Shown in pieces: positions 1-64,000 of a stretch of DNA of 64,000 bases (the first letter of the stretch is position 1; every line of letters starts with the position of its first letter). Under the pieces are notes generated by a model. It made no database searches and had not been told where the DNA came from. It saw only the letters and a program-made list of their open reading frames with translations. Location of the stretch: assembly GCA_017548985.1 (NCBI GenBank), contig JAFYYW010000039.1, positions 1 to 64,000 of the forward strand, given 5' to 3'. The DNA comes from Bacteroidales bacterium. GTDB taxonomy: Bacteria; Bacteroidota; Bacteroidia; Bacteroidales; UBA932. The position numbers and the translations under genes are program-made.

Positions 1-273
1 CGCTTCTACTCTGGCTCTGTCTTCAAGAACACCTACCTGAAGTGCCGCGAGATCACCCTCTCGTACGCTATTCCTGAGAGCTTCACCCGCAAGTTCCACT
101 GCACCAACTTCAAGGTTTCCGCTTTCGCCCGTAACCCGTTCTTCGTCTACAAGAACCTCCCCATCTTTGATGCTGAGGCTACTGACGGTACCAACTGGGC
201 GCAGCAGGTCTGCATCGGTGGTTCCACTTCCACTTCCCGCACCTTCGGTGTTTCACTCCGCGCCAACTTCTAA
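1..273 (+). CDS. SusC/RagA-type TonB-linked outer membrane protein, 3' end only
   Basis: The window opens inside this gene; the last 90 codons are present and the start is missing. The segment alternates aromatic and polar residues (for example REITLSYAIP and FARNPFFVYKNLP) and ends in a Phe, GVSLRANF, the usual terminal beta-strand of an outer membrane barrel recognised by the BAM machinery. The phrase LKCREITLSY close to the C-terminus is typical of SusC proteins. The SusD-like gene starts two bases after the stop, which is the standard susC-susD arrangement. Role by family: TonB-dependent import of oligosaccharides that are gated by the SusD lid. Substrate cannot be read from this fragment. 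Arg codons are mostly CGT/CGC, unlike most of the window, which suggests high expression. Confidence 0.9.
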   Translation, partial: RFYSGSVFKNTYLKCREITLSYAIPESFTRKFHCTNFKVSAFARNPFFVYKNLPIFDAEATDGTNWAQQVCIGGSTSTSRTFGVSLRANF

Positions 274-275
274 AA

Positions 276-1952
276 ATGGATAAGAATATGAAAAAGATAT
301 ACGCTTTTATCCTTGCCATAGCTGCTGTCGCTTCCTTCGCGATCTCTTGCTCCAACGAGAAATTCGGAGAGCTCTACCCGGATCCTTCCAAGACCTCGGT
401 AGTCACTTGCGACAAACTGATGACCGGAGCTTTTATCGCCGGCAACCAGAACACTTTCAACAGCTACTGGCGTATGTACACCTGGGACAACTACTTCGGT
501 AAGCTTGCCCAGACCATCGGATTCTCCAACAACAGCGGTTCCGTCTATTACATCAATGACGGTTACGCCAACGACCGTTGGAACAATTTCTACGATATCC
601 TGCGTAACTTCCGCGTGCTGGAGAACACCTACAACAACGAGGAAGCCGCCGACCAGGCACAGGACAAGATATTCATGGATCTCGCCGAGATCTTTGTTAT
701 CGACCATCTCACCCAGCTTTGCGACATCTGGGGACCCGTTCCTTACAGCGAGGCTTGCTACCTCGGTATCACTGGTGACCTCGCCGCCTCCTATGCGGCC
801 TACGACAGCGATGAGACCCTCTACAGCAATGCCCTTAGCCGTTTGGACGCTATCTATACCGAGCTCGGAAGCCTTAAAGGCAGCATAAACTCGAACACCC
901 AGGCCAAGCTCACCGCCGCTGATTTCATCAACAATGGTGACATCGACAAGTGGCAGCGCTACTGCAACACTCTTATGCTTCGTCTTGGTGTCCATGTGGC
1001 CGCCCAGGGAAGCCTCGCTTCCGCAGGTAAGTCCGCTGTTTCCACAGCCGCCGGACGCCTTCTTGTCAGCGACAACGAGAATGAGATTTTCGTGAAATCC
1101 GACAACGACGGTTTCCAGCAGGAGAGCCGTGACTCCTGGAAGGACATCAACAACACCGCCAACCAGGCGATGATCGACGCCATGCAGATCACCGGTGAGA
1201 ACGATCCTCGTCTCCCCGTCTTCTATGCTCCTACCAAGAGTGATTACACCGCTACCGAGGCCAACGACGTCAGCTACAAGGCTGGTGAGTACTATGGACG
1301 CAGCACTTCGGAGACCACTGACCAGCAGAATGTCCGTGGTGGCAGCAACCACAATACCGAGGCTACCCGCTACTACGCCCGTCTGAATGGCTACACCTAC
1401 ACCTCGAACAGCTTCGCCAGGTGCCCTATCATCTCGGCTGCTGAGGCTTGGTTCCTCCTCGCCGAGGCTTACCAGCAGGGTTATGCCAGCGGAGACGCCA
1501 AGACCGCTTTCATCAATGGTGTCACCTGCTCCATCAAGTTCTACTACAGGGAGAACATTGAGAGCGACCAGACCCGTTTGAGCATTTACTCAGATCAGGC
1601 CGATGACTTCAAGGCCACTGAGATGCCCGCTGACAGCGATATCGCGGCTTACGCCCAGAAGGTTTGGGACGCTTATTCCAACAAGCTCGAGGCCATCATG
1701 ACCGAGAAGTGGATCAACTTCAACATCAAGCAGGCCACCCAGGCTTGGACCGACATCCGCCGTACCGGTTTACCGAAGCTCTACTATCCCGCTGACGAGA
1801 AGGACAACAATGGTTATCCTTCAGTGACCCAGAGGGTCAAGTATCCCGCCACCGAGATCGCCAACAACAACGACAACTACAAAGCTGCCGCTGCCACTGT
1901 TGACAACGATTCCGCTTACTACACCCTCTTCTGGGCTAAGAAGGTCCAGTAA
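276..1952 (+). CDS. SusD/RagB-family nutrient-binding outer membrane lipoprotein
   Basis: 558 residues. The N-terminus has a lipoprotein signal with lipobox FAISC, so the mature protein would begin at Cys25 and be anchored at the outer membrane. An internal Met at residue 5 is an alternative start and gives the same signal peptide. The body is helical with TPR-like character: an N-terminal WRMYTWDNYFGKLAQ region, a central LAEAYQQGY segment, and a C-terminal EKWINFN..QAWTDIRRTG stretch followed by YPATE, which matches the SusD-like families (I favour the SusD-like_2 type). It pairs with the upstream SusC tail as the lid of an oligosaccharide importer. The downstream rhamnosidase suggests a rhamnose-containing glycan, but a terminator and a promoter separate the two. 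Codon use is strongly biased to CGT/CGC for Arg, as expected for an abundant protein. Confidence 0.93.
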   Translation: MDKNMKKIYAFILAIAAVASFAISCSNEKFGELYPDPSKTSVVTCDKLMTGAFIAGNQNTFNSYWRMYTWDNYFGKLAQTIGFSNNSGSVYYINDGYANDRWNNFYDILRNFRVLENTYNNEEAADQAQDKIFMDLAEIFVIDHLTQLCDIWGPVPYSEACYLGITGDLAASYAAYDSDETLYSNALSRLDAIYTELGSLKGSINSNTQAKLTAADFINNGDIDKWQRYCNTLMLRLGVHVAAQGSLASAGKSAVSTAAGRLLVSDNENEIFVKSDNDGFQQESRDSWKDINNTANQAMIDAMQITGENDPRLPVFYAPTKSDYTATEANDVSYKAGEYYGRSTSETTDQQNVRGGSNHNTEATRYYARLNGYTYTSNSFARCPIISAAEAWFLLAEAYQQGYASGDAKTAFINGVTCSIKFYYRENIESDQTRLSIYSDQADDFKATEMPADSDIAAYAQKVWDAYSNKLEAIMTEKWINFNIKQATQAWTDIRRTGLPKLYYPADEKDNNGYPSVTQRVKYPATEIANNNDNYKAAAATVDNDSAYYTLFWAKKVQ

Positions 1953-1977
1953 TCGAAGAATCCACACACTTTGTTAT

Positions 1978-2010
1978 GAGGATGGCCGTTTCCGGCCATC
2001 CTCTTGTTTT
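1978..2010 (+). terminator. Rho-independent terminator after susCD
   Basis: A perfect 11-bp inverted repeat (GAGGATGGCCG, 1978-1988, and its complement, 1993-2003) closes a 4-base loop and is followed by TTGTTTT. It ends the susC-susD transcript before the rhamnosidase promoter. Confidence 0.85.
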
Positions 2011-2034
2011 ATAAAATGGTTATCGCTAAATTTG
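2004..2034 (+). promoter_or_regulatory. Bacteroidota-type promoter for the GH78 gene
   Basis: TTG at 2004-2006 (-33 element), 20 bases, then TAAATTTG at 2027-2034 (-7 element TAnnTTTG). It lies just behind the terminator hairpin and about 40 bases before the GH78 start. Confidence 0.65.
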
Positions 2035-2075
2035 TGCTTCGAGGCACTTGAAACTAATCATAATCCTATACTCAA

Positions 2076-4658
2076 ATGAAATCCAGAATTAGTCTGACCA
2101 CTATCGCCACCATAGCTCTGGTGGTGATGATCGCCGTAGGATGCGGCGGAAAGAAAGACGCCGCTGTAAGCAAAGTTGCAGCTCTCGACGCCTCCGCGTG
2201 GAACCAATCCGAATGGATCTCAGCGGCCGACGCCCAGGTCGCCGTAGAGAATGACGACGACCGTTCAGCTGACGGAGCGAGCTGGTTTATCAGCACATTC
2301 AAGAATGAGGGCAAGGTGACCGGCGCCAAATGGATGACCACAGGTCTCGGTGTGTTCGAGATCTATGTCAACGGGACTCCGATAGGTGAGGAGATCCTCA
2401 AGCCAGGTTTCACTCACTATGCCAAGACAAAGCGTTCCTTCACATATGATGTGACCGCCGCTTTCAAGACCAAAGCCGGAGCTGAGAATATTCTCGCCGC
2501 CCAGGTCACTCCCGGATGGTGGGCTGACAAGATCATCACTCCCGGCGGAATGGAGAATGTCAGAGGACAGAAATGCGCCTTCAGGGGCGTCCTTGAGGTC
2601 ACTTATGCCGACGGGTCCAAAAAGCTTTTCGGCACGGACACCGAGAACTGGAAAGCAGGTGTGGCCGGTCCTGTGAAACACGCCTCAATATTTGACGGTG
2701 AAGATTATGACGCCAGGGAACTTCCTGGTTATGAGACGCCTGAGAAGTTCTCCACCCCGGAAATCAACGAAGAGTTCAAAGGCGAGATCCTTCCATCTGA
2801 AGGAGCCGAGATATATTTACGCAAAGACATAGCCCTCTCCCCTGTCAAGGCTTATGTATGGGAAGGTGTCGAGGGTGACACCGATGAGGACTATGGCAAG
2901 GTCATAGTCAAGAAAGAGTTCGCCGCCGGAGAGACGATGACTGTAAAGCCCGGTGAGACCCTGGTTATCGATTTCGGCCAGAACGCCGCCGCTGTCCCCC
3001 ACTTCATTTTCAAAGCCAAGGGTGGAACCGTACTGACGTGCCTCCCCTCTGAGTTGCTTAACGACGGCAACGGGGCTAAGAGCCGCGGGATGGACGGTCC
3101 TGAGGGAAGTTGCCACAGAAGGAACCTCAGAGTCAGCGATAACAACATCAGACTCATGTACACCTTCGCGGACACCAAGGATTTCACCGAATTCACTCCC
3201 GTACGCACTTTCTTCGGCTACAGGCTCGTATCAATCACAGCCACAGATGAGGTCACGATCAAGTCGATTGAATCTATCCCTGTCACCTCGATCGCCGAGA
3301 ATCTCGAGATAGGAAGAATATCGACCGGTAACGACCTCATAAACAAGCTTATATCCAATACAATTTGGGGCCAGAGATCCAACTATCTTTCCGTTCCTAC
3401 AGACTGCCCGCAGCGTAATGAGAGACTCGGCTGGATGGCTGACACCCAGGTATTCACCGAAACCGGCACCTTCTTCGCCAACACCGACGGGTTCTTCCAC
3501 AAGTGGACCCGTGACGTGAGGGATTCCCAGAGCGAGGCCGGTGGTTTCCCCGGAGTCTCCCCCAGGGCGCAATACGGCAACGAGATGATGCGCCTCGGCT
3601 GGGCCGACGCGGGAGTCATCGTTCCTTGGACAGTGTGGAAACAGTTCGGAGACAATAAGATAATCGACGAGAACTGGGATGCCATGGACAAGTTCATCAA
3701 CTATGTCAATGACACCAAGTACGACCACGCCACACACGCCGCTGAGAACGGCAACTATCAGTGGGCCGACTGGCTCAGCTACGAGCCTCTCGAGAGCTGC
3801 GGAGGCGGGATCAACATGACCGACAAATCCGGCAAGACTGTCCGTCGCCCCGAAGCGATAGTTTATTGGAATTATCTGAGTGCCAGCTACTGGGCAATTG
3901 ACGCCGATTACATGGCCGACATGGCTGCCGCCACCGGCCGGGATGCCGCCAAGTATAAGGCGATGTCCCAAGCCGCCAAGGAATACATGAAGAAGAATTT
4001 CCTGAAACCCGACGGAACCTTCAAGACCGAGATCCTTAACACTATGCAGACTCCGGCCCTCTTCGCCATCAAGAATAACCTTGTCGAAGGAAAGGCTAAG
4101 GAAGACATGATAGCGAGGCTCCGCCAGAACTTCAAGGATCACGGAGACTGCCTCCAGACCGGCTTCCTTGGCACATCTATCCTGATGGCCACGCTGACCG
4201 AGAATGGTATGGCTGACATCGCCTACACCCTTCTGTTCCAGAGGAAGAACCCCAGCTGGCTTTATTCTGTTGATAATGGCGCCACCACAATCTGGGAGCG
4301 TTGGAACAGTTACACAATCGAGTCCGGCATGGGTCCCAGCGGCATGAACAGTTTCAACCACTACGCCTACGGCGCTGTCTGCGAGTGGATCTGGGAGACC
4401 GCCGCCGGAATCGCTTCGGATCCGTCCAACCCTGGGTTCAAGCATATCATAATGAAGCCCGTTCCTGACAAGAGGCTTGGTCATCTTGAGGCCGAGTACA
4501 ATTCAGCAGCGGGACTGATCAAGAGCGCCTGGAAGTACGAAGGTGATAAATGGATCTGGGAGTTCACCGTTCCCGAAGGAGCCAACGCCTCCGTCACTTT
4601 ACCTGGCGAGACTGAGGTGAAGGAATATGGTCCCGGCACTTATAAAATCGAGAAATAA
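2076..4658 (+). CDS. GH78 alpha-L-rhamnosidase, lipoprotein
   Basis: 860 residues with a lipoprotein signal (lipobox AVGC, Cys23), so probably anchored in an outer membrane and facing periplasm or cell surface. Order of parts: beta-sandwich N-terminal domains with the WISAADAQ start and ILKPGFTHYAKTKRSFTYDVT segment, then the (alpha/alpha)6 barrel from about residue 420, and a C-terminal beta-sandwich with PVPDKRLGHLEAEY. The family signature TDCPQRNERLGW is intact; the Glu in NERLGW corresponds to the proposed general acid. GH78 enzymes invert terminal alpha-L-rhamnose from glycans and glycosides. The VanX-like gene follows with no spacer and probably shares the transcript. The exact substrate linkage cannot be read. 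Confidence 0.93.
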   Translation: MKSRISLTTIATIALVVMIAVGCGGKKDAAVSKVAALDASAWNQSEWISAADAQVAVENDDDRSADGASWFISTFKNEGKVTGAKWMTTGLGVFEIYVNGTPIGEEILKPGFTHYAKTKRSFTYDVTAAFKTKAGAENILAAQVTPGWWADKIITPGGMENVRGQKCAFRGVLEVTYADGSKKLFGTDTENWKAGVAGPVKHASIFDGEDYDARELPGYETPEKFSTPEINEEFKGEILPSEGAEIYLRKDIALSPVKAYVWEGVEGDTDEDYGKVIVKKEFAAGETMTVKPGETLVIDFGQNAAAVPHFIFKAKGGTVLTCLPSELLNDGNGAKSRGMDGPEGSCHRRNLRVSDNNIRLMYTFADTKDFTEFTPVRTFFGYRLVSITATDEVTIKSIESIPVTSIAENLEIGRISTGNDLINKLISNTIWGQRSNYLSVPTDCPQRNERLGWMADTQVFTETGTFFANTDGFFHKWTRDVRDSQSEAGGFPGVSPRAQYGNEMMRLGWADAGVIVPWTVWKQFGDNKIIDENWDAMDKFINYVNDTKYDHATHAAENGNYQWADWLSYEPLESCGGGINMTDKSGKTVRRPEAIVYWNYLSASYWAIDADYMADMAAATGRDAAKYKAMSQAAKEYMKKNFLKPDGTFKTEILNTMQTPALFAIKNNLVEGKAKEDMIARLRQNFKDHGDCLQTGFLGTSILMATLTENGMADIAYTLLFQRKNPSWLYSVDNGATTIWERWNSYTIESGMGPSGMNSFNHYAYGAVCEWIWETAAGIASDPSNPGFKHIIMKPVPDKRLGHLEAEYNSAAGLIKSAWKYEGDKWIWEFTVPEGANASVTLPGETEVKEYGPGTYKIEK

Positions 4659-5381
4659 ATGATTATCAATTCTTTAAAAGGCAAGGGTCTCCTCATGTCC
4701 CTTGCCTTGATTATTTCAGCGGCTTGCTCAGCGCCAAAGAATATCACTGGCACTCCGGAGGAGGATTCCAGCCAATTCGTGAACATTGCGGACGTGATTC
4801 CGGACGTCATCCTTGAGATCCGGTATTACGGTACTTACAACTTTGTCGGAGACCGCATCGACGGGTATCTCCAGCCCACCGCCCTTCTCACCAAGAGAGC
4901 CGCCGACAGCCTCAAGGCAGTAAGCGACGATGCGATAAAAATGGGCTACAGGCTTAAGATTTATGATGCCTACCGTCCGCAGAAGGCGGTGGATCACTTC
5001 GTACGCTGGGCGGCTGATATTCCTGACATCAGGATGAAGGAATATTTCTATCCCGACCTGGACAAATCAGTCCTTTTCGAACAGGAGTACATAATGGAGA
5101 AATCCGGCCATACAAGGGGTTCCACCGTGGATCTGACCTTGTTCGACATGAAGACTGAAAAAGAACTTGATATGGGCGGCACATTTGATTGGTTCGGAAT
5201 CGAGAGTCACCCGGATTACGGGAAAATCACTCACCAACAGATCCACAACAGGATGATTCTCCGCTCACTGATGCTCAGCCATGGCTTCAAGCCGCTAAGT
5301 TCTGAGTGGTGGCACTTCACCTTGAAGGACGAGCCCTTCCCGGACACCTATTTCAATTTCCCTGTGAAGGAACTGCCTTAA
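4659..5381 (+). CDS. D-alanyl-D-alanine dipeptidase (VanX/DdpX-type, M15D), lipoprotein
   Basis: 240 residues. The ATG directly follows the TAA of the rhamnosidase, so translation is probably coupled. Signal peptide with lipobox SAAC (Cys23). The zinc-site motifs of peptidase family M15D are visible: SGHTRGSTVDLT supplies His and Asp ligands, EWWHF supplies the catalytic Glu and third His, and RPQKAVDHF contains the family Arg. VanX/DdpX enzymes hydrolyse D-Ala-D-Ala. Export by a lipoprotein signal suggests recycling of cell-wall-derived dipeptide in the periplasm and not VanX-type vancomycin resistance, since no VanH/VanA neighbours are present. The 3' end overlaps the convergent next gene by 29 bases. 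Confidence 0.85.
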   Translation: MIINSLKGKGLLMSLALIISAACSAPKNITGTPEEDSSQFVNIADVIPDVILEIRYYGTYNFVGDRIDGYLQPTALLTKRAADSLKAVSDDAIKMGYRLKIYDAYRPQKAVDHFVRWAADIPDIRMKEYFYPDLDKSVLFEQEYIMEKSGHTRGSTVDLTLFDMKTEKELDMGGTFDWFGIESHPDYGKITHQQIHNRMILRSLMLSHGFKPLSSEWWHFTLKDEPFPDTYFNFPVKELP

Positions 5382-7029
5382 GGGTAAACGAGAATCCGAT
5401 CACTCCTTTATCGCTCGGGACAAGCCGGAAGACTTTTCCCGGGCTTTCTTCTCTCAAATCATCAGCCGAACCATCGGACAGGGAGATACCATATTCCCGA
5501 CCCTGTGCGGAAGCCGTTATCAATGAGGATGTTATGGTATCAAAAGGAAGAGATATTCCAGGAACGGTGGTAAGTTCAAAGCACCAGTCGCCCACTCCCT
5601 TAGATTCTATCCTGGCATCATTCTCGGTGAGCCTGATGACGAACTTGCCCTTCCCGTCGGTTGATGGCCAGACTATTGTCTGGCAGACGTCATCCGAACT
5701 GAAAACAGGATCACCTCCAACGAATCCAGACGCTAACAGACGGAGCCCCGCCATATTCTCAGCCGAGCTCCATAGGCATCCATCAACAAGAGGAAGGGTC
5801 TCATAGCGGAAGACTGGCAGAGTGTCCGGATGATCCCGGTACTCAGACCGCAGTGACTCGTCAAAAAGATGTATATCCCTGAATTTCAATCCTTGGCTAT
5901 CCCATAGGATATTCGCCCGCCAGTTACGGCTGTTGAACCACAGGGTCTTCAAACCGTTCCCCCGGGTGTCCTCTGTCGTAATGACACTTGTCGGAGGGGT
6001 AACATGGTACTTTTCCTTGAACCAGCATGCGGTCTGAAGCAAGGTCTCAATCTTCACCTCTCCCCTGCCGGCCATCTCTTTCAATCGCTCCGTCTGGGTG
6101 ACAAAGCCTTTCTCCATCAAGTTCCAAGTGAAAGAGTTCTCCTGACCCACCTGGACATAGTTATAGCCCATGTGAGGTTCCTTCGTGAACATCCTGAAGA
6201 ACCAGTCGATCCATTCCGGATTGCCGCCTCCTCCCTCATAGACAGGCTCCAGGGACTCGACACTCTGTACACCACCGCCAACGGTGGCCTCATATTGATA
6301 GATAGGGTCACTTCCGAGCATCCTGAACACAGGCACCGGAATCTCCCCCTCAATGGTCTGGGCGGGCATATAGCCATTCACACGGCTGGGGTAGAAAGCA
6401 CCGTTCCAATAGCCTCCCCAGAGGGTGTAACCATCTGTCCCGACCTGGTCCTTGCACATGCATGAAGCCTCGATTGAATACTTCTCATACATATATTCCA
6501 AAGTGCCGGAATCGATGAACCATGAGCCGACTGACTTTGGATACTCTCCGAATATCTCCTTGAACTTCTCCATATAGACGTCAGCGAGTTTCTGACGCTC
6601 GTCCTGGGCATATCCGACCGAGAAATCGACATGGGCGTGCCAATCCCAAGGGAAGCGCCCGCGCCATGTCATCCCAGCGGCCTCGACATGTGGCTGCGTG
6701 ATCTCCCACCATGCCCCGATCTCGCAGCCTCTGGCACGTTCCTCCTTCATCAATTCCTGATATAAGGGATCTATAAGGGCATCATACTGAAGCAGATATG
6801 TGCCAATCAGACCTTTAGACCCAAGATCCTCCGCTTGGGAGACCACGGTCTCATACAGTACCTGCTCAGTGATCTCTTCTGAGCGAGGCTCCATGTAACG
6901 GATAAAATTGATGATGTTGACTATCCTTGGAGTGGCCTCCGTCCGAGATTCTGTGCCGGACTTGCACGAGATGGCCGAAGAGGCAAGCAAGGTGAGGGAG
7001 ATAGCTTTGATAAACTTGAGTAATCTCAT
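5353..7029 (-). CDS. Lipoprotein of unknown function, possible polysaccharide-deacetylase-like barrel
   Basis: 558 residues with lipobox AISC (Cys22). Residues about 35-330 look like a catalytic TIM-type barrel: FIRYMEPRS, GLIGTYLLQYDAL, GAWWEITQPHVEAAG, WDWHAHVDFSVGY and VGSWFIDSGTLEYMY recall the NodB/glycoside hydrolase-deacetylase superfamily, with acidic and His residues at strand ends. The C-terminal 200 residues appear to be beta-sandwich. I do not recognise a named family with certainty. A -7-like TATATTCG lies upstream at 7061-7068. It is transcribed toward the VanX-like gene, with a 29-base overlap of the two 3' ends. Context suggests carbohydrate processing at the cell surface; that is inference. 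Confidence 0.75.
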   Translation of the reverse strand: MRLLKFIKAISLTLLASSAISCKSGTESRTEATPRIVNIINFIRYMEPRSEEITEQVLYETVVSQAEDLGSKGLIGTYLLQYDALIDPLYQELMKEERARGCEIGAWWEITQPHVEAAGMTWRGRFPWDWHAHVDFSVGYAQDERQKLADVYMEKFKEIFGEYPKSVGSWFIDSGTLEYMYEKYSIEASCMCKDQVGTDGYTLWGGYWNGAFYPSRVNGYMPAQTIEGEIPVPVFRMLGSDPIYQYEATVGGGVQSVESLEPVYEGGGGNPEWIDWFFRMFTKEPHMGYNYVQVGQENSFTWNLMEKGFVTQTERLKEMAGRGEVKIETLLQTACWFKEKYHVTPPTSVITTEDTRGNGLKTLWFNSRNWRANILWDSQGLKFRDIHLFDESLRSEYRDHPDTLPVFRYETLPLVDGCLWSSAENMAGLRLLASGFVGGDPVFSSDDVCQTIVWPSTDGKGKFVIRLTENDARIESKGVGDWCFELTTVPGISLPFDTITSSLITASAQGREYGISLSDGSADDLREESPGKVFRLVPSDKGVIGFSFTLKAVPSQGN

Positions 7030-7125
7030 TATTCCATGTAGTTATAGCTCGTTAAATATACGAATATAATCCTAATAGGAGGACATGACTTTATTTCAGT
7101 CTTGCTAAATAATCATTCTAGTTGT

Positions 7126-7155
7126 TTTGCAATACTCCGGTTATTGCTATCTTCG
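7126..7155 (+). promoter_or_regulatory. Promoter of the flavodoxin gene
   Basis: TTTG at 7126-7129, 18 bases, then TATCTTCG at 7148-7155. Transcription would begin near 7162, so the in-frame TTG at 7122 cannot be the start and ATG 7176 is supported. Confidence 0.65.
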
Positions 7156-7175
7156 CGTACACAGAAACACCTGAC

Positions 7176-8006
7176 ATGAAAACCGTTAAATGGATCCTGG
7201 CCGTTACGGCCGTTATGTTTGCCGCCGTTTCTTGCGGCAACAAGACAAAAGCACCCAAGGTGCTGGTATTGTATTATTCCCAGACTTCCAACACCAAGAC
7301 CCTGGCCGAGGAGATCGCGACCAGACTGGGAGCAGACATCGAGGAAATCGTCCCTGTCCAGCCCTATGACGGCACATACATGGAGACGATCGAAAGAAGC
7401 GGCAAGGAGAGGGAATCCGGCATCCTGCCCGAGTTGCAGCCGATCAGCTCCGACATCTCAGCATACGACGTGGTGTTCCTCGGCTATCCGATATGGTTTG
7501 GCACCTATGCGAGGCCGATAGCCACACTGCTCGACCAGATCGACCTGAGCGGGAAGAAGGTTGTCCCTTTCTGCACTTTCGGAAGTGGTGGCCTTAGTTC
7601 AAGCGTCAAGGATCTAAAGGAGAAACAGCCTGGGGCGGAGATACTTCCGGGCTACGGTGTCCGCGCCGCCAGGATGGCAGCTGTACCGAAGGAGATCGAC
7701 AATTTCCTGAAACAGAACGGATTCGTAGAGGGAGAATACATCAAGCTGGATGAGTTCCCTGAGCAGCATCCGGTATCCGAAGAGGAAGCGGCCATATTCA
7801 GCGAAGCCATCTCCGAATACCCGATGATGAGCAATACCTCGGCTACTGCCGCCGCATCCCGTTCCATTCCCGGCGGAACTGAATATCTGTTCACGGCAGT
7901 TAGCGCACCCCGTGAGGGCGCTCCTCAGATGGGCCCCATGGAGATGAAGGTTTATGTGACCGTGGAAGACGGAGGAAAGCCCGAGTTCACCCAAGTAGTC
8001 AGGTAG
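7176..8006 (+). CDS. Flavodoxin-like lipoprotein with C-terminal extension
   Basis: 276 residues from ATG 7176, chosen because it begins a clean lipoprotein signal (lipobox AVSC) and lies downstream of the promoter. After the signal comes a flavodoxin fold: the FMN phosphate loop SQTSNTKTLAEEIA, the isoalloxazine-flanking YPIWFGTYARPI, and FCTFGSGGLSSS. Domain limits are about residues 30-185. The last 90 residues, from about EGEYIKLDEF, form an extension that I do not recognise, ending in a beta-rich MKVYVTVEDGGKPEFTQVV. Flavodoxins are normally cytoplasmic one-electron carriers, so a lipid-anchored version is unusual and implies extracytoplasmic FMN. It may be a quinone or disulfide reductase partner; no cognate is obvious nearby. 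Confidence 0.85.
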   Translation: MKTVKWILAVTAVMFAAVSCGNKTKAPKVLVLYYSQTSNTKTLAEEIATRLGADIEEIVPVQPYDGTYMETIERSGKERESGILPELQPISSDISAYDVVFLGYPIWFGTYARPIATLLDQIDLSGKKVVPFCTFGSGGLSSSVKDLKEKQPGAEILPGYGVRAARMAAVPKEIDNFLKQNGFVEGEYIKLDEFPEQHPVSEEEAAIFSEAISEYPMMSNTSATAAASRSIPGGTEYLFTAVSAPREGAPQMGPMEMKVYVTVEDGGKPEFTQVVR

Positions 8007-8025
8007 AGACCCGGGCCTCGGCGTC

Positions 8026-10101
8026 TCAATAACTCAGTCCGAAACCGAACGGGAACGAAGGGTCGGGGGAATCGAAGGGAACATCTTCCTTCTGCGCCCT
8101 GACAGCATCCATCGATGACGGAATCTCGAACGGTAGCTTGCTCTTTGGATTGTAGCGTCCGAAGATCACATCCAGGACAGCGGCGTCCGTCGGGTCGAAG
8201 GACAGTATCATAGCCTGAGGGATTCCCTTAAGTTCAGCTGTGATCACAAGCGAAGAGCCGGTAGGATTGATATCGGCCACGACTGGCCTGCCGTATGAGG
8301 CAAGCTCCTTCAGACGCGCCAGTTTCTCGGCCGGGAAATCGATATCCACCTCACTTGGAGCGAAAGGATCCATCCTCTGGGCAGGCGCTGTCCTTCCCCT
8401 GTTCCCCCTCGGGGCCTGCGGTGGCGGGCCAAAACCTCCCCTGCGGTCGGCGGATGAAGTCGTCCTGTATATGATGAGGTCAGCTTCAGCTGGCGTCTCC
8501 ACTACAGTCGCGTAGGCCGCGGCAGTTTCTGGCGCTATACCATCCACAAATATCTTAATGCCTTCCTTGGCGGGAAGAGTGCCGTCATTGGTGAGGAGGA
8601 CGTTGGAGGCATGCTGGCATTCCAATCCGAAGGCCTCATTTTCGGGAGACTGGAGCTTCTGGGCGGCGACTTCAGGATCGACATAGGGGTTCTCGAAAAG
8701 CCCCAGGATGAAATGCCACTGAAGGATTCTGGAAGCGGCCTGGTCGATCCGTTCCTCGGAGACCCTGCCTTCCTTGACAAGTTCCAGAACCAGTTCAGTC
8801 TGGGTCTCGGATCCCATTTGGTCAACACCTGCGTTTATGACCATCTCCATGTTGTCCTTCCTGGTTGTCTTGCCTTGGAGGGACGGTTTGAGAGGTCCGT
8901 TGCCGACCACTCCCCAGTCGGTGCAGATGGCTCCCTTGAACCCGAGTTCGCCATAAAGCACCTCCGTGGACATATGGTAGGAATAATTGACATTCAGTGA
9001 GTCGAAATATGTGCCGCTGTAATAGCCCATAGCCGCCAGCGCCCCTTTCTCTATGCCTTTCTTCCACGGCAGGTAATGATATTCCTGGTTGTTCCCGGGA
9101 TATACCAGCCATCTTCCGCTGCCACCGAGGTGCGGACCGCTTCCGGGCCAGTGTTTGAGGTGGACAAGGATCTTTCCGGGACCTACGTTGTCTCCCTGCG
9201 CTCCTTCGATAAGGGCCGCGGTCATCTCAGCGGTCAACTCGGCCGATTCAGAGAAACATCCCATATTCCTGCCCCAGCGGGGCTCGGTGATGACATCGAT
9301 CTGAGGACCGAGGAACATATGCAGACCTACAGCGCGGAATTCGTCGGCCATGACCTCGCCGAAGCGGCGCATCATTTCCGGGTCGCCTCCGGCTGTAATG
9401 CCCACCTGGCCTTCACCGTTGGTGATGTGGGAGAAATACTGGGTTCCGCTGACATGGCCGCCGAGTTTGGCGCTGTGACGGGGATCGGAGGAAAAAAAGA
9501 TCGGTATACCCAGGCGGGAAGCCTCCGCTATTCCCTGCATGCCGTTAGACCATGCGGCGAATTTCTCGGGCGGAGCGACACCGTTATTGAGTATGCAGCG
9601 GAAATTCTTCTCTTCGATGTAGGATTTGGCGGTAGCCGTACGCCTCATCTGGCCCATGGCCATCGCGCCGGCATTCTGCCCGCCAGGACCGATGGGACCG
9701 GCATATCTTTCTTCCTGAGCCTTGCGGAGAGCCTCCTTCTCCTCGGGTGTGAGATCGTATTTCACTTCACCGCTCTCGGTGACGGCGATGTTAGGATGGA
9801 ACAGCAATCCAACCTTTTCCTCAAGTGTCATCTGAGGTACAAGGTCGGCGATGCGCTTTTCCATAGGAAGGCGCCAGTCCTCATAGGGATCGAGAATCCC
9901 GTTGCGGTTCATGTCCTTGAAGGCGTAGCCATGCTTTGTGAGGATTTGGATCCCAGACGCCGGGTTATAGCCCAGTGTCGGACCTTTCTTCTGGGTGACG
10001 AGGTTATACCCATCCTTTGCCTCTTCCTGCCATTTAGGTCCACAGGAACAGACACAGAAAAGGGCCGTAATTAAAACTGCTAAGTTGATGATGTGTTTCA
10101 T
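8026..10101 (-). CDS. Glycoside hydrolase family 3 (beta-glucosidase-like) lipoprotein
   Basis: 691 residues with lipobox VCSC (Cys20). After the signal there is a short EF-hand-like stretch (DMNRNGILDPYEDW), then the GH3 N-terminal barrel with RRFGEVMADEFRAVG, the KHWPG loop, and the nucleophile Asp395 in ICTDWGVV. The GH3 C-terminal domain includes ASNVLLTNDGTLP and the end segment FPFGFGLSY. The family retains configuration and releases beta-linked glucose, xylose or similar from non-reducing ends. A long Pro/Gly/Arg-rich insert (GGFGPPPQAPRGNRG, about residues 555-575) interrupts the C-terminal domain. A -7-like TATATTTG lies at 10126-10133 on the minus strand, just beyond cydB. Confidence 0.92.
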   Translation of the reverse strand: MKHIINLAVLITALFCVCSCGPKWQEEAKDGYNLVTQKKGPTLGYNPASGIQILTKHGYAFKDMNRNGILDPYEDWRLPMEKRIADLVPQMTLEEKVGLLFHPNIAVTESGEVKYDLTPEEKEALRKAQEERYAGPIGPGGQNAGAMAMGQMRRTATAKSYIEEKNFRCILNNGVAPPEKFAAWSNGMQGIAEASRLGIPIFFSSDPRHSAKLGGHVSGTQYFSHITNGEGQVGITAGGDPEMMRRFGEVMADEFRAVGLHMFLGPQIDVITEPRWGRNMGCFSESAELTAEMTAALIEGAQGDNVGPGKILVHLKHWPGSGPHLGGSGRWLVYPGNNQEYHYLPWKKGIEKGALAAMGYYSGTYFDSLNVNYSYHMSTEVLYGELGFKGAICTDWGVVGNGPLKPSLQGKTTRKDNMEMVINAGVDQMGSETQTELVLELVKEGRVSEERIDQAASRILQWHFILGLFENPYVDPEVAAQKLQSPENEAFGLECQHASNVLLTNDGTLPAKEGIKIFVDGIAPETAAAYATVVETPAEADLIIYRTTSSADRRGGFGPPPQAPRGNRGRTAPAQRMDPFAPSEVDIDFPAEKLARLKELASYGRPVVADINPTGSSLVITAELKGIPQAMILSFDPTDAAVLDVIFGRYNPKSKLPFEIPSSMDAVRAQKEDVPFDSPDPSFPFGFGLSY

Positions 10102-10125
10102 TGGCTATTGTGGTTCAGTCATTTA

Positions 10126-10133
10126 CAAATATA
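10126..10133 (-). promoter_or_regulatory. -7 element upstream of the GH3 gene
   Basis: TATATTTG read on the minus strand, 24 bases before the GH3 ATG. No convincing TTTG sits at the usual distance, so the promoter is only partly supported. Confidence 0.4.
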
Positions 10134-10145
10134 CAAATTACTTTG

Positions 10146-11285
10146 TCAATACTTGTCCGAAGGTCCCTCGATTTCTTCGGGAGTGATCTTTTTCATATCC
10201 ATGGCATGCCATGCATATGCTATATATGCCACCACGAAAGGAATCAGCAACGACACATAGGTCATCACCTTGAGGGTGAAATAACTGGAGGAACTGTTGG
10301 CGAGGGTCAGCGAGCTCTGCAGGTCGGTGTTCGAAGGATAATAGGATGTACCGTTGAAGCCGGCCAGGAAGAACACGGACATCACCACGAGTACTGTTCC
10401 GGTTCCCCCGAACCATATTCCTTTCCTGGACTGCGAGAAAGCTCCGAGATACAGGCAGTAGAGCACAAGGACAACCCCGGCGAGAAACATGACCAGGACA
10501 ACAGGCATCTGGATCAGGTTGTGGAGATATTTGAACGGCTCGATGTATATCGTCCCGTCGTCGGAAACGGCATAGCCCTGCGACAGCAGGAGGATCAGCG
10601 TCCAGCAAAGGAAGAAGCATAGGAAAGGCAGGATGTTGATCTTGACCGAACGCCGCATCTGCACCGAAACAGTTTCGTCGTCTACGTTGTTAATGATATA
10701 CAGGGCTCCCAGGATGGCGGTCAGGAATACCAGGGTGCAGCCAAGCAGCACCGCATGGAACTGGCCGAGTGCCTCGAGTCCGTGCCAGGCGCTGCCCCAT
10801 GTGCTGATAACAGGGGCGGAAGGGTCGGTGATAGCCACCTTGTCGACGGTGAATCCCGAACCCGTAAAGAAGGTCCCGACTGCGGTACCTACAAGGAACG
10901 GAGCAAGGAAGCCGTTGACCATCAAGGCAATACGGAATGCTTTAACACCAAGCAGGTTTTCTTTCTTGTTCTGGAACTCGTACGATACCGCCTGGAACAC
11001 GAAGGTCACAAGCAGCAGTACCCAGACCCAGTAGGCACCGCCGAAACTGGTGCTGTAGAAAAGGGGGAAGGATGCGAAGAAGGCTCCTCCGAATGTAACG
11101 AGCGTCGTAAATGTAAGCTCCCACTTACGGCCGGTAGAGTTAAGGATCATCCGCTTGCGAGTATCATCGAGCGTGCGGTTTCCAAGGTGGAGGTTGGCAC
11201 CCTGGACAAACATGAGGGCCACGAGCAGACCGCCCAACAAGGCGATCAGGCACCACCAATAATTCTGAAGGAATTCGTATGTCAT
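10146..11285 (-). CDS. cydB: Cytochrome bd ubiquinol/menaquinol oxidase subunit II
   Basis: 379 residues of almost continuous membrane segments (about eight or nine helices). The N-terminus YWWCLIALLGGLLVALMFVQGAN matches the Bacteroidota CydB type, followed by WELTFTTLVTFGGAFFASFP. It starts three bases after the cydA stop, so the two are translated from one message. With CydA it forms the inner-membrane high-affinity quinol oxidase that reduces oxygen to water at low oxygen tension. The end MDMKKITPEEIEG is a short cytoplasmic tail. Confidence 0.95.
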   Translation of the reverse strand: MTYEFLQNYWWCLIALLGGLLVALMFVQGANLHLGNRTLDDTRKRMILNSTGRKWELTFTTLVTFGGAFFASFPLFYSTSFGGAYWVWVLLLVTFVFQAVSYEFQNKKENLLGVKAFRIALMVNGFLAPFLVGTAVGTFFTGSGFTVDKVAITDPSAPVISTWGSAWHGLEALGQFHAVLLGCTLVFLTAILGALYIINNVDDETVSVQMRRSVKINILPFLCFFLCWTLILLLSQGYAVSDDGTIYIEPFKYLHNLIQMPVVLVMFLAGVVLVLYCLYLGAFSQSRKGIWFGGTGTVLVVMSVFFLAGFNGTSYYPSNTDLQSSLTLANSSSSYFTLKVMTYVSLLIPFVVAYIAYAWHAMDMKKITPEEIEGPSDKY

Positions 11286-11288
11286 GGC

Positions 11289-12782
11289 TTAGATGTTTTC
11301 AGGTTCAACTTCAGGTCCTTTCCGGATGGCGCCCAGCATGATCCGGATCTCTATCGCGAGGAACAGTGCGAATACGGCAAGGAATACGAAGAATGTGGTC
11401 TTCACCGCTCCCGCCCCAAGGCTTGAGATCGCCACGTTCACAGGGAGCAGGCCCTGGATTGTCCAGGGCTGGCGTCCGACCTCGGCCACGATCCAGCCGC
11501 ATTGTCCGCAGATATACACAAGAGGGATGCAAATGATGGCAATCCACATCAGCCAGCGCATCTTGGGAAGCTTCTCCTTCCAAGCGAACCAGAGGCAGAG
11601 CAGCGCCACGAGGGCAAGCAGCATGCCCAGCCCTATCATGAAACGGAAAGCCCAGAATACTACTCCCACTGGAGGAATGACATCTTCGGGCTTCTCCAGA
11701 TGGCCGTAACCCATATACCGCACATTCTCTTCCATGACCGCCCGTGCAGCCGCGGCGGATTCCGGATCGGTATCCTTTAGGCTACGGTATTCGGCCAGGG
11801 CGTCAAGAGCCTTGCGTCCCATCGCCATCTTTTCGGCCACGGAAGGAACCATATTCCCTTCATTGTCAGTATATCCGTTAAGGATATCATTGATTCCGGG
11901 AACATATCCGTCGATGTCATGGGTAGCCAGGATAGAAAGCATCTTGGGAATGCGTATTCCGGGAACGATAGTGAATGCCGCTCCCCTGCCACCGTCTTCC
12001 AATCCTTCAGCCGCTGCCAGTTTCATGGGCTGGAACTCGGCCGCATGTATTCCGGAAGAATCACCCGAAAGCATGACCGCTCCGCTGCCGACAAGGCCGA
12101 CCAGGCCTCCGACGATGATGCTTGACATGGCGAAACGCTTCTGCCTGCCCTTGAGAAGATACCAGCAGCTTACGCCTATCACGAATATGCCGCCGGTTAC
12201 CCATCCGCTCGTCACCGAATGGAAGAACTTGCTGACAGCCACGGGATTGGATATCACATCCCAGAAAGCGGCGGCCGAGGCCATCTCGCTGCGGACAGTG
12301 TCAGGATTAAAGGTCGTACCCACCGGATTCTGCATCCAACCATTGGCGACCAGAATCCAATATGCGGATATTGTGGCTCCGATGCCGGTAAGCCAGGTAG
12401 AGGCCAGATGGAACTTTTGGGAGACCTTGTCCCAGCCGAAGAACATCACCGCGAAGAACGTGGCCTCCATGAAGAACGCTAGGATTCCTTCAATGGCCAG
12501 CGGCGCTCCGAAGATGTCTCCTACGAACCAGGAATAATTGCTCCAGTTGGTTCCGAACTCGAACTCGAGAATGATGCCGGTGGCTATTCCTACCGCGAAG
12601 TTGACCGCGAATAACTTCATCCAGAAGCGCGCGGTCTTTTTCCAGAACTCGTCTTTCTTGACGACATAGATGGTCTCCATTATCGCCATGACAAGGGCCA
12701 ACCCAAGGGTCAGCGGAACGAACAGCCAGTGGTAGGCCGCCGTCATGGCGAACTGGATCCTTGACCAGATTATTGCGTCCAT
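11289..12782 (-). CDS. cydA: Cytochrome bd ubiquinol/menaquinol oxidase subunit I
   Basis: 497 residues. The haem-ligand His near residue 18 is visible in AAYHWLFVPLTLG; FGTNWSNYSWFVG and FAVNFAVGIATGI are the conserved helix regions of CydA; AEFQPMKLAAAEG is the start of the quinol-binding Q-loop (QPxK motif), and FWAFRFMIGLGML contains the Met that is the third haem ligand region. Between the Q-loop motif and the next helix lies a soluble stretch with IPKMLSILATHDIDGYVPGINDI. It is preceded by the small DUF4492 gene at a distance of four bases and followed by cydB. It carries the b558, b595 and d haems. Confidence 0.96.
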   Translation of the reverse strand: MDAIIWSRIQFAMTAAYHWLFVPLTLGLALVMAIMETIYVVKKDEFWKKTARFWMKLFAVNFAVGIATGIILEFEFGTNWSNYSWFVGDIFGAPLAIEGILAFFMEATFFAVMFFGWDKVSQKFHLASTWLTGIGATISAYWILVANGWMQNPVGTTFNPDTVRSEMASAAAFWDVISNPVAVSKFFHSVTSGWVTGGIFVIGVSCWYLLKGRQKRFAMSSIIVGGLVGLVGSGAVMLSGDSSGIHAAEFQPMKLAAAEGLEDGGRGAAFTIVPGIRIPKMLSILATHDIDGYVPGINDILNGYTDNEGNMVPSVAEKMAMGRKALDALAEYRSLKDTDPESAAAARAVMEENVRYMGYGHLEKPEDVIPPVGVVFWAFRFMIGLGMLLALVALLCLWFAWKEKLPKMRWLMWIAIICIPLVYICGQCGWIVAEVGRQPWTIQGLLPVNVAISSLGAGAVKTTFFVFLAVFALFLAIEIRIMLGAIRKGPEVEPENI

Positions 12783-12786
12783 AAAC

Positions 12787-13032
12787 TTATTGATTTAGTG
12801 TATCTATTTGAATATGTGGTTGTCTGGTAATCCTTTCCGCTACGGTATCGCTCTTCTGGGAATCTGTCAGTCCCTTCATCGCCGGCTTGAAGAAGAACAC
12901 CCTGAGGATGGCGAAAAGGATGAAGACCTTCAGCAGGATAAGCCATACAAGAGGCCTGCCCCAGGTCATGTTCCTGAAACCGTCCCTGTAGAATCGCCAT
13001 ATGGAAGCGGGTATGTCTTTGATCTTGCCCAT
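12787..13032 (-). CDS. DUF4492-family small membrane protein of the cytochrome bd operon
   Basis: 81 residues from ATG 13032-13030. That ATG overlaps the TGA of the upstream FAD oxidoreductase as TGATG, so I prefer it to the in-frame ATG five codons upstream. The sequence has an amphipathic start (PASIWRFYRDGFRNMTWGRPL), one membrane helix (LVWLILLKVFILFAILRVFFF) and a polar tail. DUF4492 proteins are known as the small gene in front of cydA in Bacteroidota; by position it may be an accessory subunit comparable in role to CydX, though not related in sequence. The spacing to cydA is four bases. Confidence 0.85.
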   Translation of the reverse strand: MGKIKDIPASIWRFYRDGFRNMTWGRPLVWLILLKVFILFAILRVFFFKPAMKGLTDSQKSDTVAERITRQPHIQIDTLNQ

Positions 13033-14534
13033 CACAGGTTGACCCATGTCTCGTTTGCCCAGCCGACCGTGCGGCCGACACCTTTAACCTCACCTCGGAC
13101 ACCTCTCTCCTGAAGCTCACGGAACCCCTGTTCACCGGGCTTCAGGTCAAGGAAAGGAAGGAGATAGCATCCGTGGTCCAACAGCACTGACTGTACTTCC
13201 TCCACAGGAACCTCCGAAGGATGACGGCCGGAACTTGCCGCGATCGCGGCAAGCGCGCCTGCGGCCTGTCCGAGTCCGAGCAGCACCGGCTGCAACCGTA
13301 CCGCGCCGTTCATCTCCCAGTCCACAGACACGGCCTTGTCAGCAACCAGCAGATCCTCCACCGTAACCGGTATCACTACGCCCAAGGGCACGCTGAAAGA
13401 AGGTATGGGGCCGAATCCAAGATGTGACAGTTCCCTCCATCCGGGGTTGGCATAGTGGTGGTGATCGACCGGATAGTCACCTACCGCGACTGCCCGCGTG
13501 TAGCGGTCAGAGGAATAAGGATTACGCGCCGCGTCGACCGTCATTGTGTCGCGGCCGGCGATACGCCGGGCCTCTCGGAAGTATGGGTAGAAAGGCAGCC
13601 CGTCCACGGTCGGGAAAACGTCATTGGCAATGCCGATCCTCGTAAATCTCAGCTCATGCCACAGGAAATAGACGAATCCGAGAGTACGCGATTTTGCCTG
13701 TCCGAACGTCTCGGAACGCTCCCCGGGCATCAGGGCCAGGTAATCCGCATAGTAGTCATTGCCGTATATGGGCCAGTTGAGCATGATGTATCCGTCCGGC
13801 AAGCGGCCATATGAGAGCATCTGCTCTGGGCTCCAAAGTTTCTGTCCCTTCGGGTTGTTCCCGTCGATGTCCTCGGCCAGAGGGTTCAGACAACAGTTCC
13901 GATACAATTCGACGTCATAGCCTTCCGGTTTTTCCATCAAGACGTCGTGGTCATATTCCTTCAAGATAGCGACATAGGTCATGTCCTGGACGACGCGGCT
14001 GTCATCCAGCGCTTCCGCACCCACGACGCGGGCAACATCCCCGAGTTCTGTCCCGTCTATCAGGATCCGCGCCCTTATGCGGCTGCCATCCGAGAGACGG
14101 AGCATCCAGTCTCCACTTCCCCTTTTGCGGCCGATGTCCGTCACCGTGGTTCCGAACTTCACATCCACACCGGATTCCGAGGCGATGTCACTGAAGATCT
14201 CCGCTCCTACACGAGGGTTGAAAAGTATGTTTGACACCCAGCCGGAGCGGAGAGCGTCATAGCCACCATACCGGACCGCCAGCGAGTCGGCGAACTCTCC
14301 GAATATCCCGCCACGCAGGCGGTAGTTTCCGTCGACAGCGCTGACGCCCGCGGAGGTCAACACACCTCCGAGCCAGGCTCCTTCTTCCACAACAAGTGTT
14401 CTGGCGCCTCCGCGTGCCGCCTCGATAGCGGCGGCTGTCCCTCCGGTACCTCCGCCCGCTACCACGACGTCATAAGTCCGCGTGCAGGCGGAAATAACCA
14501 GCAGGATAACCGAATACAATAACAGCCTTTTCAT
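13032..14534 (-). CDS. FAD-dependent oxidoreductase, lipoprotein-type signal
   Basis: 500 residues from ATG 14534, where a signal with lipobox ISAC begins directly before the FAD-binding Rossmann motif VVVAGGGTGGTAAAIEAARGG. The LVVEEGAWLGGVLTSAGVSAV and LRGGIFGEF segments, ILIDGTELGDVA, and a C-terminal LGLGQAAGALAAIA match the FAD-dependent oxidoreductase family PF12831. Substrate unknown. Its TGA overlaps the DUF4492 ATG, which places it as the first gene of the cytochrome bd operon. A -7 element TATATTTG precedes it (14542-14549). An exported flavoenzyme feeding electrons to the quinol pool is possible but is inference. Confidence 0.85.
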   Translation of the reverse strand: MKRLLLYSVILLVISACTRTYDVVVAGGGTGGTAAAIEAARGGARTLVVEEGAWLGGVLTSAGVSAVDGNYRLRGGIFGEFADSLAVRYGGYDALRSGWVSNILFNPRVGAEIFSDIASESGVDVKFGTTVTDIGRKRGSGDWMLRLSDGSRIRARILIDGTELGDVARVVGAEALDDSRVVQDMTYVAILKEYDHDVLMEKPEGYDVELYRNCCLNPLAEDIDGNNPKGQKLWSPEQMLSYGRLPDGYIMLNWPIYGNDYYADYLALMPGERSETFGQAKSRTLGFVYFLWHELRFTRIGIANDVFPTVDGLPFYPYFREARRIAGRDTMTVDAARNPYSSDRYTRAVAVGDYPVDHHHYANPGWRELSHLGFGPIPSFSVPLGVVIPVTVEDLLVADKAVSVDWEMNGAVRLQPVLLGLGQAAGALAAIAASSGRHPSEVPVEEVQSVLLDHGCYLLPFLDLKPGEQGFRELQERGVRGEVKGVGRTVGWANETWVNL

Positions 14535-14541
14535 ACTAACA

Positions 14542-14549
14542 CAAATATA
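14542..14549 (-). promoter_or_regulatory. -7 element for the FAD oxidoreductase-cydAB operon
   Basis: TATATTTG on the minus strand, seven bases before the ATG at 14534. The -33 region is T-rich but lacks a clear TTTG. The leader would be very short. Confidence 0.45.
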
Positions 14550-14624
14550 GCAAAACCCGCCGAAAAAAGAATTTGGGCCAGTAATTTGGTCGCAAATAAC
14601 GAACGTTTTGTGCCAAAAACGCAT

Positions 14625-14662
14625 AAAAAATAATCACTTCTCTATCGCTAAAGAAGTGATTA
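14625..14662 (-). terminator. Terminator of the tRNA cluster
   Basis: An 11-bp perfect inverted repeat (14631-14641 with 14652-14662), 10-base loop, followed on the minus strand by a run of six T. It ends the Val-Pro-Ser tRNA transcript. Confidence 0.85.
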
Positions 14663-14674
14663 TCAATTAGGTTG

Positions 14675-14759
14675 CGGTGAGTGAGGGATTCGAACCCCCG
14701 GTACGTTGCCGTACACCTGTTTTCGAGGCAGGCTCCTTCAACCACTCGGACAACTCACC
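14675..14759 (-). tRNA. tRNA-Ser (CGA)
   Basis: 85-nt cloverleaf on the minus strand. Acceptor GGTGAGT pairs with ACTCACC, discriminator G, T-arm GGGGGTTCGAATCCC, and the long variable arm typical of serine. Anticodon loop CTCGAAA gives anticodon CGA (reads TCG). CCA is not encoded. Confidence 0.93.
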
Positions 14760-14803
14760 TTATTCGTAAAAGGGTATGACGGAAAAGGATCACGCCATAC
14801 CCT

Positions 14804-14879
14804 TGGTCTGGATGACTGGACTTGAACCAGCGACCTCCTGGTCCCTAACCAGGTGCGCTACCAACTGCGCTACATCCAG
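14804..14879 (-). tRNA. tRNA-Pro (AGG), CCA encoded
   Basis: 76 nt on the minus strand including an encoded CCA. Acceptor CTGGATG pairs with CATCCAG; C1:G72 and A73 fit bacterial tRNA-Pro. Anticodon stem CCTGG/CCAGG closes loop TTAGGGA, so positions 34-36 are AGG and position 37 is G, as in proline tRNAs. A34 is unusual: bacterial tRNA-Pro normally has T, G or C there. Confidence 0.88.
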
Positions 14880-14901
14880 ATATCAACTTCCCGTTGACTT
14901 G

Positions 14902-14976
14902 TAGGGACGATCGGGCTCGAACCGATGACCTCTTCAATGTGACTGAAGCGCTCTGAACCGACTGAGCTACGCCCCT
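14902..14976 (-). tRNA. tRNA-Val (CAC)
   Basis: 75-nt cloverleaf on the minus strand. Acceptor AGGGGCG pairs with CGTCCCT through one G-T pair, discriminator A. Anticodon loop GTCACAT in stem CTTCA/TGAAG gives CAC (reads GTG). T-loop TTCGAGC. CCA is not encoded. It is first in the Val-Pro-Ser cluster. Confidence 0.92.
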
Positions 14977-14995
14977 GTCCCTGCAAATGCGGATG

Positions 14996-15003
14996 CAAAG
15001 ATA
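14996..15003 (-). promoter_or_regulatory. -7 element of the tRNA cluster
   Basis: TATCTTTG on the minus strand, about 20 bases before tRNA-Val. The same octamer precedes tRNA-Phe at 38313. The -33 element is less clear here. Confidence 0.5.
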
Positions 15004-15051
15004 GCAATTTTTCACAAAAAGGTGATATATTTACAGAAAAATTGATCTGAC

Positions 15052-16143
15052 ATGAAAATCATCAAGCTCACAATCGCCGCGGCTGTGGTATTTTGTATTT
15101 CCGCTTGTTCCAACCACAAAGTCTCTACCCCTATCTACGCCTGGGAAGGCATCAACGAGAAAACAAATATGGAGGAACTTTCCGAGAAATTCCATTTCTG
15201 GAAGACTCAGGGACTGGTTGGAGTATGCATGGGCAGTGACAACCCCGAAGTCGTACGTGAGGCCGCCAAAAGAGCCCACGCCGAAGGGCTTGAGTATCAT
15301 GCCTGGATCGCGGCGATGACAAGAGGCGGGAAACCCCACGAGTGGTACACAGTCAACCGCCTCGGACAACCTTCTGACGAGTTCCCTCCGTATGTGTCTT
15401 ATTACAAGACACTTGACCCCGCTGACCCGGATGTGCGCCAATATATGGTGGATCTATATTGCTCCATCGCCGAAATCCCTGAAGTGGATTATGTCCAGCT
15501 GGACTATATCCGTTACGCTGATGTCATCCTCGGTCGGGGTCTTTGGGACAAATACGGCCTTGTGATGGATGAGGAATACGCTCCCGCCGACTATTGCTAC
15601 TGCGATGACTGCGTGGCGGAATTCAAGGAGAAAACCGGAATCGACATCAAGTCAGTTGAGGATCCCTCCAAGGTGAAAGAATGGGCCCAATTCCGCTGCG
15701 ACAAAGTCACAGAGCTCGTGAATATGATCGCTGACGCCGTCCACGCCAAGGGCAAGAAAGTCAGCGCTGACGTGTTCCCCGGCCCTATGTCCCACTCCTA
15801 CTGGATGGTTCGCCAAGAGTGGAGCAAATGGAATGTGGACATGCTTTTCCCTATGAATTACAACGACTTCTATCTTGAAGGCGCCGACTGGCTGGCAACC
15901 ATCTGCAAAGAGGAAACCGAGTCCGCACCGGCAGGAGTCCCTGTCATGAGCGGTCTTTTCATCTGCCCGGATTGGCAGAACAAGGATAAGGTCACCGATC
16001 CAGAGAATTCCGGGCTGCTTCCTTCCGAGATGGAGACAGCCGTCCGCGGCTCACTTGACAACGGAGCGGCGGGTATTTGCCTCTTCACGCCCGGAAGGAT
16101 GTCCCCCGAGCATTGGGAAGCTCTCAAGAAGGCACTCGACTAA
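15052..16143 (+). CDS. Lipoprotein with glycoside-hydrolase-like TIM barrel (family 10-like GHL)
   Basis: 363 residues, lipobox ISAC (Cys19). The rest is one barrel: IYAWEGINE, GLVGVCMGSDNPEVVREAAKRAHAEGLEYHAWI, EVDYVQLDYIRYADVI, VSADVFPGP, WNVDMLFPMNYNDFY and GICLFTPGRMSPEHW fall at successive strand ends, as in the putative glycosyl hydrolases of the GHL10/DUF187 group. The Asp in QLDYIRYAD and the acidic residues near VDMLF are candidate active-site residues. A Cys pair (YCYCDDC) in the middle might form a disulfide or metal site. Substrate unknown. The last four bases overlap the convergent glycerophosphodiesterase gene. Confidence 0.78.
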   Translation: MKIIKLTIAAAVVFCISACSNHKVSTPIYAWEGINEKTNMEELSEKFHFWKTQGLVGVCMGSDNPEVVREAAKRAHAEGLEYHAWIAAMTRGGKPHEWYTVNRLGQPSDEFPPYVSYYKTLDPADPDVRQYMVDLYCSIAEIPEVDYVQLDYIRYADVILGRGLWDKYGLVMDEEYAPADYCYCDDCVAEFKEKTGIDIKSVEDPSKVKEWAQFRCDKVTELVNMIADAVHAKGKKVSADVFPGPMSHSYWMVRQEWSKWNVDMLFPMNYNDFYLEGADWLATICKEETESAPAGVPVMSGLFICPDWQNKDKVTDPENSGLLPSEMETAVRGSLDNGAAGICLFTPGRMSPEHWEALKKALD

Positions 16144-17069
16144 TCGTGTAGGCCTTTCTTCTTCAGATAACTGATGATATATTCCGGACGATCGGTCTGG
16201 AAAGCCTTGAACCCCAGTGAGATAAGCCTGCCATAAGCGCTCTCGGCCTCCTCGGGGCTCTGGAAGGCCCGGTCGTCGTCATTATAACCGCATAACGAAC
16301 CCCAGATAGAGTTCACCCAGACCTTGGAGCCGGCCGCCTGCAGAGCTTTGATCTTGCTCTCCGCCTCAGGAGAATCCTTGGAGAAACAAACCTCGAACAT
16401 GACGGGCATCTTTCCTCCGTCAAGATAACTGTCGATGGCCTCGCAGGTCCCGTCTTTGGCGATAGTGACGATAGGCATATAGATGATACCGGACTCCTCG
16501 CATTGTCTCATGGCCTCAGCGGTCGCCGCCCTATTACCTCCGGACTTGAAAATGATCTGATCCACGCAGCCGACTCTCTCGGCGACATCGAGAACCTGGG
16601 GGAAATAGTTCCAGCCATGGTCCACGTTGACAAGAATCTTTCCTTTACAGACCTCAAGAGCCTCCTCCAGAGTGGGGATGCCGAGAGAATCAGTAGTGAC
16701 ACCGTGTCCCCTCTTGAGCCTCAACTGCCTGAGTGAATCCAATGTGAAAGAGGAGATAGGCCCCCTACCATTTGTGCACCTGTTGACGGTCCCGTCGTGG
16801 GACAAGACCAGCACGCTGTCGGCAGTCATCGCGACGTCGATCTCGACTATGTCAACTCCCATGCGAATCACGGACTCGATAGCGGGTATCGAGTTCTCAG
16901 GAAAGTTTCGCCAGTCTCCGCGATGAGCGGCGACAAGCACTTTCTTCGATGAGGGATCCTTAAGGATAGCCAACGCCTTAGCGGCTTTTCCTTCAGGTTT
17001 GGCAGGTCCCTGGCAAGAAACCAGGAGAACAAGAACCATAAGCGGAATTACGGTCAATAATCTTTTCAT
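16140..17069 (-). CDS. Glycerophosphodiester phosphodiesterase, lipoprotein
   Basis: 309 residues with lipobox LVSC (Cys19). The GDPD catalytic pattern is intact: VLVAAHRGDWRNFPENSIPA supplies the catalytic His-Arg and the metal-binding Glu, VDIVEIDVAMTADSVLVLSHDGTVNRCTNG supplies the E-x-D metal ligands and the second catalytic His, and LVNVDHGW follows in the barrel. The enzyme hydrolyses glycerophosphodiesters (from deacylated phospholipids) to glycerol 3-phosphate and an alcohol. It is the last of a four-gene minus-strand run (hydrolase, inositol-phosphatase-like, HD protein, this gene). Confidence 0.92.
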   Translation of the reverse strand: MKRLLTVIPLMVLVLLVSCQGPAKPEGKAAKALAILKDPSSKKVLVAAHRGDWRNFPENSIPAIESVIRMGVDIVEIDVAMTADSVLVLSHDGTVNRCTNGRGPISSFTLDSLRQLRLKRGHGVTTDSLGIPTLEEALEVCKGKILVNVDHGWNYFPQVLDVAERVGCVDQIIFKSGGNRAATAEAMRQCEESGIIYMPIVTIAKDGTCEAIDSYLDGGKMPVMFEVCFSKDSPEAESKIKALQAAGSKVWVNSIWGSLCGYNDDDRAFQSPEEAESAYGRLISLGFKAFQTDRPEYIISYLKKKGLHD

Positions 17070-17083
17070 GTTGATATAATTAC

Positions 17084-17725
17084 TTAATTATTAATTATTT
17101 CCTCATCAAACATCTGATCAAACAATTGTCTGAGTTTATCTTCGTCCGCGATAATTCTCCTCAATTCCTCCAATTTTGGGGCATTCTTTGACTCAGGAAT
17201 AAAAAGCTTGAGATAGCCTCCGTAATAATACTTCTCGTGGAGATGCTCGACGAATCGTCTCCAGTGCGCCTCCTTGTCCAGTTCCGGATAATGCTCAAGC
17301 CCGAACTGGATAGTCCGCCGTAGAATCTTCATCGGAATAATATCCCTGTCGGCCTCGGCTATAATCTTCCCATATATGCTTCTGGGAGGCGTTTTCCCAG
17401 AGGCCCTGTGATCCTCCGCAGCCTGGGCGATAGTCTCAATCTGATCCGGGGAGAACCATTCCGGAAGCCTCGGATCGTCTCGGATAATATCGCCTGAGAC
17501 TAGATGGTGCCTTTCCCTCCCCTCCACCAAACCGGTGTCGTGGAAGGCAGCGGCGGCATACACCATGTTCTTGTCGACATCGTAATAGCCAGCCAGTCTC
17601 AATGCCTCATCAATTACACTCCAGGCATGATCCTCCTTGTGAGCCTTGTCGAAAGAAGAATATCGGGGAATAATCTCTCTTTCAACATATCGCCTCAAGG
17701 CACTATTCAGTCGCGAATCATCCAT
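17084..17725 (-). CDS. HD-domain phosphohydrolase
   Basis: 213 residues, no signal peptide. The metal-binding HD pattern is visible: early His in KAHKEDHAW, HD pair in AAAFHDTGLVEGRERHH, later His in AAEDHRASG, and Asp in AEADRDIIP. This arrangement matches small cytoplasmic HD proteins that hydrolyse nucleotides or phosphomonoesters; the substrate is not known. The C-terminal half (HWRRFVEHLHEKYYYGGYLKLF) is charged and helical. It sits 7 bases after the inositol-monophosphatase-like gene and 14 bases before the glycerophosphodiesterase, so an operon is likely. Confidence 0.82.
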   Translation of the reverse strand: MDDSRLNSALRRYVEREIIPRYSSFDKAHKEDHAWSVIDEALRLAGYYDVDKNMVYAAAAFHDTGLVEGRERHHLVSGDIIRDDPRLPEWFSPDQIETIAQAAEDHRASGKTPPRSIYGKIIAEADRDIIPMKILRRTIQFGLEHYPELDKEAHWRRFVEHLHEKYYYGGYLKLFIPESKNAPKLEELRRIIADEDKLRQLFDQMFDEEIINN

Positions 17726-17732
17726 ATAATTG

Positions 17733-18545
17733 TCAATAAGGTAGTTCCGGGAGATGACGACGAACCGTTGAAAGCAATTCCGAGAGATTCTCCTGATTGT
17801 TGGCGGCCAAGGTCAGGCTCGGGTTGGAAAGGCTCATGGGGCAACCATCAAAACCACAGGAGACACCCCCCGCCTCGGCGAGGATCAGTGACGCGGCGGC
17901 ATAGTCCCATGGCTGCAGACGCATCTCGAAAAACAACTCGATCTGGCCGGAGGCCACCATGCACAGCTCGATCGCGGCTGATCCGAAACGACGCACATCA
18001 TTGGATCTCATATATATATCATAAATGATATCCGAGCATATCTTGGCAAACTCTTTCCTGTAGGTGCTCATCGCGGTGCAGAACAGACCCTCCTTTAAAG
18101 GGCGGTCAGAGGCTTTGATCGGGCTACCGTTGAGAAAGGCCCCGGAGCCTTTTTCAGCATGGAACAACTCATTCCGCCAGGGGCTGTAGACAACTCCGGC
18201 GATTACCTCCCCTCCTTTTGCCAGAGCGATGCTGACGGAGCAATGATCTATTCCGCGGGCATAATTGGCGGTGCCATCAATAGGATCGATGATCCATACA
18301 TACTCATGGTTCAGATCTCCAAAATCATTCTCCTCACAAAAGAAACCGGCATCCGGGAGGATTTCCGCCAACCTGCCGACAAGGAATTGCTGGACGGCCA
18401 GGTCCGACGATGTCACAAGGTTGGCCGAAGTGTCCTTCTCCATCACGTCGAAGCCCGACCTGACCATCAGTTTACCGGCCTCTCGAGCTATGGGTATTAT
18501 CTTTTCTACAATCATCCTAACGCACATATTATCAAAGGTTTCCAA
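17733..18545 (-). CDS. Inositol monophosphatase family protein
   Basis: 270 residues from ATG 18545; ATGs at 18527 and 18515 are possible starts too, and the first would overlap the upstream gene's stop by 14 bases. The lithium-sensitive phosphatase motifs are present: EENDFGD, WIIDPIDGTANYARG (metal-binding Asp residues) and WDYAAASLILAEAGG near the C-terminus. Family members dephosphorylate inositol phosphates, 3'-phosphoadenosine 5'-phosphate (CysQ type) or fructose 1,6-bisphosphate, and these cannot be told apart here. Placement with a glycerophosphodiesterase fits phosphoester salvage. Confidence 0.88.
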   Translation of the reverse strand: METFDNMCVRMIVEKIIPIAREAGKLMVRSGFDVMEKDTSANLVTSSDLAVQQFLVGRLAEILPDAGFFCEENDFGDLNHEYVWIIDPIDGTANYARGIDHCSVSIALAKGGEVIAGVVYSPWRNELFHAEKGSGAFLNGSPIKASDRPLKEGLFCTAMSTYRKEFAKICSDIIYDIYMRSNDVRRFGSAAIELCMVASGQIELFFEMRLQPWDYAAASLILAEAGGVSCGFDGCPMSLSNPSLTLAANNQENLSELLSTVRRHLPELPY

Positions 18546-19770
18546 TCCATCTGGCTATATCCTCCAACACTTCCGGGGAGATAGTTTCCTCTATTTCCGG
18601 ATACTCATCAGCCTGGCCGGTCTGGCAGTGCTGGAACAGGTGGTTCAGACTGGGATAAACTGTAACTCCCGTATGCTTGTTGGCGAACCCTTTGCCGCCC
18701 CGGTTCTTGGGAAGGTTCTCATATATCGAGTGGATATTCACTTCCGCCTCAACCTGGGTATCGAGATCACCGTTCAGGAACAGGGCGGGACAACGGATCA
18801 AACGTATGTCCTGGACAGGGTCATAATCAATGAAATAATCAAGCCAGGGGTTCTTCTGGGCTTTTATCTGCGCCCTAACGTATTCCTTGGTGATCTTCAT
18901 ATCCGGATATCCGGCCAGTTTCAGGGCATTGAGATTCTGGAACAAAAGGATGCTGTCGCCTTGAACCCCGGGTCCCGCCAGGCTGACTATATAGTCGACC
19001 TTGTTCCTCGCACCGAGCATAAAGGCGATCTCGCCACCCTCACTGTGGCCTATGATTCCGACTTTCTTGAACTTCTTGAGCGAACGGAGGAGATCTATTC
19101 CGGCCTCCGCGTCAAGCATAAAGTCATAAGTGGTCGCGCTCGCCGCGTCACCGGTCGAAGACCCTGCTCCCCTGTCATCATATCTCAAAGTCGCGATCCC
19201 ATTTCTGGCGAGGTGGTCAGCAATCACAAGAAAAGGCTTATGGCCATAGATTTCCTCGTCCCGGTTTTGTGTACCGCTTCCGGAGACCATTATCGCGACA
19301 GGAACTTTCTTTCGGCCGTTCCAGCCCTCAGGATAGGTCAGTGTGCCGGCCAAGGTGACGTCTCCATTGTTGAAAGAAACCTCTTCTGTCCGGTAAGGGA
19401 AGGGTCCCACGGGCGTTTGCGGCCTGGAACGCTCGATATCGCCCGGAGTCAAAACAAGAGGCACTGTCAGTCCTCCCTGGGAGAAGCGTCCGACAATCGC
19501 CCCATCCCGAAGCCTGCCGGAAAACATTATCGCAGCTGTCTTCTGGGTGACACATACTGAATCCGCCGACATATACTCCACTTCAGCAGGCAATCCCAAG
19601 GCTCCCTGATCAGGGCTGTCCATAGAGCATTTCCCGTCTTGGAAGTGGAATACGATAGCCAGTTTTGTCATGCCTATCCGCAAATCCCCTTTCCAGGGCC
19701 CATCGATCCCCTGTCCATTAGCCAGGAAAGAGGTGGCAAAAAGTGCAATAATAATCAACAAATGTCGCAT
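18532..19770 (-). CDS. Secreted alpha/beta hydrolase
   Basis: 412 residues from ATG 19770, which begins a signal peptide (HLLIIIALFATSFLANGQ); a more distal in-frame ATG at 19797 would put nine polar residues before it. Residues about 20-130 form a beta-rich N-terminal domain (GPWKGDLRIGMTKLAIVFHF). The alpha/beta hydrolase follows: MVSGSGTQNRDE forms the oxyanion region, GIATLRYDDRGAGSS a conserved loop, GHSEGG the nucleophile elbow with catalytic Ser, and YPSLNHLFQ the catalytic His. This layout fits the periplasmic esterase/peptidase-type hydrolases common in Bacteroidota. First gene of the minus-strand run ending with the glycerophosphodiesterase. Confidence 0.88.
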   Translation of the reverse strand: MRHLLIIIALFATSFLANGQGIDGPWKGDLRIGMTKLAIVFHFQDGKCSMDSPDQGALGLPAEVEYMSADSVCVTQKTAAIMFSGRLRDGAIVGRFSQGGLTVPLVLTPGDIERSRPQTPVGPFPYRTEEVSFNNGDVTLAGTLTYPEGWNGRKKVPVAIMVSGSGTQNRDEEIYGHKPFLVIADHLARNGIATLRYDDRGAGSSTGDAASATTYDFMLDAEAGIDLLRSLKKFKKVGIIGHSEGGEIAFMLGARNKVDYIVSLAGPGVQGDSILLFQNLNALKLAGYPDMKITKEYVRAQIKAQKNPWLDYFIDYDPVQDIRLIRCPALFLNGDLDTQVEAEVNIHSIYENLPKNRGGKGFANKHTGVTVYPSLNHLFQHCQTGQADEYPEIEETISPEVLEDIARWIGNL

Positions 19771-19829
19771 CGGCTCATTATTTGTGATGATTTGCAATTT
19801 AGTGATTTTTCCGTTCGGTTGGAATAATT

Positions 19830-19837
19830 TATATTCG
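19830..19837 (+). promoter_or_regulatory. -7 element for the FMN-binding protein gene
   Basis: TATATTCG six bases before the ATG at 19843. Its match to the -7 consensus is good; the -33 region is only T-rich. Confidence 0.4.
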
Positions 19838-19842
19838 CGGAC

Positions 19843-20250
19843 ATGAAGAAGATTTACCTTTCAGCGCTAGCCGCTATTGTGACGGTGGTTTTTTGTGGAT
19901 GGATGGCGACAGCCCAGAATCCGGTCAAGGATCCTTCAAAGACTGTCCAAGGCAATGGTACCGTTGTGATCAACACAACGACCCTTTGCCGGAAAGTGGA
20001 TGGTTTCATGGGGCCAACCCCTGTCGAAATCAGGATAAGAAAAGACACCATAATTGATGTGATCGCCCTTCCTAACGACGAGACCCCTGGCTATTTCTAC
20101 GATGCCTCCAAGATATTGAAGAAATGGATCGGTCTCACTCCTAAGAAAGGACTTGAATTAGACGTTGACGCGGTCTCGGGAGCTACGTTCTCCTCGGTCG
20201 CGCTTATTGAGAATATGCGGGCGGGCTTGAAGCGGGCGTTAGAAGACTAA
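19843..20250 (+). CDS. Secreted FMN-binding domain protein
   Basis: 135 residues. Signal peptide (KKIYLSALAAIVTVVFCGWMATAQ), then a single FMN-binding domain of the RnfG/NqrC type. The motif DAVSGATFSS is the site at which the Thr carries covalently bound FMN through a phosphoester bond in RnfG and NqrC. Attachment needs the flavin transferase ApbE, which is not seen in the window. There are no transmembrane segments beyond the signal, so this would be a small periplasmic flavoprotein and not an Rnf subunit. It starts a plus-strand run continuing into the HI0933-like flavoprotein 19 bases on. Confidence 0.88.
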   Translation: MKKIYLSALAAIVTVVFCGWMATAQNPVKDPSKTVQGNGTVVINTTTLCRKVDGFMGPTPVEIRIRKDTIIDVIALPNDETPGYFYDASKILKKWIGLTPKKGLELDVDAVSGATFSSVALIENMRAGLKRALED

Positions 20251-20269
20251 CCCACTGACCCACAATTTA

Positions 20270-21472
20270 ATGAAAACTGCCATAATAGGGGCCGGAGCGG
20301 CCGGATGTTTCTGCGCTATCGAGTTGAAGCGAAGGCTGCCTGACGTTGTTGTGGACATCTATGAGGCTGGCAACAAGCCTCTGGCAAAGGTCGCCATAAC
20401 AGGTGGAGGCCGATGCAATCTCACCAACTCTTTCGAAGAAATAGACAACCTTAAGGAAGCGTATCCCAGAGGCGACAAACTCATGCGCCGGGTTTTCTCG
20501 ACCTTTGACAACAGGGACACCTGGGAATGGTTCGAGAATGAGGGTGTCAAACTCGTCCTCCAGGATGACCACTGCGTCTTCCCCGCCTCACAGGACGCGA
20601 CGCGGATCGTGAACCTGCTGATGACCAGAATGAGGCAACTCGGAGTCAATATCCTGACTAGGCATAAGGTCGACAGCGTCAAGTCGTTGATGGAGGAATA
20701 TGACTCAGTGGTCGTGACCACTGGAGGATACAACCCACGTAACATCATCCCAGGCTCGACCGGGGATCTATTCGAAGGTCTTGACCTTGAGATAGTTCCA
20801 CCTGTTCCCTCACTATTCACTTTCAACCTTCCGACAAGCCCCGTGAGAGATCTCATGGGAACGGTTGTAGATAATGTCACAGCCTCACTGGCCGGAACGA
20901 GGTTCAAGGCCTCAGGTCCGCTCTTGATAACCCACTGGGGAATGAGCGGTCCGGCTATTCTGAAACTGTCATCTTACGCGGCGAGGCACCTGGCCGAGGT
21001 AAGATACGATTCAACCCTGCTTGTGAACTGGTGCGGAGAGGATAACCTGGATTCTGTCCGGTCCGCCCTCCAGAAGAACGCTGTCAAGAATCCCCTCAAA
21101 TTGGTTGTCAACTCCCATCCTGAATATATTCCTTCAAGGCTTTGGTCTTATCTCGTCACAAAGAGCAAGATCCGGGAAGATGCCCGCTGGGCGGAAATCG
21201 GTCCCAAAGGGCTTAACCGTCTCGCCGAGACCCTGTCCAACGACTCCTATCATATCAAGGGGCAGAGCCGTTTCAAGGAGGAATTTGTCACCTGCGGGGG
21301 CGTCTCACTCACAAACATAAATTATAATACCCTGGAGTGCGTCAAGCATCCAGGACTCTATTTCGCCGGAGAAGTACTTGATATTGACGGGATTACCGGA
21401 GGATTCAACCTTCAGGCCGCATGGTCAACCGGATATCTCGCGGCTCTGAGTATAGCTGGAAAAACCGGCTGA
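20270..21472 (+). CDS. HI0933/BaiN-family NAD(P)/FAD-dependent oxidoreductase
   Basis: 400 residues, cytoplasmic. FAD-binding Rossmann motif at the very start (TAIIGAGAAGCFCAIELK), then the family hallmark ITGGGRCNLTN, the second nucleotide-binding strand VVTTGGY, and the C-terminal YFAGEVLDIDGITGGFNLQAAWSTG that closes the FAD site. Length matches the family (about 400). Members are broadly conserved, and the BaiN group has been linked to bile-acid dehydroxylation, but the normal function of most is unknown. It probably shares a transcript with the FMN-binding protein. Confidence 0.9.
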   Translation: MKTAIIGAGAAGCFCAIELKRRLPDVVVDIYEAGNKPLAKVAITGGGRCNLTNSFEEIDNLKEAYPRGDKLMRRVFSTFDNRDTWEWFENEGVKLVLQDDHCVFPASQDATRIVNLLMTRMRQLGVNILTRHKVDSVKSLMEEYDSVVVTTGGYNPRNIIPGSTGDLFEGLDLEIVPPVPSLFTFNLPTSPVRDLMGTVVDNVTASLAGTRFKASGPLLITHWGMSGPAILKLSSYAARHLAEVRYDSTLLVNWCGEDNLDSVRSALQKNAVKNPLKLVVNSHPEYIPSRLWSYLVTKSKIREDARWAEIGPKGLNRLAETLSNDSYHIKGQSRFKEEFVTCGGVSLTNINYNTLECVKHPGLYFAGEVLDIDGITGGFNLQAAWSTGYLAALSIAGKTG

Positions 21473-21539
21473 TCGACAGGGATTGATCCGGAGTGAACAC
21501 ATCGGGAGTTCACGCTGTCCAAACAATGCGGAAAATACT

Positions 21540-21547
21540 TATCTTTG
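21540..21547 (+). promoter_or_regulatory. -7 element of the MATE gene
   Basis: TATCTTTG, 18 bases before ATG 21566. An in-frame TTG at 21545 lies inside this element and is therefore not the start. The -33 box is weak. Confidence 0.5.
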
Positions 21548-21565
21548 CGAGACTACTCGGAAGAT

Positions 21566-22978
21566 ATGGCGAAAGGACAGAAAGACATACTCTTAGGGAT
21601 GATCCGAGAGGGACAGCGGATGTCCCTCGGCCAGCAGGTCCGTCTCGCCTTGATTCTGAGTCTCCCCGCCATTCTCGCTCAGATGTCTTCCATGCTGATG
21701 CAGTACATCGACACCGGAATGGTGGGTCGCTTGGGAGCCAATCCTTCCGCATCCATAGGACTTATATCAACCAGCACCTGGATTCTCGGGGGCTTCACGG
21801 CAGGAGCATGCTCGGGGTTTTCAGTGCAGATAGCCCACCTTTGCGGAGCGAAAGATTTCAAAGGGGCCAGGAAGATACTCCGTGAAGGGCTCACTTCCGT
21901 ATTGACACTCAGCTTCTTCCTCGCTGCCGTGGGCATAGCGCTCAGCTCTCCCCTTCCCAGTTGGTTGGGCGGGAGCCCTGAGATTACCACTGACGCCTCA
22001 AAGTATTTCCTCATATATTCAGCGTTCATCCCTGTAGGAGCTGTGGGCTGGGCCGCGAGCGCCATGCTCCAAGCCAGCGGCAACATGAAGGTACCCAGCA
22101 TAATGTACACGGCGATGTGCGCCCTGGACGTGATCTTCAATTACATATTCATCTTCAAATGCGGGATGGGAGTGACTGGAGCCGCCCTCGGTACCGGTCT
22201 CTCCGAGCTGGTAACCTCCGCATTCGCGGTCTGGTACGTTCTCATGAGATCCAAAGAGCTTAACATCAAGGGAGAGAAGGGGTCTTTCATTCCCAAGCGG
22301 AGGACTCTAAACAACGCCTGGGGCATAACTGCCCCGATGTGGCTGCAAAATGTCATAATGAGAGGAGCCTACGTGATGAGCACAATTATTGTAGCGCCAT
22401 TAGGGGCTATCGCGATCGCCGCCAACGCGTTCGCCATAACTGCCGAAAGCTTCTGCTACATGCCTTCATACGGCATTTTGGAAGCCTCGACCACACTGAT
22501 AGGCCAAAGCATAGGAGCTGGACGGAAAGACGTCGCCAAACGGTTCTCACGGATCACGATGACTATGGGAGCCTTGATACAGACCTTCCTCGGAATCTTG
22601 ATGTTCATATTCTCGCGGCAATTGATGGGGCTGTTAAGTGTCGATCCCGGAGTAGTCGAGCTTGGAGCTAAAGTGCTGAGGATAGAGGCATTCGCCGAGA
22701 CGATGTACGCCATCTCTATAGTAGGATATGGCTGCTGCGTGGGAGCTGGCGACACCCTTATGCCAAGCCTTATGAACTTTTGCAGCATGTGGATCGTGAG
22801 AATCGGACTCGCCGCCATCCTCACTCCGAAGATGGGTCTGCAAGGTTATTGGATAGCCATGTGCTTTGAGTTGAATATCAGGGGTATCCTCTTCCTGTGG
22901 AGGCTCAAGGGGGACAAATGGATGAAGCATAAGGTTGTGGACCGGGAGCGCGAGGAGCTTGAGTACGCTGAAATATAA
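21566..22978 (+). CDS. MATE-family multidrug/sodium antiporter
   Basis: 470 residues and about 12 membrane segments in two homologous halves. The first half opens with LALILSLPAILAQMSSMLMQYIDTGMVGRLG and the second with WGITAPMWLQNVIMRGAYVMST; the paired glycine-rich motifs (ISTSTWILGGFTAGACSGFS; LEASTTLIGQSIGAGRKDVAKR) are typical of MatE domains. The family exports cationic drugs, dyes or metabolites in exchange for sodium or protons. The start at ATG 21566 gives a soluble N-terminal stretch of about 24 residues. DUF3737 follows after 16 bases. Confidence 0.93.
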   Translation: MAKGQKDILLGMIREGQRMSLGQQVRLALILSLPAILAQMSSMLMQYIDTGMVGRLGANPSASIGLISTSTWILGGFTAGACSGFSVQIAHLCGAKDFKGARKILREGLTSVLTLSFFLAAVGIALSSPLPSWLGGSPEITTDASKYFLIYSAFIPVGAVGWAASAMLQASGNMKVPSIMYTAMCALDVIFNYIFIFKCGMGVTGAALGTGLSELVTSAFAVWYVLMRSKELNIKGEKGSFIPKRRTLNNAWGITAPMWLQNVIMRGAYVMSTIIVAPLGAIAIAANAFAITAESFCYMPSYGILEASTTLIGQSIGAGRKDVAKRFSRITMTMGALIQTFLGILMFIFSRQLMGLLSVDPGVVELGAKVLRIEAFAETMYAISIVGYGCCVGAGDTLMPSLMNFCSMWIVRIGLAAILTPKMGLQGYWIAMCFELNIRGILFLWRLKGDKWMKHKVVDREREELEYAEI

Positions 22979-22994
22979 CGAACTTAATAATAAA

Positions 22995-23837
22995 ATGGAG
23001 AAAATAATCGGACAAGAATTTGGCGGCGAGCGGCCGTTATATCGCAAAAAAGACTTGTATCTGGAGAACGTTGTTATCCACCCCGGAGAGTCAGGCCTGA
23101 AAGAAACCGCTAACATCACATGTGTCAAATGCCGTTTCGAGGGCAAGTATCCGCTTTGGGAGTGCGACGGGTTCGTGGTGAGGGACAGTATTCTTACGGT
23201 CGGAGCGAGGTCCGGGTTGTGGTATTCCCGGAACGGGGAGTTGTACGACACCATCATCGACGCCCCGAAGACCTTCCGCAGGATGGACGGGATCAAGATG
23301 AGGAATTGCTGGATACCCGGTGGGAGCGAGACTTTCTGGGATTGCAGCCGTATTGATGTGAAGGACTGCGTCATCGAGAGGGCTGACTATGTGTTCATGC
23401 ATTGTGAGGACATAGTCCTGGAGAATGTCAAGCTCCATGGAAACTACGGCTTCCAATATGCGAAGAACGTGGTCATACGCGACAGCATCCTCAACTCAAA
23501 GGACTCTTTCTGGGAGGCTGAGAATGTGGAAGTCTATGACTCGGTGATAAATGGGGAGTATCTCGCATGGTATTCCAAGAACGTCAAGCTTGTCCGCTGC
23601 CACATCACGGAGACCCAGCCCTTGTGCTACTGCGACAATCTGGTCATGGAGGATTGCACGTTCGGGTCGGATTGCGATCTCGCTTTCGAATACTCAAGCG
23701 TAGAGGCAACCGTCAAGGGGCATGTGGTATCCATCAAGAATCCCCGTACCGGACACATCCATGTCGGATCGGTCGGAGAGATAATCATTGACGAGAATAT
23801 TAAAGGACCAGGCGACTGCGTTATCACAACTGACTAA
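22995..23837 (+). CDS. DUF3737 family parallel beta-helix protein
   Basis: 280 residues from ATG 22995; the longer frame upstream lies inside the MATE gene. The protein is a regular series of short beta-strand repeats: ITCVKCRFEG, FVVRDSILTV, IKMRNCWIPG, IDVKDCVIE, IVLENVKLHG, VVIRDSILN, VEVYDSVING, VKLVRCHIT and LVMEDCTFG recur about every 20-23 residues, as in right-handed beta-helices. This pattern is that of DUF3737, which has no established function. No signal peptide, so cytoplasmic. Cys and Asp recur at equivalent repeat positions. Confidence 0.85.
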   Translation: MEKIIGQEFGGERPLYRKKDLYLENVVIHPGESGLKETANITCVKCRFEGKYPLWECDGFVVRDSILTVGARSGLWYSRNGELYDTIIDAPKTFRRMDGIKMRNCWIPGGSETFWDCSRIDVKDCVIERADYVFMHCEDIVLENVKLHGNYGFQYAKNVVIRDSILNSKDSFWEAENVEVYDSVINGEYLAWYSKNVKLVRCHITETQPLCYCDNLVMEDCTFGSDCDLAFEYSSVEATVKGHVVSIKNPRTGHIHVGSVGEIIIDENIKGPGDCVITTD

Positions 23838-23852
23838 TTCAACTCACATAAT

Positions 23853-25487
23853 ATGAGACACTTCCCTATTGGAGGGCTCCTGCTTTCCCTTGTTTTCGCG
23901 TTGGCTTTCGATTCCTCGTTGGGAGCCTGCACCAACTTGATTGTCACTAAGGGAGCCTCTGCTGATGGCTCGGTCATCTGCACCTACAACTGCGACACTT
24001 TCGGCTATTCCGGATGGCTCACACACTCCCCTGCCGGGAAGCATGAGAAAGGCGAGAAGATCGCCATCCGCTCTTTCTGGCACCCGGCCGAGATCAAGGG
24101 ATACGTGGATCAAGTGGATTATACCTATAATGTCGTCGGCTACATCAACGAGAAGCAGCTATGCATCGTAGAGACCACCTTCGGAGGAAGGCACGAACTG
24201 GTTAACCCGGAAGGGATCCTCGGCTACGACAATGTCATCCAACTGGCTCTCCAGCGTTGCTACAACGCCAGGGATGCCATCCGGGTGATGGGTGAGCTTA
24301 TGGCAGAATACGGCTACAACGACGAGGGAGAGACTTTCACCGTATGTGACAAGGAAGAGGCCTGGATAATGGAGATCGTCGGAAAGGGGCCAGGGCGCAA
24401 AGGTGCGGTTTGGGTTGCCTTGAGGATTCCGGACGGCCAGATCAGCGCCCACGCCAACATAAGCAGGATCAGGCAGTTCCCTCAAGTTGCCAAAACGAAG
24501 AAAAACAGCCTTTATCAAGAGATTGAGGGAGAGTGCTTGTACTCAAGCGATGTGATCTCATTCGCCCGTGAGATGGGCTATTTCTCAGGCGAGGACAAGG
24601 ACTTCAGTTTCAGGGACGCGTATTGCCCGATCTATTTCATTAAAGTCAGACAGTGCGACGCCAGGGTCTGGAGTTTCTTCCGCCACCACACCGATCCTTC
24701 CGAGATGGACAAGTATATGCCTTACATTGACGGGAAATTCGATGTGTGCGACCATCTCCCGCTTTGGATCACCCCAGACAAAAAGCTGTCAGTGAGGGAT
24801 ATCATGGCTGATATGAGGGATCATTATGAGGGCACTTCACTGGACATGACTCGTGACATCGACGCTGGCCCATGGGGCATGCCGGTACGTCCGAGGGCGA
24901 AGACTTTCGAGTCAAATGGTCAGGAGTATTTCCGGGAAAGACCGATTGCCTCGCCCCAGGCTGGTTTCACAATGGTCTCACAATTAAGGAGTTGGTTACC
25001 CGACGAAGTCGGTGGATTGATGTGGTTCAACTGCGATGACGCTGACATGATCGCCTATGTCCCCGTCTATTGCTGTGAAAGCGAGATTCCCGTGCCGTTC
25101 AGGGAGGAGAATAACCTCAACGGCATATTCAATGAGAAGGGAGCCTATTGGATGTGCAACATGGTCTCCAATTTCGTGTATCCAAGGTACAGCGCCCTGA
25201 TCGGAGATCTCCGTTCGGCCCAGAAGGAGCTTGAGGACTTCTATGCCGATGACCAGCCGACAGTCGAGAAGGCCGCGTCCGAGATGACTCCATCCGGCAG
25301 GATTACCTTCCTGACATCAAAGACTGTGGGATATGCCGAAAGGATGATGGATCGCTGGAACAGTCTATGGAAAGAGTTGGTAGTCAAATACAACGACCAG
25401 CCTGGAGGATACGGCCAGAGATTCTACGACGCTATAGTTAAAGCCACTGGAGACAGATACAAAGTCCCCGCCGAAGGCAGGGACTGA
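23853..25487 (+). CDS. C69 family dipeptidase (PepD-like)
   Basis: 544 residues. Signal peptide ending at SLGA, immediately followed by Cys26 in CTNLIVTKGASADGS, the N-terminal nucleophile that becomes the first residue after processing, as is normal for C69. The conserved ETTFGGRHELVNPEGILGYDN, AWIMEIVGKG and ARVWSFFRHHTDPS segments follow. The enzyme cleaves dipeptides, probably in the periplasm. Last gene of the plus-strand run starting at 19843; the next gene is convergent. Confidence 0.92.
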   Translation: MRHFPIGGLLLSLVFALAFDSSLGACTNLIVTKGASADGSVICTYNCDTFGYSGWLTHSPAGKHEKGEKIAIRSFWHPAEIKGYVDQVDYTYNVVGYINEKQLCIVETTFGGRHELVNPEGILGYDNVIQLALQRCYNARDAIRVMGELMAEYGYNDEGETFTVCDKEEAWIMEIVGKGPGRKGAVWVALRIPDGQISAHANISRIRQFPQVAKTKKNSLYQEIEGECLYSSDVISFAREMGYFSGEDKDFSFRDAYCPIYFIKVRQCDARVWSFFRHHTDPSEMDKYMPYIDGKFDVCDHLPLWITPDKKLSVRDIMADMRDHYEGTSLDMTRDIDAGPWGMPVRPRAKTFESNGQEYFRERPIASPQAGFTMVSQLRSWLPDEVGGLMWFNCDDADMIAYVPVYCCESEIPVPFREENNLNGIFNEKGAYWMCNMVSNFVYPRYSALIGDLRSAQKELEDFYADDQPTVEKAASEMTPSGRITFLTSKTVGYAERMMDRWNSLWKELVVKYNDQPGGYGQRFYDAIVKATGDRYKVPAEGRD

Positions 25488-25511
25488 TACTGTTTTGTAT
25501 GTGATTTGCCA

Positions 25512-26960
25512 TTAAAGCGAGTCGCCGAAATCTTTGCGGAACTTCTTCGCCAGCTCTTCCTGCCAGTAGCCGATCTCCTTCATCCTACCGAAGAAGAAAC
25601 GGAGCACTTTAGGCTCGGAGACCCACTCAAGGCCACCGATAATCTTGCGGTTGTCCCAGAGCCACTTGACCCTGTCGGCGCAATACTTCACCTGCGAGAG
25701 GGTGAACACCCTTCTTGGCAAGGCCAGACGCAGGAGCTCAAGTTCGGCATACCGCTCTGAGCCATCCGGATTCCTTTGCTCGCTGACAGTACCACGCTCC
25801 ATCCCCCTGATACCTCCGGCTATGAAGAGAGCCGCTCCGACTGCAGCCGCGGGATATTGGTTATGAGGAATATCCGGGACAATCTCGGAACAGTTGAGGT
25901 GGGCACCCAAACCACCTGCGGGCTTGATTACCGGCACACCATAGTCATCGAGTTCCTTGACCAGGTAGGCGATGAACTCAGGGCCCTGGCTGATATACTC
26001 CATGTCGAGGGACTCGATAAGTCCGACGGCCATTGCCTCCATGGAACGGACTTCCATTCCACCATAGGTAAGGAATCCCTCGTAGAGAGGCACGAATTCC
26101 ATCATCTCATCACAGTATTTCTTGTCATGAGAAGTAATAATGCCACCACGAGAGAATCCCAACTTGCGGGCGGAGAAGTAGATGATATCGAAACGATCCG
26201 CAAGAATATGGTATATCTCCTTAGTGGTCATATACTTGCATCTGGGCTCGCGCATCTTCATGAAATACACGTTATCCTGCAGGAGAGATGCGTCAAGGAC
26301 ACTCCTCACACCGAACTCGTGGCAGATGTCAGTCACAGCCAGCATATTCTCAAGGGAGACAGGCTGTCCGCCGATCAGGTTGGTTCCCGCTTCCACGCGG
26401 ACGAACGCGACTTTCTCCGGACCGAGGTCCTTGATGGTCTTCCGCAAAGCCTTAAGATCGAAATTACCCTTGAACGGATCGTCAGACTGAGGAATAAGTC
26501 CCTTCTTGTCAACTAGTTCTATAACTTCTCCACCAACACGGGTGATATGGGCTTTGGTGGTTGTGAAGTGGAAATTCATCAGGGTGTACATCCCAGGTTT
26601 GACATATGCCTCGGCCAGGATATTCTCCGCGGCCCTGCCCTGGTGAGCGGGTAGGACATTATCCGTACCGAAGACCTCCTTGACAGCGGCCTTGACACGG
26701 TTGAAAGTCTCTGATCCGGCGTAGGAGTCATCCGCGATCGACATTGAGGCAATCTGGCGGTCAGACATGCCGTTGACTCCTGAATCAGTGATCATGTCAA
26801 GGTAAATGTCCTTATTCTGAAGGAGGAATGTATTGTTACCCGCATCCTGGATGCATTTCAAACGCTCCTCGACAGGAAGAAGGAAAAGTTTCTGCACTAC
26901 ACGAACCTTGTGCATCTCAAGCGGCACCTGGTTCTCGCTCTGGTAAAATTTTACTGGCAT
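25512..26960 (-). CDS. tnaA: Tryptophanase (beta-eliminating lyase)
   Basis: 482 residues from ATG 26960; the frame extends upstream but only to within the preceding gene. PLP-fold residues are visible: AHQGRAAENIL (phosphate-binding loop), HFTTTKAHI, RVEAGTNLIGGQPVSLEN, VLDASLLQDN (Asp for the pyridine nitrogen), and FSARKLGFSRGG with the PLP Lys. The C-terminal VFTLSQVKYCADRV matches the tryptophanase/tyrosine phenol-lyase family; of the two, tryptophanase is more usual in gut Bacteroidales. The reaction is tryptophan to indole, pyruvate and ammonia. It is last in an operon with DUF4301 and the Na/Pi-transporter fusion. No TnaC-like leader peptide was seen in the 31-base spacer. Confidence 0.88.
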   Translation of the reverse strand: MPVKFYQSENQVPLEMHKVRVVQKLFLLPVEERLKCIQDAGNNTFLLQNKDIYLDMITDSGVNGMSDRQIASMSIADDSYAGSETFNRVKAAVKEVFGTDNVLPAHQGRAAENILAEAYVKPGMYTLMNFHFTTTKAHITRVGGEVIELVDKKGLIPQSDDPFKGNFDLKALRKTIKDLGPEKVAFVRVEAGTNLIGGQPVSLENMLAVTDICHEFGVRSVLDASLLQDNVYFMKMREPRCKYMTTKEIYHILADRFDIIYFSARKLGFSRGGIITSHDKKYCDEMMEFVPLYEGFLTYGGMEVRSMEAMAVGLIESLDMEYISQGPEFIAYLVKELDDYGVPVIKPAGGLGAHLNCSEIVPDIPHNQYPAAAVGAALFIAGGIRGMERGTVSEQRNPDGSERYAELELLRLALPRRVFTLSQVKYCADRVKWLWDNRKIIGGLEWVSEPKVLRFFFGRMKEIGYWQEELAKKFRKDFGDSL

Positions 26961-26991
26961 AAACGTTTGTATTATGAAATCGTATTTATCC

Positions 26992-28482
26992 TCAAGCTTG
27001 ATGCGCCGGACGCAGCAGGTCAAGTACAACTTTCACTGGATTGAAAGTCTCAAGCGGTACCTCCACGAAGACAGTGTTCCAATCACTCATGGCCCCGTTC
27101 CAAAGGCCCGGGAGCTCCAACGCTTTCAACTCCCTACCCTGATAACTCTTAGAGCTGATGAAACCGGCGTCCTGATCGACATGGGAAGGCAGATCGAACT
27201 TCTCCCCGCGATAGTTCTTCAGTATGCACACCAGATCGACCGGGTTGAAATGGGTTGCCCTGGCCATGGCGCCCGCGGCGGCGGGATCATCCTTGTTGAT
27301 CTGGACACTCTCCAAGATCTGGAGGGAAGTGCTTCCGTCAGGACCTTCCACAATATAGGGACCGCCACCAGGCTCTCCCTCATTGCGGACCATTCCGCAT
27401 GCCCTGATCGGACGATCCAACTTGGAACGGAGCAGTTTCACCTCAGCCTTAAGATCACTTGTCTCAGGCAACACCACGCAAAGCTCGCTGTCTAGGAAAG
27501 CCCTGATCTCTGCACAAAGCCCAGCGTCAGGAGCATCATCGAGTTTCTTAAGGTAATTGAATATCTTGTCTCTCAACCTCAAGGCCTCACCCATCAGCAC
27601 CTGTTTGTACAACGAGGTGGTACCCAGCAACTTCTCATGGGCGACATTGTCGATATTCTTGATTGATACCAGCTCGGCGTCCACCTTGTCGAGATTGTGG
27701 ATCAGCGCCCCATGCCCGGCAGGACGGAACAACAGTTCCCCATCAGAGGTCCTGAAGGGCTCATTGGCCATGTCGACAGCGACCGTGTCAGTAGCCTTGT
27801 CCTGGTATGTGAAAGTGATGTCATAATGGACTCCATAGCGCTCCTCATACTCAGGAAGCACCTCAGAGACGGCTTTCTCGAATAACTCCCTGTGCTCAGG
27901 GGAGATAGTCACCACAAGCTTGCATACCCCGTCTTGACCACGCATATACTCCTGAGCCTCGACAAGATGCTCGGCTATGGCGGTACGGATCTCGGAAGCG
28001 TAACGATGGAATTTCAAAACACCCTTAGGCTTCGACCCGTATGCAAGCCCGTCCTCTCCCAGAAGCTTATTCAGGGCGTCCAACCTGTAAGAGGCCGTAT
28101 CCTCAGGCTCGCCAAACAACGCGGCGTCATAAAAAGCGAAGTCCTTGATCCTGGCGGCAAGTTTCGCTCCGGGAGCGTCAGAGGGCAGGTCCTCACCCGC
28201 CTTTAATGTGGCGAGTCCGGAGAACATATCCTTAAACATTCTCGAGGCCGCTCCTGAAGCCGGGACAAACTTGCATTTCCCGTCGACGCTGGAACCGTTA
28301 TAATACTCGACCGCGGCCTTCGCCTCATTCCCGGACATAACCTTGATGCCTCGTCCCGGGGTCGCCGGGGCCACTATTCTCATCCAAGGAAAACCTTTCT
28401 TGAAACGCTCCACCTGTGCCTCGACCTGACAGAGGTCAACGCCACGCCCTTTTATCTGGGCGATATCTTCTTTTGTGAACAT
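26992..28482 (-). CDS. DUF4301 family protein
   Basis: 496 residues, cytoplasmic. The segment CKFVPASGAASRMFKDMFSG resembles a nucleotidyltransferase phosphate-binding loop (G-x-x-SRM), and LLFRPAGHGALIHNLDKVDAELVSIKNIDNVAH recalls UDP-sugar pyrophosphorylase sequences. The family (DUF4301) is confined to Bacteroidota and has no demonstrated function; a sugar-nucleotidyltransferase-like role is inference from those two motifs. It lies between the Na/Pi fusion (17 bases upstream) and tryptophanase (31 bases downstream), so the three are probably co-transcribed. Confidence 0.85.
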   Translation of the reverse strand: MFTKEDIAQIKGRGVDLCQVEAQVERFKKGFPWMRIVAPATPGRGIKVMSGNEAKAAVEYYNGSSVDGKCKFVPASGAASRMFKDMFSGLATLKAGEDLPSDAPGAKLAARIKDFAFYDAALFGEPEDTASYRLDALNKLLGEDGLAYGSKPKGVLKFHRYASEIRTAIAEHLVEAQEYMRGQDGVCKLVVTISPEHRELFEKAVSEVLPEYEERYGVHYDITFTYQDKATDTVAVDMANEPFRTSDGELLFRPAGHGALIHNLDKVDAELVSIKNIDNVAHEKLLGTTSLYKQVLMGEALRLRDKIFNYLKKLDDAPDAGLCAEIRAFLDSELCVVLPETSDLKAEVKLLRSKLDRPIRACGMVRNEGEPGGGPYIVEGPDGSTSLQILESVQINKDDPAAAGAMARATHFNPVDLVCILKNYRGEKFDLPSHVDQDAGFISSKSYQGRELKALELPGLWNGAMSDWNTVFVEVPLETFNPVKVVLDLLRPAHQA

Positions 28483-28499
28483 GGTTATAGTGTTAAGTG

Positions 28500-30455
28500 T
28501 TATTCGAAATAATACCCGAAACCAGGCTTGCTCATAATACGGTTGGACAGGTCGCCTAGTTTGGAGCGGATCTCACGGATGCTCAAATCCACGATCTTGG
28601 AGCTGACTGCCGTATCCTTGGGCCACACAGAATCCATGAGCTCCTCACGGGTGAATACCCTGCCAGGATTGGAAACCAGGAGGCTGAGAAGCTCGAACTC
28701 CGCTTTCGACAAATCAAGAGGCTCGCCGTACAACTGGACGGACTTGCGCTTGTGATCGATCACAAGGGCGTCCAGGTTCAGCAAGTCAGCGTCTTCCCTT
28801 TTACCCATCTTCGCCTCGACCGCGTTGATCACGTAGTCGCCGCACTTCTCGCATTCACGGACAATGTCCACGAAAATAGTACCCAAAGCGAAGGAATACT
28901 TACCGGCATCCACATCCAATGTGTTCTGGGAGCGCAATTTGTCACGCAACTCATCGATATCATTCTCAAGAGCCCAAGAGTCATCAGGATCTCCCTCACC
29001 TTCAAGCACTTTGATCATATTGGCAAAGGCCTGGTCCAGAAGATTGAACATGGCGGCGATACCTTCCTCCTGTACCGGGAGGAACTGCTCTTTCTCCTTA
29101 TGGCGACGCTCAATCATCCTGGAGAGGTTCAAGCAGCTGTCGCCTATACTTTCAAGCTCGCTGACAGCGCGGAGCATGGCGCGGATCTTACGTTTGGTCT
29201 CATCAGACAGATGAGAGTTAGAGACTTGGGCCAGATAACTTCCGATCTCGCTCTCGAGACGGTCTGACATCTGTTCCATCTCACGCACCCTGGCGATCTT
29301 CTTCTCGAACGCTGACTCATCTGTCTCAGCGTACAATTCCCGGACAAGAGAGAACATCTGGCGCATCCTGTCGGCGAAGAGGGTGGTCTCCTTCTGCGCC
29401 TGGAGGACAGAGATTTCCGGAGTCTTCATGATACCGGTCTGGATGTACTGGAGACGGAACTCCTCGTCGGTGGACTTCTGAGGGATGAGGTAGGACACCA
29501 ATTTCTCAAGTTGCGGGATGAACCATATCAGGATAGCGGTGTTGGTCACATTGAACATAGTGTGGAAGGTGGCCAGCACGAAAGATAGCCTAGCAGGACT
29601 CTGTGAGTCGGCATGGGGGTCAACTCCGACAATCGAACAGGCGGCGTTGACGAAGGGATAGAACAGGCACAGCACCCACAACACTCCAAACACGTTGAAC
29701 AGCAGATGCGCCAAAGCCGCGCGACGCGCCTGCGTGTTGGCCGAGAGAGCTGCCACATTGGCGGTCACGGTCGTTCCGATATTCTCACCCATGACAAGGG
29801 CGATTCCCTGATATATTGTGAGGACCCCGCTGGTGCAGAGAACCATGGTGATGGCCATGAGGGCGGCCGAGGACTGAGCTATGACAGTCAGGACACCACC
29901 GACCAGGAGGAACAGGAGTATAGTCAGATAGCTTCCGGAATCGAAGGAGGAGAAAAAGTTCACAACTCCCTCATTGTGCGCCAGATCCATCTCACGGCCT
30001 GTCATATTCAAAGTGCCGAGGGCGAAGAACATGAAGGAGAGACCGAAAAGGAAATCACCAAGATAACGGTGCTTCCTGTTCTGGATGAGGATGACAGCCA
30101 CAAGGAAAACCGGCCAGACAAGATTCGCGATATTGAAGGAGAATCCGGCCGACATGATCCACGCCGAGAGGGTGGTACCAATGTTCGCGCCCATGATCAC
30201 CGAAATGGCCTGCGAGAGCGACAGGAGCGCGGCGTTGACAAAGGAGACTGTCATCACCGTCGTCGCGGCTGAAGACTGGACAGCGACGCATACGAGCATT
30301 CCGGTGAGAACTCCGGTGAAACGGTTGGTAGTCATCGCCCCGAGGATGTGTCGCAGGCCGGGGCCGGCCATCTTCTGCAGGGCCTCGCTCATCACCTTCA
30401 TTCCGTACATCAGGAGGGCGATCGAGCCGAGCAGCTTGAAAATTGTGAGAATCAT
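28500..30455 (-). CDS. Na/Pi cotransporter-PhoU protein fused to an OmpR-type winged-helix DNA-binding domain
   Basis: 651 residues in one uninterrupted frame. Residues about 1-320 are a Na/Pi cotransporter: eight or so membrane helices with the duplicated QSSAATT and QSSAALMA motifs and the matching GANIGTT and GENIGTT loops. About 365-545 is a PhoU-type helical domain (MEQMSDRLESEIGSYL, SELESIGDSCLNLSRM, ECEKCGDYVINAV). Residues 561-651 are a complete Trans_Reg_C winged helix: PLDLSKAEFELLSLLVSN, PGRVFTREELMDSVW, SKIVDLSIREIRSKLG (recognition helix) and the wing KPGFGYYFE. Family knowledge: the first two parts form a usual sodium-phosphate symporter. The DNA-binding part is not a normal component and would sit in the cytoplasm. 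It heads an operon with DUF4301 and tnaA. Confidence 0.93.
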   Translation of the reverse strand: MILTIFKLLGSIALLMYGMKVMSEALQKMAGPGLRHILGAMTTNRFTGVLTGMLVCVAVQSSAATTVMTVSFVNAALLSLSQAISVIMGANIGTTLSAWIMSAGFSFNIANLVWPVFLVAVILIQNRKHRYLGDFLFGLSFMFFALGTLNMTGREMDLAHNEGVVNFFSSFDSGSYLTILLFLLVGGVLTVIAQSSAALMAITMVLCTSGVLTIYQGIALVMGENIGTTVTANVAALSANTQARRAALAHLLFNVFGVLWVLCLFYPFVNAACSIVGVDPHADSQSPARLSFVLATFHTMFNVTNTAILIWFIPQLEKLVSYLIPQKSTDEEFRLQYIQTGIMKTPEISVLQAQKETTLFADRMRQMFSLVRELYAETDESAFEKKIARVREMEQMSDRLESEIGSYLAQVSNSHLSDETKRKIRAMLRAVSELESIGDSCLNLSRMIERRHKEKEQFLPVQEEGIAAMFNLLDQAFANMIKVLEGEGDPDDSWALENDIDELRDKLRSQNTLDVDAGKYSFALGTIFVDIVRECEKCGDYVINAVEAKMGKREDADLLNLDALVIDHKRKSVQLYGEPLDLSKAEFELLSLLVSNPGRVFTREELMDSVWPKDTAVSSKIVDLSIREIRSKLGDLSNRIMSKPGFGYYFE

Positions 30456-30459
30456 ATCG

Positions 30460-30467
30460 CGAATTTA
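30460..30467 (-). promoter_or_regulatory. -7 element of the Na/Pi fusion-DUF4301-tnaA operon
   Basis: TAAATTCG on the minus strand, five bases before the ATG at 30455. A TTTC lies 19 bases upstream. An inverted repeat TTTCCC/GGGAAA sits between the two elements and could be an operator. Confidence 0.45.
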
Positions 30468-30502
30468 ATCGCTTTTCCCTTTATGGGAAAGCCATTTGCG
30501 AT

Positions 30503-31591
30503 TTATTTATCAACTTTTTTCTCCCCATAAACGCACCACCGGAAAACGGGAATCCGCCTGAGTATCTCATACAGGACCGGAGTGAGCAAGAACACGGACG
30601 CGGCCAGTATGAGATACATGACCACAGGTGGCAAATCCGTATATACCTTCATCATATAACCCAGCGACGCGATGAAGAGATAGTGGGTGACATAGAGGCC
30701 ATAACTGGACCTGGTCATGTAGGCTGACACCGGCCCGGTACGGTCGAAACGGGCCTTGAACCACCCCATCAACGCGAGGCACATCAGCCAGCCATAAAGG
30801 CAATTGAGGGGTGTACATAGGTACTGGGGAGTCGTGTTATCCTGTCCGAAAGTGGTGATAATGAGGACTATACCGGAAATGGCAGCACATGACAGCAATG
30901 GAATCCAGGCTCCTGCCAGACGGCTTTGCACCTTATCATGAGCGAAGACATAATACCCCATCAAGAATACGACCAGATAAAACAATGGTTTGTAGAGATT
31001 CAACAGGCCGGTCTCTGGACGAGGATTACGGATTAGAGTTTGCATCCCCAGCCAAAACAGAATTCCAAGCAAGATGATTGGGAGTATTCCAAGCCGTGAA
31101 CACTTTCCCTCCTTGTCCAGGTCCCGTATGGGCAGGAGCGCGAGGGAGAAAATCCACAGGTCTTGGACGAACCATAGCACTCCGATGCCACTGATAGCCC
31201 AAATCACATATTTGACCGGGCCAGGCAGACCAGCCGTAATGTCAACGCCATTGACAAAAGCGGTCGTCCGGATGTTGAAATAGCCAGTCATCCATTGGAA
31301 AACCAACAAACCGATAGTGGAGGGCACGAGTAGTTTAAGTGTACGGCTCTTTATGAATTCCTTAGGCGCGCGCCGCTCCAGCGAATAACGGGCACTAATT
31401 CCGGCGAGAATAAAAAGAAGTGGCATGAACCAGGGGTAAAGCACATACATGACCAAATCCTGGTACTGCGGGCCGCCGAAACCTCCGATGCCGCCTATGA
31501 CTCCTTTGCCATTGTAGTAGTAAAAAACATGGTACAGCAGTACCAGGAGCACGGTTACCCAGCGCAGGTTGTCAATCCAGTGCCTTCTCAT
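30503..31591 (-). CDS. Acyltransferase 3 family membrane protein
   Basis: 362 residues, about ten membrane helices. The start RRHWIDNLRWVTVLLVLLYHVFYYYNG has the conserved His of acyltransferase family 3, and FILAGISARYSLERR carries the conserved Arg. Members transfer acyl groups (acetyl, succinyl) to extracytoplasmic sugars, O-antigen, peptidoglycan or antibiotics; the target cannot be deduced. The ATG overlaps the TGA of the upstream AbrB-type gene as ATGA, so translation is coupled. Downstream is the Na/Pi fusion promoter region. Confidence 0.88.
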   Translation of the reverse strand: MRRHWIDNLRWVTVLLVLLYHVFYYYNGKGVIGGIGGFGGPQYQDLVMYVLYPWFMPLLFILAGISARYSLERRAPKEFIKSRTLKLLVPSTIGLLVFQWMTGYFNIRTTAFVNGVDITAGLPGPVKYVIWAISGIGVLWFVQDLWIFSLALLPIRDLDKEGKCSRLGILPIILLGILFWLGMQTLIRNPRPETGLLNLYKPLFYLVVFLMGYYVFAHDKVQSRLAGAWIPLLSCAAISGIVLIITTFGQDNTTPQYLCTPLNCLYGWLMCLALMGWFKARFDRTGPVSAYMTRSSYGLYVTHYLFIASLGYMMKVYTDLPPVVMYLILAASVFLLTPVLYEILRRIPVFRWCVYGEKKVDK

Positions 31592-31797
31592 TTGGTGAGT
31601 CCATCCATCAACTGCCCCACAAGCCCCTGGAACACCTCGCTCTTGAGAAGCGCTATTCCTCTCTCATCCCCCAGCATCACCAAAGTGTCGCCGGAATTGA
31701 TGTTATAAACCTTACGGGCGTCACGAGGTATAACGATCTGCCCCTTGTCTCCCACCTTCACGACTCCGAAGATGTATTTGCCGTCTTTTTCTTGCAT
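31588..31797 (-). CDS. AbrB/SpoVT-family small DNA-binding protein
   Basis: 69 residues from ATG 31797, picked because the promoter -7 element lies at 31825-31832 and the upstream in-frame start would lie outside the transcript. The core VVKVGDKGQIVIPRDARKVYNINSGDTLVMLGDERGIAL is a swapped-hairpin AbrB fold, followed by a short helical tail. Such proteins are dimeric transition-state-type regulators or antitoxins; no toxin gene accompanies this one. It is coupled by ATGA to the acyltransferase, so it may regulate that gene and itself. Confidence 0.87.
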   Translation of the reverse strand: MQEKDGKYIFGVVKVGDKGQIVIPRDARKVYNINSGDTLVMLGDERGIALLKSEVFQGLVGQLMDGLTK

Positions 31798-31824
31798 TTT
31801 GTAGGAAAAGTTAGAAATTTCCCA

Positions 31825-31855
31825 CAAATATAACAATTTCTGACTAACGCGACAA
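31825..31855 (-). promoter_or_regulatory. Promoter of the AbrB-acyltransferase pair
   Basis: On the minus strand: TTG at 31855-31853, 20 bases, TATATTTG at 31832-31825, then about 28 bases to ATG 31797. Confidence 0.62.
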
Positions 31856-31868
31856 GAACAAATGTCAC

Positions 31869-32522
31869 TTAACGTAAGTATCCATAATGAACCAGGTCGT
31901 CGCGGCAGCGCACCGGGGTTGTATAACCATCAGAGATGACATAAAGATTGTCGGCGACGCTGGATATGGCGTCGTAGTTGTGGTCGGTGACTATGACGCC
32001 ATGGTCTTGACAACGTTCCCGAATAAGCTTCTGGACAACCTCGATATTAACCGGATCAATCTGCGAAAACGGCTCGTCAAGTATATAGAATGGTGCCTCG
32101 CTCAACAATACCAGGCATAACTCAGCCAGCCGAGCCTCACCTCCGGACAGTTCCCAAATAGCGGAATCATGAAATTTTGAATATTTCGGGAAAAGGTTGA
32201 CGAAACTCCAGTAATTCACTCCGAACAACTCAAATGCCCTGTGAAGCTTGATGTTCTCAGGAAGCATACGACCTTGCGGAAGGTATTTGATGCTATGGCC
32301 GATGATCTGCCGATTCACCGGGACTTCGTCGATACTCACCATGACATTCTCAACCTTGAGCCCTCCCATGAGCGCCCGGAACATGCAGGATTTCCCGGAA
32401 CCGTTCCGTCCAAGAAGCCCTGTCACCATTCCGGTCTCAGATGTGATACAGCCTCCACTTAAAACCGTCTTGTCGCCAAAACGGACCACCACACTGTCCA
32501 CTATGAGTTTGTGTTTAGCCAT
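31869..32522 (-). CDS. ABC transporter ATP-binding protein, compact
   Basis: 217 residues. Walker A GLLGRNGSGKS, signature LSGGEARLAEL, Walker B FYILDEP, switch His in TDHNYD, all intact. The sequence resembles LptB-like ATPases and ends DDLVHYGYLR. Its start overlaps the end of the 105-residue membrane protein gene by eight bases, so the two are translated together. No other permease is nearby. The substrate is unknown. Confidence 0.9.
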   Translation of the reverse strand: MAKHKLIVDSVVVRFGDKTVLSGGCITSETGMVTGLLGRNGSGKSCMFRALMGGLKVENVMVSIDEVPVNRQIIGHSIKYLPQGRMLPENIKLHRAFELFGVNYWSFVNLFPKYSKFHDSAIWELSGGEARLAELCLVLLSEAPFYILDEPFSQIDPVNIEVVQKLIRERCQDHGVIVTDHNYDAISSVADNLYVISDGYTTPVRCRDDLVHYGYLR

Positions 32523-32832
32523 ATATCAACGTTACAGTGGTTAACAATACCGCGAGGGCCAGGAAATCGACCAGCAACACACTCAATCGCAGTTTCCTAC
32601 TGGATAGGCCAAGATTGATGTAGAAAAAGATGGCGTCACGACCACGGAACTGCCTTACCAAATAGTATGTGACCGCATAGACGGCAGTCTTTATGATAAA
32701 CGCGTCAACGAGGAAAGAATAGGAAAAACCTCCCGTAAGTAACTGGGCGCAAACGATATTATAAACGGCTCCCACGATGAGTTGGATTCTCCCGTAGCTC
32801 CAAGTAAGATATATTCGGTCCCCTAAGGTCAT
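32515..32832 (-). CDS. Small membrane protein paired with the ABC ATPase
   Basis: 105 residues. Hydrophobic segments at about 15-36, 41-60 and 82-104 give three membrane helices; between the second and third lies a polar loop RQFRGRDAIFFYINLGLSSRKLRL that could be the coupling region contacting the ATPase. I recognise no named family. It overlaps the ATPase gene by eight bases. A permease of three helices would need to assemble as an oligomer or with another protein. The upstream sequence to 32999 is AT-rich and contains the divergent kinase promoter; I see no clear promoter for this gene. Confidence 0.75.
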   Translation of the reverse strand: MTLGDRIYLTWSYGRIQLIVGAVYNIVCAQLLTGGFSYSFLVDAFIIKTAVYAVTYYLVRQFRGRDAIFFYINLGLSSRKLRLSVLLVDFLALAVLLTTVTLIYG

Positions 32833-32944
32833 GGCTGCCGTTAAATCTCAATTATTATGCCTTATTTTTTTTAGTAACCGTATAGTCCTTTTTCGACAAA
32901 TTATTATACATCCTAATCAAAAATAGAATATTTCCCCTTCTTCC

Positions 32945-32975
32945 TTGCAAAAGAGGATAAAATGAGATAGATTTG
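32945..32975 (+). promoter_or_regulatory. Promoter of the kinase-isomerase-mtlD operon
   Basis: TTG at 32945-32947, 20 bases, TAGATTTG at 32968-32975. The in-frame TTG at 32973 falls inside the -7 element, so ATG 33000 is the start. Confidence 0.68.
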
Positions 32976-32999
32976 TTAAGCACGAAAACGATAACCGAA

Positions 33000-34016
33000 A
33001 TGAACAAGTCAGAAAGGAAAGGCATCATCTCGATGGGCAACTGGATAATCGATTCCGTCAAGTTCATCGAAGTATATCCGAAAAAGGGAAATCTAGCGAA
33101 CATAGTGGGAGAAGACGAGGGACTGGGAGGCTGCGCCCACAACGTGCTCGCGGACCTGGCCGCCATGAAAAGTGGGATTCCGCTCTATGCGGGAGGATGC
33201 ATAGGTAACGACCGTCTCGGAAAGATGTGCCTGGACGAATGCGACCGTCTCGGCATTGACACTTCCAACATGAAGGTCGTTGAAGGAGCGTCCACCTCCT
33301 ATACGGATGTGATGTCGGAGATACACGGGACCGCCTCCAGGACCTTCTTCCATTGCCGCGGAGCCAACGCCATGTTATCGGTGGACCATGTGCTGGCAGC
33401 GGAATCGGATGCCAGGATATTCCATCTTGGATACCTTCTCCTGCTGGACGGTCTCGACAAGGAGGATGACGAATACGGAGTGGCCGCCGCCAGGGCTCTA
33501 CACGGCCTCCAGGAGAAGGGATACCTCACTTCCGTGGATGTGGTTTCCGAAGAAGGAGACCGCTACCGCAAGGTGGTGCTCCCCTGCCTCAAGTATACTG
33601 ACTACCTCATCGTCAACGAGGTCGAGGCCGAGAAATGCCTCGGCTGGCCAGTACGTAAGGAAGACGGAAGCATACTCATGGAAGACGCCTTACGGGCGGC
33701 AAGGGAACTGCTGGACGCGGGCGTAAACCGTATGGTCGTAATCCATTTCCCTGAAGGCGGCGTCGCGGCGTCCAAGGACGGACGTACGGCGCAAGCCCCT
33801 TCGTTCACTCTCTCAAAGGAAGAGATCGTGTCCACGGTCGGAGCCGGGGATGCTTTCTGCGCCGGAGCGCTCTATGCCATTCACGAAGGATATGACATGG
33901 ACCAGATGCTGGACATAGCGTCGGCCAGTGCCAGGTTCAACCTGTACAGTTCCACATCCACCGGCGGAGCGCCTACCTTGGAAACCATTCTCGATTTTAT
34001 AAAGAACATAAAATAA
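33000..34016 (+). CDS. PfkB-family carbohydrate kinase
   Basis: 338 residues from ATG 33000. The PfkB signatures are present: GGCAHNVLADLAAM and AGGCIGNDRLGKMCLDECDRLGI in the N-terminal half, and STVGAGDAFCAGALYAI near the C-terminus with the catalytic Asp in GAGD. The family phosphorylates sugars such as fructose, ribose or tagatose 6-phosphate with ATP. With the D-lyxose/mannose isomerase nine bases downstream, a ketohexo- or ketopentokinase acting on fructose or xylulose is likely (inference). Confidence 0.88.
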   Translation: MNKSERKGIISMGNWIIDSVKFIEVYPKKGNLANIVGEDEGLGGCAHNVLADLAAMKSGIPLYAGGCIGNDRLGKMCLDECDRLGIDTSNMKVVEGASTSYTDVMSEIHGTASRTFFHCRGANAMLSVDHVLAAESDARIFHLGYLLLLDGLDKEDDEYGVAAARALHGLQEKGYLTSVDVVSEEGDRYRKVVLPCLKYTDYLIVNEVEAEKCLGWPVRKEDGSILMEDALRAARELLDAGVNRMVVIHFPEGGVAASKDGRTAQAPSFTLSKEEIVSTVGAGDAFCAGALYAIHEGYDMDQMLDIASASARFNLYSSTSTGGAPTLETILDFIKNIK

Positions 34017-34025
34017 CCGCACGAA

Positions 34026-34703
34026 ATGAAAAGATCCGAAATCAACGACATCATCCTCGCCAACAAGGATTGTTGCCGCAAATGGCATTTCTATCTTCCG
34101 GAATGGGCGGACTGGACCCCCGAAGACTGGGCATCAAAAGGCCCGGAATGCCTCGAAATCAAGCGCAATTGCATGGGTTGGGACATCACCGACTTCGGCA
34201 GCGGGGACTTCGACCGCATAGGCCTGTCGCTGATCACGCTGCGCAACGGCAACCCGCTTCATGACAGGAAACCGTACTGCGAGAAGATAATGATAGTCAG
34301 GGACGGCCAGGTGACGCCTACACATTTCCACTGGAACAAGATGGAAGACATCATCTTCCGCGAGGGAGACGGAGAGTTCTGCATGAAACTTTGGAACGCG
34401 GACCCCAAGACCGAGGAACTCATCGAAGGAGGAACGGTCAAACTTAAAGTTGATGGAGTCGTGACGGAGTTCGAGGCCGGCAAGACATACCGGATACGCA
34501 AGGGCCAAAGTGTATGCTATACCCCCTACATCTACCATACTTTCTGGGCCGAAGGCGGCACATGCCTTGTGGGAGAAGTCTCGATGGTCAACGACGACAG
34601 CGCCGACAACCGCTTCTGGGAACCCATCGGACGCTTCCCGGAAATAGAGGAAGATGAACCTGCGGTTGCCCTCCTCTGCACTGAATATCCTGAATTGGAA
34701 TAG
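34026..34703 (+). CDS. D-lyxose/D-mannose ketol-isomerase family protein
   Basis: 225 residues, one cupin domain of the D-lyxose isomerase family. The manganese site is visible: THFHWNKMEDIIF supplies two His and the Glu, and YIYHTFW a third His; the N-terminal AWDITDFG-like region (MGWDITDFGSGDF) is family-typical. Characterised members interconvert D-lyxose with D-xylulose and D-mannose with D-fructose. It lies between a PfkB kinase and mtlD in one operon, which fits conversion of an aldose to a ketose and its phosphorylation. Confidence 0.88.
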   Translation: MKRSEINDIILANKDCCRKWHFYLPEWADWTPEDWASKGPECLEIKRNCMGWDITDFGSGDFDRIGLSLITLRNGNPLHDRKPYCEKIMIVRDGQVTPTHFHWNKMEDIIFREGDGEFCMKLWNADPKTEELIEGGTVKLKVDGVVTEFEAGKTYRIRKGQSVCYTPYIYHTFWAEGGTCLVGEVSMVNDDSADNRFWEPIGRFPEIEEDEPAVALLCTEYPELE

Positions 34704-34753
34704 CCTGGACACCGTCAAGGTACACAGCGCGTCGATGGACAAGGATACATATT

Positions 34754-35965
34754 ATGAAAGCGGTAATGTACGGAGGCGGCAATATCGGCCGCGGATTCAT
34801 AGGAGCCCTGTTCAGCGGCTCAGGATACGATGTCACCTTCATCGACGTGGCGCCCGCCGTAGTCGACGGCCTTAGGAAGGAAGGGTGCTACCCTGTACGG
34901 ATAGTCTCCGACGAAGGCAATGAGGACATCCTGGTCAAGAACGTCACTGCCGTTGACGGCAATGATACCGATGCCGCTTCCGACGCGATCGCGTCATGCG
35001 ACATCATGGCTACCGCGGTTGGCGCCAGGATCCTGAAATATATTGTCCCGAACATTGTGGCGGGACTGCGCAAGCGCTGGGCCGCGGGCTCTCCCCCTCT
35101 CAACATTATAATCTGTGAAAACGTCAACGACGCCAACAAGGTCGTGGAAAGCCTGATCAAAGAACAGCTGGACGAGGAAGAGAAACTGGTTTTCGACAGG
35201 ACGGTGGGCCTTGTGGAGGCCTCGATCGGTCGCATGGTGCCTGTCCAGACCGAGGAGATGAAGGATGGCAACCCGCTCAGGGTGTGCGTGGAAAGATATG
35301 GATTCCTCCCGGTGGACAAGGCCGCTTTCAAGGGCGGGATACCACCTGTCAAGGATATGGTCCCTTACGAGCCGTTCGACTTCTTCGTAAAGCGGAAACT
35401 GTTCATACACAACATGGGACACGCCACGACCGCGTACCTTGGATACCTTAAAGGATATAGATTCATATATGAAGCCATCGACGATTCCGAAATCAGGATT
35501 ATCACCCAGAACGCTATGCTCGAGAGCGCGCGGGCGCTGTCCAAGCATTATGGGACTGACCTCGGAAGTATCCAGCTCCATATCACGGACCTGCTGGGAC
35601 GGTTCTCGAACTCGGTATTGAGGGACACTTGCGAAAGGGTTGGCGCCGATCCTGCCAGGAAACTCGGACCGGCGGACAGGCTTATAGGATCATCGATTAT
35701 GGCCATGGAGGAAGGAGTCACTCCGGCATTCATCGCTTTGGGAGCCGCCGCGGGACTCAAGCGCCTGCTTGACGAGAAAGGCACCTGCCAAGCCCTTGGA
35801 GAAGCATCCAAGGCTCTGGCTGAAATATCCGGATTGCCGGAAGACAACCCTCTGTCAAAGATGGTTCTCGGCTATTATTCGGAGATTATCGAAGGACGGA
35901 CGCTGTCCCAGCTGCGCAGATCCGCCGACCGGACAAAAACCATGGGACTAAAAGGGATAATCTGA
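34754..35965 (+). CDS. mtlD: Mannitol-1-phosphate 5-dehydrogenase family protein
   Basis: 403 residues. N-terminal NAD-binding motif VMYGGGNIGRGFIG, then IIICENVNDA, the catalytic region KRKLFIHNMGHATTAYLG (Lys, Asn and His of long-chain mannitol dehydrogenases), and a helical C-terminal domain. Length (about 380-400) and the N-terminus favour MtlD, fructose 6-phosphate to and from mannitol 1-phosphate with NAD, over longer mannitol 2-dehydrogenases. No mannitol PTS genes are present, so the physiological direction may be reduction. Its stop is two bases from the convergent GH92 gene. Confidence 0.85.
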   Translation: MKAVMYGGGNIGRGFIGALFSGSGYDVTFIDVAPAVVDGLRKEGCYPVRIVSDEGNEDILVKNVTAVDGNDTDAASDAIASCDIMATAVGARILKYIVPNIVAGLRKRWAAGSPPLNIIICENVNDANKVVESLIKEQLDEEEKLVFDRTVGLVEASIGRMVPVQTEEMKDGNPLRVCVERYGFLPVDKAAFKGGIPPVKDMVPYEPFDFFVKRKLFIHNMGHATTAYLGYLKGYRFIYEAIDDSEIRIITQNAMLESARALSKHYGTDLGSIQLHITDLLGRFSNSVLRDTCERVGADPARKLGPADRLIGSSIMAMEEGVTPAFIALGAAAGLKRLLDEKGTCQALGEASKALAEISGLPEDNPLSKMVLGYYSEIIEGRTLSQLRRSADRTKTMGLKGII

Positions 35966-35967
35966 CC

Positions 35968-38136
35968 TTACATCCTTGATTCAGGAAGATTTCCGCTTCC
36001 CCATTCCTCGTTGGGCTCTGGCCCCATTTCCAGGATGAGTTTACCTCCCGCCATTATCTCGTCATGGGTAATCCAAGAACGATCCAGTGGCTTCCCATTC
36101 AGTTTCGCTCCCTGGACGTACTTGTTCTCCTTTGAGATATTCCGGGCTTTCAAGGTGAATATGCCACCGTCGGGAAGGTGGATGGCGGTCTCTTCAAAAA
36201 ATGGACTGCCGATCGCATAGACCGGTATTCCGGGAGTCACCGGGAAGAAACCCATCATTGAGAATACCACGAAAGCGCTCATCCCCCCTCCGTCCTCGTC
36301 GCCGGGAATTCCGGATACGGTGTCGGAGAAAAGGTTGTCTATAAGCTGATGGATACGTTTCTGCGTTTTCCAAGGGCTGCCCAGATAATTGTAGATATAA
36401 GGAATATGGAAGGAAGGTTCGTTACCCATAGCGAACTGTCCGACCATTCCCGTCGCGTCAGGTAAAATACTGAAGAACTGGTACTTGGACATGGAGAGTT
36501 GGATGCGGAAAAGCTCGTCGAGCTTCTTTTCCGCCTCTTCCCTGCCGCCCATGAGGTTGAACAGTCCCTCCAGGTCGTGCTTGACGTCCCATTGGAAGGT
36601 ATAGGCGTTGTTCTCCGTGAAATACGCCCTGTCCATATAACGCGGATCCACTCCCTCTATCCAGTTGCCATCCACGTCCTTGGGCCAGAACATTCCCTTG
36701 TCCTGACGGTACACGTTCCTGTAGAAGGCAGCCCTGCGCGTCAGCAGGCTGTCGTCCTCCGACTTTCCGAGGCGTCTAGCCAGCCGGGCGACGGCCCAGT
36801 CGCAATAAGACGCGGTCGTGCTGAGGGAGACCGCCTGGCGTCTCTCCCATGGAATATTCACCTCGGGGACGGTCTCTTCCTCTCCGGGACGCAGGGCGGG
36901 GAACCATCCGTGATCGGCATAGAAATCATCCAGGGAAGAACGCGGTCCGTTTCTCCAGGGCAACAGCGTCTCCTCAAGGGCGTTCTTCCTCAATCCCTCA
37001 TATGCGGACTCGATATCGAATTCAAGTCCCTTCGCCATGGCATCGGCCATCCATACCGCGGAGTAGTTGCCGGTCATCGCCGGCCAGTCACCCCAAACGA
37101 CCGCGAAAGAGGGCATGGTTCCTCCCTGCTTGTACATCCTTATATAGGAATCTATCTTGTCCTCTTCCTTCTTCGGATCCAGTATGGTCATGAGCGGCTC
37201 CAGGGCAACGTGGGTATCCCATATCCAGTTGTCGTTATAGAAAGGGCGAGCGTCCTCATGGACCTTGTGGTCGTAGGGACTGAAGTAACGGCCATATTCA
37301 CTGGCTTCCACCATACGTTCATAGCAACGATACAACGAGGAATAGAAGAGTCTCAGGTCGCGTTCGGAGCCGCCTTTGACCTCTATCTTTCCCAAGGCGG
37401 CCTTCCAGGAGTCCCTCGCGCGCTCACGCACCTCCCCGAGGCCAATTCCAGGTATCTCCCTGCCGAGGTTGTCACCTGCCTGATCCCGGTCGATATAGGA
37501 TATACCGTAACGGAGACGGATTACCTTCGAGGAACTTTTAAGAAGGATGGACCTGCCGTCGGGGGCACTCCCAGCCAGTTCCAATGGGGAATCGGACTCC
37601 ATCCTCAAATACCCGGACATCTGTCCTATCCTGTCTTCCCCGGTTATCACCGAATTGCCGTCAAATTCGAAGGATCCTCCGTCACAAAGGGTACGGAGAC
37701 GGAAGACGCCGCCGCCAGAGCCTTCGTACTCCACTTCTATCATACCGGAACGGGAAGCGGGAGAAAAACTTATCCTGCAGCCTTCCAGCTCCGCATCATA
37801 ACTGTAAGGCGTAACTTTCTCATGGTCATATACCTGCCTGGCCGTCAACCAGCCGTCTCCCGCGACGTTTTCAGAGAGAGGCAGGAAACCGAACAGGGAC
37901 TGGAGCCTGTGCGAAGCAAGGGTCAGGGGATAATCGGACACCTGGTCATCAAGCAGGTCCACCCTGGAAGGGATCCACCTTACTATCTGGTTGGGTATCT
38001 GTACCGTAGGCCTTGTGGGCTGCAGAAGTTGGCTCACACCTCCGACAGTAGGGTCGGCATAGTCCAGCGGGTCGGGTTGTCCGCATCTCTGGAAGATCAT
38101 GCACAACGGCAGGACCAGGATCAATAACTTCTTCAT
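35968..38136 (-). CDS. GH92 alpha-mannosidase, lipoprotein
   Basis: 722 residues with a signal and Cys18 (MIFQRC, an atypical lipobox). N-terminal beta-sandwich (DYADPTVGG start), then (alpha/alpha)6 barrel. The GH92 motifs are intact: WDTHVALEPLMTILDP, YFTENNAYTFQWDVKHDLEGL, GQFAMGNEPSFHIPYIYNY (catalytic acid Glu in GNEP) and GIPGDEDGGGMSAFVVFSMMGFFP (catalytic base Asp and calcium ligands). Family enzymes are calcium-dependent exo-alpha-mannosidases, mostly alpha-1,2. It is convergent with the mannose-isomerase operon and may supply mannose to it. Confidence 0.93.
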   Translation of the reverse strand: MKKLLILVLPLCMIFQRCGQPDPLDYADPTVGGVSQLLQPTRPTVQIPNQIVRWIPSRVDLLDDQVSDYPLTLASHRLQSLFGFLPLSENVAGDGWLTARQVYDHEKVTPYSYDAELEGCRISFSPASRSGMIEVEYEGSGGGVFRLRTLCDGGSFEFDGNSVITGEDRIGQMSGYLRMESDSPLELAGSAPDGRSILLKSSSKVIRLRYGISYIDRDQAGDNLGREIPGIGLGEVRERARDSWKAALGKIEVKGGSERDLRLFYSSLYRCYERMVEASEYGRYFSPYDHKVHEDARPFYNDNWIWDTHVALEPLMTILDPKKEEDKIDSYIRMYKQGGTMPSFAVVWGDWPAMTGNYSAVWMADAMAKGLEFDIESAYEGLRKNALEETLLPWRNGPRSSLDDFYADHGWFPALRPGEEETVPEVNIPWERRQAVSLSTTASYCDWAVARLARRLGKSEDDSLLTRRAAFYRNVYRQDKGMFWPKDVDGNWIEGVDPRYMDRAYFTENNAYTFQWDVKHDLEGLFNLMGGREEAEKKLDELFRIQLSMSKYQFFSILPDATGMVGQFAMGNEPSFHIPYIYNYLGSPWKTQKRIHQLIDNLFSDTVSGIPGDEDGGGMSAFVVFSMMGFFPVTPGIPVYAIGSPFFEETAIHLPDGGIFTLKARNISKENKYVQGAKLNGKPLDRSWITHDEIMAGGKLILEMGPEPNEEWGSGNLPESRM

Positions 38137-38159
38137 GATGATAGGATTCGGTGGTTACA

Positions 38160-38190
38160 CAAATTTAGAGATTATTTTAATTGTGTAAAA
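38160..38190 (-). promoter_or_regulatory. Promoter of the GH92 gene
   Basis: On the minus strand TTTT at 38190-38187, 19 bases, TAAATTTG at 38167-38160, then 23 bases to the ATG. Confidence 0.58.
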
Positions 38191-38220
38191 CAAAAAACCC
38201 GCTGAACAATCAGCGGGTTT
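38191..38220 (-). terminator. Terminator of tRNA-Phe
   Basis: An 11-bp perfect inverted repeat (38195-38205 with 38210-38220), loop of four, and T-rich tail TTTTTTG on the minus strand, four bases after the tRNA. Confidence 0.88.
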
Positions 38221-38223
38221 CCG

Positions 38224-38296
38224 TGGTGCTGGGAAGAATCGAACTGCCGACACATGGATTTTCAGTCCATTGCTCTACCATCTGAGCTACAGCACC
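38224..38296 (-). tRNA. tRNA-Phe (GAA)
   Basis: 73-nt cloverleaf on the minus strand. Acceptor GGTGCTG/CAGCACC, discriminator A, anticodon stem ATGGA/TCCAT around loop CTGAAAA (anticodon GAA), T-loop TTCGATT. CCA is not encoded. Confidence 0.95.
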
Positions 38297-38312
38297 ATTC
38301 CGTTTGGGATTG

Positions 38313-38343
38313 CAAAGATAGGCAAAAATCATTTCTATACAAA
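38313..38343 (-). promoter_or_regulatory. Promoter of tRNA-Phe
   Basis: On the minus strand TTTG at 38343-38340, 19 bases, TATCTTTG at 38320-38313. This is a full consensus match. Confidence 0.72.
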
Positions 38344-38353
38344 TTTTTTTTGG

Positions 38354-38361
38354 TAAATTCG
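38354..38361 (+). promoter_or_regulatory. -7 element of priA, giving a very short or no leader
   Basis: TAAATTCG at 38354-38361 with TTTC at 38332-38335 (18-base spacing). The predicted transcription start falls on or next to ATG 38367, so the priA message may be leaderless. Confidence 0.45.
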
Positions 38362-38366
38362 CCTTG

Positions 38367-40544
38367 ATGCGCAGATCGCGACACATACAAGTGCTTCTTC
38401 CGCTCCGCCTCAAGTGGGAGCCGTTATACTCATATTCAGAGGATCAACTACCCTCCCCCCTAGCCATTGGTGACAGGGTCAGGGTCGAGTTTGGTGGAAA
38501 GGAATATGTCGCCGTGGTCACAGCTGTGGACGCGGACGAGGAGGCCGGCGCGGTAGGGTATGACAGGATCAAGCCGATAGTTGGACTTGCGGAGGGGCTT
38601 GACAGGGTCTCCAAGGAAGAGACAGATTTGTGGAGGATGGTGGCGGAGTATTACCTTTGCACCCCCGGAGAGGTCTATAAGGCGGCTTATCCCGCAGGCA
38701 AGGTCGAGGAGGAAGAAGTGAAGGCCCGGGTCATGGACAGGATCCAAGAGAGAATCGTCAGGCTCGATGAGAAGATAGCCAAAGCGAGGAGGGAAGACAC
38801 AAGGGCCAGGTATATAACTCTTCGGGAAGAGTTAATGCGGCAGGCCACCTGCCCGTGGCCGAGTCCGTCCTCGCTTCGCTGCGGCCGAGTACGGCCACTG
38901 GGCAGTGGCCTTGCCGCTATAGAACTTTCTGATTCTCAATCGGAAGCATATTCCAAGATAAAGGAAATCTTCAATAAGCGGAAGACAGCTCTCCTTCGCG
39001 GAGTGACCGGGTCCGGGAAGACTGAGATCTACCTGAAACTGGCCGCCGAGACACTCTCGGGCGGGAAGAATGTCCTGTTCATGGTCCCAGAGATCGCCCT
39101 GAGCCGACAGCTCGAGGAGAGGATCAGGAGCCATTTCCCAGATGAACTGGTTGTCTTCCACTCCGGAGAGACTCTTGCGAAAAGGGCGGAGGCCGCCACT
39201 TTCATCAAATCCAGACCATATCTTGCCCTCGGCACCAGAAGTTCCATTTTCCTGCCTCACAGGAACCTTGGGCTGGTTATCGTTGACGAGGAGAACGATC
39301 CGTCATACAAACAGGACAACCCCGCTCCCCGGTACAACGGAAGGGAGGCCGCCATCATGCTCGCCGGACTTCACGGGTCGGCGACAATACTCGGATCTGC
39401 CACACCATCACTTGAGTCACTCTACAACTGCTCGGTGGGGAGATTCGGGCTTATTGAGCTCAATACCAGATATTTCCAAGCGGAGGACTCGGATGTCGAG
39501 ATTATCGACACTATAGCCGAGAGAAAGAAAAACGGTATGGTTGGGAGTTTCTCCCGGAAACTCATCGACAAGATCAGGACATGTCTCGAGAAAGGCGGTC
39601 AGGTAGCGCTCCTGAGGGAACGGAGATCCTACTCCCCTATCCTCCAATGCGAGGAATGCGGGACAATACCGAAATGCGACCGCTGTGACGCGGCCTTGAG
39701 CCTCCACATCAAGGAAAACGGCGAGGGAAAACTAGTCTGCCACTATTGCGGCAGGGTAAAAAGACACATAGGAACATGCCCGAAGTGTGGCGGACCTCTC
39801 AAGCCTCTCGGCGCCGGCACACAGAAGATTGAGGAGGAAGCCGCCGAGCTTTTCCCCGAGGCCAGGATAGCCCGTCTTGACAGTGACAGCGCGAGAAGCA
39901 GGAAACTTGAATCTGAGATCATCCGGGAATTCTCCGACGGGAAGATAGATATTCTCGTCGGGACACGGATGGTGGCTAAAGGATTTGATTTCAGCGGCCT
40001 CTCTCTCGTCGCAGTGATCCAATCCGACTCCCTTCTCGGGCAGCAGGACTACCGGGCCGATGAGCGTGCCCTGGCGCTTTTGGAGCAATTCAGGGGACGC
40101 TGCGGACGGAGGGCTGAGAAAGGCATGTTCGTGATCCAGACCTCTCAGCCGGATCACCCTGTCTACCAGACCCTTTCCGGCGATCTCAGCGATACCGAAG
40201 CGATGAACAAGTTGCTGTCCGAAAGGAAGTTGTTCGGATATCCGCCCTATTCAAGAGTGATTAACGCCGTCATCAGGGACCGCAACACCGCAAGGGTGGA
40301 ACTTATGAGCCGATCTCTTGCGGAAACTCTTGGAAGAAGCCTCGGAAACGAGGCCAAGGTCATAGGGCCATACTCCCCCGCGGTAGACAAAGTGGGAGGA
40401 GAGAATATCAGGATCATACGGTTGCTTCTCCCGAAAAACAAACTGCTCAAAGCCAATAAGGCCACTCTCGAGGAAGAGATATGCGTGTTTGAAAGCGGGA
40501 GGAAATATTCCGGTCATATCGCCCTGGACGTGGATCCTGTTTGA
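38367..40544 (+). CDS. priA: Primosomal replication restart helicase PriA, divergent
   Basis: 725 residues from ATG 38367 (a TTG one codon upstream is less likely). Order: N-terminal 3'-DNA-binding domain (QVLLPLRLKWEPLYSY), winged helix, SF2 helicase from about residue 190 with Walker A GVTGSGKTEIY, the zinc insert with eight Cys in four pairs (CEECG, CDRC, CHYC, CPKC), and C-terminal domain. Several usually conserved helicase motifs differ: DEEN where DEEH is normal, RYNGRE for RYHARD, LRERRSY for LNRRGY, GTRMVAKG for GTQM-x-KG, and QFRGRCGR for QVAGRAGR. A palindromic 81-base element interrupts the linker before the helicase. PriA reloads the replisome at stalled forks. Confidence 0.9.
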   Translation: MRRSRHIQVLLPLRLKWEPLYSYSEDQLPSPLAIGDRVRVEFGGKEYVAVVTAVDADEEAGAVGYDRIKPIVGLAEGLDRVSKEETDLWRMVAEYYLCTPGEVYKAAYPAGKVEEEEVKARVMDRIQERIVRLDEKIAKARREDTRARYITLREELMRQATCPWPSPSSLRCGRVRPLGSGLAAIELSDSQSEAYSKIKEIFNKRKTALLRGVTGSGKTEIYLKLAAETLSGGKNVLFMVPEIALSRQLEERIRSHFPDELVVFHSGETLAKRAEAATFIKSRPYLALGTRSSIFLPHRNLGLVIVDEENDPSYKQDNPAPRYNGREAAIMLAGLHGSATILGSATPSLESLYNCSVGRFGLIELNTRYFQAEDSDVEIIDTIAERKKNGMVGSFSRKLIDKIRTCLEKGGQVALLRERRSYSPILQCEECGTIPKCDRCDAALSLHIKENGEGKLVCHYCGRVKRHIGTCPKCGGPLKPLGAGTQKIEEEAAELFPEARIARLDSDSARSRKLESEIIREFSDGKIDILVGTRMVAKGFDFSGLSLVAVIQSDSLLGQQDYRADERALALLEQFRGRCGRRAEKGMFVIQTSQPDHPVYQTLSGDLSDTEAMNKLLSERKLFGYPPYSRVINAVIRDRNTARVELMSRSLAETLGRSLGNEAKVIGPYSPAVDKVGGENIRIIRLLLPKNKLLKANKATLEEEICVFESGRKYSGHIALDVDPV
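38837..38917. repeat. In-frame palindromic element inside priA
   Basis: 81 bases (27 codons). The left arm from gcggcaggccacctgccc and the complement of the right arm (gcggcaaggccactgccc) match over about 30 bases with a few indels, so the segment folds into a long hairpin. It codes for a Pro/Ser/Arg/Gly/Cys-rich stretch just before the helicase domain. It looks inserted and frame-neutral. Confidence 0.65.
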
Positions 40545-40570
40545 TAAGCGATTTATTTTTACTACATTTG
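40540..40570 (+). promoter_or_regulatory. Promoter of parA-parB-DUF5683-mltD
   Basis: TTTG at 40540-40543 overlapping the priA stop, 19 bases, TACATTTG at 40563-40570. A full match; it makes ATG 40593 the parA start and rules out TTG 40575. Confidence 0.75.
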
Positions 40571-40592
40571 TAGTTTGAATAAATGTCCAGTC

Positions 40593-41363
40593 ATGGGAAA
40601 AGTCATAGCTATAGCCAACCAGAAAGGTGGTGTGGGAAAGACCACGACCGCCATCAACCTGGCGGCATCACTCGCCGTCCTTGAGAAGAAGGTGCTCATT
40701 ATCGACGCCGACCCGCAGGCCAACACGACCTCCGGACTCAACTTCTCTCCGGACAACGACCAGAAGAGAACCATTTACGAGGTCCTGATTGGGGAAATCG
40801 GGATCCGGGACGCTCTTGTGCAGACAGAAATACCTGACCTTCAGATGATTCCGTCCCACATCAACCTTGTCGGAGCTGAGATCGAGATGATTGATGAAGA
40901 GAACCGCGAGTCATTCCTCAAGGAGAGGCTCGCCCCGATACGGGACGACTATGACTACATTATCATCGACTGCTCCCCTTCCCTTGGCCTGATCACAATC
41001 AACGCCCTCACGGCCGCTGACTCCGTGATGATTCCGGTCCAGCCCGAGTTCTTCGCCCTTGAGGGTCTCGGAAAGCTTCTCCAGACCATCAGACTGGTAC
41101 AGCGGGAGATCAATCCCGCGCTTACGATCGAAGGGTTCGTGGTCACGATGTTTGACGGTAGGACAAAGGTTCATGCCCAGGTTGTCGGGGAACTGAGGGA
41201 ACACTTCAAGGAAATGGTGTTCAAGACAATAATACAGAGGAGCATTCGGTTGAGCGAGGCGCCATCCCACGGCAAGCCTATCATCCTTTATGATGTGGTC
41301 AGCAACGGCACCTCGAACTATATGAATCTCGCCAAGGAAGTCTTGGAAAAGAACGAGCAGTAG
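40593..41363 (+). CDS. parA: Chromosome-partitioning ATPase ParA/Soj
   Basis: 256 residues from ATG 40593. Deviant Walker A ANQKGGVGKTTTAINLA (signature Lys), IIDADPQANTTSG, IIIDCSPSLG (Walker B) and VVTMFDGRTK are all present. It binds the nucleoid as an ATP dimer and works with ParB to segregate the origin region. parB follows four bases after the stop. No parS-like site (consensus TGTTnCACGTGAAACA) was noticed in the window. Confidence 0.95.
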   Translation: MGKVIAIANQKGGVGKTTTAINLAASLAVLEKKVLIIDADPQANTTSGLNFSPDNDQKRTIYEVLIGEIGIRDALVQTEIPDLQMIPSHINLVGAEIEMIDEENRESFLKERLAPIRDDYDYIIIDCSPSLGLITINALTAADSVMIPVQPEFFALEGLGKLLQTIRLVQREINPALTIEGFVVTMFDGRTKVHAQVVGELREHFKEMVFKTIIQRSIRLSEAPSHGKPIILYDVVSNGTSNYMNLAKEVLEKNEQ

Positions 41364-41367
41364 ACAA

Positions 41368-42300
41368 ATGAACAACAAGCAGGAAAGCAGGCTGGGCAAA
41401 GGGCTCAGCGCCCTTCTGGGGGAAATATCCGTCAACGCTCCGGAAAGGAAACCGGTCGGCTACATAAACAAGGAGATAGCCGGGGCGAAGCCCGTGCAGG
41501 ACTACGGGGACGTGCTCAGGATCCCGGTAGGCCTTATAGACCCCAACCCATACCAGCCGAGGATGGCATTCGACAATGATTCCCTTGAGGAACTCGCCGA
41601 GTCAATCCGCACCTTCGGCCTTATCCAGCCGATCTCTGTCCGCAAGCAACCTGACGGACGTTACCAGATCATCAGTGGAGAGCGCCGTTTCAGGGCCTGC
41701 AGGCTGGCCGGAATGGATGTCATTCCCGCCTATATCAGGGCAACTGACAACCAGGGAATGCTCGAGATGGCGATTGTGGAGAATATCCAGCGCCAGGATC
41801 TCGATCCCATCGAGATAGCCATGAGCTATCAGAGGCTCATGGACGAGTGCGACCTCACCCAGGAGAAGATGGCCTCAAGGGTCGGGAAGAAGCGCGCCTC
41901 AGTGGCCAATTACCTGAGACTCCTCAAACTTCCGGCGAAAGTACAGCATGACCTCAAGGCCGGACTGCTCAGCACCGGCCACGCCAAGGTTCTCCTCGGG
42001 GTGGACGACCCTCACATCCAGGAGCTTCTTTGCGACCTGACCATCAAAGACGGCCTCTCGGTCCGTCAGCTGGAAGACAGAGTACGCAAGATCGGAAGGG
42101 AGGATATGGCATCCCCCGCTCCCAGAACCCAGGATCTGCCCGACGACTATTACAGGGTACTGGAGCATATCGGCAAGTTTTTTGATAACAGCATAAGCCT
42201 GAAACGCTCCCCGTCCGGGAAGGGAACCATGACGATCAGGTTCAACTCGGATGAGGAAGTGAGGAAGTTCCTCAAGGCTCTTGAGGACTCGAACATCTAG
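41368..42300 (+). CDS. parB: Chromosome-partitioning protein ParB/Spo0J
   Basis: 310 residues. N-terminal RLGKGLSALLGE (ParA-interacting), then the CTP-binding ParB/Srx fold with NPYQPR and ISGERRFRACRLAG, the HTH with TQEKMASRVGKKRASVANYLRLL that reads parS, and a short C-terminal dimerisation region (RSPSGKGTMTIRFNSDEEVRKFLKAL). It forms CTP-dependent clamps at parS. It overlaps no gene; eight bases to DUF5683. Confidence 0.95.
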   Translation: MNNKQESRLGKGLSALLGEISVNAPERKPVGYINKEIAGAKPVQDYGDVLRIPVGLIDPNPYQPRMAFDNDSLEELAESIRTFGLIQPISVRKQPDGRYQIISGERRFRACRLAGMDVIPAYIRATDNQGMLEMAIVENIQRQDLDPIEIAMSYQRLMDECDLTQEKMASRVGKKRASVANYLRLLKLPAKVQHDLKAGLLSTGHAKVLLGVDDPHIQELLCDLTIKDGLSVRQLEDRVRKIGREDMASPAPRTQDLPDDYYRVLEHIGKFFDNSISLKRSPSGKGTMTIRFNSDEEVRKFLKALEDSNI

Positions 42301-42308
42301 GCGCTGTA

Positions 42309-43298
42309 ATGAAGGATCTGGGACTCAAGATAGTTTTCGTGTTGGTCTGCCTGGCCGCTTTCTCGACTGGCTTGAACGCGCAGTTCAGGGAAGAGGCTTT
42401 CAGCCAGAACTACGCGAGCCCATCCGACACTACAGCTTCCAAGGACTCGATCGACCAGATGTGGTCTTTCAAGGAATTCTTCCACGGGGTGGCGAAGCAT
42501 GACAGCACCCTCAGGATAGGTTCCCTGTTCGCCGGCTCTACGGTCTTCGTCGGCTCCCAGCAGTTCTATAACAAGCAATATTGGAAGATTCCCCTAACCT
42601 ATGCCGGACTCGGTACCACTATAGCTTTCGGTGTCAAATACCAGAAACAGTACAAAGCTTCCAAGTCAGCTTACGAGCTGGCTCTCGAGTCCGACCCGGA
42701 GACCACACTCACAATTGACGAGGACGCCAAGAAAATGGCCACCTACATGTTTGCCGGGGCCGGGCTCATCTACTGGGGGACCCTGATGGACGGAGTGGTC
42801 AACTATAAGCGGGACATTAAGGGACAAGCCGGGAAGGCGACCCTGTATTCGATATTGTTGCCAGGTCTCGGTCAGGCATATAATGGGGAATATTGGAAGA
42901 TCCCAATCTATTGGGGAGCCCTTGTCGGATCATACCACTACTGGGCGACAAACAACAAGAACTACAAGAGATACAAGAGGATACACAACGAGGCTACCGC
43001 TGAGGACAGCACTTACGAGGGTCTGATACCCGCCGAGAGGGCGCTCTATTACAGGAATGTGTTCAGGCGTTTCAGGGACTATTCCGTCGTCGCGATAGTG
43101 GGCAGTTACCTTCTCCAGGTGATAGACGCCAACGTGTTCGCTTACATGCAGGACTTTGAGGTGAACGATGATCTCACGATGAAAGTCAGCCCTGCGGTGA
43201 TCCCCCAATATAATGAGTTTGCACTCGCTCCGGTCAGGCCCGGAGGCGGCGTTATTGGCAACAATGCCGTGGGGGTGAAGATAGGTCTGACTTTTTAA
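42309..43298 (+). CDS. DUF5683 domain protein of the par operon
   Basis: 329 residues. Signal peptide (VFVLVCLAAFSTGLNAQ), then two similar hydrophobic blocks, each with a YWKIP motif: NKQYWKIPLTYAGLGTTIAFG and LYSILLPGLGQAYNGEYWKIPIYWGALVG, characteristic of DUF5683. The C-terminus ends in Phe (GVKIGLTF), suggesting a beta-strand at the outer membrane. Function not known; presence between parB and a murein transglycosylase is conserved in Bacteroidales as far as I recall, suggesting an envelope role. Confidence 0.85.
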   Translation: MKDLGLKIVFVLVCLAAFSTGLNAQFREEAFSQNYASPSDTTASKDSIDQMWSFKEFFHGVAKHDSTLRIGSLFAGSTVFVGSQQFYNKQYWKIPLTYAGLGTTIAFGVKYQKQYKASKSAYELALESDPETTLTIDEDAKKMATYMFAGAGLIYWGTLMDGVVNYKRDIKGQAGKATLYSILLPGLGQAYNGEYWKIPIYWGALVGSYHYWATNNKNYKRYKRIHNEATAEDSTYEGLIPAERALYYRNVFRRFRDYSVVAIVGSYLLQVIDANVFAYMQDFEVNDDLTMKVSPAVIPQYNEFALAPVRPGGGVIGNNAVGVKIGLTF

Positions 43299-43313
43299 CC
43301 TCTCAAGGTTCAT

Positions 43314-44990
43314 ATGATGAAAAGGATAACCACCATATTTCTCACTTTCCTCCTCACGCTCGGGGCGGTGATTCCCGTCAACGCGCAGAACCAAGTGAGA
43401 TTCAAGAGGATATTCGGTAACAGATACAAGCGGGAAAATGCCGAGCTGCGGCAGCAGATCGACTCGATGCGCAAGGCGATAGATGAGCTACGGCAGGAAA
43501 ACCTGCTGAAAGACAGCCTCGCTCAAGAGATGCTGGTCATGTATGAGGAGAACGAGGACAAGAGCGCCGCGGGGTTAAACCCTGAGGATTACAGCGCTGA
43601 GCTCACCGACAGCCTCCTCAGTATCTGGTACCTCCACCGGCAGGTCAGGGACGACAGGAATGGGGATGATTACGACATGGACTCCGTGTATTTCACGTCG
43701 AACGTCTCGGATGCCGTGTTGAAAGACAGGCTTGAGAGTCTCAACTCGTTCATAACTCTCCCCTACAACGAGACTGTAAGGAACTACATGGTCCTGTATT
43801 CGGAGAAAATGCCGACCAAGATGGGCAACATACTCGGCCTGTGCCAGTACTACATGCCGATCTTCGAGGAGACTTTCAGCAAGTACGATCTCCCTGACGA
43901 GCTGAAATATATGGCGATCATCGAGTCCGCCCTCAACCCTGTCGCCGTCTCGAGAGCCGGAGCCAAAGGAATGTGGCAGTTCATGACCAAGACAGCCAAG
44001 AGCTACGGTCTGGAGATCAATTCCTATGTGGACGAGAGGTTGGATCCGTTCAAATCCTCTGACGCCGCCGCGAGATACCTTGAGGACTCGTACAGGCTCT
44101 TCGGTGACTGGAACCTCGCCATCTCATCCTACAATTGCGGACCCGGCAATGTCAACAAGGCCATCCGCAGGAGCGGGTCGAGGGATTTCTGGGCAGTCTA
44201 TGACTACCTTCCCAGGGAGACGAGGGGTTATGTGCCAGCCTTTGTCGGAGCGATGTACGCTATAAAATACAACAAGGAATATGGCTTGACTCCCAACAGT
44301 GTCCCGCTGCCTGTCCAGGTGGACACGTTCGAGATCCGCAAGAATCTCCACTTTCAGCAGATCAGCGACCTGATCGGAATATCGGTAGAGGAACTCGAGA
44401 ACCTCAACCCGCAGTATATCAAGGACGTGATTCCCGGTAACAGCGGAACATATATTCTCCGTCTGCCCTTCAATTACTCAAGCGCCTTCATAGCCAACGA
44501 GGATTCGATCTACAACTATAAATCAGCCGAACTGCTCAATCCCCAGACCCTGGTAAGCACCAAGCCGATAGCCAGCCCGAAGGCAATCACCGGAGACAGG
44601 GTGGCTTATAAGGTCAAAAGCGGGGATAACCTTGGCAAGATCGCCGCCAGATACCACGTCACTGTGAACCAGCTCAAGACATGGAACAATCTGAAAAGCA
44701 CCAATATAAGGGTAGGCCAGACGCTTTATATCTATAACAGGGGAAGCGCCCCCGCCTCTTCTAGCCAGACCAGCTCACAGCAGTCCTCGGCTAAACCGAA
44801 ACAGAGTTCCTCGACCCAGTCGTCTTCGGTCGACACATCTACAGGCGTCCGGACCTACAAAGTACAGAAGGGCGACTCTCTTTACAAGATCGCTAACAAG
44901 TACGGCACCACCGTGGACAAGCTGATGAAATACAACGGTATCGGCAGCAAACTACAGATCGGACAGATCATCAAGATCCCACCCAAATAG
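43314..44990 (+). CDS. mltD: Membrane-bound lytic murein transglycosylase D with two LysM domains
   Basis: 558 residues (start ATG 43314 or the adjacent ATG 43317). Signal peptide ending PVNAQ, a charged coiled-coil (ENAELRQQIDSMRKAIDELRQEN), SLT domain with catalytic Glu204 in MAIIESALNPVAVSRAGAKGMWQF and SSYNCGPGNVNKAI, and two C-terminal LysM domains (VAYKVKSGDNLGKIAARY; RTYKVQKGDSLYKIANKYG) separated by a Ser/Gln-rich linker. It cleaves peptidoglycan glycan strands to anhydro-muropeptides. The stop abuts the convergent HHH gene with no gap. Confidence 0.94.
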   Translation: MMKRITTIFLTFLLTLGAVIPVNAQNQVRFKRIFGNRYKRENAELRQQIDSMRKAIDELRQENLLKDSLAQEMLVMYEENEDKSAAGLNPEDYSAELTDSLLSIWYLHRQVRDDRNGDDYDMDSVYFTSNVSDAVLKDRLESLNSFITLPYNETVRNYMVLYSEKMPTKMGNILGLCQYYMPIFEETFSKYDLPDELKYMAIIESALNPVAVSRAGAKGMWQFMTKTAKSYGLEINSYVDERLDPFKSSDAAARYLEDSYRLFGDWNLAISSYNCGPGNVNKAIRRSGSRDFWAVYDYLPRETRGYVPAFVGAMYAIKYNKEYGLTPNSVPLPVQVDTFEIRKNLHFQQISDLIGISVEELENLNPQYIKDVIPGNSGTYILRLPFNYSSAFIANEDSIYNYKSAELLNPQTLVSTKPIASPKAITGDRVAYKVKSGDNLGKIAARYHVTVNQLKTWNNLKSTNIRVGQTLYIYNRGSAPASSSQTSSQQSSAKPKQSSSTQSSSVDTSTGVRTYKVQKGDSLYKIANKYGTTVDKLMKYNGIGSKLQIGQIIKIPPK

Positions 44991-46784
44991 TCACAGGCCA
45001 AGCACGGCCTGGCATTTCGCTTCCCAGACTGATGGTTTAGGATCCCTCATGAGAGGATAAGCGACATCGGAGACCCTGAGATATACCCTCAGGGTCTTCT
45101 TCATATTGAACCTGAACTTGTATCCTCCCACGATAGAAAGGGCGAAGCCCCTACCGTAATAGGCTGGTACAGTGTAGTTTCCGGGAGCATCTCTCTCATA
45201 TGAATAAATCCTGTCGTCCCAGTTATCAACCAAAAACACCGTTCCGCGCAAGTAAGTGTTCCATTCATTTGTCTTTCGGCCGAACTCAAGATATGACAGT
45301 CCCGCCAGACCACGGCACAATGAGCCTTCCAGCCTGGCCCTCGCTTTCCAGGCGTCCCCATCCGAATCCCCGTATCTGGTGGAGATCCCGGCTGAAGACC
45401 AATCCAGGTCAATCCTGCCGCCTGTCTTGTATTTCAGAGACGCCTCATAAGGGCGGTATCGTTCCGTGATCCTGACGGTAAGGACTGCTTTCGGTGTGAT
45501 CTGGACCGGAACTTTCAGGAACAATTTCAATTGCCTCCGTGCCCTTTCCGAATACTTCCCCGCCAAATCAGCTGTCAGCTGCGCCCCGTAGCGTTCCAGC
45601 CCTAGCGCCACACCCCTCTCATCAGAAGTCTTAGTCCAACTTCTCACACCTCCTGTGAAAGATGAGTCAAAACCATCAGGATATGACCTCGCGACTCCGC
45701 TCAGCCGCCACCCATCCCCTATCAGGATAGAAGTTCCAGCCACGGCGGCAATCGTACCAGACAAGACATCATAAGAAGTTTCTCCGAACATATCCACCCC
45801 GAACAGGTTATACCTGAAATCACCGGAGAACTTGCCTGAAGCGACTCCCCGCCAAGCCGAGAACGACATCTGACCGTTCTTTCCCAGCCATCCAGCGATA
45901 ACTCCCGGCATCATTGTAACCTCTTTTCTATCATCTCCTTCCATCAGGTTTCTCAATCCGGGGAAAGACAGGAAGGCGATTATTGAAAGGCGACCTGCTT
46001 GGAAATCCGCAGCCACTCCCCTGTGGCTCCCAATCCCAGACCATGACCATGACGGCGAAAGGCCGGTAGGTCTCCTGGAAAATGATGCCGATGATGAGAG
46101 GCCGGAAAGCGACATCCCGCTCCAGAGAGACAGCCCCTGCCCGACACGCAGGTTGTAATCCCCGAGAACAGCTTTACCAAGCGATTTATTCCCGTAACAA
46201 GTGATATTCGCTGACCAGGTTGAGGGAGGAAACTGACTCTTATCCTGATAATAAGACCTGGCGGCGAGCGAGGCTTCCGCATATCCCCCCATAGCGATCT
46301 TGTATTTCACCCCATAATTGAACGACTCCCCTTTAGCCGCCATCCTGGCCAGGGCGTCCTGACGGATCACGAGACTGTCTTGAGCCGGAGCGCCCGGCAA
46401 TGAATGGCTCGCGAGTGACAGGAATGGCTTCAACGCCGACGCATATTCCGGTCCGAAGCCCTCAACAGCAGCCAGTTCCGTGAATGATAACACATCTCCG
46501 AAGCGGGACCGGTAATCCAGCAGACTCGCCGCCTGGTATTGGCTCAAAAGCCCGCTCGACATCAGTCTGGACCTACTGGCAGTGTTGATCTCCAAAGGAT
46601 GCGAGAGATAGTGATTGAATCGCTCAATTTCCTGCTCATCGAGGTCTTCCTCACTTGAGGCTCCGGTTATCACCAGGATCCCGGCCATAGGATCCGTTCT
46701 TTGGGCAGGAACAGGAATGGGAACGCAAGTCATGAGAAAAGGGACCAACAGGACTAATGGCGACAGTGAATTGAAGTTTTTCAT
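44991..46784 (-). CDS. Secreted helix-hairpin-helix/beta-barrel protein
   Basis: 597 residues. Signal peptide (LSPLVLLVPFLMTCVPIPVPAQ), then two ComEA-like HhH motifs (residues about 60-120: LEINTASRSRLMSSGLLSQYQAASLLDYRSRFGDVLSFTELAAVEGFGPEYASALKPFL in outline), and about 450 residues of alternating strands (GVKYKIAMGGYAEASLAARSYY and similar) that read as an outer-membrane barrel ending near CQAVLGL. Many Bacteroidota have such HhH plus barrel proteins, possibly DNA- or sugar-binding at the surface; function not established. It is convergent with mltD. Confidence 0.78.
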   Translation of the reverse strand: MKNFNSLSPLVLLVPFLMTCVPIPVPAQRTDPMAGILVITGASSEEDLDEQEIERFNHYLSHPLEINTASRSRLMSSGLLSQYQAASLLDYRSRFGDVLSFTELAAVEGFGPEYASALKPFLSLASHSLPGAPAQDSLVIRQDALARMAAKGESFNYGVKYKIAMGGYAEASLAARSYYQDKSQFPPSTWSANITCYGNKSLGKAVLGDYNLRVGQGLSLWSGMSLSGLSSSASFSRRPTGLSPSWSWSGIGSHRGVAADFQAGRLSIIAFLSFPGLRNLMEGDDRKEVTMMPGVIAGWLGKNGQMSFSAWRGVASGKFSGDFRYNLFGVDMFGETSYDVLSGTIAAVAGTSILIGDGWRLSGVARSYPDGFDSSFTGGVRSWTKTSDERGVALGLERYGAQLTADLAGKYSERARRQLKLFLKVPVQITPKAVLTVRITERYRPYEASLKYKTGGRIDLDWSSAGISTRYGDSDGDAWKARARLEGSLCRGLAGLSYLEFGRKTNEWNTYLRGTVFLVDNWDDRIYSYERDAPGNYTVPAYYGRGFALSIVGGYKFRFNMKKTLRVYLRVSDVAYPLMRDPKPSVWEAKCQAVLGL

Positions 46785-46882
46785 ATCAGGATTGTTTCCG
46801 CTAATATAAGGAACCGGACGGGATTATTCCCGGGATGATAAAAAAGGTTCGCCGTTTATTTCTGTTTTTTATAAGGATTGGC

Positions 46883-46890
46883 TATTTTTG
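46883..46890 (+). promoter_or_regulatory. -7 element of the hpt-adk gene
   Basis: TATTTTTG, 21 bases before the ATG; a TCTG at 46861-46864 lies 18 bases upstream as a partial -33 element. Confidence 0.48.
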
Positions 46891-46911
46891 TGAATACCAA
46901 AAATAAATCTT

Positions 46912-48027
46912 ATGAGCAATATCAGACTTCACGACAAATCTTTCCGTCCTTTCATAGATTATGACAAGATCGAGAGTGCCATTGATAAGGTGGCGGCTGA
47001 GATCACAGCTGACTACAAGGACAGCAAGGACGCTCCTGTCCTTCTTTGCGTGCTGAACGGATCGATCCTTTTCACAGCAGAGCTGATGAAGCGTCTGACA
47101 TTCAAGTGCGAGATCGTTTGCGTGAAGTTGTCCTCTTATATCGGGACAAAATCGACCGGCGAGGTCCGGGACATCATCGGGATGACCGGAGATGTGAAAG
47201 GCAAGAGAGTCATAATTGTCGAAGACATAATTGATTCCGGCAGGACGATCGCCAATCTGATCAATATGATGGAGGCCAATGGGGCTACAGAGACAAAGAT
47301 CTGCACGATGCTTATGAAACCCGGCTGCTACAAGCTGGACAAGAAGATCGATTATGTGGCGATGGAGATTCCCGATGATTTCATTGTCGGCTTCGGTCTC
47401 GACTATGACGGTCTCGGAAGGAATATCAAGGATATTTATGTTTTGGACGACAATATGAAATACTACATTCTTTTCGGCCCTCCGGGTGCGGGCAAAGGCA
47501 CCCAGGCCGCCTCGATGGCGGAAAGGTTCAACTTATGCCACATCTCTACCGGAGACCTCCTGAGAGGTGAGATGGCCAAAGGCACCGAGCTCGGGCTCAA
47601 GGCCAAAGCTCTTATCGAGGCCGGAGAGCTGGTTCCCGACGAGATAGTCGAGGGAATGATTGAGAACAAGTTCGACTCTGTCGAGGGATATTCGGGATTC
47701 CTTCTCGACGGTTTCCCCCGCACTACCGCCCAGGCCAAGGCTCTTGACTCCATGCTAGCGAAGAGGGACACCAAGGTCAGCGGTGTGGTCTCACTGATGA
47801 TTCCGGACGAGATGATAAAGGAGAGGATACGCCACAGGGCCGCCATCGAAGGCCGCGCCGACGACGCCTCCGACGAGACCATCTCCAACAGGATAAAGAC
47901 CTATCACGAGAAGACAGAACCCCTTGTGGAGTATTACAAAGCATCAGGTGCCTACAACGAGATTGACGGAACCGGCACGATTGAGGAGGTCCGTGAAAGG
48001 ATCAACTCTTTGATGGAGACTATTTAA
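46912..48027 (+). CDS. Fused hypoxanthine phosphoribosyltransferase and adenylate kinase
   Basis: 371 residues in one frame. Residues 1-about 180 are Hpt: VLNGSILFTAELMKR, the short active loop KLSSYIGTKSTGEV, and the PRPP-binding VIIVEDIIDSGRT; it ends with GLGRNIKDIYVLDDN, which resembles the natural C-terminus of Bacteroidales Hpt. Residue 182 is Met, and from there a complete adenylate kinase follows: P-loop YILFGPPGAGKGTQA, STGDLLRGEM, FLLDGFPRT and the short LID form RIRHRAAIEGRADDASDE without zinc Cys. Hpt makes IMP and GMP from purine bases and PRPP; Adk interconverts AMP, ADP and ATP. In relatives these are separate neighbouring genes; here no stop codon separates them, although translation from the internal ATG at 47455 is also possible. 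Confidence 0.92.
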   Translation: MSNIRLHDKSFRPFIDYDKIESAIDKVAAEITADYKDSKDAPVLLCVLNGSILFTAELMKRLTFKCEIVCVKLSSYIGTKSTGEVRDIIGMTGDVKGKRVIIVEDIIDSGRTIANLINMMEANGATETKICTMLMKPGCYKLDKKIDYVAMEIPDDFIVGFGLDYDGLGRNIKDIYVLDDNMKYYILFGPPGAGKGTQAASMAERFNLCHISTGDLLRGEMAKGTELGLKAKALIEAGELVPDEIVEGMIENKFDSVEGYSGFLLDGFPRTTAQAKALDSMLAKRDTKVSGVVSLMIPDEMIKERIRHRAAIEGRADDASDETISNRIKTYHEKTEPLVEYYKASGAYNEIDGTGTIEEVRERINSLMETI

Positions 48028-48047
48028 CCACATAACTCATATTCTTT

Positions 48048-50387
48048 ATGGACAGACGCTTCCGGGCAGTTCTGCTGACCGCTATATTATCTTTAACGCC
48101 AGTGGCCGCCCAGGAGCCTCTGGAACAAATGATTAACCGCGGGCTTGAGCGTTCCTCGGCACAGGCCCTCTTTCTCGCCAAAAACCTGAAGGATAAACCG
48201 GATGCCCTGCCCCGCACCTGGGAGAACGGGGACCTAAAGACCACAGGCTATGGAGGTTGGGTCTCAGGTTTCTTCCCTGGGGTACTATGGATGCTCTACG
48301 AGGAGACCGGGAAACCGGAGTTCAAGGAATATGCCCGGATCTACACCGGTCGTGTCGAGCCGGCGAAGAAACTGACCAACACCCATGATCTCGGGTTTAT
48401 GCTGATGTCCAGCTTTGGCCAGGGATACCGGCTGACCGGAGATCCTCATTATCTTGAGGTTATACATGAAGGGACGGACAGCCTGATGACCCGCTGGAAT
48501 CCATTCCTGAGTGTGATGAAGTCATGGAATGAGAACTCCAAATGGAAGTTCCCTGTCATCATAGACAACATGATGAACCTTGAGATGCTGTGCTTCTGCA
48601 GCAAGGTTTTCGGGGACAGGCATTACGCTGACGCCGCGGTGACTCATAGCAAAACCACTATCCAGAACCATTTCCGGGAGGACGCGTCCACTTGGCACGT
48701 GGTCTCTTACGACCCCGTCGCCGGGGGTGTCCAGGTCAAGAACACAGCCCAAGGTTATTCCGACGACAGCGCGTGGGCAAGAGGCCAGTCCTGGGGGCTC
48801 TACGGTTACACGATGATGTACAGGGAAACACTTGATCCTGTGTTTCTTGAACAGGCCAGGAAGATAGCCCGTTTCCTGTCCAACCATCCTAACCTACCTA
48901 AAGACAAGGTCCCCTGCTGGGATTACAACGCCCCGGGAGCTCCGGATACCCAGAGGGATGCCTCATCAGGGGCTATTATGGCGTCGGCGCTTATCGAGCT
49001 TAGCCAGTTGGATCCAGGACCGGAGTCGGCCGGATGGCTGGAACTCGCTATCCAGCAGCTGCGTACGTTAAGTTCTCCCGAATACTTGGCTGAGCCTGGA
49101 GAACTGGGTGGGTTCATATTGAAGCATAGTGTCGGAAGTCTTCCCGGCAAGTCGGAGGTGGATGTCCCGCTGACTTATGCCGACTATTACTACATCGAGG
49201 CTCTCCTACGCCTGAAAAAACTTCTGGCACGCCCGGACGGTACCGCTGACAGAAAAATATGGGTCGGGACACTGACCAGGATAGCGGAGCCAGTCCTTTC
49301 AAATCTCGCCGCTGGAACATTGAGAAGGAATATGCCTTATGAGACCCGGAACACGCAGCCTGGCCACCAGGACGTTTCTTATCTGGAGGCTGTCGGACGG
49401 ACTGTCTGCGGCATTGCGCCGTGGCTGGAACTCGGACCTGACGACAGTGAGGAAGGGCAACTGAGGGAACGGTTCATTGAATTGACTGTCAACGGGTTGA
49501 AAAACGCGGTGGATCCCTCCTCCCCCGACTATCTGACCTTTGGAGGCAAGTCCGGAGCACAAGCTCTCGTCGATGCTGCCTTCCTGGCGGAAGGAGTCCT
49601 GAGGGCACCGACCCAAATCTGGGGAAAACTTGACAAAAAGACCCAAAAACGTCTTGTGACTGAATGGAAGCGATCAAGGGAGATCATCCCTGGCGAGAGC
49701 AATTGGCTACTTTTCGCCTCGACAGTTGAGGCGGCGCTGCTTGAATTCACAGGCGAATACGACAAGGACAGGCTCTTGTACGGAGTCAAACGCTTCAGGG
49801 ATGACTGGTACAAGGGTGACGGCTGGTATGGTGACGGGAAAGATCTCCATTTTGACTATTATAACAGCCTTGTCATCCATCCTATGCTGACAGAGGTCCT
49901 TAGAGTGATGGAAAAGCATGGGATCGACGGATCTGATTTCTTGCCGGCTCAGGAAAAACGGCTCGGCAGGTATGCCGCTGAACAGGAGAGGCTGATCTCG
50001 CCGGAAGGGACATATCCGGTCATAGGCCGCTCAATCGCCTACCGTTTCGGCTCGTTCCATGCCCTGGCAGACGCGGCGTATCTCCATCTTCTTCCCGATA
50101 ATCTGAGTCCCGCCCAGGTGAGATCCGGTATGACAGCCGTTATCTCACGCCAGGCATCCGCGCCTGGCACGTTCGATGAAAATGGTTGGCTTAGAATCGG
50201 ATACGCCGGGGCTCAAATACAGATGGGAGAAACCTACATCAACACCGGAAGCGTTTACCTCTGCTGCGCTGCTTTCCTGCCGCTGGGTCTTCATGCCAGC
50301 GACCCTTTCTGGAGCGCCCCTGGCCGTGACTGGACATCCCGCAAAGCCTGGAACGGCATCGACGTCGGCCTCGACCACGCGATGTGA
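48048..50387 (+). CDS. GH88 unsaturated uronyl hydrolase fused to DUF2264 (GH154-like)
   Basis: 779 residues. Signal peptide (AVLLTAILSLTPVAAQ). Residues about 25-390 are GH88: (alpha/alpha)6 barrel with THDLGFMLMSSFGQGYRLTG, FPVIIDNMMNLEMLCFCSK (Asp), YSDDSAWARGQSWGLYGY (second Asp), and CWDYNAPGAPDTQRDASSGAIMASAL. Residues about 400-770 are a DUF2264 barrel: NMPYETRNTQPGHQDVSYLEAVGRTVCGIAPWLEL, GESNWLLFASTVEAALLE, DGWYGDGKDLHFDYYNSLVIHPML and GRSIAYRFGSFHALADAA. GH88 releases unsaturated uronic acid from lyase products; DUF2264 proteins include the GH154 glycosidases, as I recall beta-glucuronidases. Both in one chain would strip uronic acids. Confidence 0.87.
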   Translation: MDRRFRAVLLTAILSLTPVAAQEPLEQMINRGLERSSAQALFLAKNLKDKPDALPRTWENGDLKTTGYGGWVSGFFPGVLWMLYEETGKPEFKEYARIYTGRVEPAKKLTNTHDLGFMLMSSFGQGYRLTGDPHYLEVIHEGTDSLMTRWNPFLSVMKSWNENSKWKFPVIIDNMMNLEMLCFCSKVFGDRHYADAAVTHSKTTIQNHFREDASTWHVVSYDPVAGGVQVKNTAQGYSDDSAWARGQSWGLYGYTMMYRETLDPVFLEQARKIARFLSNHPNLPKDKVPCWDYNAPGAPDTQRDASSGAIMASALIELSQLDPGPESAGWLELAIQQLRTLSSPEYLAEPGELGGFILKHSVGSLPGKSEVDVPLTYADYYYIEALLRLKKLLARPDGTADRKIWVGTLTRIAEPVLSNLAAGTLRRNMPYETRNTQPGHQDVSYLEAVGRTVCGIAPWLELGPDDSEEGQLRERFIELTVNGLKNAVDPSSPDYLTFGGKSGAQALVDAAFLAEGVLRAPTQIWGKLDKKTQKRLVTEWKRSREIIPGESNWLLFASTVEAALLEFTGEYDKDRLLYGVKRFRDDWYKGDGWYGDGKDLHFDYYNSLVIHPMLTEVLRVMEKHGIDGSDFLPAQEKRLGRYAAEQERLISPEGTYPVIGRSIAYRFGSFHALADAAYLHLLPDNLSPAQVRSGMTAVISRQASAPGTFDENGWLRIGYAGAQIQMGETYINTGSVYLCCAAFLPLGLHASDPFWSAPGRDWTSRKAWNGIDVGLDHAM

Positions 50388-50391
50388 TTCT

Positions 50392-50421
50392 TCTGGAAAT
50401 CAAAAAGAATCGTTACCTTCG
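50392..50421 (+). promoter_or_regulatory. Probable promoter of obgE
   Basis: TCTG at 50392-50395, 18 bases, TACCTTCG at 50414-50421, then 20 bases to the ATG. Partial -33, good -7. Confidence 0.42.
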
Positions 50422-50441
50422 CGCTTTAAAGCGAGAATAAT

Positions 50442-51434
50442 ATGGCTGACAGCAACTTCATAGACTACGTCAAAATATTCTGCGCATCGGGACACGGCGG
50501 CGCGGGATCGATGCACCTTCACAGGGCCAAGTACGTGCCCAAGGGTGGACCTGACGGCGGCGACGGAGGCCGTGGCGGCCACATCATCCTCAAGGCGAAC
50601 CCCCAGTTCTGGACATTGATCCATCTCAAGTACCGCAAACATGTGAAAGCGGACAACGGCGGCCATGGTGAAGGAGGACTCAGGACAGGCAAGAACGGAC
50701 AGGACATCATCTTGGAAGTGCCTGTCGGAACAGTGGCTAAAGACGCTGAGACTGAGGAGGTTCTGTTTGAGATGATGGAACCTGGCGAGGAGAGGATCCT
50801 CTGCAAGGGAGGCCGTGGGGGTCTTGGAAACAACAACTTCAAGTCAGCGACAAACCAGACTCCGCGATATGCCCAGCCAGGTGAGGAAGGAGAGGAAGGA
50901 TGGTTTATTCTCGAGCTGAAACTTCTCGCCGATGTGGGCTTGGTGGGATTCCCCAACGCCGGCAAATCCACCCTTCTCGCCGCTATCACGGCGGCGAAAC
51001 CCAAGATCGCCAATTACGCGTTCACCACTCTGGAGCCGAATCTCGGAATAGTCAAGTATTATGACGACCGCTCTTTCGTGATGGCCGACATACCTGGAAT
51101 AATCGAGGGAGCCCATGAAGGAAAAGGAATAGGTATCCGGTTCTTAAGGCATATCGAACGTAACTCAGTGCTTCTGTTCATGGTATCGGCCGAAGAGGAT
51201 GACATCGCCGCCGGATATAAGACCCTACTTAACGAACTCGAGGAATATAATCCCGAACTTCTTGATAAAGAGCGGGTTCTGGCTGTCACAAAATGTGACC
51301 TGATCGATAAGAAGATAGAATCCGAGATTGAGCCTACCCTCCCCAAGGGTATACCTCACATATTCATTTCATCTGTCTCCGGAGAAGGGCTCAAAGAGCT
51401 CAAGGACATGTTATGGTCTGCGCTTCAGTCATAG
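50442..51434 (+). CDS. obgE: GTPase ObgE/CgtA
   Basis: 330 residues. Glycine-rich Obg fold ([30 protein letters not shown]) followed by the G domain: P-loop [11 protein letters not shown], switch [20 protein letters not shown] and SSVSGEG. The C-terminal OCT tail found in some species is absent, as usual in Bacteroidota. It acts in late 50S ribosome assembly and stress responses. Its last 22 bases overlap the PAP2 gene. Confidence 0.95.
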
Positions 51435-52069
51435 GCACCCTACACCAGACTGACCAGGAACTGACCCTGGCGATCAACAGCTGGAGCGTCCCCTGGAGTG
51501 ACGGCTTCTGGACAATGATGTCCGACATCAAGTTCTGGATCCCGGCTTATATCATCTGCGCTTACTTCCTGTTCAAAACACTCGGATGGAAAAAAGCCCT
51601 GATCGTCCTCGCCTCCGCCGCCTTGGCTTTCGGCCTGTGCGACCAAGTCTCCAACCTCGTGAAGCATTCAGTTTCCAGACTGCGTCCATGCTACTCCTTC
51701 CCCATGCTAGATGGCGGACTGAACGTGCTGGAGAAGAGGGGTGGTTTCTTCGGATTCTTCTCCGCCCACGCCGCTAACGCATTCTCATTCGCCGTATGCA
51801 TGATCCTTGGTTTCGCCAATGATAAGTCGCGTACATACAAGGCTTTTAATATTGGAATATTAACCTGGGCGACCCTTGTCTCGATAAGTCGGATTTTTGT
51901 CGGGAAGCACTACCTCGGCGATGTCCTAGTCGGGGCGTTGATAGGAATAACAATAGGCTACCTTATGGGTAGCCTATCAAACCTGTTGATCAGGAAATAT
52001 ATCCAAAGAGTCCCCTCTCCTACAACTCAGGAAGAGTCTTCTCCATCTGTATCCCTCTCGACCCCTTGA
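51413..52069 (+). CDS. PAP2-family membrane phosphatase
   Basis: 218 residues, about five membrane helices. Phosphatase motifs: KHSVSRLRP (C1), SAHAANAF (C2, in place of the common PSGH) and [13 protein letters not shown] (C3 with the catalytic His). Candidate substrates are undecaprenyl pyrophosphate, phosphatidic acid or lipid A phosphate; not distinguishable here. The start lies within obgE (22-base overlap) and the last 50 bases overlap the convergent murF. Confidence 0.88.
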
Positions 52070-53348
52070 CGAGGATCGTCATCCCGCTGACAGGATTGTC
52101 CTTCAGCCAAGCGGCCAAGTCCTCTGAAGAGGCGAACCAACTCACGCTCCCGGAAGGTCGGGTGGCAAGCGCTTTCTTGAACTCATCTCCCACCAGGCAG
52201 ACCATGTCCAGACCCATCGAAAGAACCTGATTCAGAACCTTAAGATGCTCTGCCTCAGATTCTTCTCCAAGTTCTCTCATATCGCCGAGCAAGGCTCCCT
52301 TACATTCAGCCCTGACAAGGGCAAGGTTATCCAAAGCCGCGGCCATACTGCTCGGATTGGCGTTGTAGGCGTCCTGTATCAGAATATTCCTATCCGTCTT
52401 CTCCATTTGGGAGCGGTTGTTCTTAGGAACATAGCTTGAGACAGCTTCAACCGCTTCCTCAAGACTGATTCCGAAGTGGAGGCCGACAGCGATCGCCGCC
52501 ACGACGTTGGTAGCGTTATAGGCTCCAGCGAGTCGGGTCTCAACCAACACGCCTCCAGGCATCTTCATCCTAAGAAAAGGATAGTCCGAGCTTGAAGGTA
52601 TGACCTTGGCTTTCATCAGGGAAAGACCATAAGGAATGACAGAGTTGTCGGGCCAACGTTCGGCTGCCATCCCGGAGAGATCAGGGTCGTCAACATTTAC
52701 AAAGGCCTTTCCGCCATGGGCGGCAAGATAATCGTAAAGTTGCCCCTTCGCCTTTTTCACACCTTCAAAGCTCCCGAAACCAAGCAGATGAGCCCTGCCG
52801 ACATTGGTGATCAAACCGTAATCAGGCTCGCTGACCTTCACAAGTTTGGCGATATCGTCGGGGTGGTTGGCACCCATCTCGATGACGGCCAATTGCGTGT
52901 CGTCATCTATAGCCAATAACGATAACGGAACACCTATGTCATTATTGAGATTGCCCTTGGTGGCCGTAACATTGTATTTAACGGACAAAACCCTGGTTAT
53001 CAGCTCCTTGGTTGTGGTCTTGCCATTTGTGCCGGTAAGACCGATCACAGTCAGCCTACGCCCATCCACTACGGTGTTCTCCCTATGATGGCGGGCCAAA
53101 GCTTGAAGCGCTTGGAGAGTGTCAGGCACTGGTATGATCCGCTCATCACCTGATGAGGCGGCGTTAGCCCCCTCATCGACAACAGCGTACCTCGCCCCCA
53201 ACTCAAGTGCTTTCAGGGCATATTCATTACCATCGAAATTCTCACCCTTCAGGCCGAAGAACATCTCTCCCCCGGTTATAGCCCGGCTGTCGGTAGTGAC
53301 TTTCGAACACTCCTTGAATAAGGAATAAAGCCTTTGGATATCAATCAT
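52020..53348 (-). CDS. murF: UDP-MurNAc-tripeptide-D-Ala-D-Ala ligase
   Basis: 442 residues from ATG 53348; the frame extends to a TTG at 53357 that I consider less likely. Mur ligase layout: N-terminal SRAITGGEMFFGLKGENFDGN, ATP-binding GLTGTNGKTTTKEL, GNLNNDIGVPLSLL, and a C-terminal domain with NRSQME, DAYNANPSSM and [13 protein letters not shown]. It adds D-Ala-D-Ala to the peptidoglycan precursor in the cytoplasm. It ends an operon tgt-lptG-uraA-dut-murF and overlaps PAP2 on the other strand. Confidence 0.93.
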   Translation of the reverse strand: MIDIQRLYSLFKECSKVTTDSRAITGGEMFFGLKGENFDGNEYALKALELGARYAVVDEGANAASSGDERIIPVPDTLQALQALARHHRENTVVDGRRLTVIGLTGTNGKTTTKELITRVLSVKYNVTATKGNLNNDIGVPLSLLAIDDDTQLAVIEMGANHPDDIAKLVKVSEPDYGLITNVGRAHLLGFGSFEGVKKAKGQLYDYLAAHGGKAFVNVDDPDLSGMAAERWPDNSVIPYGLSLMKAKVIPSSSDYPFLRMKMPGGVLVETRLAGAYNATNVVAAIAVGLHFGISLEEAVEAVSSYVPKNNRSQMEKTDRNILIQDAYNANPSSMAAALDNLALVRAECKGALLGDMRELGEESEAEHLKVLNQVLSMGLDMVCLVGDEFKKALATRPSGSVSWFASSEDLAAWLKDNPVSGMTILVKGSRGIQMEKTLPEL

Positions 53349-53360
53349 TTCAGACAAATT

Positions 53361-53798
53361 CTACTTATTGCCGGTGCTTCCCCAGCCGCCTGCTCCCCTA
53401 TCCGTCTCGGAAAGGACCTCTACATCCTCCCACTCCACTCTCTCATGCCTGGAGACAACCATTTGGGCTATCCTCTCCCCAGGGACCAGCTCGAACGGAT
53501 CCTTGGAGAGGTTGACCAGAGAGGTGCGCAACTCTCCGCGGAAATCGGCGTCGACCGTACCCGGGGAGTTGATCACTGTGATACCTTTCTTTGTGGCCAG
53601 TCCGCTGCGAGGGCGGATCTGCGCCTCATAGCCCACCGGCAACTCGATGAATATGCCGGTGGGAACGAGAACACGCTCAAGAGGCTGGATGATTATCGGC
53701 TCAGGAATATCTGCCCTCAGGTCCATTCCGGCCGAGGCTTCGGTGGCGTAGAACGGATCAGGCCACCTGCTCTTGTTCACTATCTTTACTTTCAACAT
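53361..53798 (-). CDS. dut: dUTP diphosphatase
   Basis: 145 residues. The five trimeric-dUTPase motifs are intact: [35 protein letters not shown] and [10 protein letters not shown]. It hydrolyses dUTP to dUMP, keeping uracil out of DNA and feeding thymidylate synthesis. Its first 41 bases overlap the end of uraA in another frame; murF starts 12 bases after its stop. Confidence 0.95.
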
Positions 53799-54984
53799 CC
53801 TTGTCAGGAATTATGAGGTTGAGGATGACTCCGACGATGGAGGCGAGACCTATTCCGGCTAATGAGAACTTGCCGAAGCTGAGGACCGCGCCGCCTATTC
53901 CAATCGTGAGGATGATAGAGGCGATGATAAGGTTACGGGTCTTGTTCATGTCGACCTTGGCCTTGATCAGGTTGTTGACACCGACAGCGGCGATGCTTCC
54001 GAAGAGAAGGAGCATGATACCTCCCAGAACAGCCTGGGGAATAGTCTGGATCGCTGCCCCGACCTTTCCGATCAACGACACCACAATCGCGGAGATGGCC
54101 GCTATCCTCATGCAGGCTGGATCTGTGGCCTTGGTAAGCGACACGGCTCCAGTGACTTCCGAATAAGTTGTGACAGGAGCTCCACCCAGGAACGCGGCGA
54201 GCATACAGGCCAATCCGTCGCCCATCATGGTGCGGTGCAGGCCGGGATCCTTGATGTAATCCTCACCGGCGATCTCGCTGATAGCGTAGATGTCACCGAC
54301 ATGCTCGATGATCGGAGCTATGGCCACGGGAGCCATGAACACGATAGCTTGCCAGGAGAAGCTCATCTTGGTGAAATGAGGCAACGCGAACCACTTGGCA
54401 TCGGCCAAAGGAGTGAAATCCATTCCGCCGCGGAAAAAAATCAGAGCGACGATATATCCGGCTATAGCCCCGAAAAAGACCGGAATCAACTTGATGAGTC
54501 CCTTGCCCCAAATCGAGCAGGCGATCGCCACCAGCAAGGAGATGAGGGCGAGGGTCCAGTTCTGGCTGGCCATGTTGACACCGGTTCCCGCAAGTGAGAG
54601 ACCGATAAGCATGATGACCGGTCCGATCACGATCGGAGGGAAGAGTTTCTTGATGAAACTGATCCCGAAGAACCTGACCAGAAGGCTCATCAAGAGGTAG
54701 ACCACACCCACGGCCACCAATCCGCAGAACATTCCGGGCATTCCATATAGCTCGGTCGCCTTGACGATGGGGGCTATGAAGGCGAAGCTGCTTCCCAAGT
54801 AGATCGGGACCTTGCCTTTGGTTACACCATGGAACAAAAGGGTTCCGAGACCGGCTGCCAAAAGGGCTATAGCCGGGTCGAATCCGACAAGCAGAGGTAC
54901 AAGCACCGTGGAACCGAAGGCCACGAACATGAACTGAACGCCTACTATCGTACGCTTCAGTGGAGTTAAGGATTGGGTTGCCAT
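53758..54984 (-). CDS. uraA: Uracil/xanthine permease family transporter
   Basis: 408 residues, about 14 membrane segments in the UraA fold. [23 protein letters not shown] and [12 protein letters not shown] (the half-helix binding motif), [18 protein letters not shown], and [22 protein letters not shown] are characteristic, the last having the substrate-binding Glu. It is most like uracil permeases, with proton symport. The stop lies 41 bases inside dut, linking uracil uptake to dUTP turnover by translational coupling. Confidence 0.9.
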
Positions 54985-54991
54985 ATAATAT

Positions 54992-56083
54992 TTATTTGGA
55001 TGCTCTCGAATACAGGAAAGCCGCGACTATTCCGAATATCACGTTAGGGAGCCAGAGGGCCACGGCCGGGGCCATCGTCCCGGAATAGACAAACATCTGA
55101 CTGAACCTAAGGAACAATATATACGTGAAGCTCAAGGCTATTCCTATTCCTATGTTGAGTCCTATGCCTCCTCTCCTCTTCCTGGAAGACAGGCTGACAC
55201 CCATTATGGTTAGGATGAACGCGGAGAATGGCAAGGCATACCGGGTGTGTTTCTCGATGAGAGCGTACATCACGTTGGAGTCTCCACGCAGTTTCTGCTG
55301 GGAGATAAGATTGTTAAGCTGTCCGATGGGAAGAGTCTCCACCGTGTTCTTATTACGGTAGAAGTCAGTCACTGTCAGGCTGATCACAGTGTCTATGCGG
55401 GCTCCAGTCCGGACCCTGTCCTCGAGACCCTCGGTATATTCCCTGATAAAGTACTTGTTAAGTTTCCAGGCGCCTTTTGTGCTGTCCCATACCGCGGATT
55501 CCGCCGAGAGTTTGCTGACCAGCTTATTGTCCTTTATATCCTCCAGGGTGAAGCCATAAGCAGTGTTGTTCCATGAGCCGAAGGACTCCACATATACAAA
55601 CTTCCCGGTGTCTATCTGATAATGGACATTACTGGTGCTGAACGGGTTACGGTGCTTGACATAGGTAGACTCGAACTTTACCCTCGTCACATTCGCCCTC
55701 GGGATCACCCAAAGGCTCAACGAGAGGGACAAGAGGGCGATCAGGGCGGCGGAGATTATATATGGACGCATCATCCTCCGGTAACTCACACCGCAGGACA
55801 GGATCGCGATGATCTCGCTGTCTGCCGCCATCCTAGAGGTGAAGAATATGACAGTGATGAACACGAACAAGGGGCTGAACATGTTCATGAAGTACGGCAC
55901 CCAGTTGACATAGTAGTCCATCACTATCGCCTTCAAAGGAGCCTTGTTCTCAACGAAATGGTTGATTTTCTCGCTGATGTCGAATATGATGACGATGGCG
56001 ATGATGAGCAACAGGGCTATAAAGAAGGTCATGATGAACTTCTTTATGATGTACTTGTCTATTCTTTTCAGTACAGGTTCCAT
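54992..56083 (-). CDS. LptF/LptG-family permease
   Basis: 363 residues. N-terminal helices (KRIDKYIIKKFIMTFFIALLLIIAIVIIFDISEKI), a periplasmic beta-jellyroll region (residues about 130-260), and three C-terminal helices, as in YjgP/YjgQ proteins. It forms part of the LptB2FG exporter that draws lipopolysaccharide from the inner membrane; whether it is LptF or LptG is uncertain. Three bases follow tgt, seven precede uraA. Confidence 0.9.
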   Translation of the reverse strand: MEPVLKRIDKYIIKKFIMTFFIALLLIIAIVIIFDISEKINHFVENKAPLKAIVMDYYVNWVPYFMNMFSPLFVFITVIFFTSRMAADSEIIAILSCGVSYRRMMRPYIISAALIALLSLSLSLWVIPRANVTRVKFESTYVKHRNPFSTSNVHYQIDTGKFVYVESFGSWNNTAYGFTLEDIKDNKLVSKLSAESAVWDSTKGAWKLNKYFIREYTEGLEDRVRTGARIDTVISLTVTDFYRNKNTVETLPIGQLNNLISQQKLRGDSNVMYALIEKHTRYALPFSAFILTIMGVSLSSRKRRGGIGLNIGIGIALSFTYILFLRFSQMFVYSGTMAPAVALWLPNVIFGIVAAFLYSRASK

Positions 56084-56086
56084 GTC

Positions 56087-57232
56087 CTATAGCCTCTCGC
56101 TTACTCTCTTGACCGCCGCCTCTTTCCATGAGGCGAAGTCCCCCGCCTCGATATGAAGTCTGGCCTGTCTCACAAGATCCAGGTAGAAGGCGAGGTTATG
56201 CTCGCTCGCCACCATGGCGGCGAACATCTCCTTGGCCACGAAAAGGTGGTGGAGGTATGCCCTGGAGTATTGTTTGTCCACAAATGACGTACCATCGGGA
56301 TCCAGCGGGGAGAAATCATCAGCCCATTTGGCGTTGCGCATGTTCATGATTCCGTTCCAGGTGAAAAGCATCCCGTTGCGCCCGTTCCGGGTAGGCATGA
56401 CACAATCGAACATGTCCACTCCCCTCGCGATACCCTCCAGGATATTTGCGGGGGTGCCCACTCCCATCAGATACCTCGGCTTGTCCTCCGGAAGCAAGGG
56501 GCAGACCAGCTCAAGCATCTCGTACATCTTCTCGGTGGGCTCGCCCACGGCAAGGCCTCCGATCGCGAAGCCTCCGGCAGCCGGACTGTCTCCAACCAGG
56601 GACAGTGCATGAATGACCGCCCTTTTCCTCAGTTCAGGATACACGCAGCCCTGAATAATCGGGAACATCACCTGGTCGTAGCCATAAAGCGGCTCAGTCT
56701 CCAAAAAACGCTTGAAGTACCTCTCCAGCCATCCCTGGGTCAAACGCAATGACTTCTCGGCGTACCTGAGGTCGGCGTCACCCGGACAGCACTCGTCCAA
56801 GGCCATCATGATGTCAGAGCCTATGATCCGCTGGGTGTCCACATTATTCTCAGGAGTGAACGTGTGACGGGAGCCATCGATATGGGACTGGAATCGGCAG
56901 CCTTCCTCTGTGATCTTGCGGATCTTCGTCAGGGAGAATACCTGGAATCCGCCGCTGTCGGTCAGGATGGGTCCGTCCCATGACTCGAACTTATGGAGCC
57001 CTCCGGCCGCGCGGAGCGTCTCGAGACCAGGCCTGAGATAGAGATGGTAAGTGTTCCCAAGGATAATCTCAGCCCCTATGTCACCAAGCAGATCCCGGTG
57101 ATAGACCCCTTTGACGGAGCCGACAGTGCCTACAGGCATGAAAATCGGGGTCTTGACCTCACCGTGCCCGGTGGTGAAAACCCCTGTCCTTGCCCCACTC
57201 CCTGGATCTGCCGCTATTCTGGTGAACCTCAT
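56087..57232 (-). CDS. tgt: tRNA-guanine transglycosylase
   Basis: 381 residues from ATG 57232. Catalytic motifs present: GIFMPVGT-type start region (PIFMPVGTVGSVKGV), LTDSGGFQVFS (catalytic Asp), ALDECCPGDA, IGGLAVGEPTEKMY, FDCVMPTRNGRNG. It exchanges G34 for queuine/preQ1 in tRNAs for Asn, Asp, His and Tyr. The C-terminal zinc loop, usually C-x-C-x2-C, reads DPDGTSFVDKQYSRAYLHHL and lacks those cysteines. A -7 TATATTTG lies upstream at 57251-57258. Confidence 0.93.
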   Translation of the reverse strand: MRFTRIAADPGSGARTGVFTTGHGEVKTPIFMPVGTVGSVKGVYHRDLLGDIGAEIILGNTYHLYLRPGLETLRAAGGLHKFESWDGPILTDSGGFQVFSLTKIRKITEEGCRFQSHIDGSRHTFTPENNVDTQRIIGSDIMMALDECCPGDADLRYAEKSLRLTQGWLERYFKRFLETEPLYGYDQVMFPIIQGCVYPELRKRAVIHALSLVGDSPAAGGFAIGGLAVGEPTEKMYEMLELVCPLLPEDKPRYLMGVGTPANILEGIARGVDMFDCVMPTRNGRNGMLFTWNGIMNMRNAKWADDFSPLDPDGTSFVDKQYSRAYLHHLFVAKEMFAAMVASEHNLAFYLDLVRQARLHIEAGDFASWKEAAVKRVSERL

Positions 57233-57250
57233 TCTTTGCGATTTGACTTT

Positions 57251-57258
57251 CAAATATA
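57251..57258 (-). promoter_or_regulatory. -7 element of the tgt-lptG-uraA-dut-murF operon
   Basis: TATATTTG on the minus strand, 18 bases before ATG 57232. The -33 region is T-rich without a clear TTTG. Confidence 0.5.
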
Positions 57259-57281
57259 GTGTTTTTTATGCTAAAAACTCT

Positions 57282-57289
57282 TATTTTTG
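57282..57289 (+). promoter_or_regulatory. -7 element of the nucleoside MFS gene
   Basis: TATTTTTG, 44 bases before the ATG at 57334. It is divergent from the tgt promoter within the same 100-base spacer. Confidence 0.42.
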
Positions 57290-57333
57290 TTTGATTATAG
57301 ACCCCAAGAAAAACATTAAAACCAGATAAATCA

Positions 57334-58629
57334 ATGAAGAACAACTCCATCACCATCAGGCTAATCCTGATGAATTTCCTAGAATTCGCCGTTTGGGGCG
57401 CCTACCTCACATCGCTCGGGCGCTATCTGGGCAACATAGGGCTGGGCAACCAGATCAAATGGTTTTTCGCGATGCAAGGCATCGTGTCGATCTTCATGCC
57501 CACCCTCATGGGCATCCTGGCCGACAGGAAGATCCAGGCCCAGAAGGTTCTCTCCATGTGTCATTTGCTGGCCGGCTTGTTCATGATCTCTGCCGGACTC
57601 TATTGCCGTAACGCTGGTGACACAGTAGCCTTCGGCCCGCTGTTCACCCTCTATAGTGTCAGTGTGGCCTTCTTCATGCCGACGATCGCTCTGGTAAACT
57701 CAGTCGCCTACAACGCTCTCGAGTCAGTAGGCAAGGATCCGGTCAAGGACTTCCCTCCGATCCGTGTGTTCGGCACTGTGGGATTCATCATCAGCATGCT
57801 CTGCTCCAACTGGGTGAAGATCGGTGGAGTGGCCATGCAGGACTCCTACACCCAGCTTGTGGCTTCCGGAATCCTGTCACTGGTTCTTTGCGGCTACGCG
57901 CTGACCATGCCTGCCGTGCCTACCAAGCAAGGTGAGGCCGGCCAATCGCTGACTGAAGCTCTTGGCCTCAAGGCTTTCACCTTATTCAAGGACCGTCAGT
58001 TCGCCATATTCTTCATTTTCTCGATGCTTCTCGGCTCAGCGCTGCAGATCACCAACGGCTACGCCAACACCTTCCTCGGCTCTTTCGCCGCGGATCCCGC
58101 CCTTGCCAACACTTTCGCCGTCAAGAATTCCAACGCGCTTTTGGCCATCTCACAGCTTTCCGAGACCTTATGTATCCTTCTGATACCTTTCTTCATGAAG
58201 AAGTTCGGAATCAAGAATGTGATGCTGATAGCCATGTTCGCCTGGGTGTTCCGTTTCGGCTTTTTCGGAGCCGGATCCCCTGACATGCCCGGAGTCCTGC
58301 TCTTCGTGCTCTCCTGCATCGTCTACGGAGTCGCCTTCGATTTCTTCAACATCTCCGGTTCGCTCTATGTCAATGAGAACACCAGCACCGACATCAGGTC
58401 CAGCGCGCAAGGCCTGTTCATGCTGATGACCAACGGTTTGGGAGCCTCGATCGGCACCCTGGCCGCCGGATGGGTGGTTGAGAAATGCGGCTGCTTCATC
58501 AACCCCGCGGGATGGTCCAAGGCATGGTATATCTTCGCGGCTTACTCCCTCGTGGTAGGCATCCTGTTCATGATCCTGTTCAAGGATCCGAGGAAGTTGA
58601 AGGCGGCTGAGGGCAGCGTCCAAGCTTGA
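57334..58629 (+). CDS. Nucleoside:H+ symporter-family MFS permease
   Basis: 431 residues, 12 membrane segments. The N-terminus RLILMNFLEFAVWGAYLTSLGRYL and the FPPIRVFGTVGFIISML segment are typical of the NupG/XapB-type nucleoside transporters. It imports nucleosides, complementing uracil uptake (uraA) and purine salvage (hpt-adk) nearby. The last 50 bases overlap the convergent zinc-ribbon gene. Confidence 0.85.
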   Translation: MKNNSITIRLILMNFLEFAVWGAYLTSLGRYLGNIGLGNQIKWFFAMQGIVSIFMPTLMGILADRKIQAQKVLSMCHLLAGLFMISAGLYCRNAGDTVAFGPLFTLYSVSVAFFMPTIALVNSVAYNALESVGKDPVKDFPPIRVFGTVGFIISMLCSNWVKIGGVAMQDSYTQLVASGILSLVLCGYALTMPAVPTKQGEAGQSLTEALGLKAFTLFKDRQFAIFFIFSMLLGSALQITNGYANTFLGSFAADPALANTFAVKNSNALLAISQLSETLCILLIPFFMKKFGIKNVMLIAMFAWVFRFGFFGAGSPDMPGVLLFVLSCIVYGVAFDFFNISGSLYVNENTSTDIRSSAQGLFMLMTNGLGASIGTLAAGWVVEKCGCFINPAGWSKAWYIFAAYSLVVGILFMILFKDPRKLKAAEGSVQA

Positions 58630-58975
58630 AAACCCGGCTCGCGGACATACAGTACTTGATGTCGTAACATCGGTACTCATCCCTGTTCCTGACCTTGTGG
58701 TAAGATGTGACACAATCGAAGTTGTATCCCATCTGCGCGAGGTCAGGAATGTCTATTGAAGTCACACCCGACTCCAATAAAGACTCCAGGATAGAATAAT
58801 TCTTATCCAGGATACTCCTGGTCCGCAATTTCAGCGCTCCCACCCAGGAGCGGTTCTGGTAGTGCCATCTGTTCTTGCAGGATGAAGAGCAGAATTTCAT
58901 GTCTTTACGTCCATAAGGAAGCGTGTCCCCACACTCAAGGCATCTCTTCCCCCCATTGTCTTCCTCATAACTCAT
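58580..58975 (-). CDS. Zinc-ribbon (DUF2116-like) small protein
   Basis: 131 residues from ATG 58975. The N-terminus holds a treble-clef-like zinc site: CLECGDTLPYG, DMKFCSSSCKNRWH, with four Cys ligands and a Lys/Arg-rich follow-up. The remaining 90 residues (ILDKNYSILESLLESG, MGYNFDCVTSYHKVRNRDEYRCYDIKY) match, in my recollection, small Bacteroidales proteins of the same layout. Likely nucleic-acid binding; function unknown. Convergent with the MFS gene (50-base overlap) and divergent from ssb. Confidence 0.75.
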   Translation of the reverse strand: MSYEEDNGGKRCLECGDTLPYGRKDMKFCSSSCKNRWHYQNRSWVGALKLRTRSILDKNYSILESLLESGVTSIDIPDLAQMGYNFDCVTSYHKVRNRDEYRCYDIKYCMSASRVFKLGRCPQPPSTSSDP

Positions 58976-59224
58976 GCTCCCAATTTGGACATTAATACGG
59001 TTGGAATCAAGGGTATCAAGGAGGTATGGGATAATATCCCCCATACCCCATGTGAAGAATTATTCATGAAGGCCAAAGAAAAAAACGGGAGTGGATAATA
59101 TAATCGCGATTCCAGGGCCGTAGGATAAGAAACAGAAAGAAAAAGGTATAGATTCTTCACATCGGACGAGAAAGCCCTTCAGAGCGCTTATTTTCGCGAT
59201 ATAAACCATCAAATAAACTGAATT

Positions 59225-59575
59225 ATGGAACAACTGAACAAAATCGAAATCCGAGGGAATGTCGGCAACATCAACATTCTCAAAGTGGGGAGCACGCGCG
59301 TGGCGCACTTTTCCGTGGCCACTAACTTCGCTTACAAAGACAGGAACGGGGAGCCGGTGATCGAGACCACCTGGCACTACGTGACAGCATGGGAGGGCAA
59401 CAAAGGGATCCCGCCGCTCGACACCATCGAGAAAGGCTTCCCAGTCTATGTATGCGGCAGGCTTAGAACCCAGAAATTCATAGCCGGGGACGGTTCCGAA
59501 AAGACCAGTTATGACATCATCGCGAACACTATGGAGATACTTGGAAGCAAGCAAGTGTCGCCTCAAATGGGCTGA
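59225..59575 (+). CDS. ssb: Single-stranded DNA-binding protein
   Basis: 116 residues, one OB-fold: LNKIEIRGNVGNI, RVAHFSVATNFAYKDRNGEPV, ETTWHYVTAW, FPVYVCGRLRTQKF and YDIIANTMEILG follow the Ssb strand pattern. The acidic C-terminal tip of housekeeping Ssb (DDDIPF type) is absent, so this short form may be a secondary or specialised Ssb. A -7-like TATTTTCG sits at 59189-59196. The 249-base spacer to the zinc-ribbon gene holds a GGTATGGG/CCCATACC hairpin at 59023-59047 and no gene. Confidence 0.9.
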   Translation: MEQLNKIEIRGNVGNINILKVGSTRVAHFSVATNFAYKDRNGEPVIETTWHYVTAWEGNKGIPPLDTIEKGFPVYVCGRLRTQKFIAGDGSEKTSYDIIANTMEILGSKQVSPQMG

Positions 59576-59690
59576 AATTGCGTTATTTAATCTATTACTT
59601 CAAATAAATATTTTAATAGCTAATTAATTGAATATAAAGCATATAATACATATCAGATAAATATACCTTTCAATAAATTGCAAAAAAATA
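59576..59690. other. AT-rich gene-free stretch
   Basis: This stretch between ssb and the small-RNA promoter is very rich in A and T. I see no reading frame, repeat or terminator with confidence. Confidence 0.6.
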
Positions 59691-59721
59691 TTTGGAGATT
59701 AAAAATAAATATTTATCTTTG
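59691..59721 (+). promoter_or_regulatory. Promoter of the small-RNA candidate
   Basis: TTTG at 59691-59694, exactly 19 bases, TATCTTTG at 59714-59721: the best consensus match in the window, with no coding sequence downstream on this strand. Confidence 0.75.
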
Positions 59722-59727
59722 CGGTAC

Positions 59728-59908
59728 ATCCAACAAGCCAACTGGCAAAGGCTGGTGGACGCCGAAGCGGAATTCCTTGTGTCGATCAAGGCCGTCAGGC
59801 AGCAGAAATGCCGGATGAGTCCGCTCTCCACCACCAGAAATCCTTACCACAGGCACAAACGAATTCTTGCGAAAACCGCGGCCTTCTGGCCGCGGTCTTC
59901 CAATTTTT
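59728..59908 (+). ncRNA. Probable structured small RNA, about 180 nt
   Basis: A transcript from the promoter at 59691-59721 to the terminator at 59875-59908 would be about 180 nt and has no plausible protein. Visible pairings: TGGTGGA with TCCACCA and, inside it, GCGGA with TCCGC, forming an interrupted rod; within that the hairpins CCTTG/CAAGG and GGCA/TGCC. Length, a lone promoter and a rod with internal loops are compatible with a 6S-type RNA or the Bacteroidales-1 RNA, but I cannot confirm identity. The DNA here is much less AT-rich than the flanking stretch upstream. Confidence 0.6.
59875..59908 (+). terminator. Terminator of the small RNA
   Basis: Nine-bp perfect GC-rich stem (59875-59883 with 59888-59896), TTCT loop, then CTTCCAATTTTT. 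On the minus strand a TTTT follows as well, so it may also end the rmlB-side transcript. Confidence 0.8.
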
Positions 59909-59928
59909 ATATGTCGTTGGAGAATTTC

Positions 59929-61041
59929 CTATTTGTACATCTCCTCGTAATACTTCATATAGTCTCCGGACGTGACATTGTCGAGCCAATCCTGGTGCTC
60001 AAGATACCACTTGACCGTCTTCTCTATACCTTCCTCGAACTGCAGGGACGGCTCCCAACCGAGTTCCTCCTTCAACTTCGTGGAATCTATCGCATAGCGC
60101 ATGTCATGGCCCTTCCGGTCGGTCACAAAAGTGATCAGATCGTCGTCAGAGCCCTCCGGACGGCCCAAAAGCCGGTCCGTTGTCTTGATCAGGACCTTGA
60201 TGAGATCTATGTTCTTCCACTCGTTGAAACCACCGATATTATAAGTCTCCCCTATCTTGCCCTCATGGAAAATAATGTCGATCGCCCTGGCGTGGTCCTC
60301 GACATAGAGCCAGTCCCGCACATTCTCGCCCTTCCCGTAGACCGGAAGCGGACGACGATGACGGATATTATTGATAAACAAAGGGATAAGCTTCTCGGGG
60401 AATTGGAAAGGCCCGTAATTGTTGGAGCAATTAGTGACAAGAGTCGGCATACCGTAAGTGTCGTGATATGCCCTCACGAAGTGGTCACTCGAGGCTTTCG
60501 CGGCGGAGTAGGGACTGTGCGGCTGGTACTTGGTGCTCTCAGTGAAGAAATCGTCTCCGAAAGGACCTCCACCACACTCCTTGGCGGACGGGTCACCCTC
60601 CGGCTTGGTGAGCTCAAGGGCTCCGTAGACCTCGTCGGTGGAGATGTGGTAAAAACGGCGGCCAGCCCAGCCCTGAGGCTCCCAGAACACACGGGCTGCT
60701 TGGAGAAGCGACAGAGTCCCCATCACGTTGGTACGGGCGAAAGTGAACGGATCCACTATCGATCTGTCCACGTGGCTCTCCGCGGCAAGGTGTATAATCC
60801 CAGTTACATTATTAGTTGAGATAATTTCTTTAATTGTCTCATAATCACATATATCAGCCTTAATAAACTGATAATTAGGCTTATCCTCGACATCTTTGAG
60901 ATTGGCGAGATTGCCGGCATATGTGAGCTTGTCGAGATTGATGATCTTGTACTCGGGGTATTTGTTCACAAAGAGCCTGACGACGTGGCTTCCGATGAAT
61001 CCGGCACCACCGGTTATTATTATTGTCCTATCGAATTCCAT
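59929..61041 (-). CDS. rmlB: dTDP-glucose 4,6-dehydratase
   Basis: 370 residues. NAD motif GGAGFIGSHVV at the start, HISTDEVYG (catalytic Thr-Asp-Glu), and YSAAKASSDHFV with the catalytic Tyr-x3-Lys. It converts dTDP-glucose to dTDP-4-keto-6-deoxyglucose, the second step of dTDP-rhamnose synthesis. Slightly longer than usual (about 350) because of an insert near EGDPSAKECGGGPFGDDF. It is last in the minus-strand run rnhA-pdxA-rmlB; rmlD and rmlA are on the plus strand. Confidence 0.95.
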   Translation of the reverse strand: MEFDRTIIITGGAGFIGSHVVRLFVNKYPEYKIINLDKLTYAGNLANLKDVEDKPNYQFIKADICDYETIKEIISTNNVTGIIHLAAESHVDRSIVDPFTFARTNVMGTLSLLQAARVFWEPQGWAGRRFYHISTDEVYGALELTKPEGDPSAKECGGGPFGDDFFTESTKYQPHSPYSAAKASSDHFVRAYHDTYGMPTLVTNCSNNYGPFQFPEKLIPLFINNIRHRRPLPVYGKGENVRDWLYVEDHARAIDIIFHEGKIGETYNIGGFNEWKNIDLIKVLIKTTDRLLGRPEGSDDDLITFVTDRKGHDMRYAIDSTKLKEELGWEPSLQFEEGIEKTVKWYLEHQDWLDNVTSGDYMKYYEEMYK

Positions 61042-61047
61042 AATCTA

Positions 61048-62100
61048 TCATTTAACCAATTTCCCTTCCTGCACAGCGTCGAACATGACCCTGTTACGGT
61101 AAATATCGATCGCGGCGTAAATAGACGACATCATCGAGTGAGGATCAGCCTCATCCCTGCCAGCTAGCTCGAAAGCCGTGCCGTGATCAGGAGATGTCCT
61201 TACAATGGGCAGGCCAGCCGTGAAATTCACACCATCCTCAAAAGCGAGAGCCTTGAAAGGAGCGAGTCCCTGATCATGGTACATAGCTAAAGTCGCGTCG
61301 AACTTGGCGTAATGCCCGAGGCCGAAATATCCGTCAGGAGAATACGGTCCGAAAGCCATAATGCCCTCAGCGTTAGCGGCTTTGACCGCGGGAAGGATAA
61401 TCCTTTCCTCCTCATCTCCGAGCAGGCCTCCATCACCGCAATGCGGATTCAGGCCAAGGACGGCGATCTTAGGGTCGACAACACCGAAATCCCTTTTCAA
61501 CGAGGCATGCATAAGACGCAGCTTGCCGACTATCGAGTCAATACTGATAGACGAGGGTACATCCTTAAGCGGAATGTGCCCGGTCACTACCCCAATCCTT
61601 AACTGGTTGGAAATCATGAACATCGCCACATCATTAACTCCGAACTCTTTCTGGAGATATTCAGTGTGGCCCGTATTGCCGAATCCCTCCTTGACCATAG
61701 CCCTCTTGTTTATCGGGGCGGTGACAAGCACGTCGATATCTCCGTTCTTGATGTCTCTCACAGCCCATTCCAGCGAAGTGATGGCAGCCTTGGCCGACTC
61801 GGGGGTGGATTGTCCCGGCTCGACATAGGTGTTATCCGGAAGACAGTTGACTATATTGATTTTTCTGGGCTTGGCATCCCTCGCGCTCTGGACAACATAG
61901 ATGTCCATCTGCTGGTCAAGGTTGTGGATGCGCTTCCTGTAAAATCCGAATATCTTGGAAGACCCGTAAATGACCGGGGTGAAAGACTCCATGATCCTCG
62001 CGTCCGCCAGGGACTTGATAATCACCTCGTAGCCTATTCCATTTCCATCACCTTGGGTGATTCCGACCACCAGTTTCTTTTTTGAAATATCTCCCATCAT
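61048..62100 (-). CDS. pdxA: 4-hydroxythreonine-4-phosphate dehydrogenase
   Basis: 350 residues. VGITQGDGNGIGYEV start, APINKRAMVKEGFGNTGHTEYL, the metal-binding LNPHCGDGG and MYHDQGLAPFK. PdxA oxidises 4-phosphohydroxythreonine for pyridoxal phosphate synthesis. It stops six bases before rmlB begins and starts 16 bases after rnhA, so the three probably form one transcript. ATG 62097 is an alternative start. Confidence 0.94.
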   Translation of the reverse strand: MMGDISKKKLVVGITQGDGNGIGYEVIIKSLADARIMESFTPVIYGSSKIFGFYRKRIHNLDQQMDIYVVQSARDAKPRKINIVNCLPDNTYVEPGQSTPESAKAAITSLEWAVRDIKNGDIDVLVTAPINKRAMVKEGFGNTGHTEYLQKEFGVNDVAMFMISNQLRIGVVTGHIPLKDVPSSISIDSIVGKLRLMHASLKRDFGVVDPKIAVLGLNPHCGDGGLLGDEEERIILPAVKAANAEGIMAFGPYSPDGYFGLGHYAKFDATLAMYHDQGLAPFKALAFEDGVNFTAGLPIVRTSPDHGTAFELAGRDEADPHSMMSSIYAAIDIYRNRVMFDAVQEGKLVK

Positions 62101-62116
62101 TAAATAATAACGTACT

Positions 62117-62626
62117 TTATAACAATATGTTATCTTGTTCTACTTTAAGCATTTCATAACCTTCATCAAGAGGAAGCTGAACCCCGGCCGCGACAGCTCC
62201 GGAACCGGCGGCGACAGCAAGGGCGTCGCAACGCTCGTTCTCCGGATGACCGGCATGTCCCTTAAGCCAATGGAAGGTCACATTATGACGCTTGTACACC
62301 TCCAGGAACCTCTGCCAAAGGTCAACATTCTTCACCTTCTTCCAACCTTTCCTCTCCCAATCCCGGAGCCAGCCCTCATTGAGAGCTTTTACTACATAGG
62401 AGGAGTCGCTATAGACCTCCACGACGGCCTTCTCCCACTTGATCGCCTCAAGCCCCACTATCACGGCGAGGAGTTCCATCCTGTTGTTGGTAGTACGGGC
62501 GAACCCACCGCTCATCTCCTTCTCCAAGCTTCCGCAACGCAGGATAACCCCATAACCACCAGGCCCGGGGTTGCCGCTCGAGGAGCCGTCTGTGAAGAGG
62601 TAAATGGTAGGTCTCACTTTGTCCAT
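62117..62626 (-). CDS. rnhA: Ribonuclease HI
   Basis: 169 residues. Catalytic residues visible: Asp in FTDGSSSGNPGPGG, Glu in RMELLAV, Asp in YSDSSYV, and His/Asp in LKGHAGHPENERCDALA. It cleaves the RNA strand of RNA-DNA hybrids. A -7 element TATATTTG is at 62632-62639, only five bases from the ATG, with divergent rmlD sharing the spacer. Confidence 0.93.
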   Translation of the reverse strand: MDKVRPTIYLFTDGSSSGNPGPGGYGVILRCGSLEKEMSGGFARTTNNRMELLAVIVGLEAIKWEKAVVEVYSDSSYVVKALNEGWLRDWERKGWKKVKNVDLWQRFLEVYKRHNVTFHWLKGHAGHPENERCDALAVAAGSGAVAAGVQLPLDEGYEMLKVEQDNILL

Positions 62627-62631
62627 GAATA

Positions 62632-62639
62632 CAAATATA
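62632..62639 (-). promoter_or_regulatory. -7 element of rnhA-pdxA-rmlB
   Basis: TATATTTG on the minus strand. The best TTG is 22 bases upstream, a longer spacer than normal. Confidence 0.42.
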
Positions 62640-62649
62640 CGCTAAAAAT

Positions 62650-62681
62650 TTTGCGTGACTTCAATTTTGTGACTATTTTTG
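62650..62681 (+). promoter_or_regulatory. Promoter of rmlD-rmlA
   Basis: TTTG at 62650-62653, 20 bases, TATTTTTG at 62674-62681. The ATG at 62687 follows within five bases, so the leader would be minimal. Confidence 0.62.
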
Positions 62682-62686
62682 GGAAT

Positions 62687-63565
62687 ATGAATATTCTTGT
62701 CACAGGCGCTAACGGCCAACTCGGAAGCGAGCTGCGCTTAGCCGCGGCTAAAGGCCGCGACAGATATGTTTTCACAGATGTCACGTCTGTTCCCGGCGTG
62801 GAGACTGTCTATCTCGACATCACAAATATCGACGCTGTAAGGATAATCTGCGACTCGGAGGACATAGACGTGATCGTCAATTGCGCCGCTTACACCAATG
62901 TGGACAAGGCGGAGGACGACTCTGCTACCGCCTTGCTTCTGAACAGCACAGCTGTAGGCATCCTGGCCAAAGTGGCGGCCGAGAGAGAAGCTGTCTTGAT
63001 CCATATCTCGACGGATTATGTGTTCCATGGCGACAGGACCACACCTTGCAAGGAAGACTGGCCGACCCATCCCCTGGGTGTCTATGGCTCTACCAAGCTG
63101 CTCGGGGAAAAGAAGATAGAGGATTCCGGATGCAAGAGTATCATCATCCGGACAGCGTGGCTTTACTCCCCTTTCGGGAAGAATTTCGTCAAGACGATGC
63201 TCCAGCTTACCGCCGAGAGGAACTCCCTAAAGGTCGTGTTCGACCAAGTCGGCACCCCGACTTACGCCAGCGACCTGGCCGGTCTCATATTCAAAATAAT
63301 AGATGAGAATATGCTTGACCGTCAGGGAATATATCATTTCAGTAATGAGGGAGCCATCTCATGGTACGACTTCGCGAAGGCGATCTGCGAGATCGGGGGC
63401 AACACCTGCGACATCAGGCCCTGCCACACCGAGGACTATCCCTCAAAGGCCGAGAGACCCCGTTTCTCGGTTCTTGACAAAACGAAGGTTAAGGAAACAT
63501 TCGGCATCACGATCCCTTATTGGAGGGACTCTCTCGTGGAATGTGTCAAAAGGATAAAAGGATAA
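62687..63565 (+). CDS. rmlD: dTDP-4-dehydrorhamnose reductase
   Basis: 292 residues from ATG 62687; the frame runs far upstream antisense to rnhA but lacks coding character there. NAD(P) motif [33 protein letters not shown] with Tyr-x3-Lys, and the rhamnose-pathway end region [12 protein letters not shown]. It makes the last reduction to dTDP-L-rhamnose. rmlA begins seven bases after its stop, within a short tandem repeat. The epimerase rmlC is not in the window. Confidence 0.93.
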
Positions 63566-63572
63566 AAGGATA
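63549..63572 (+). repeat. Short tandem repeat at the rmlD-rmlA junction
   Basis: Three near-identical copies of AAAAGGAT in a row, spanning the last rmlD codons and the spacer. The purine-rich AAGGAT may act as a ribosome-binding site for rmlA. Confidence 0.7.
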
Positions 63573-64000
63573 ATGAAAGGAATTGTATTGGCCGGAGGAA
63601 GCGGCACGAGACTCTACCCCATAACCAAGGGAGTCAGCAAGCAGATGCTTCCGATTTATGACAAACCTATGGTTTATTATCCCATCTCGGTGCTTATGAA
63701 CGCCGGGATCAGGGATATCCTTATAATCTCAACACCGACCGATCTGCCCGCGTTCATGAGGCTTCTCGGGGATGGGAGCGATTTCGGAGTCAATTTCTCA
63801 TATGCCGAGCAGCCATCGCCGGATGGCCTTGCCCAGGCTTTCATCATAGGAGAGGAGTTTATCGGCGAAGACTGCGCTTGCCTGGTTCTCGGGGATAATA
63901 TTTTCCACGGCGCAGGCTTCGAGGAGCAATTGAAGGCCGCCGTGAAGACGGCCGAGGAAGAAGGCAAGGCCACTGTCTTCGGTTACTGGGTGAGCGATCC
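63573..64000 (+). CDS. rmlA: Glucose-1-phosphate thymidylyltransferase, 5' part
   Basis: The first 142 codons are present; the gene runs off the window. The N-terminus [17 protein letters not shown] with its G-x-G-T-R loop, [16 protein letters not shown] and [10 protein letters not shown] (magnesium-binding Asp) identify RmlA, which makes dTDP-glucose from glucose 1-phosphate and dTTP and is feedback-inhibited by dTDP-rhamnose. It follows rmlD by seven bases. Confidence 0.95.

Follow-up and report, generated by a model that had tools for sequence, protein, structure and literature searches.

A Bacteroidales phosphate transporter has probably absorbed the output part of the Pho two-component machinery, and would both sense phosphate and control its own gene. 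The transporter is encoded in the stretch of 64,000 nucleotides that was analyzed here (the window). Going by the sequences, its membrane part, a PhoU domain and a PhoB-type DNA-binding domain form a single polypeptide that is under selection.

The gene (28500-30455, minus strand; Table 1) is a single uninterrupted ORF of 651 codons that starts with ATG. In Pfam, the 651-aa protein shows two stretches of Na_Pi_cotrans (PF02690, E 1.2e-51), PhoU (PF01895) at residues 361-446 (E 2.2e-11) and Trans_reg_C at residues 577-650 (E 1.6e-21, 76.6 bits with a cut-off of 26.2), and all of these matches exceed the curated Pfam cut-offs. In addition, TIGR00704 (Na/Pi cotransporter II-related) is matched with 219.6 bits (cut-off 210.1), TIGR02135 spans residues 364-546, and the top curated profile for the C-terminus is the Bacteroidetes PhoB model NF053854 (residues 550-651). 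The ORF and the Pfam/NCBIfam matches thus bear out the original prediction of a continuous 651-residue frame with a Na/Pi core, PhoU and a winged helix. The duplicated QSSA motifs that had been named with it are found at residues 60 and 194. The transporter repeats carry QSS motifs, and membrane segments and DNA-binding domain lie in a single polypeptide. Receiver domains with a phospho-acceptor Asp were searched for in the fused protein with Pfam, and PF00072 gave zero matches. Judged by its domains, the protein would resemble the output half of PhoB in its working, yet is not a response regulator.

An AlphaFold2 model was built from 46 relatives (mean pLDDT 82.2). In it, a helical transporter is followed by a PhoU domain, by a linker of low confidence (residues 553-560) and by a winged helix, whose elements succeed each other at residues 564-650 in the usual strand-helix-wing order. 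The best solved structures for the winged helix in Foldseek are 1gxq and 1gxp, the effector domain of PhoB by itself and in complex with pho-box DNA (prob 1.00), and VIA-align superposes the two domains over 92 residues with Z 14.9 and rmsd 1.7. The fold that had been proposed for this part is therefore present in the model and is closest to the PhoB effector domain. Residues 343-560 match solved PhoU structures with a VIA-align Z of about 23. The PhoU and winged-helix parts took up the structure-search list, and the likeness of the transporter core rests on sequence, which is similar to that of solved SLC34 structures (E 4e-16).

Table 1. Features of the fused gene and its surroundings in the window.
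Feature	Position	Strand	Basis and remarks
Tryptophanase-family (beta-eliminating lyase) gene	25512..26975	-	Profiles; neighbour only
DUF4301 gene, downstream, 17 bp gap	26992..28482	-	ORF and profile; neighbour only
Fused gene, Na/Pi cotransporter - PhoU - OmpR/PhoB winged helix, 651 aa	28500..30455	-	ORF, profile matches, AlphaFold2 model
Winged-helix DNA-binding domain, PhoB type, residues 561-651, without receiver domain	28503..28775	-	Profiles, fold, dN/dS
Recognition helix, residues 619-633; base-contact positions I621, L624, E628 (PhoB T194, V197, R201)	28557..28601	-	Alignment; contacts from PMC3264566
Linker, residues 553-560, predicted flexible	28776..28799	-	AlphaFold2 model, pLDDT about 40
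PhoU domain, residues 341-552	28800..29435	-	Profiles; resembles solved PhoU structures in fold, Z 23
Transporter core in the membrane, residues 1-330, with two Na_Pi_cotrans repeats and QSSA motifs (60 and 194)	29466..30455	-	Profiles, SLC34 similarity
Acyltransferase_3 gene, upstream	30503..31591	-	ORF and profile; missing from this place in most relatives
Conserved promoter element GTTGATAAAT	30505..30514	-	59 bp upstream of the start codon; invariant core in relatives

The fusion is not confined to the window. Among 84,980 species genomes that were scanned, 27 further fused loci were found, one of them cut by a contig end, mostly in Bacteroidales assemblies from the rumen or other ruminant stomachs. 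Within the window's genus the full-length fusion, judged by open-frame length, is present in 23 of 151 genomes, with another one cut by a contig end, and five of the fusion genomes in this set carry two fusions apiece. Outside the genus, none was detected at E 1e-60 among 395 sampled genomes of the phylum, a thin sample in which fusions of other origin would escape. Altogether, 47 distinct fused proteins, all in frame, were gathered from rumen and omasum Bacteroidales genomes. Over 23 pairs the dN/dS of the winged helix was 0.02-0.28, and the domain is therefore under purifying selection; for the window protein and its nearest relatives the value was 0.11-0.12. Relatives without the winged helix terminate 5-25 residues past PhoU, and no winged-helix remnant was found in the 1.5 kb after their transporter genes. 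A conserved stop codon between PhoU and winged helix, which the original prediction had named as a possible sign of an error, therefore does not occur in these relatives. At one locus (L025/L128, UBA1237 contig) the fusion gene is split into several frames at the end of a short contig, and is either a pseudogene or a low-coverage assembly error.

Absence results for the window's genome rest on a metagenome-assembled genome that is 97.4% complete. There, the fused head is the sole Trans_reg_C domain; a complete PhoB, a PhoR above the cut-off, PstB at the threshold used and Pit were all not found. PhoR-like matches stayed far below the cut-off, and two of them are embedded in long open frames (1320 and 1174 codons). 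Because these components are missing from the genome, one protein may fill the roles of both phosphate transporter and phosphate regulator. Another OmpR-type regulator is scarcer in fusion genomes (5/24 versus 57/127, p 0.04 by a statistic that ignores relatedness). PstB exceeded the cut-off in 5 of 151 genomes. True Pst transporters are uncommon across the genus, and most of its members seem to depend on Na/Pi cotransporters.

In five relatives (L051, L054, L090, L093 and L113) a transporter gene is followed by a response regulator and then a histidine kinase, all as separate genes. The gap between transporter and regulator is 18-33 bp in four of these operons, and the frames overlap in the fifth. 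All four operon regulators scanned with Pfam have a receiver and a winged helix, and both of those scanned with NCBIfam exceed the Bacteroidetes PhoB cut-off of 270 bits (334 and 311 bits). The operon kinases are short (about 270-310 aa). In the single one that was scanned, the match to the PhoR model (583 positions) is confined to positions 353-583, and a sensor part of its own is lacking. These operons suggest that the Na/Pi-PhoU transporter replaces the PhoR sensor even before fusion. Since the five relatives keep transporter, phoB and truncated phoR apart, the fusion looks like a two-component system that has collapsed into the transporter. In six other genomes of the genus (L170-L175), phoB-phoR lies divergently beside a second, more distant Na/Pi-PhoU transporter gene.

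In a tree of winged helices the fused heads cluster with the PhoB-type heads of the operons and divergent loci (100*), apart from a second PhoB group. Forcing the fused heads into one clade made the tree no worse (AU p 0.69), which is compatible with one origin of the fused winged helices. The transporter tree shows two fusion clades with unfused members interspersed, and therefore a single origin with repeated loss and a few origins are both possible. As the order of events we favour a start from PhoR-PhoB with a full sensor, followed by an operon of transporter, phoB and short phoR in which the PhoU domain of the transporter could assume sensing. The PhoB head would then have been joined to PhoU, and receiver and kinase lost.

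A tandem repeat, GTTAAAA-N4-GTTACAA, with a period of 11 bp was read in the promoters of fusion genes (general form GTTAMAA-N4-GTTAMAA). Such a period is typical of PhoB-family sites. The box was scanned for with simple weights that were set after viewing the fusion promoters of clade B and some of clade A. Therefore the phoB, pstS and divergent loci provide the cleaner, independent evidence. Of 46 fusion genes, 12 have the box at -65 to -80. Further copies lie between the two genes in four of the five divergent phoB/transporter pairs of the L170-L175 set, in two of the five transporter-phoB-phoR operons and upstream of several phoB genes. The box also occurs, with varying strength, upstream of pstS in the five genomes with true pst operons. 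Unfused transporters have it in 3/55 cases, even at the lower score of 9. As the box is found before phoB and pstS and in only 4/734 background upstream regions, it was taken to be the local PHO box.

The exact box occurs genome-wide almost only at the fusion promoter. When up to one mismatch was allowed in 14 fusion genomes, the matches again fell mainly on the fusion promoter, and scattered one-mismatch matches were about as frequent as with the reversed control. This speaks against a broad regulon and points to autoregulation: the fusion probably controls its own gene through the predicted box. One genome (L190, 1501-1518; G028:C55:25619) has a second exact PHO box, some 2.9 kb upstream of its fusion gene. 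Palindromic repeats come after this copy, but no clear gene, and it is perhaps a duplicated piece of promoter.

In PhoB, the bases are contacted by T194, V197, R201 and R219 and the backbone by R203 and T217 (PMC3264566). In the window protein the positions of PhoB R193, T194, V197 and R201 hold K, I, L and E, respectively. Because base-contact residues are replaced, binding to the PHO box cannot simply be assumed for this member. The backbone-contact residue R630 (PhoB R203) is kept, and so is K632. Throughout the 47 fusions, R193, V197, R201 and R203 are all retained in 16; the R201 position is E or D in the window's sublineage, and the R203 position is nearly fixed in clade A, to which the window belongs. 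Base-reading positions are conserved in response regulators. In clade A fusions they belong to the most variable positions of the domain (mean difference 0.78 versus 0.36, permutation p 0.006), and the helix shows a dN/dS of 0.37 versus 0.11 for the remaining domain. The box accompanies a canonical helix in 12 of 17 fusions and an altered helix in none of 28 (Fisher 2e-7); on the tree, this association comes down to about 2.6 informative independent pairs, none of them contrary (p 0.25). Many fusions have neither a canonical helix nor a recognised box.

Instead of a clear tandem 7-bp repeat with a 4-bp spacer, the promoter of the window's gene carries the variant GTTGATAAA and a degenerate second half-site. 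GTTGATAAA is invariant in nine of ten genes of the window's sublineage, 58-60 bp before the start codon, with flanks that are mostly 20-45% identical. In three relatives from the same sublineage, GATAAAT-N4-GATAAAA occupies -67/-56, the same place as the canonical box. In the window, the conserved element at 30505-30514 shares bases with the stop codon that ends the acyltransferase gene upstream, and the form in which relatives conserve it, TGTTGATAA, is one mismatch away from a DnaA box. Directly before the start codon lies TAAATTCG (30460-30467, minus strand), a TAnnTTTG-like sequence which we take to be a putative Bacteroidetes -7 promoter element.

Helix and promoter together suggest that the site was retargeted in the window sublineage and that helix and GTTGATAAA changed together. 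A joint change of protein and site is the simplest account, and relaxed specificity is its main rival. According to the latter, the winged helix of the window sublineage would have lost sequence-specific DNA binding and would be retained as a folded structure that caps PhoU or serves in protein-protein contacts. We regard this as unlikely, yet it has to be weighed. It would fit the base-contact positions, which are replaced in the window protein and hypervariable throughout clade A next to conserved core residues, the raised dN/dS of the helix, and relatives within the fusion clades that are without the whole domain. However, R630 and K632 are retained, the dN/dS of the helix is still <1, and an invariant promoter element stands in the place of the old box.

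Another regulator might bind the promoter element, and the winged helix would then control unrelated genes or none, a reading favoured by the altered-helix fusions of other sublineages, which have no recognised box. This is improbable given that the identical box marks the promoters of phoB, pstS and phoB-linked transporters and that the window's genome is without a further OmpR-type domain. It is similarly improbable that the DNA-binding part is active only once freed from the membrane, by proteolysis in the linker or by an internal start at M550: the linker is predicted to be flexible and M550 stands before the winged helix in the window, but this position is L, K or another residue in many fusions. 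Finally, although the sequences are metagenome assemblies, an artefact of assembly, frameshift or stop read-through that joins two genes is ruled out for practical purposes by 47 distinct in-frame fusions from many assemblies with an identical join, by purifying selection across this join, and by unfused relatives without a winged-helix remnant.

In the preferred reading, the transporter acts as its own regulator. At high phosphate, transport or the loading of PhoU with Pi/metal would keep the winged helix off the DNA. PhoU would relay the transport or phosphate state to the head via the flexible linker. At low phosphate, the flexible linker would allow two heads together to bind the tandem promoter site, roughly at -50 to -67 relative to the start codon, and to switch on the gene of the transporter itself. 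This would take place at the membrane and need no phosphorylation. For the window member, the altered recognition helix would pair with the matching altered site GTTGATAAA. The one ground for activation instead of repression is that the site lies upstream of the putative -7 element, which suggests an activating role. The membrane-bound one-component regulator of the original prediction thus stands as the best reading, with no PhoB or PhoR above the cut-off in the genome and unfused operons in relatives. It differs from that prediction on two points: the target is now predicted to be the promoter of the fusion gene itself, and the base contacts of the window member are replaced. The furthest-reaching version, in which a whole two-component phosphate system collapsed into a multi-pass transporter acting as transcription factor of its own gene, with helix and site changing together lineage by lineage, seems to us evenly poised.

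Parts of this arrangement are known from other systems. ToxR and CadC are single-pass proteins with an N-terminal DNA-binding domain, whereas the membrane part of the fusion is a complete nutrient transporter and its DNA-binding domain is C-terminal. ToxR, CadC and BcrR resemble the fusion in that a single chain holds a sensor, a membrane anchor and a DNA-binding domain (PMC10269533, PMC5430869). The NptA protein of S. aureus has, like the fusion, a transporter core and a PhoU domain, which contributes to the control of PhoPR activity (PMC13170248) and so supports a signalling role for the PhoU domains of such transporters. However, NptA ends after PhoU and works through a separate kinase and response regulator, whereas the fusion adds a PhoB-type DNA-binding domain. 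In CbrA (PMC8871633) a transporter-family membrane domain is likewise tied to a signalling output, but this output is a kinase acting on CbrB and not a DNA-binding domain. PhoB itself (NF053854; E. coli 1gxp) has a winged-helix output like that of the fusion by sequence and predicted fold, and canonical fusions share the PHO-box-like 7+4 tandem site. Unlike PhoB, the fusion is membrane-anchored and without receiver or phosphorylation site, and the base contacts of the window member are altered. In the PstSCAB-PhoU/PhoR-PhoB system, as in the route proposed here, PhoU reads the transport state and passes it to PhoB-type DNA binding, but several proteins and a phosphorelay are used where the fusion is one protein.

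Membrane-bound one-component regulators, transporter-kinase fusions (CbrA) and NptA-PhoU are therefore already known, whereas a transporter bearing the response-regulator head of its own regulon was not found in the open-access literature searched. No description of a Na/Pi-PhoU-winged-helix protein came up there, and passages of a survey of transmembrane transcription regulators (PMC10269533) do not mention one. It has long been asked by what route a phosphate importer reports its transport state to PhoB through PhoU, and the number of proteins involved hampers tests. As the whole chain is here joined covalently and comes with a defined promoter site, the step from PhoU to DNA would become directly testable. 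In addition, the loci form a nearly complete evolutionary series from a two-component system to a one-component regulator, and they offer what is probably a natural example of joint divergence between a regulator and its binding site.

The DUF4301 and tryptophanase genes next to the fusion had been suggested as possible targets. However, their adjacency is kept only in the closest relatives; they were therefore rejected as conserved operon partners, and their role as targets is unsupported. In Bacteroidaceae, Prevotellaceae and Parabacteroides genomes (L117, L118 and L135), Na/Pi-PhoU transporter genes occur as a tandem pair.
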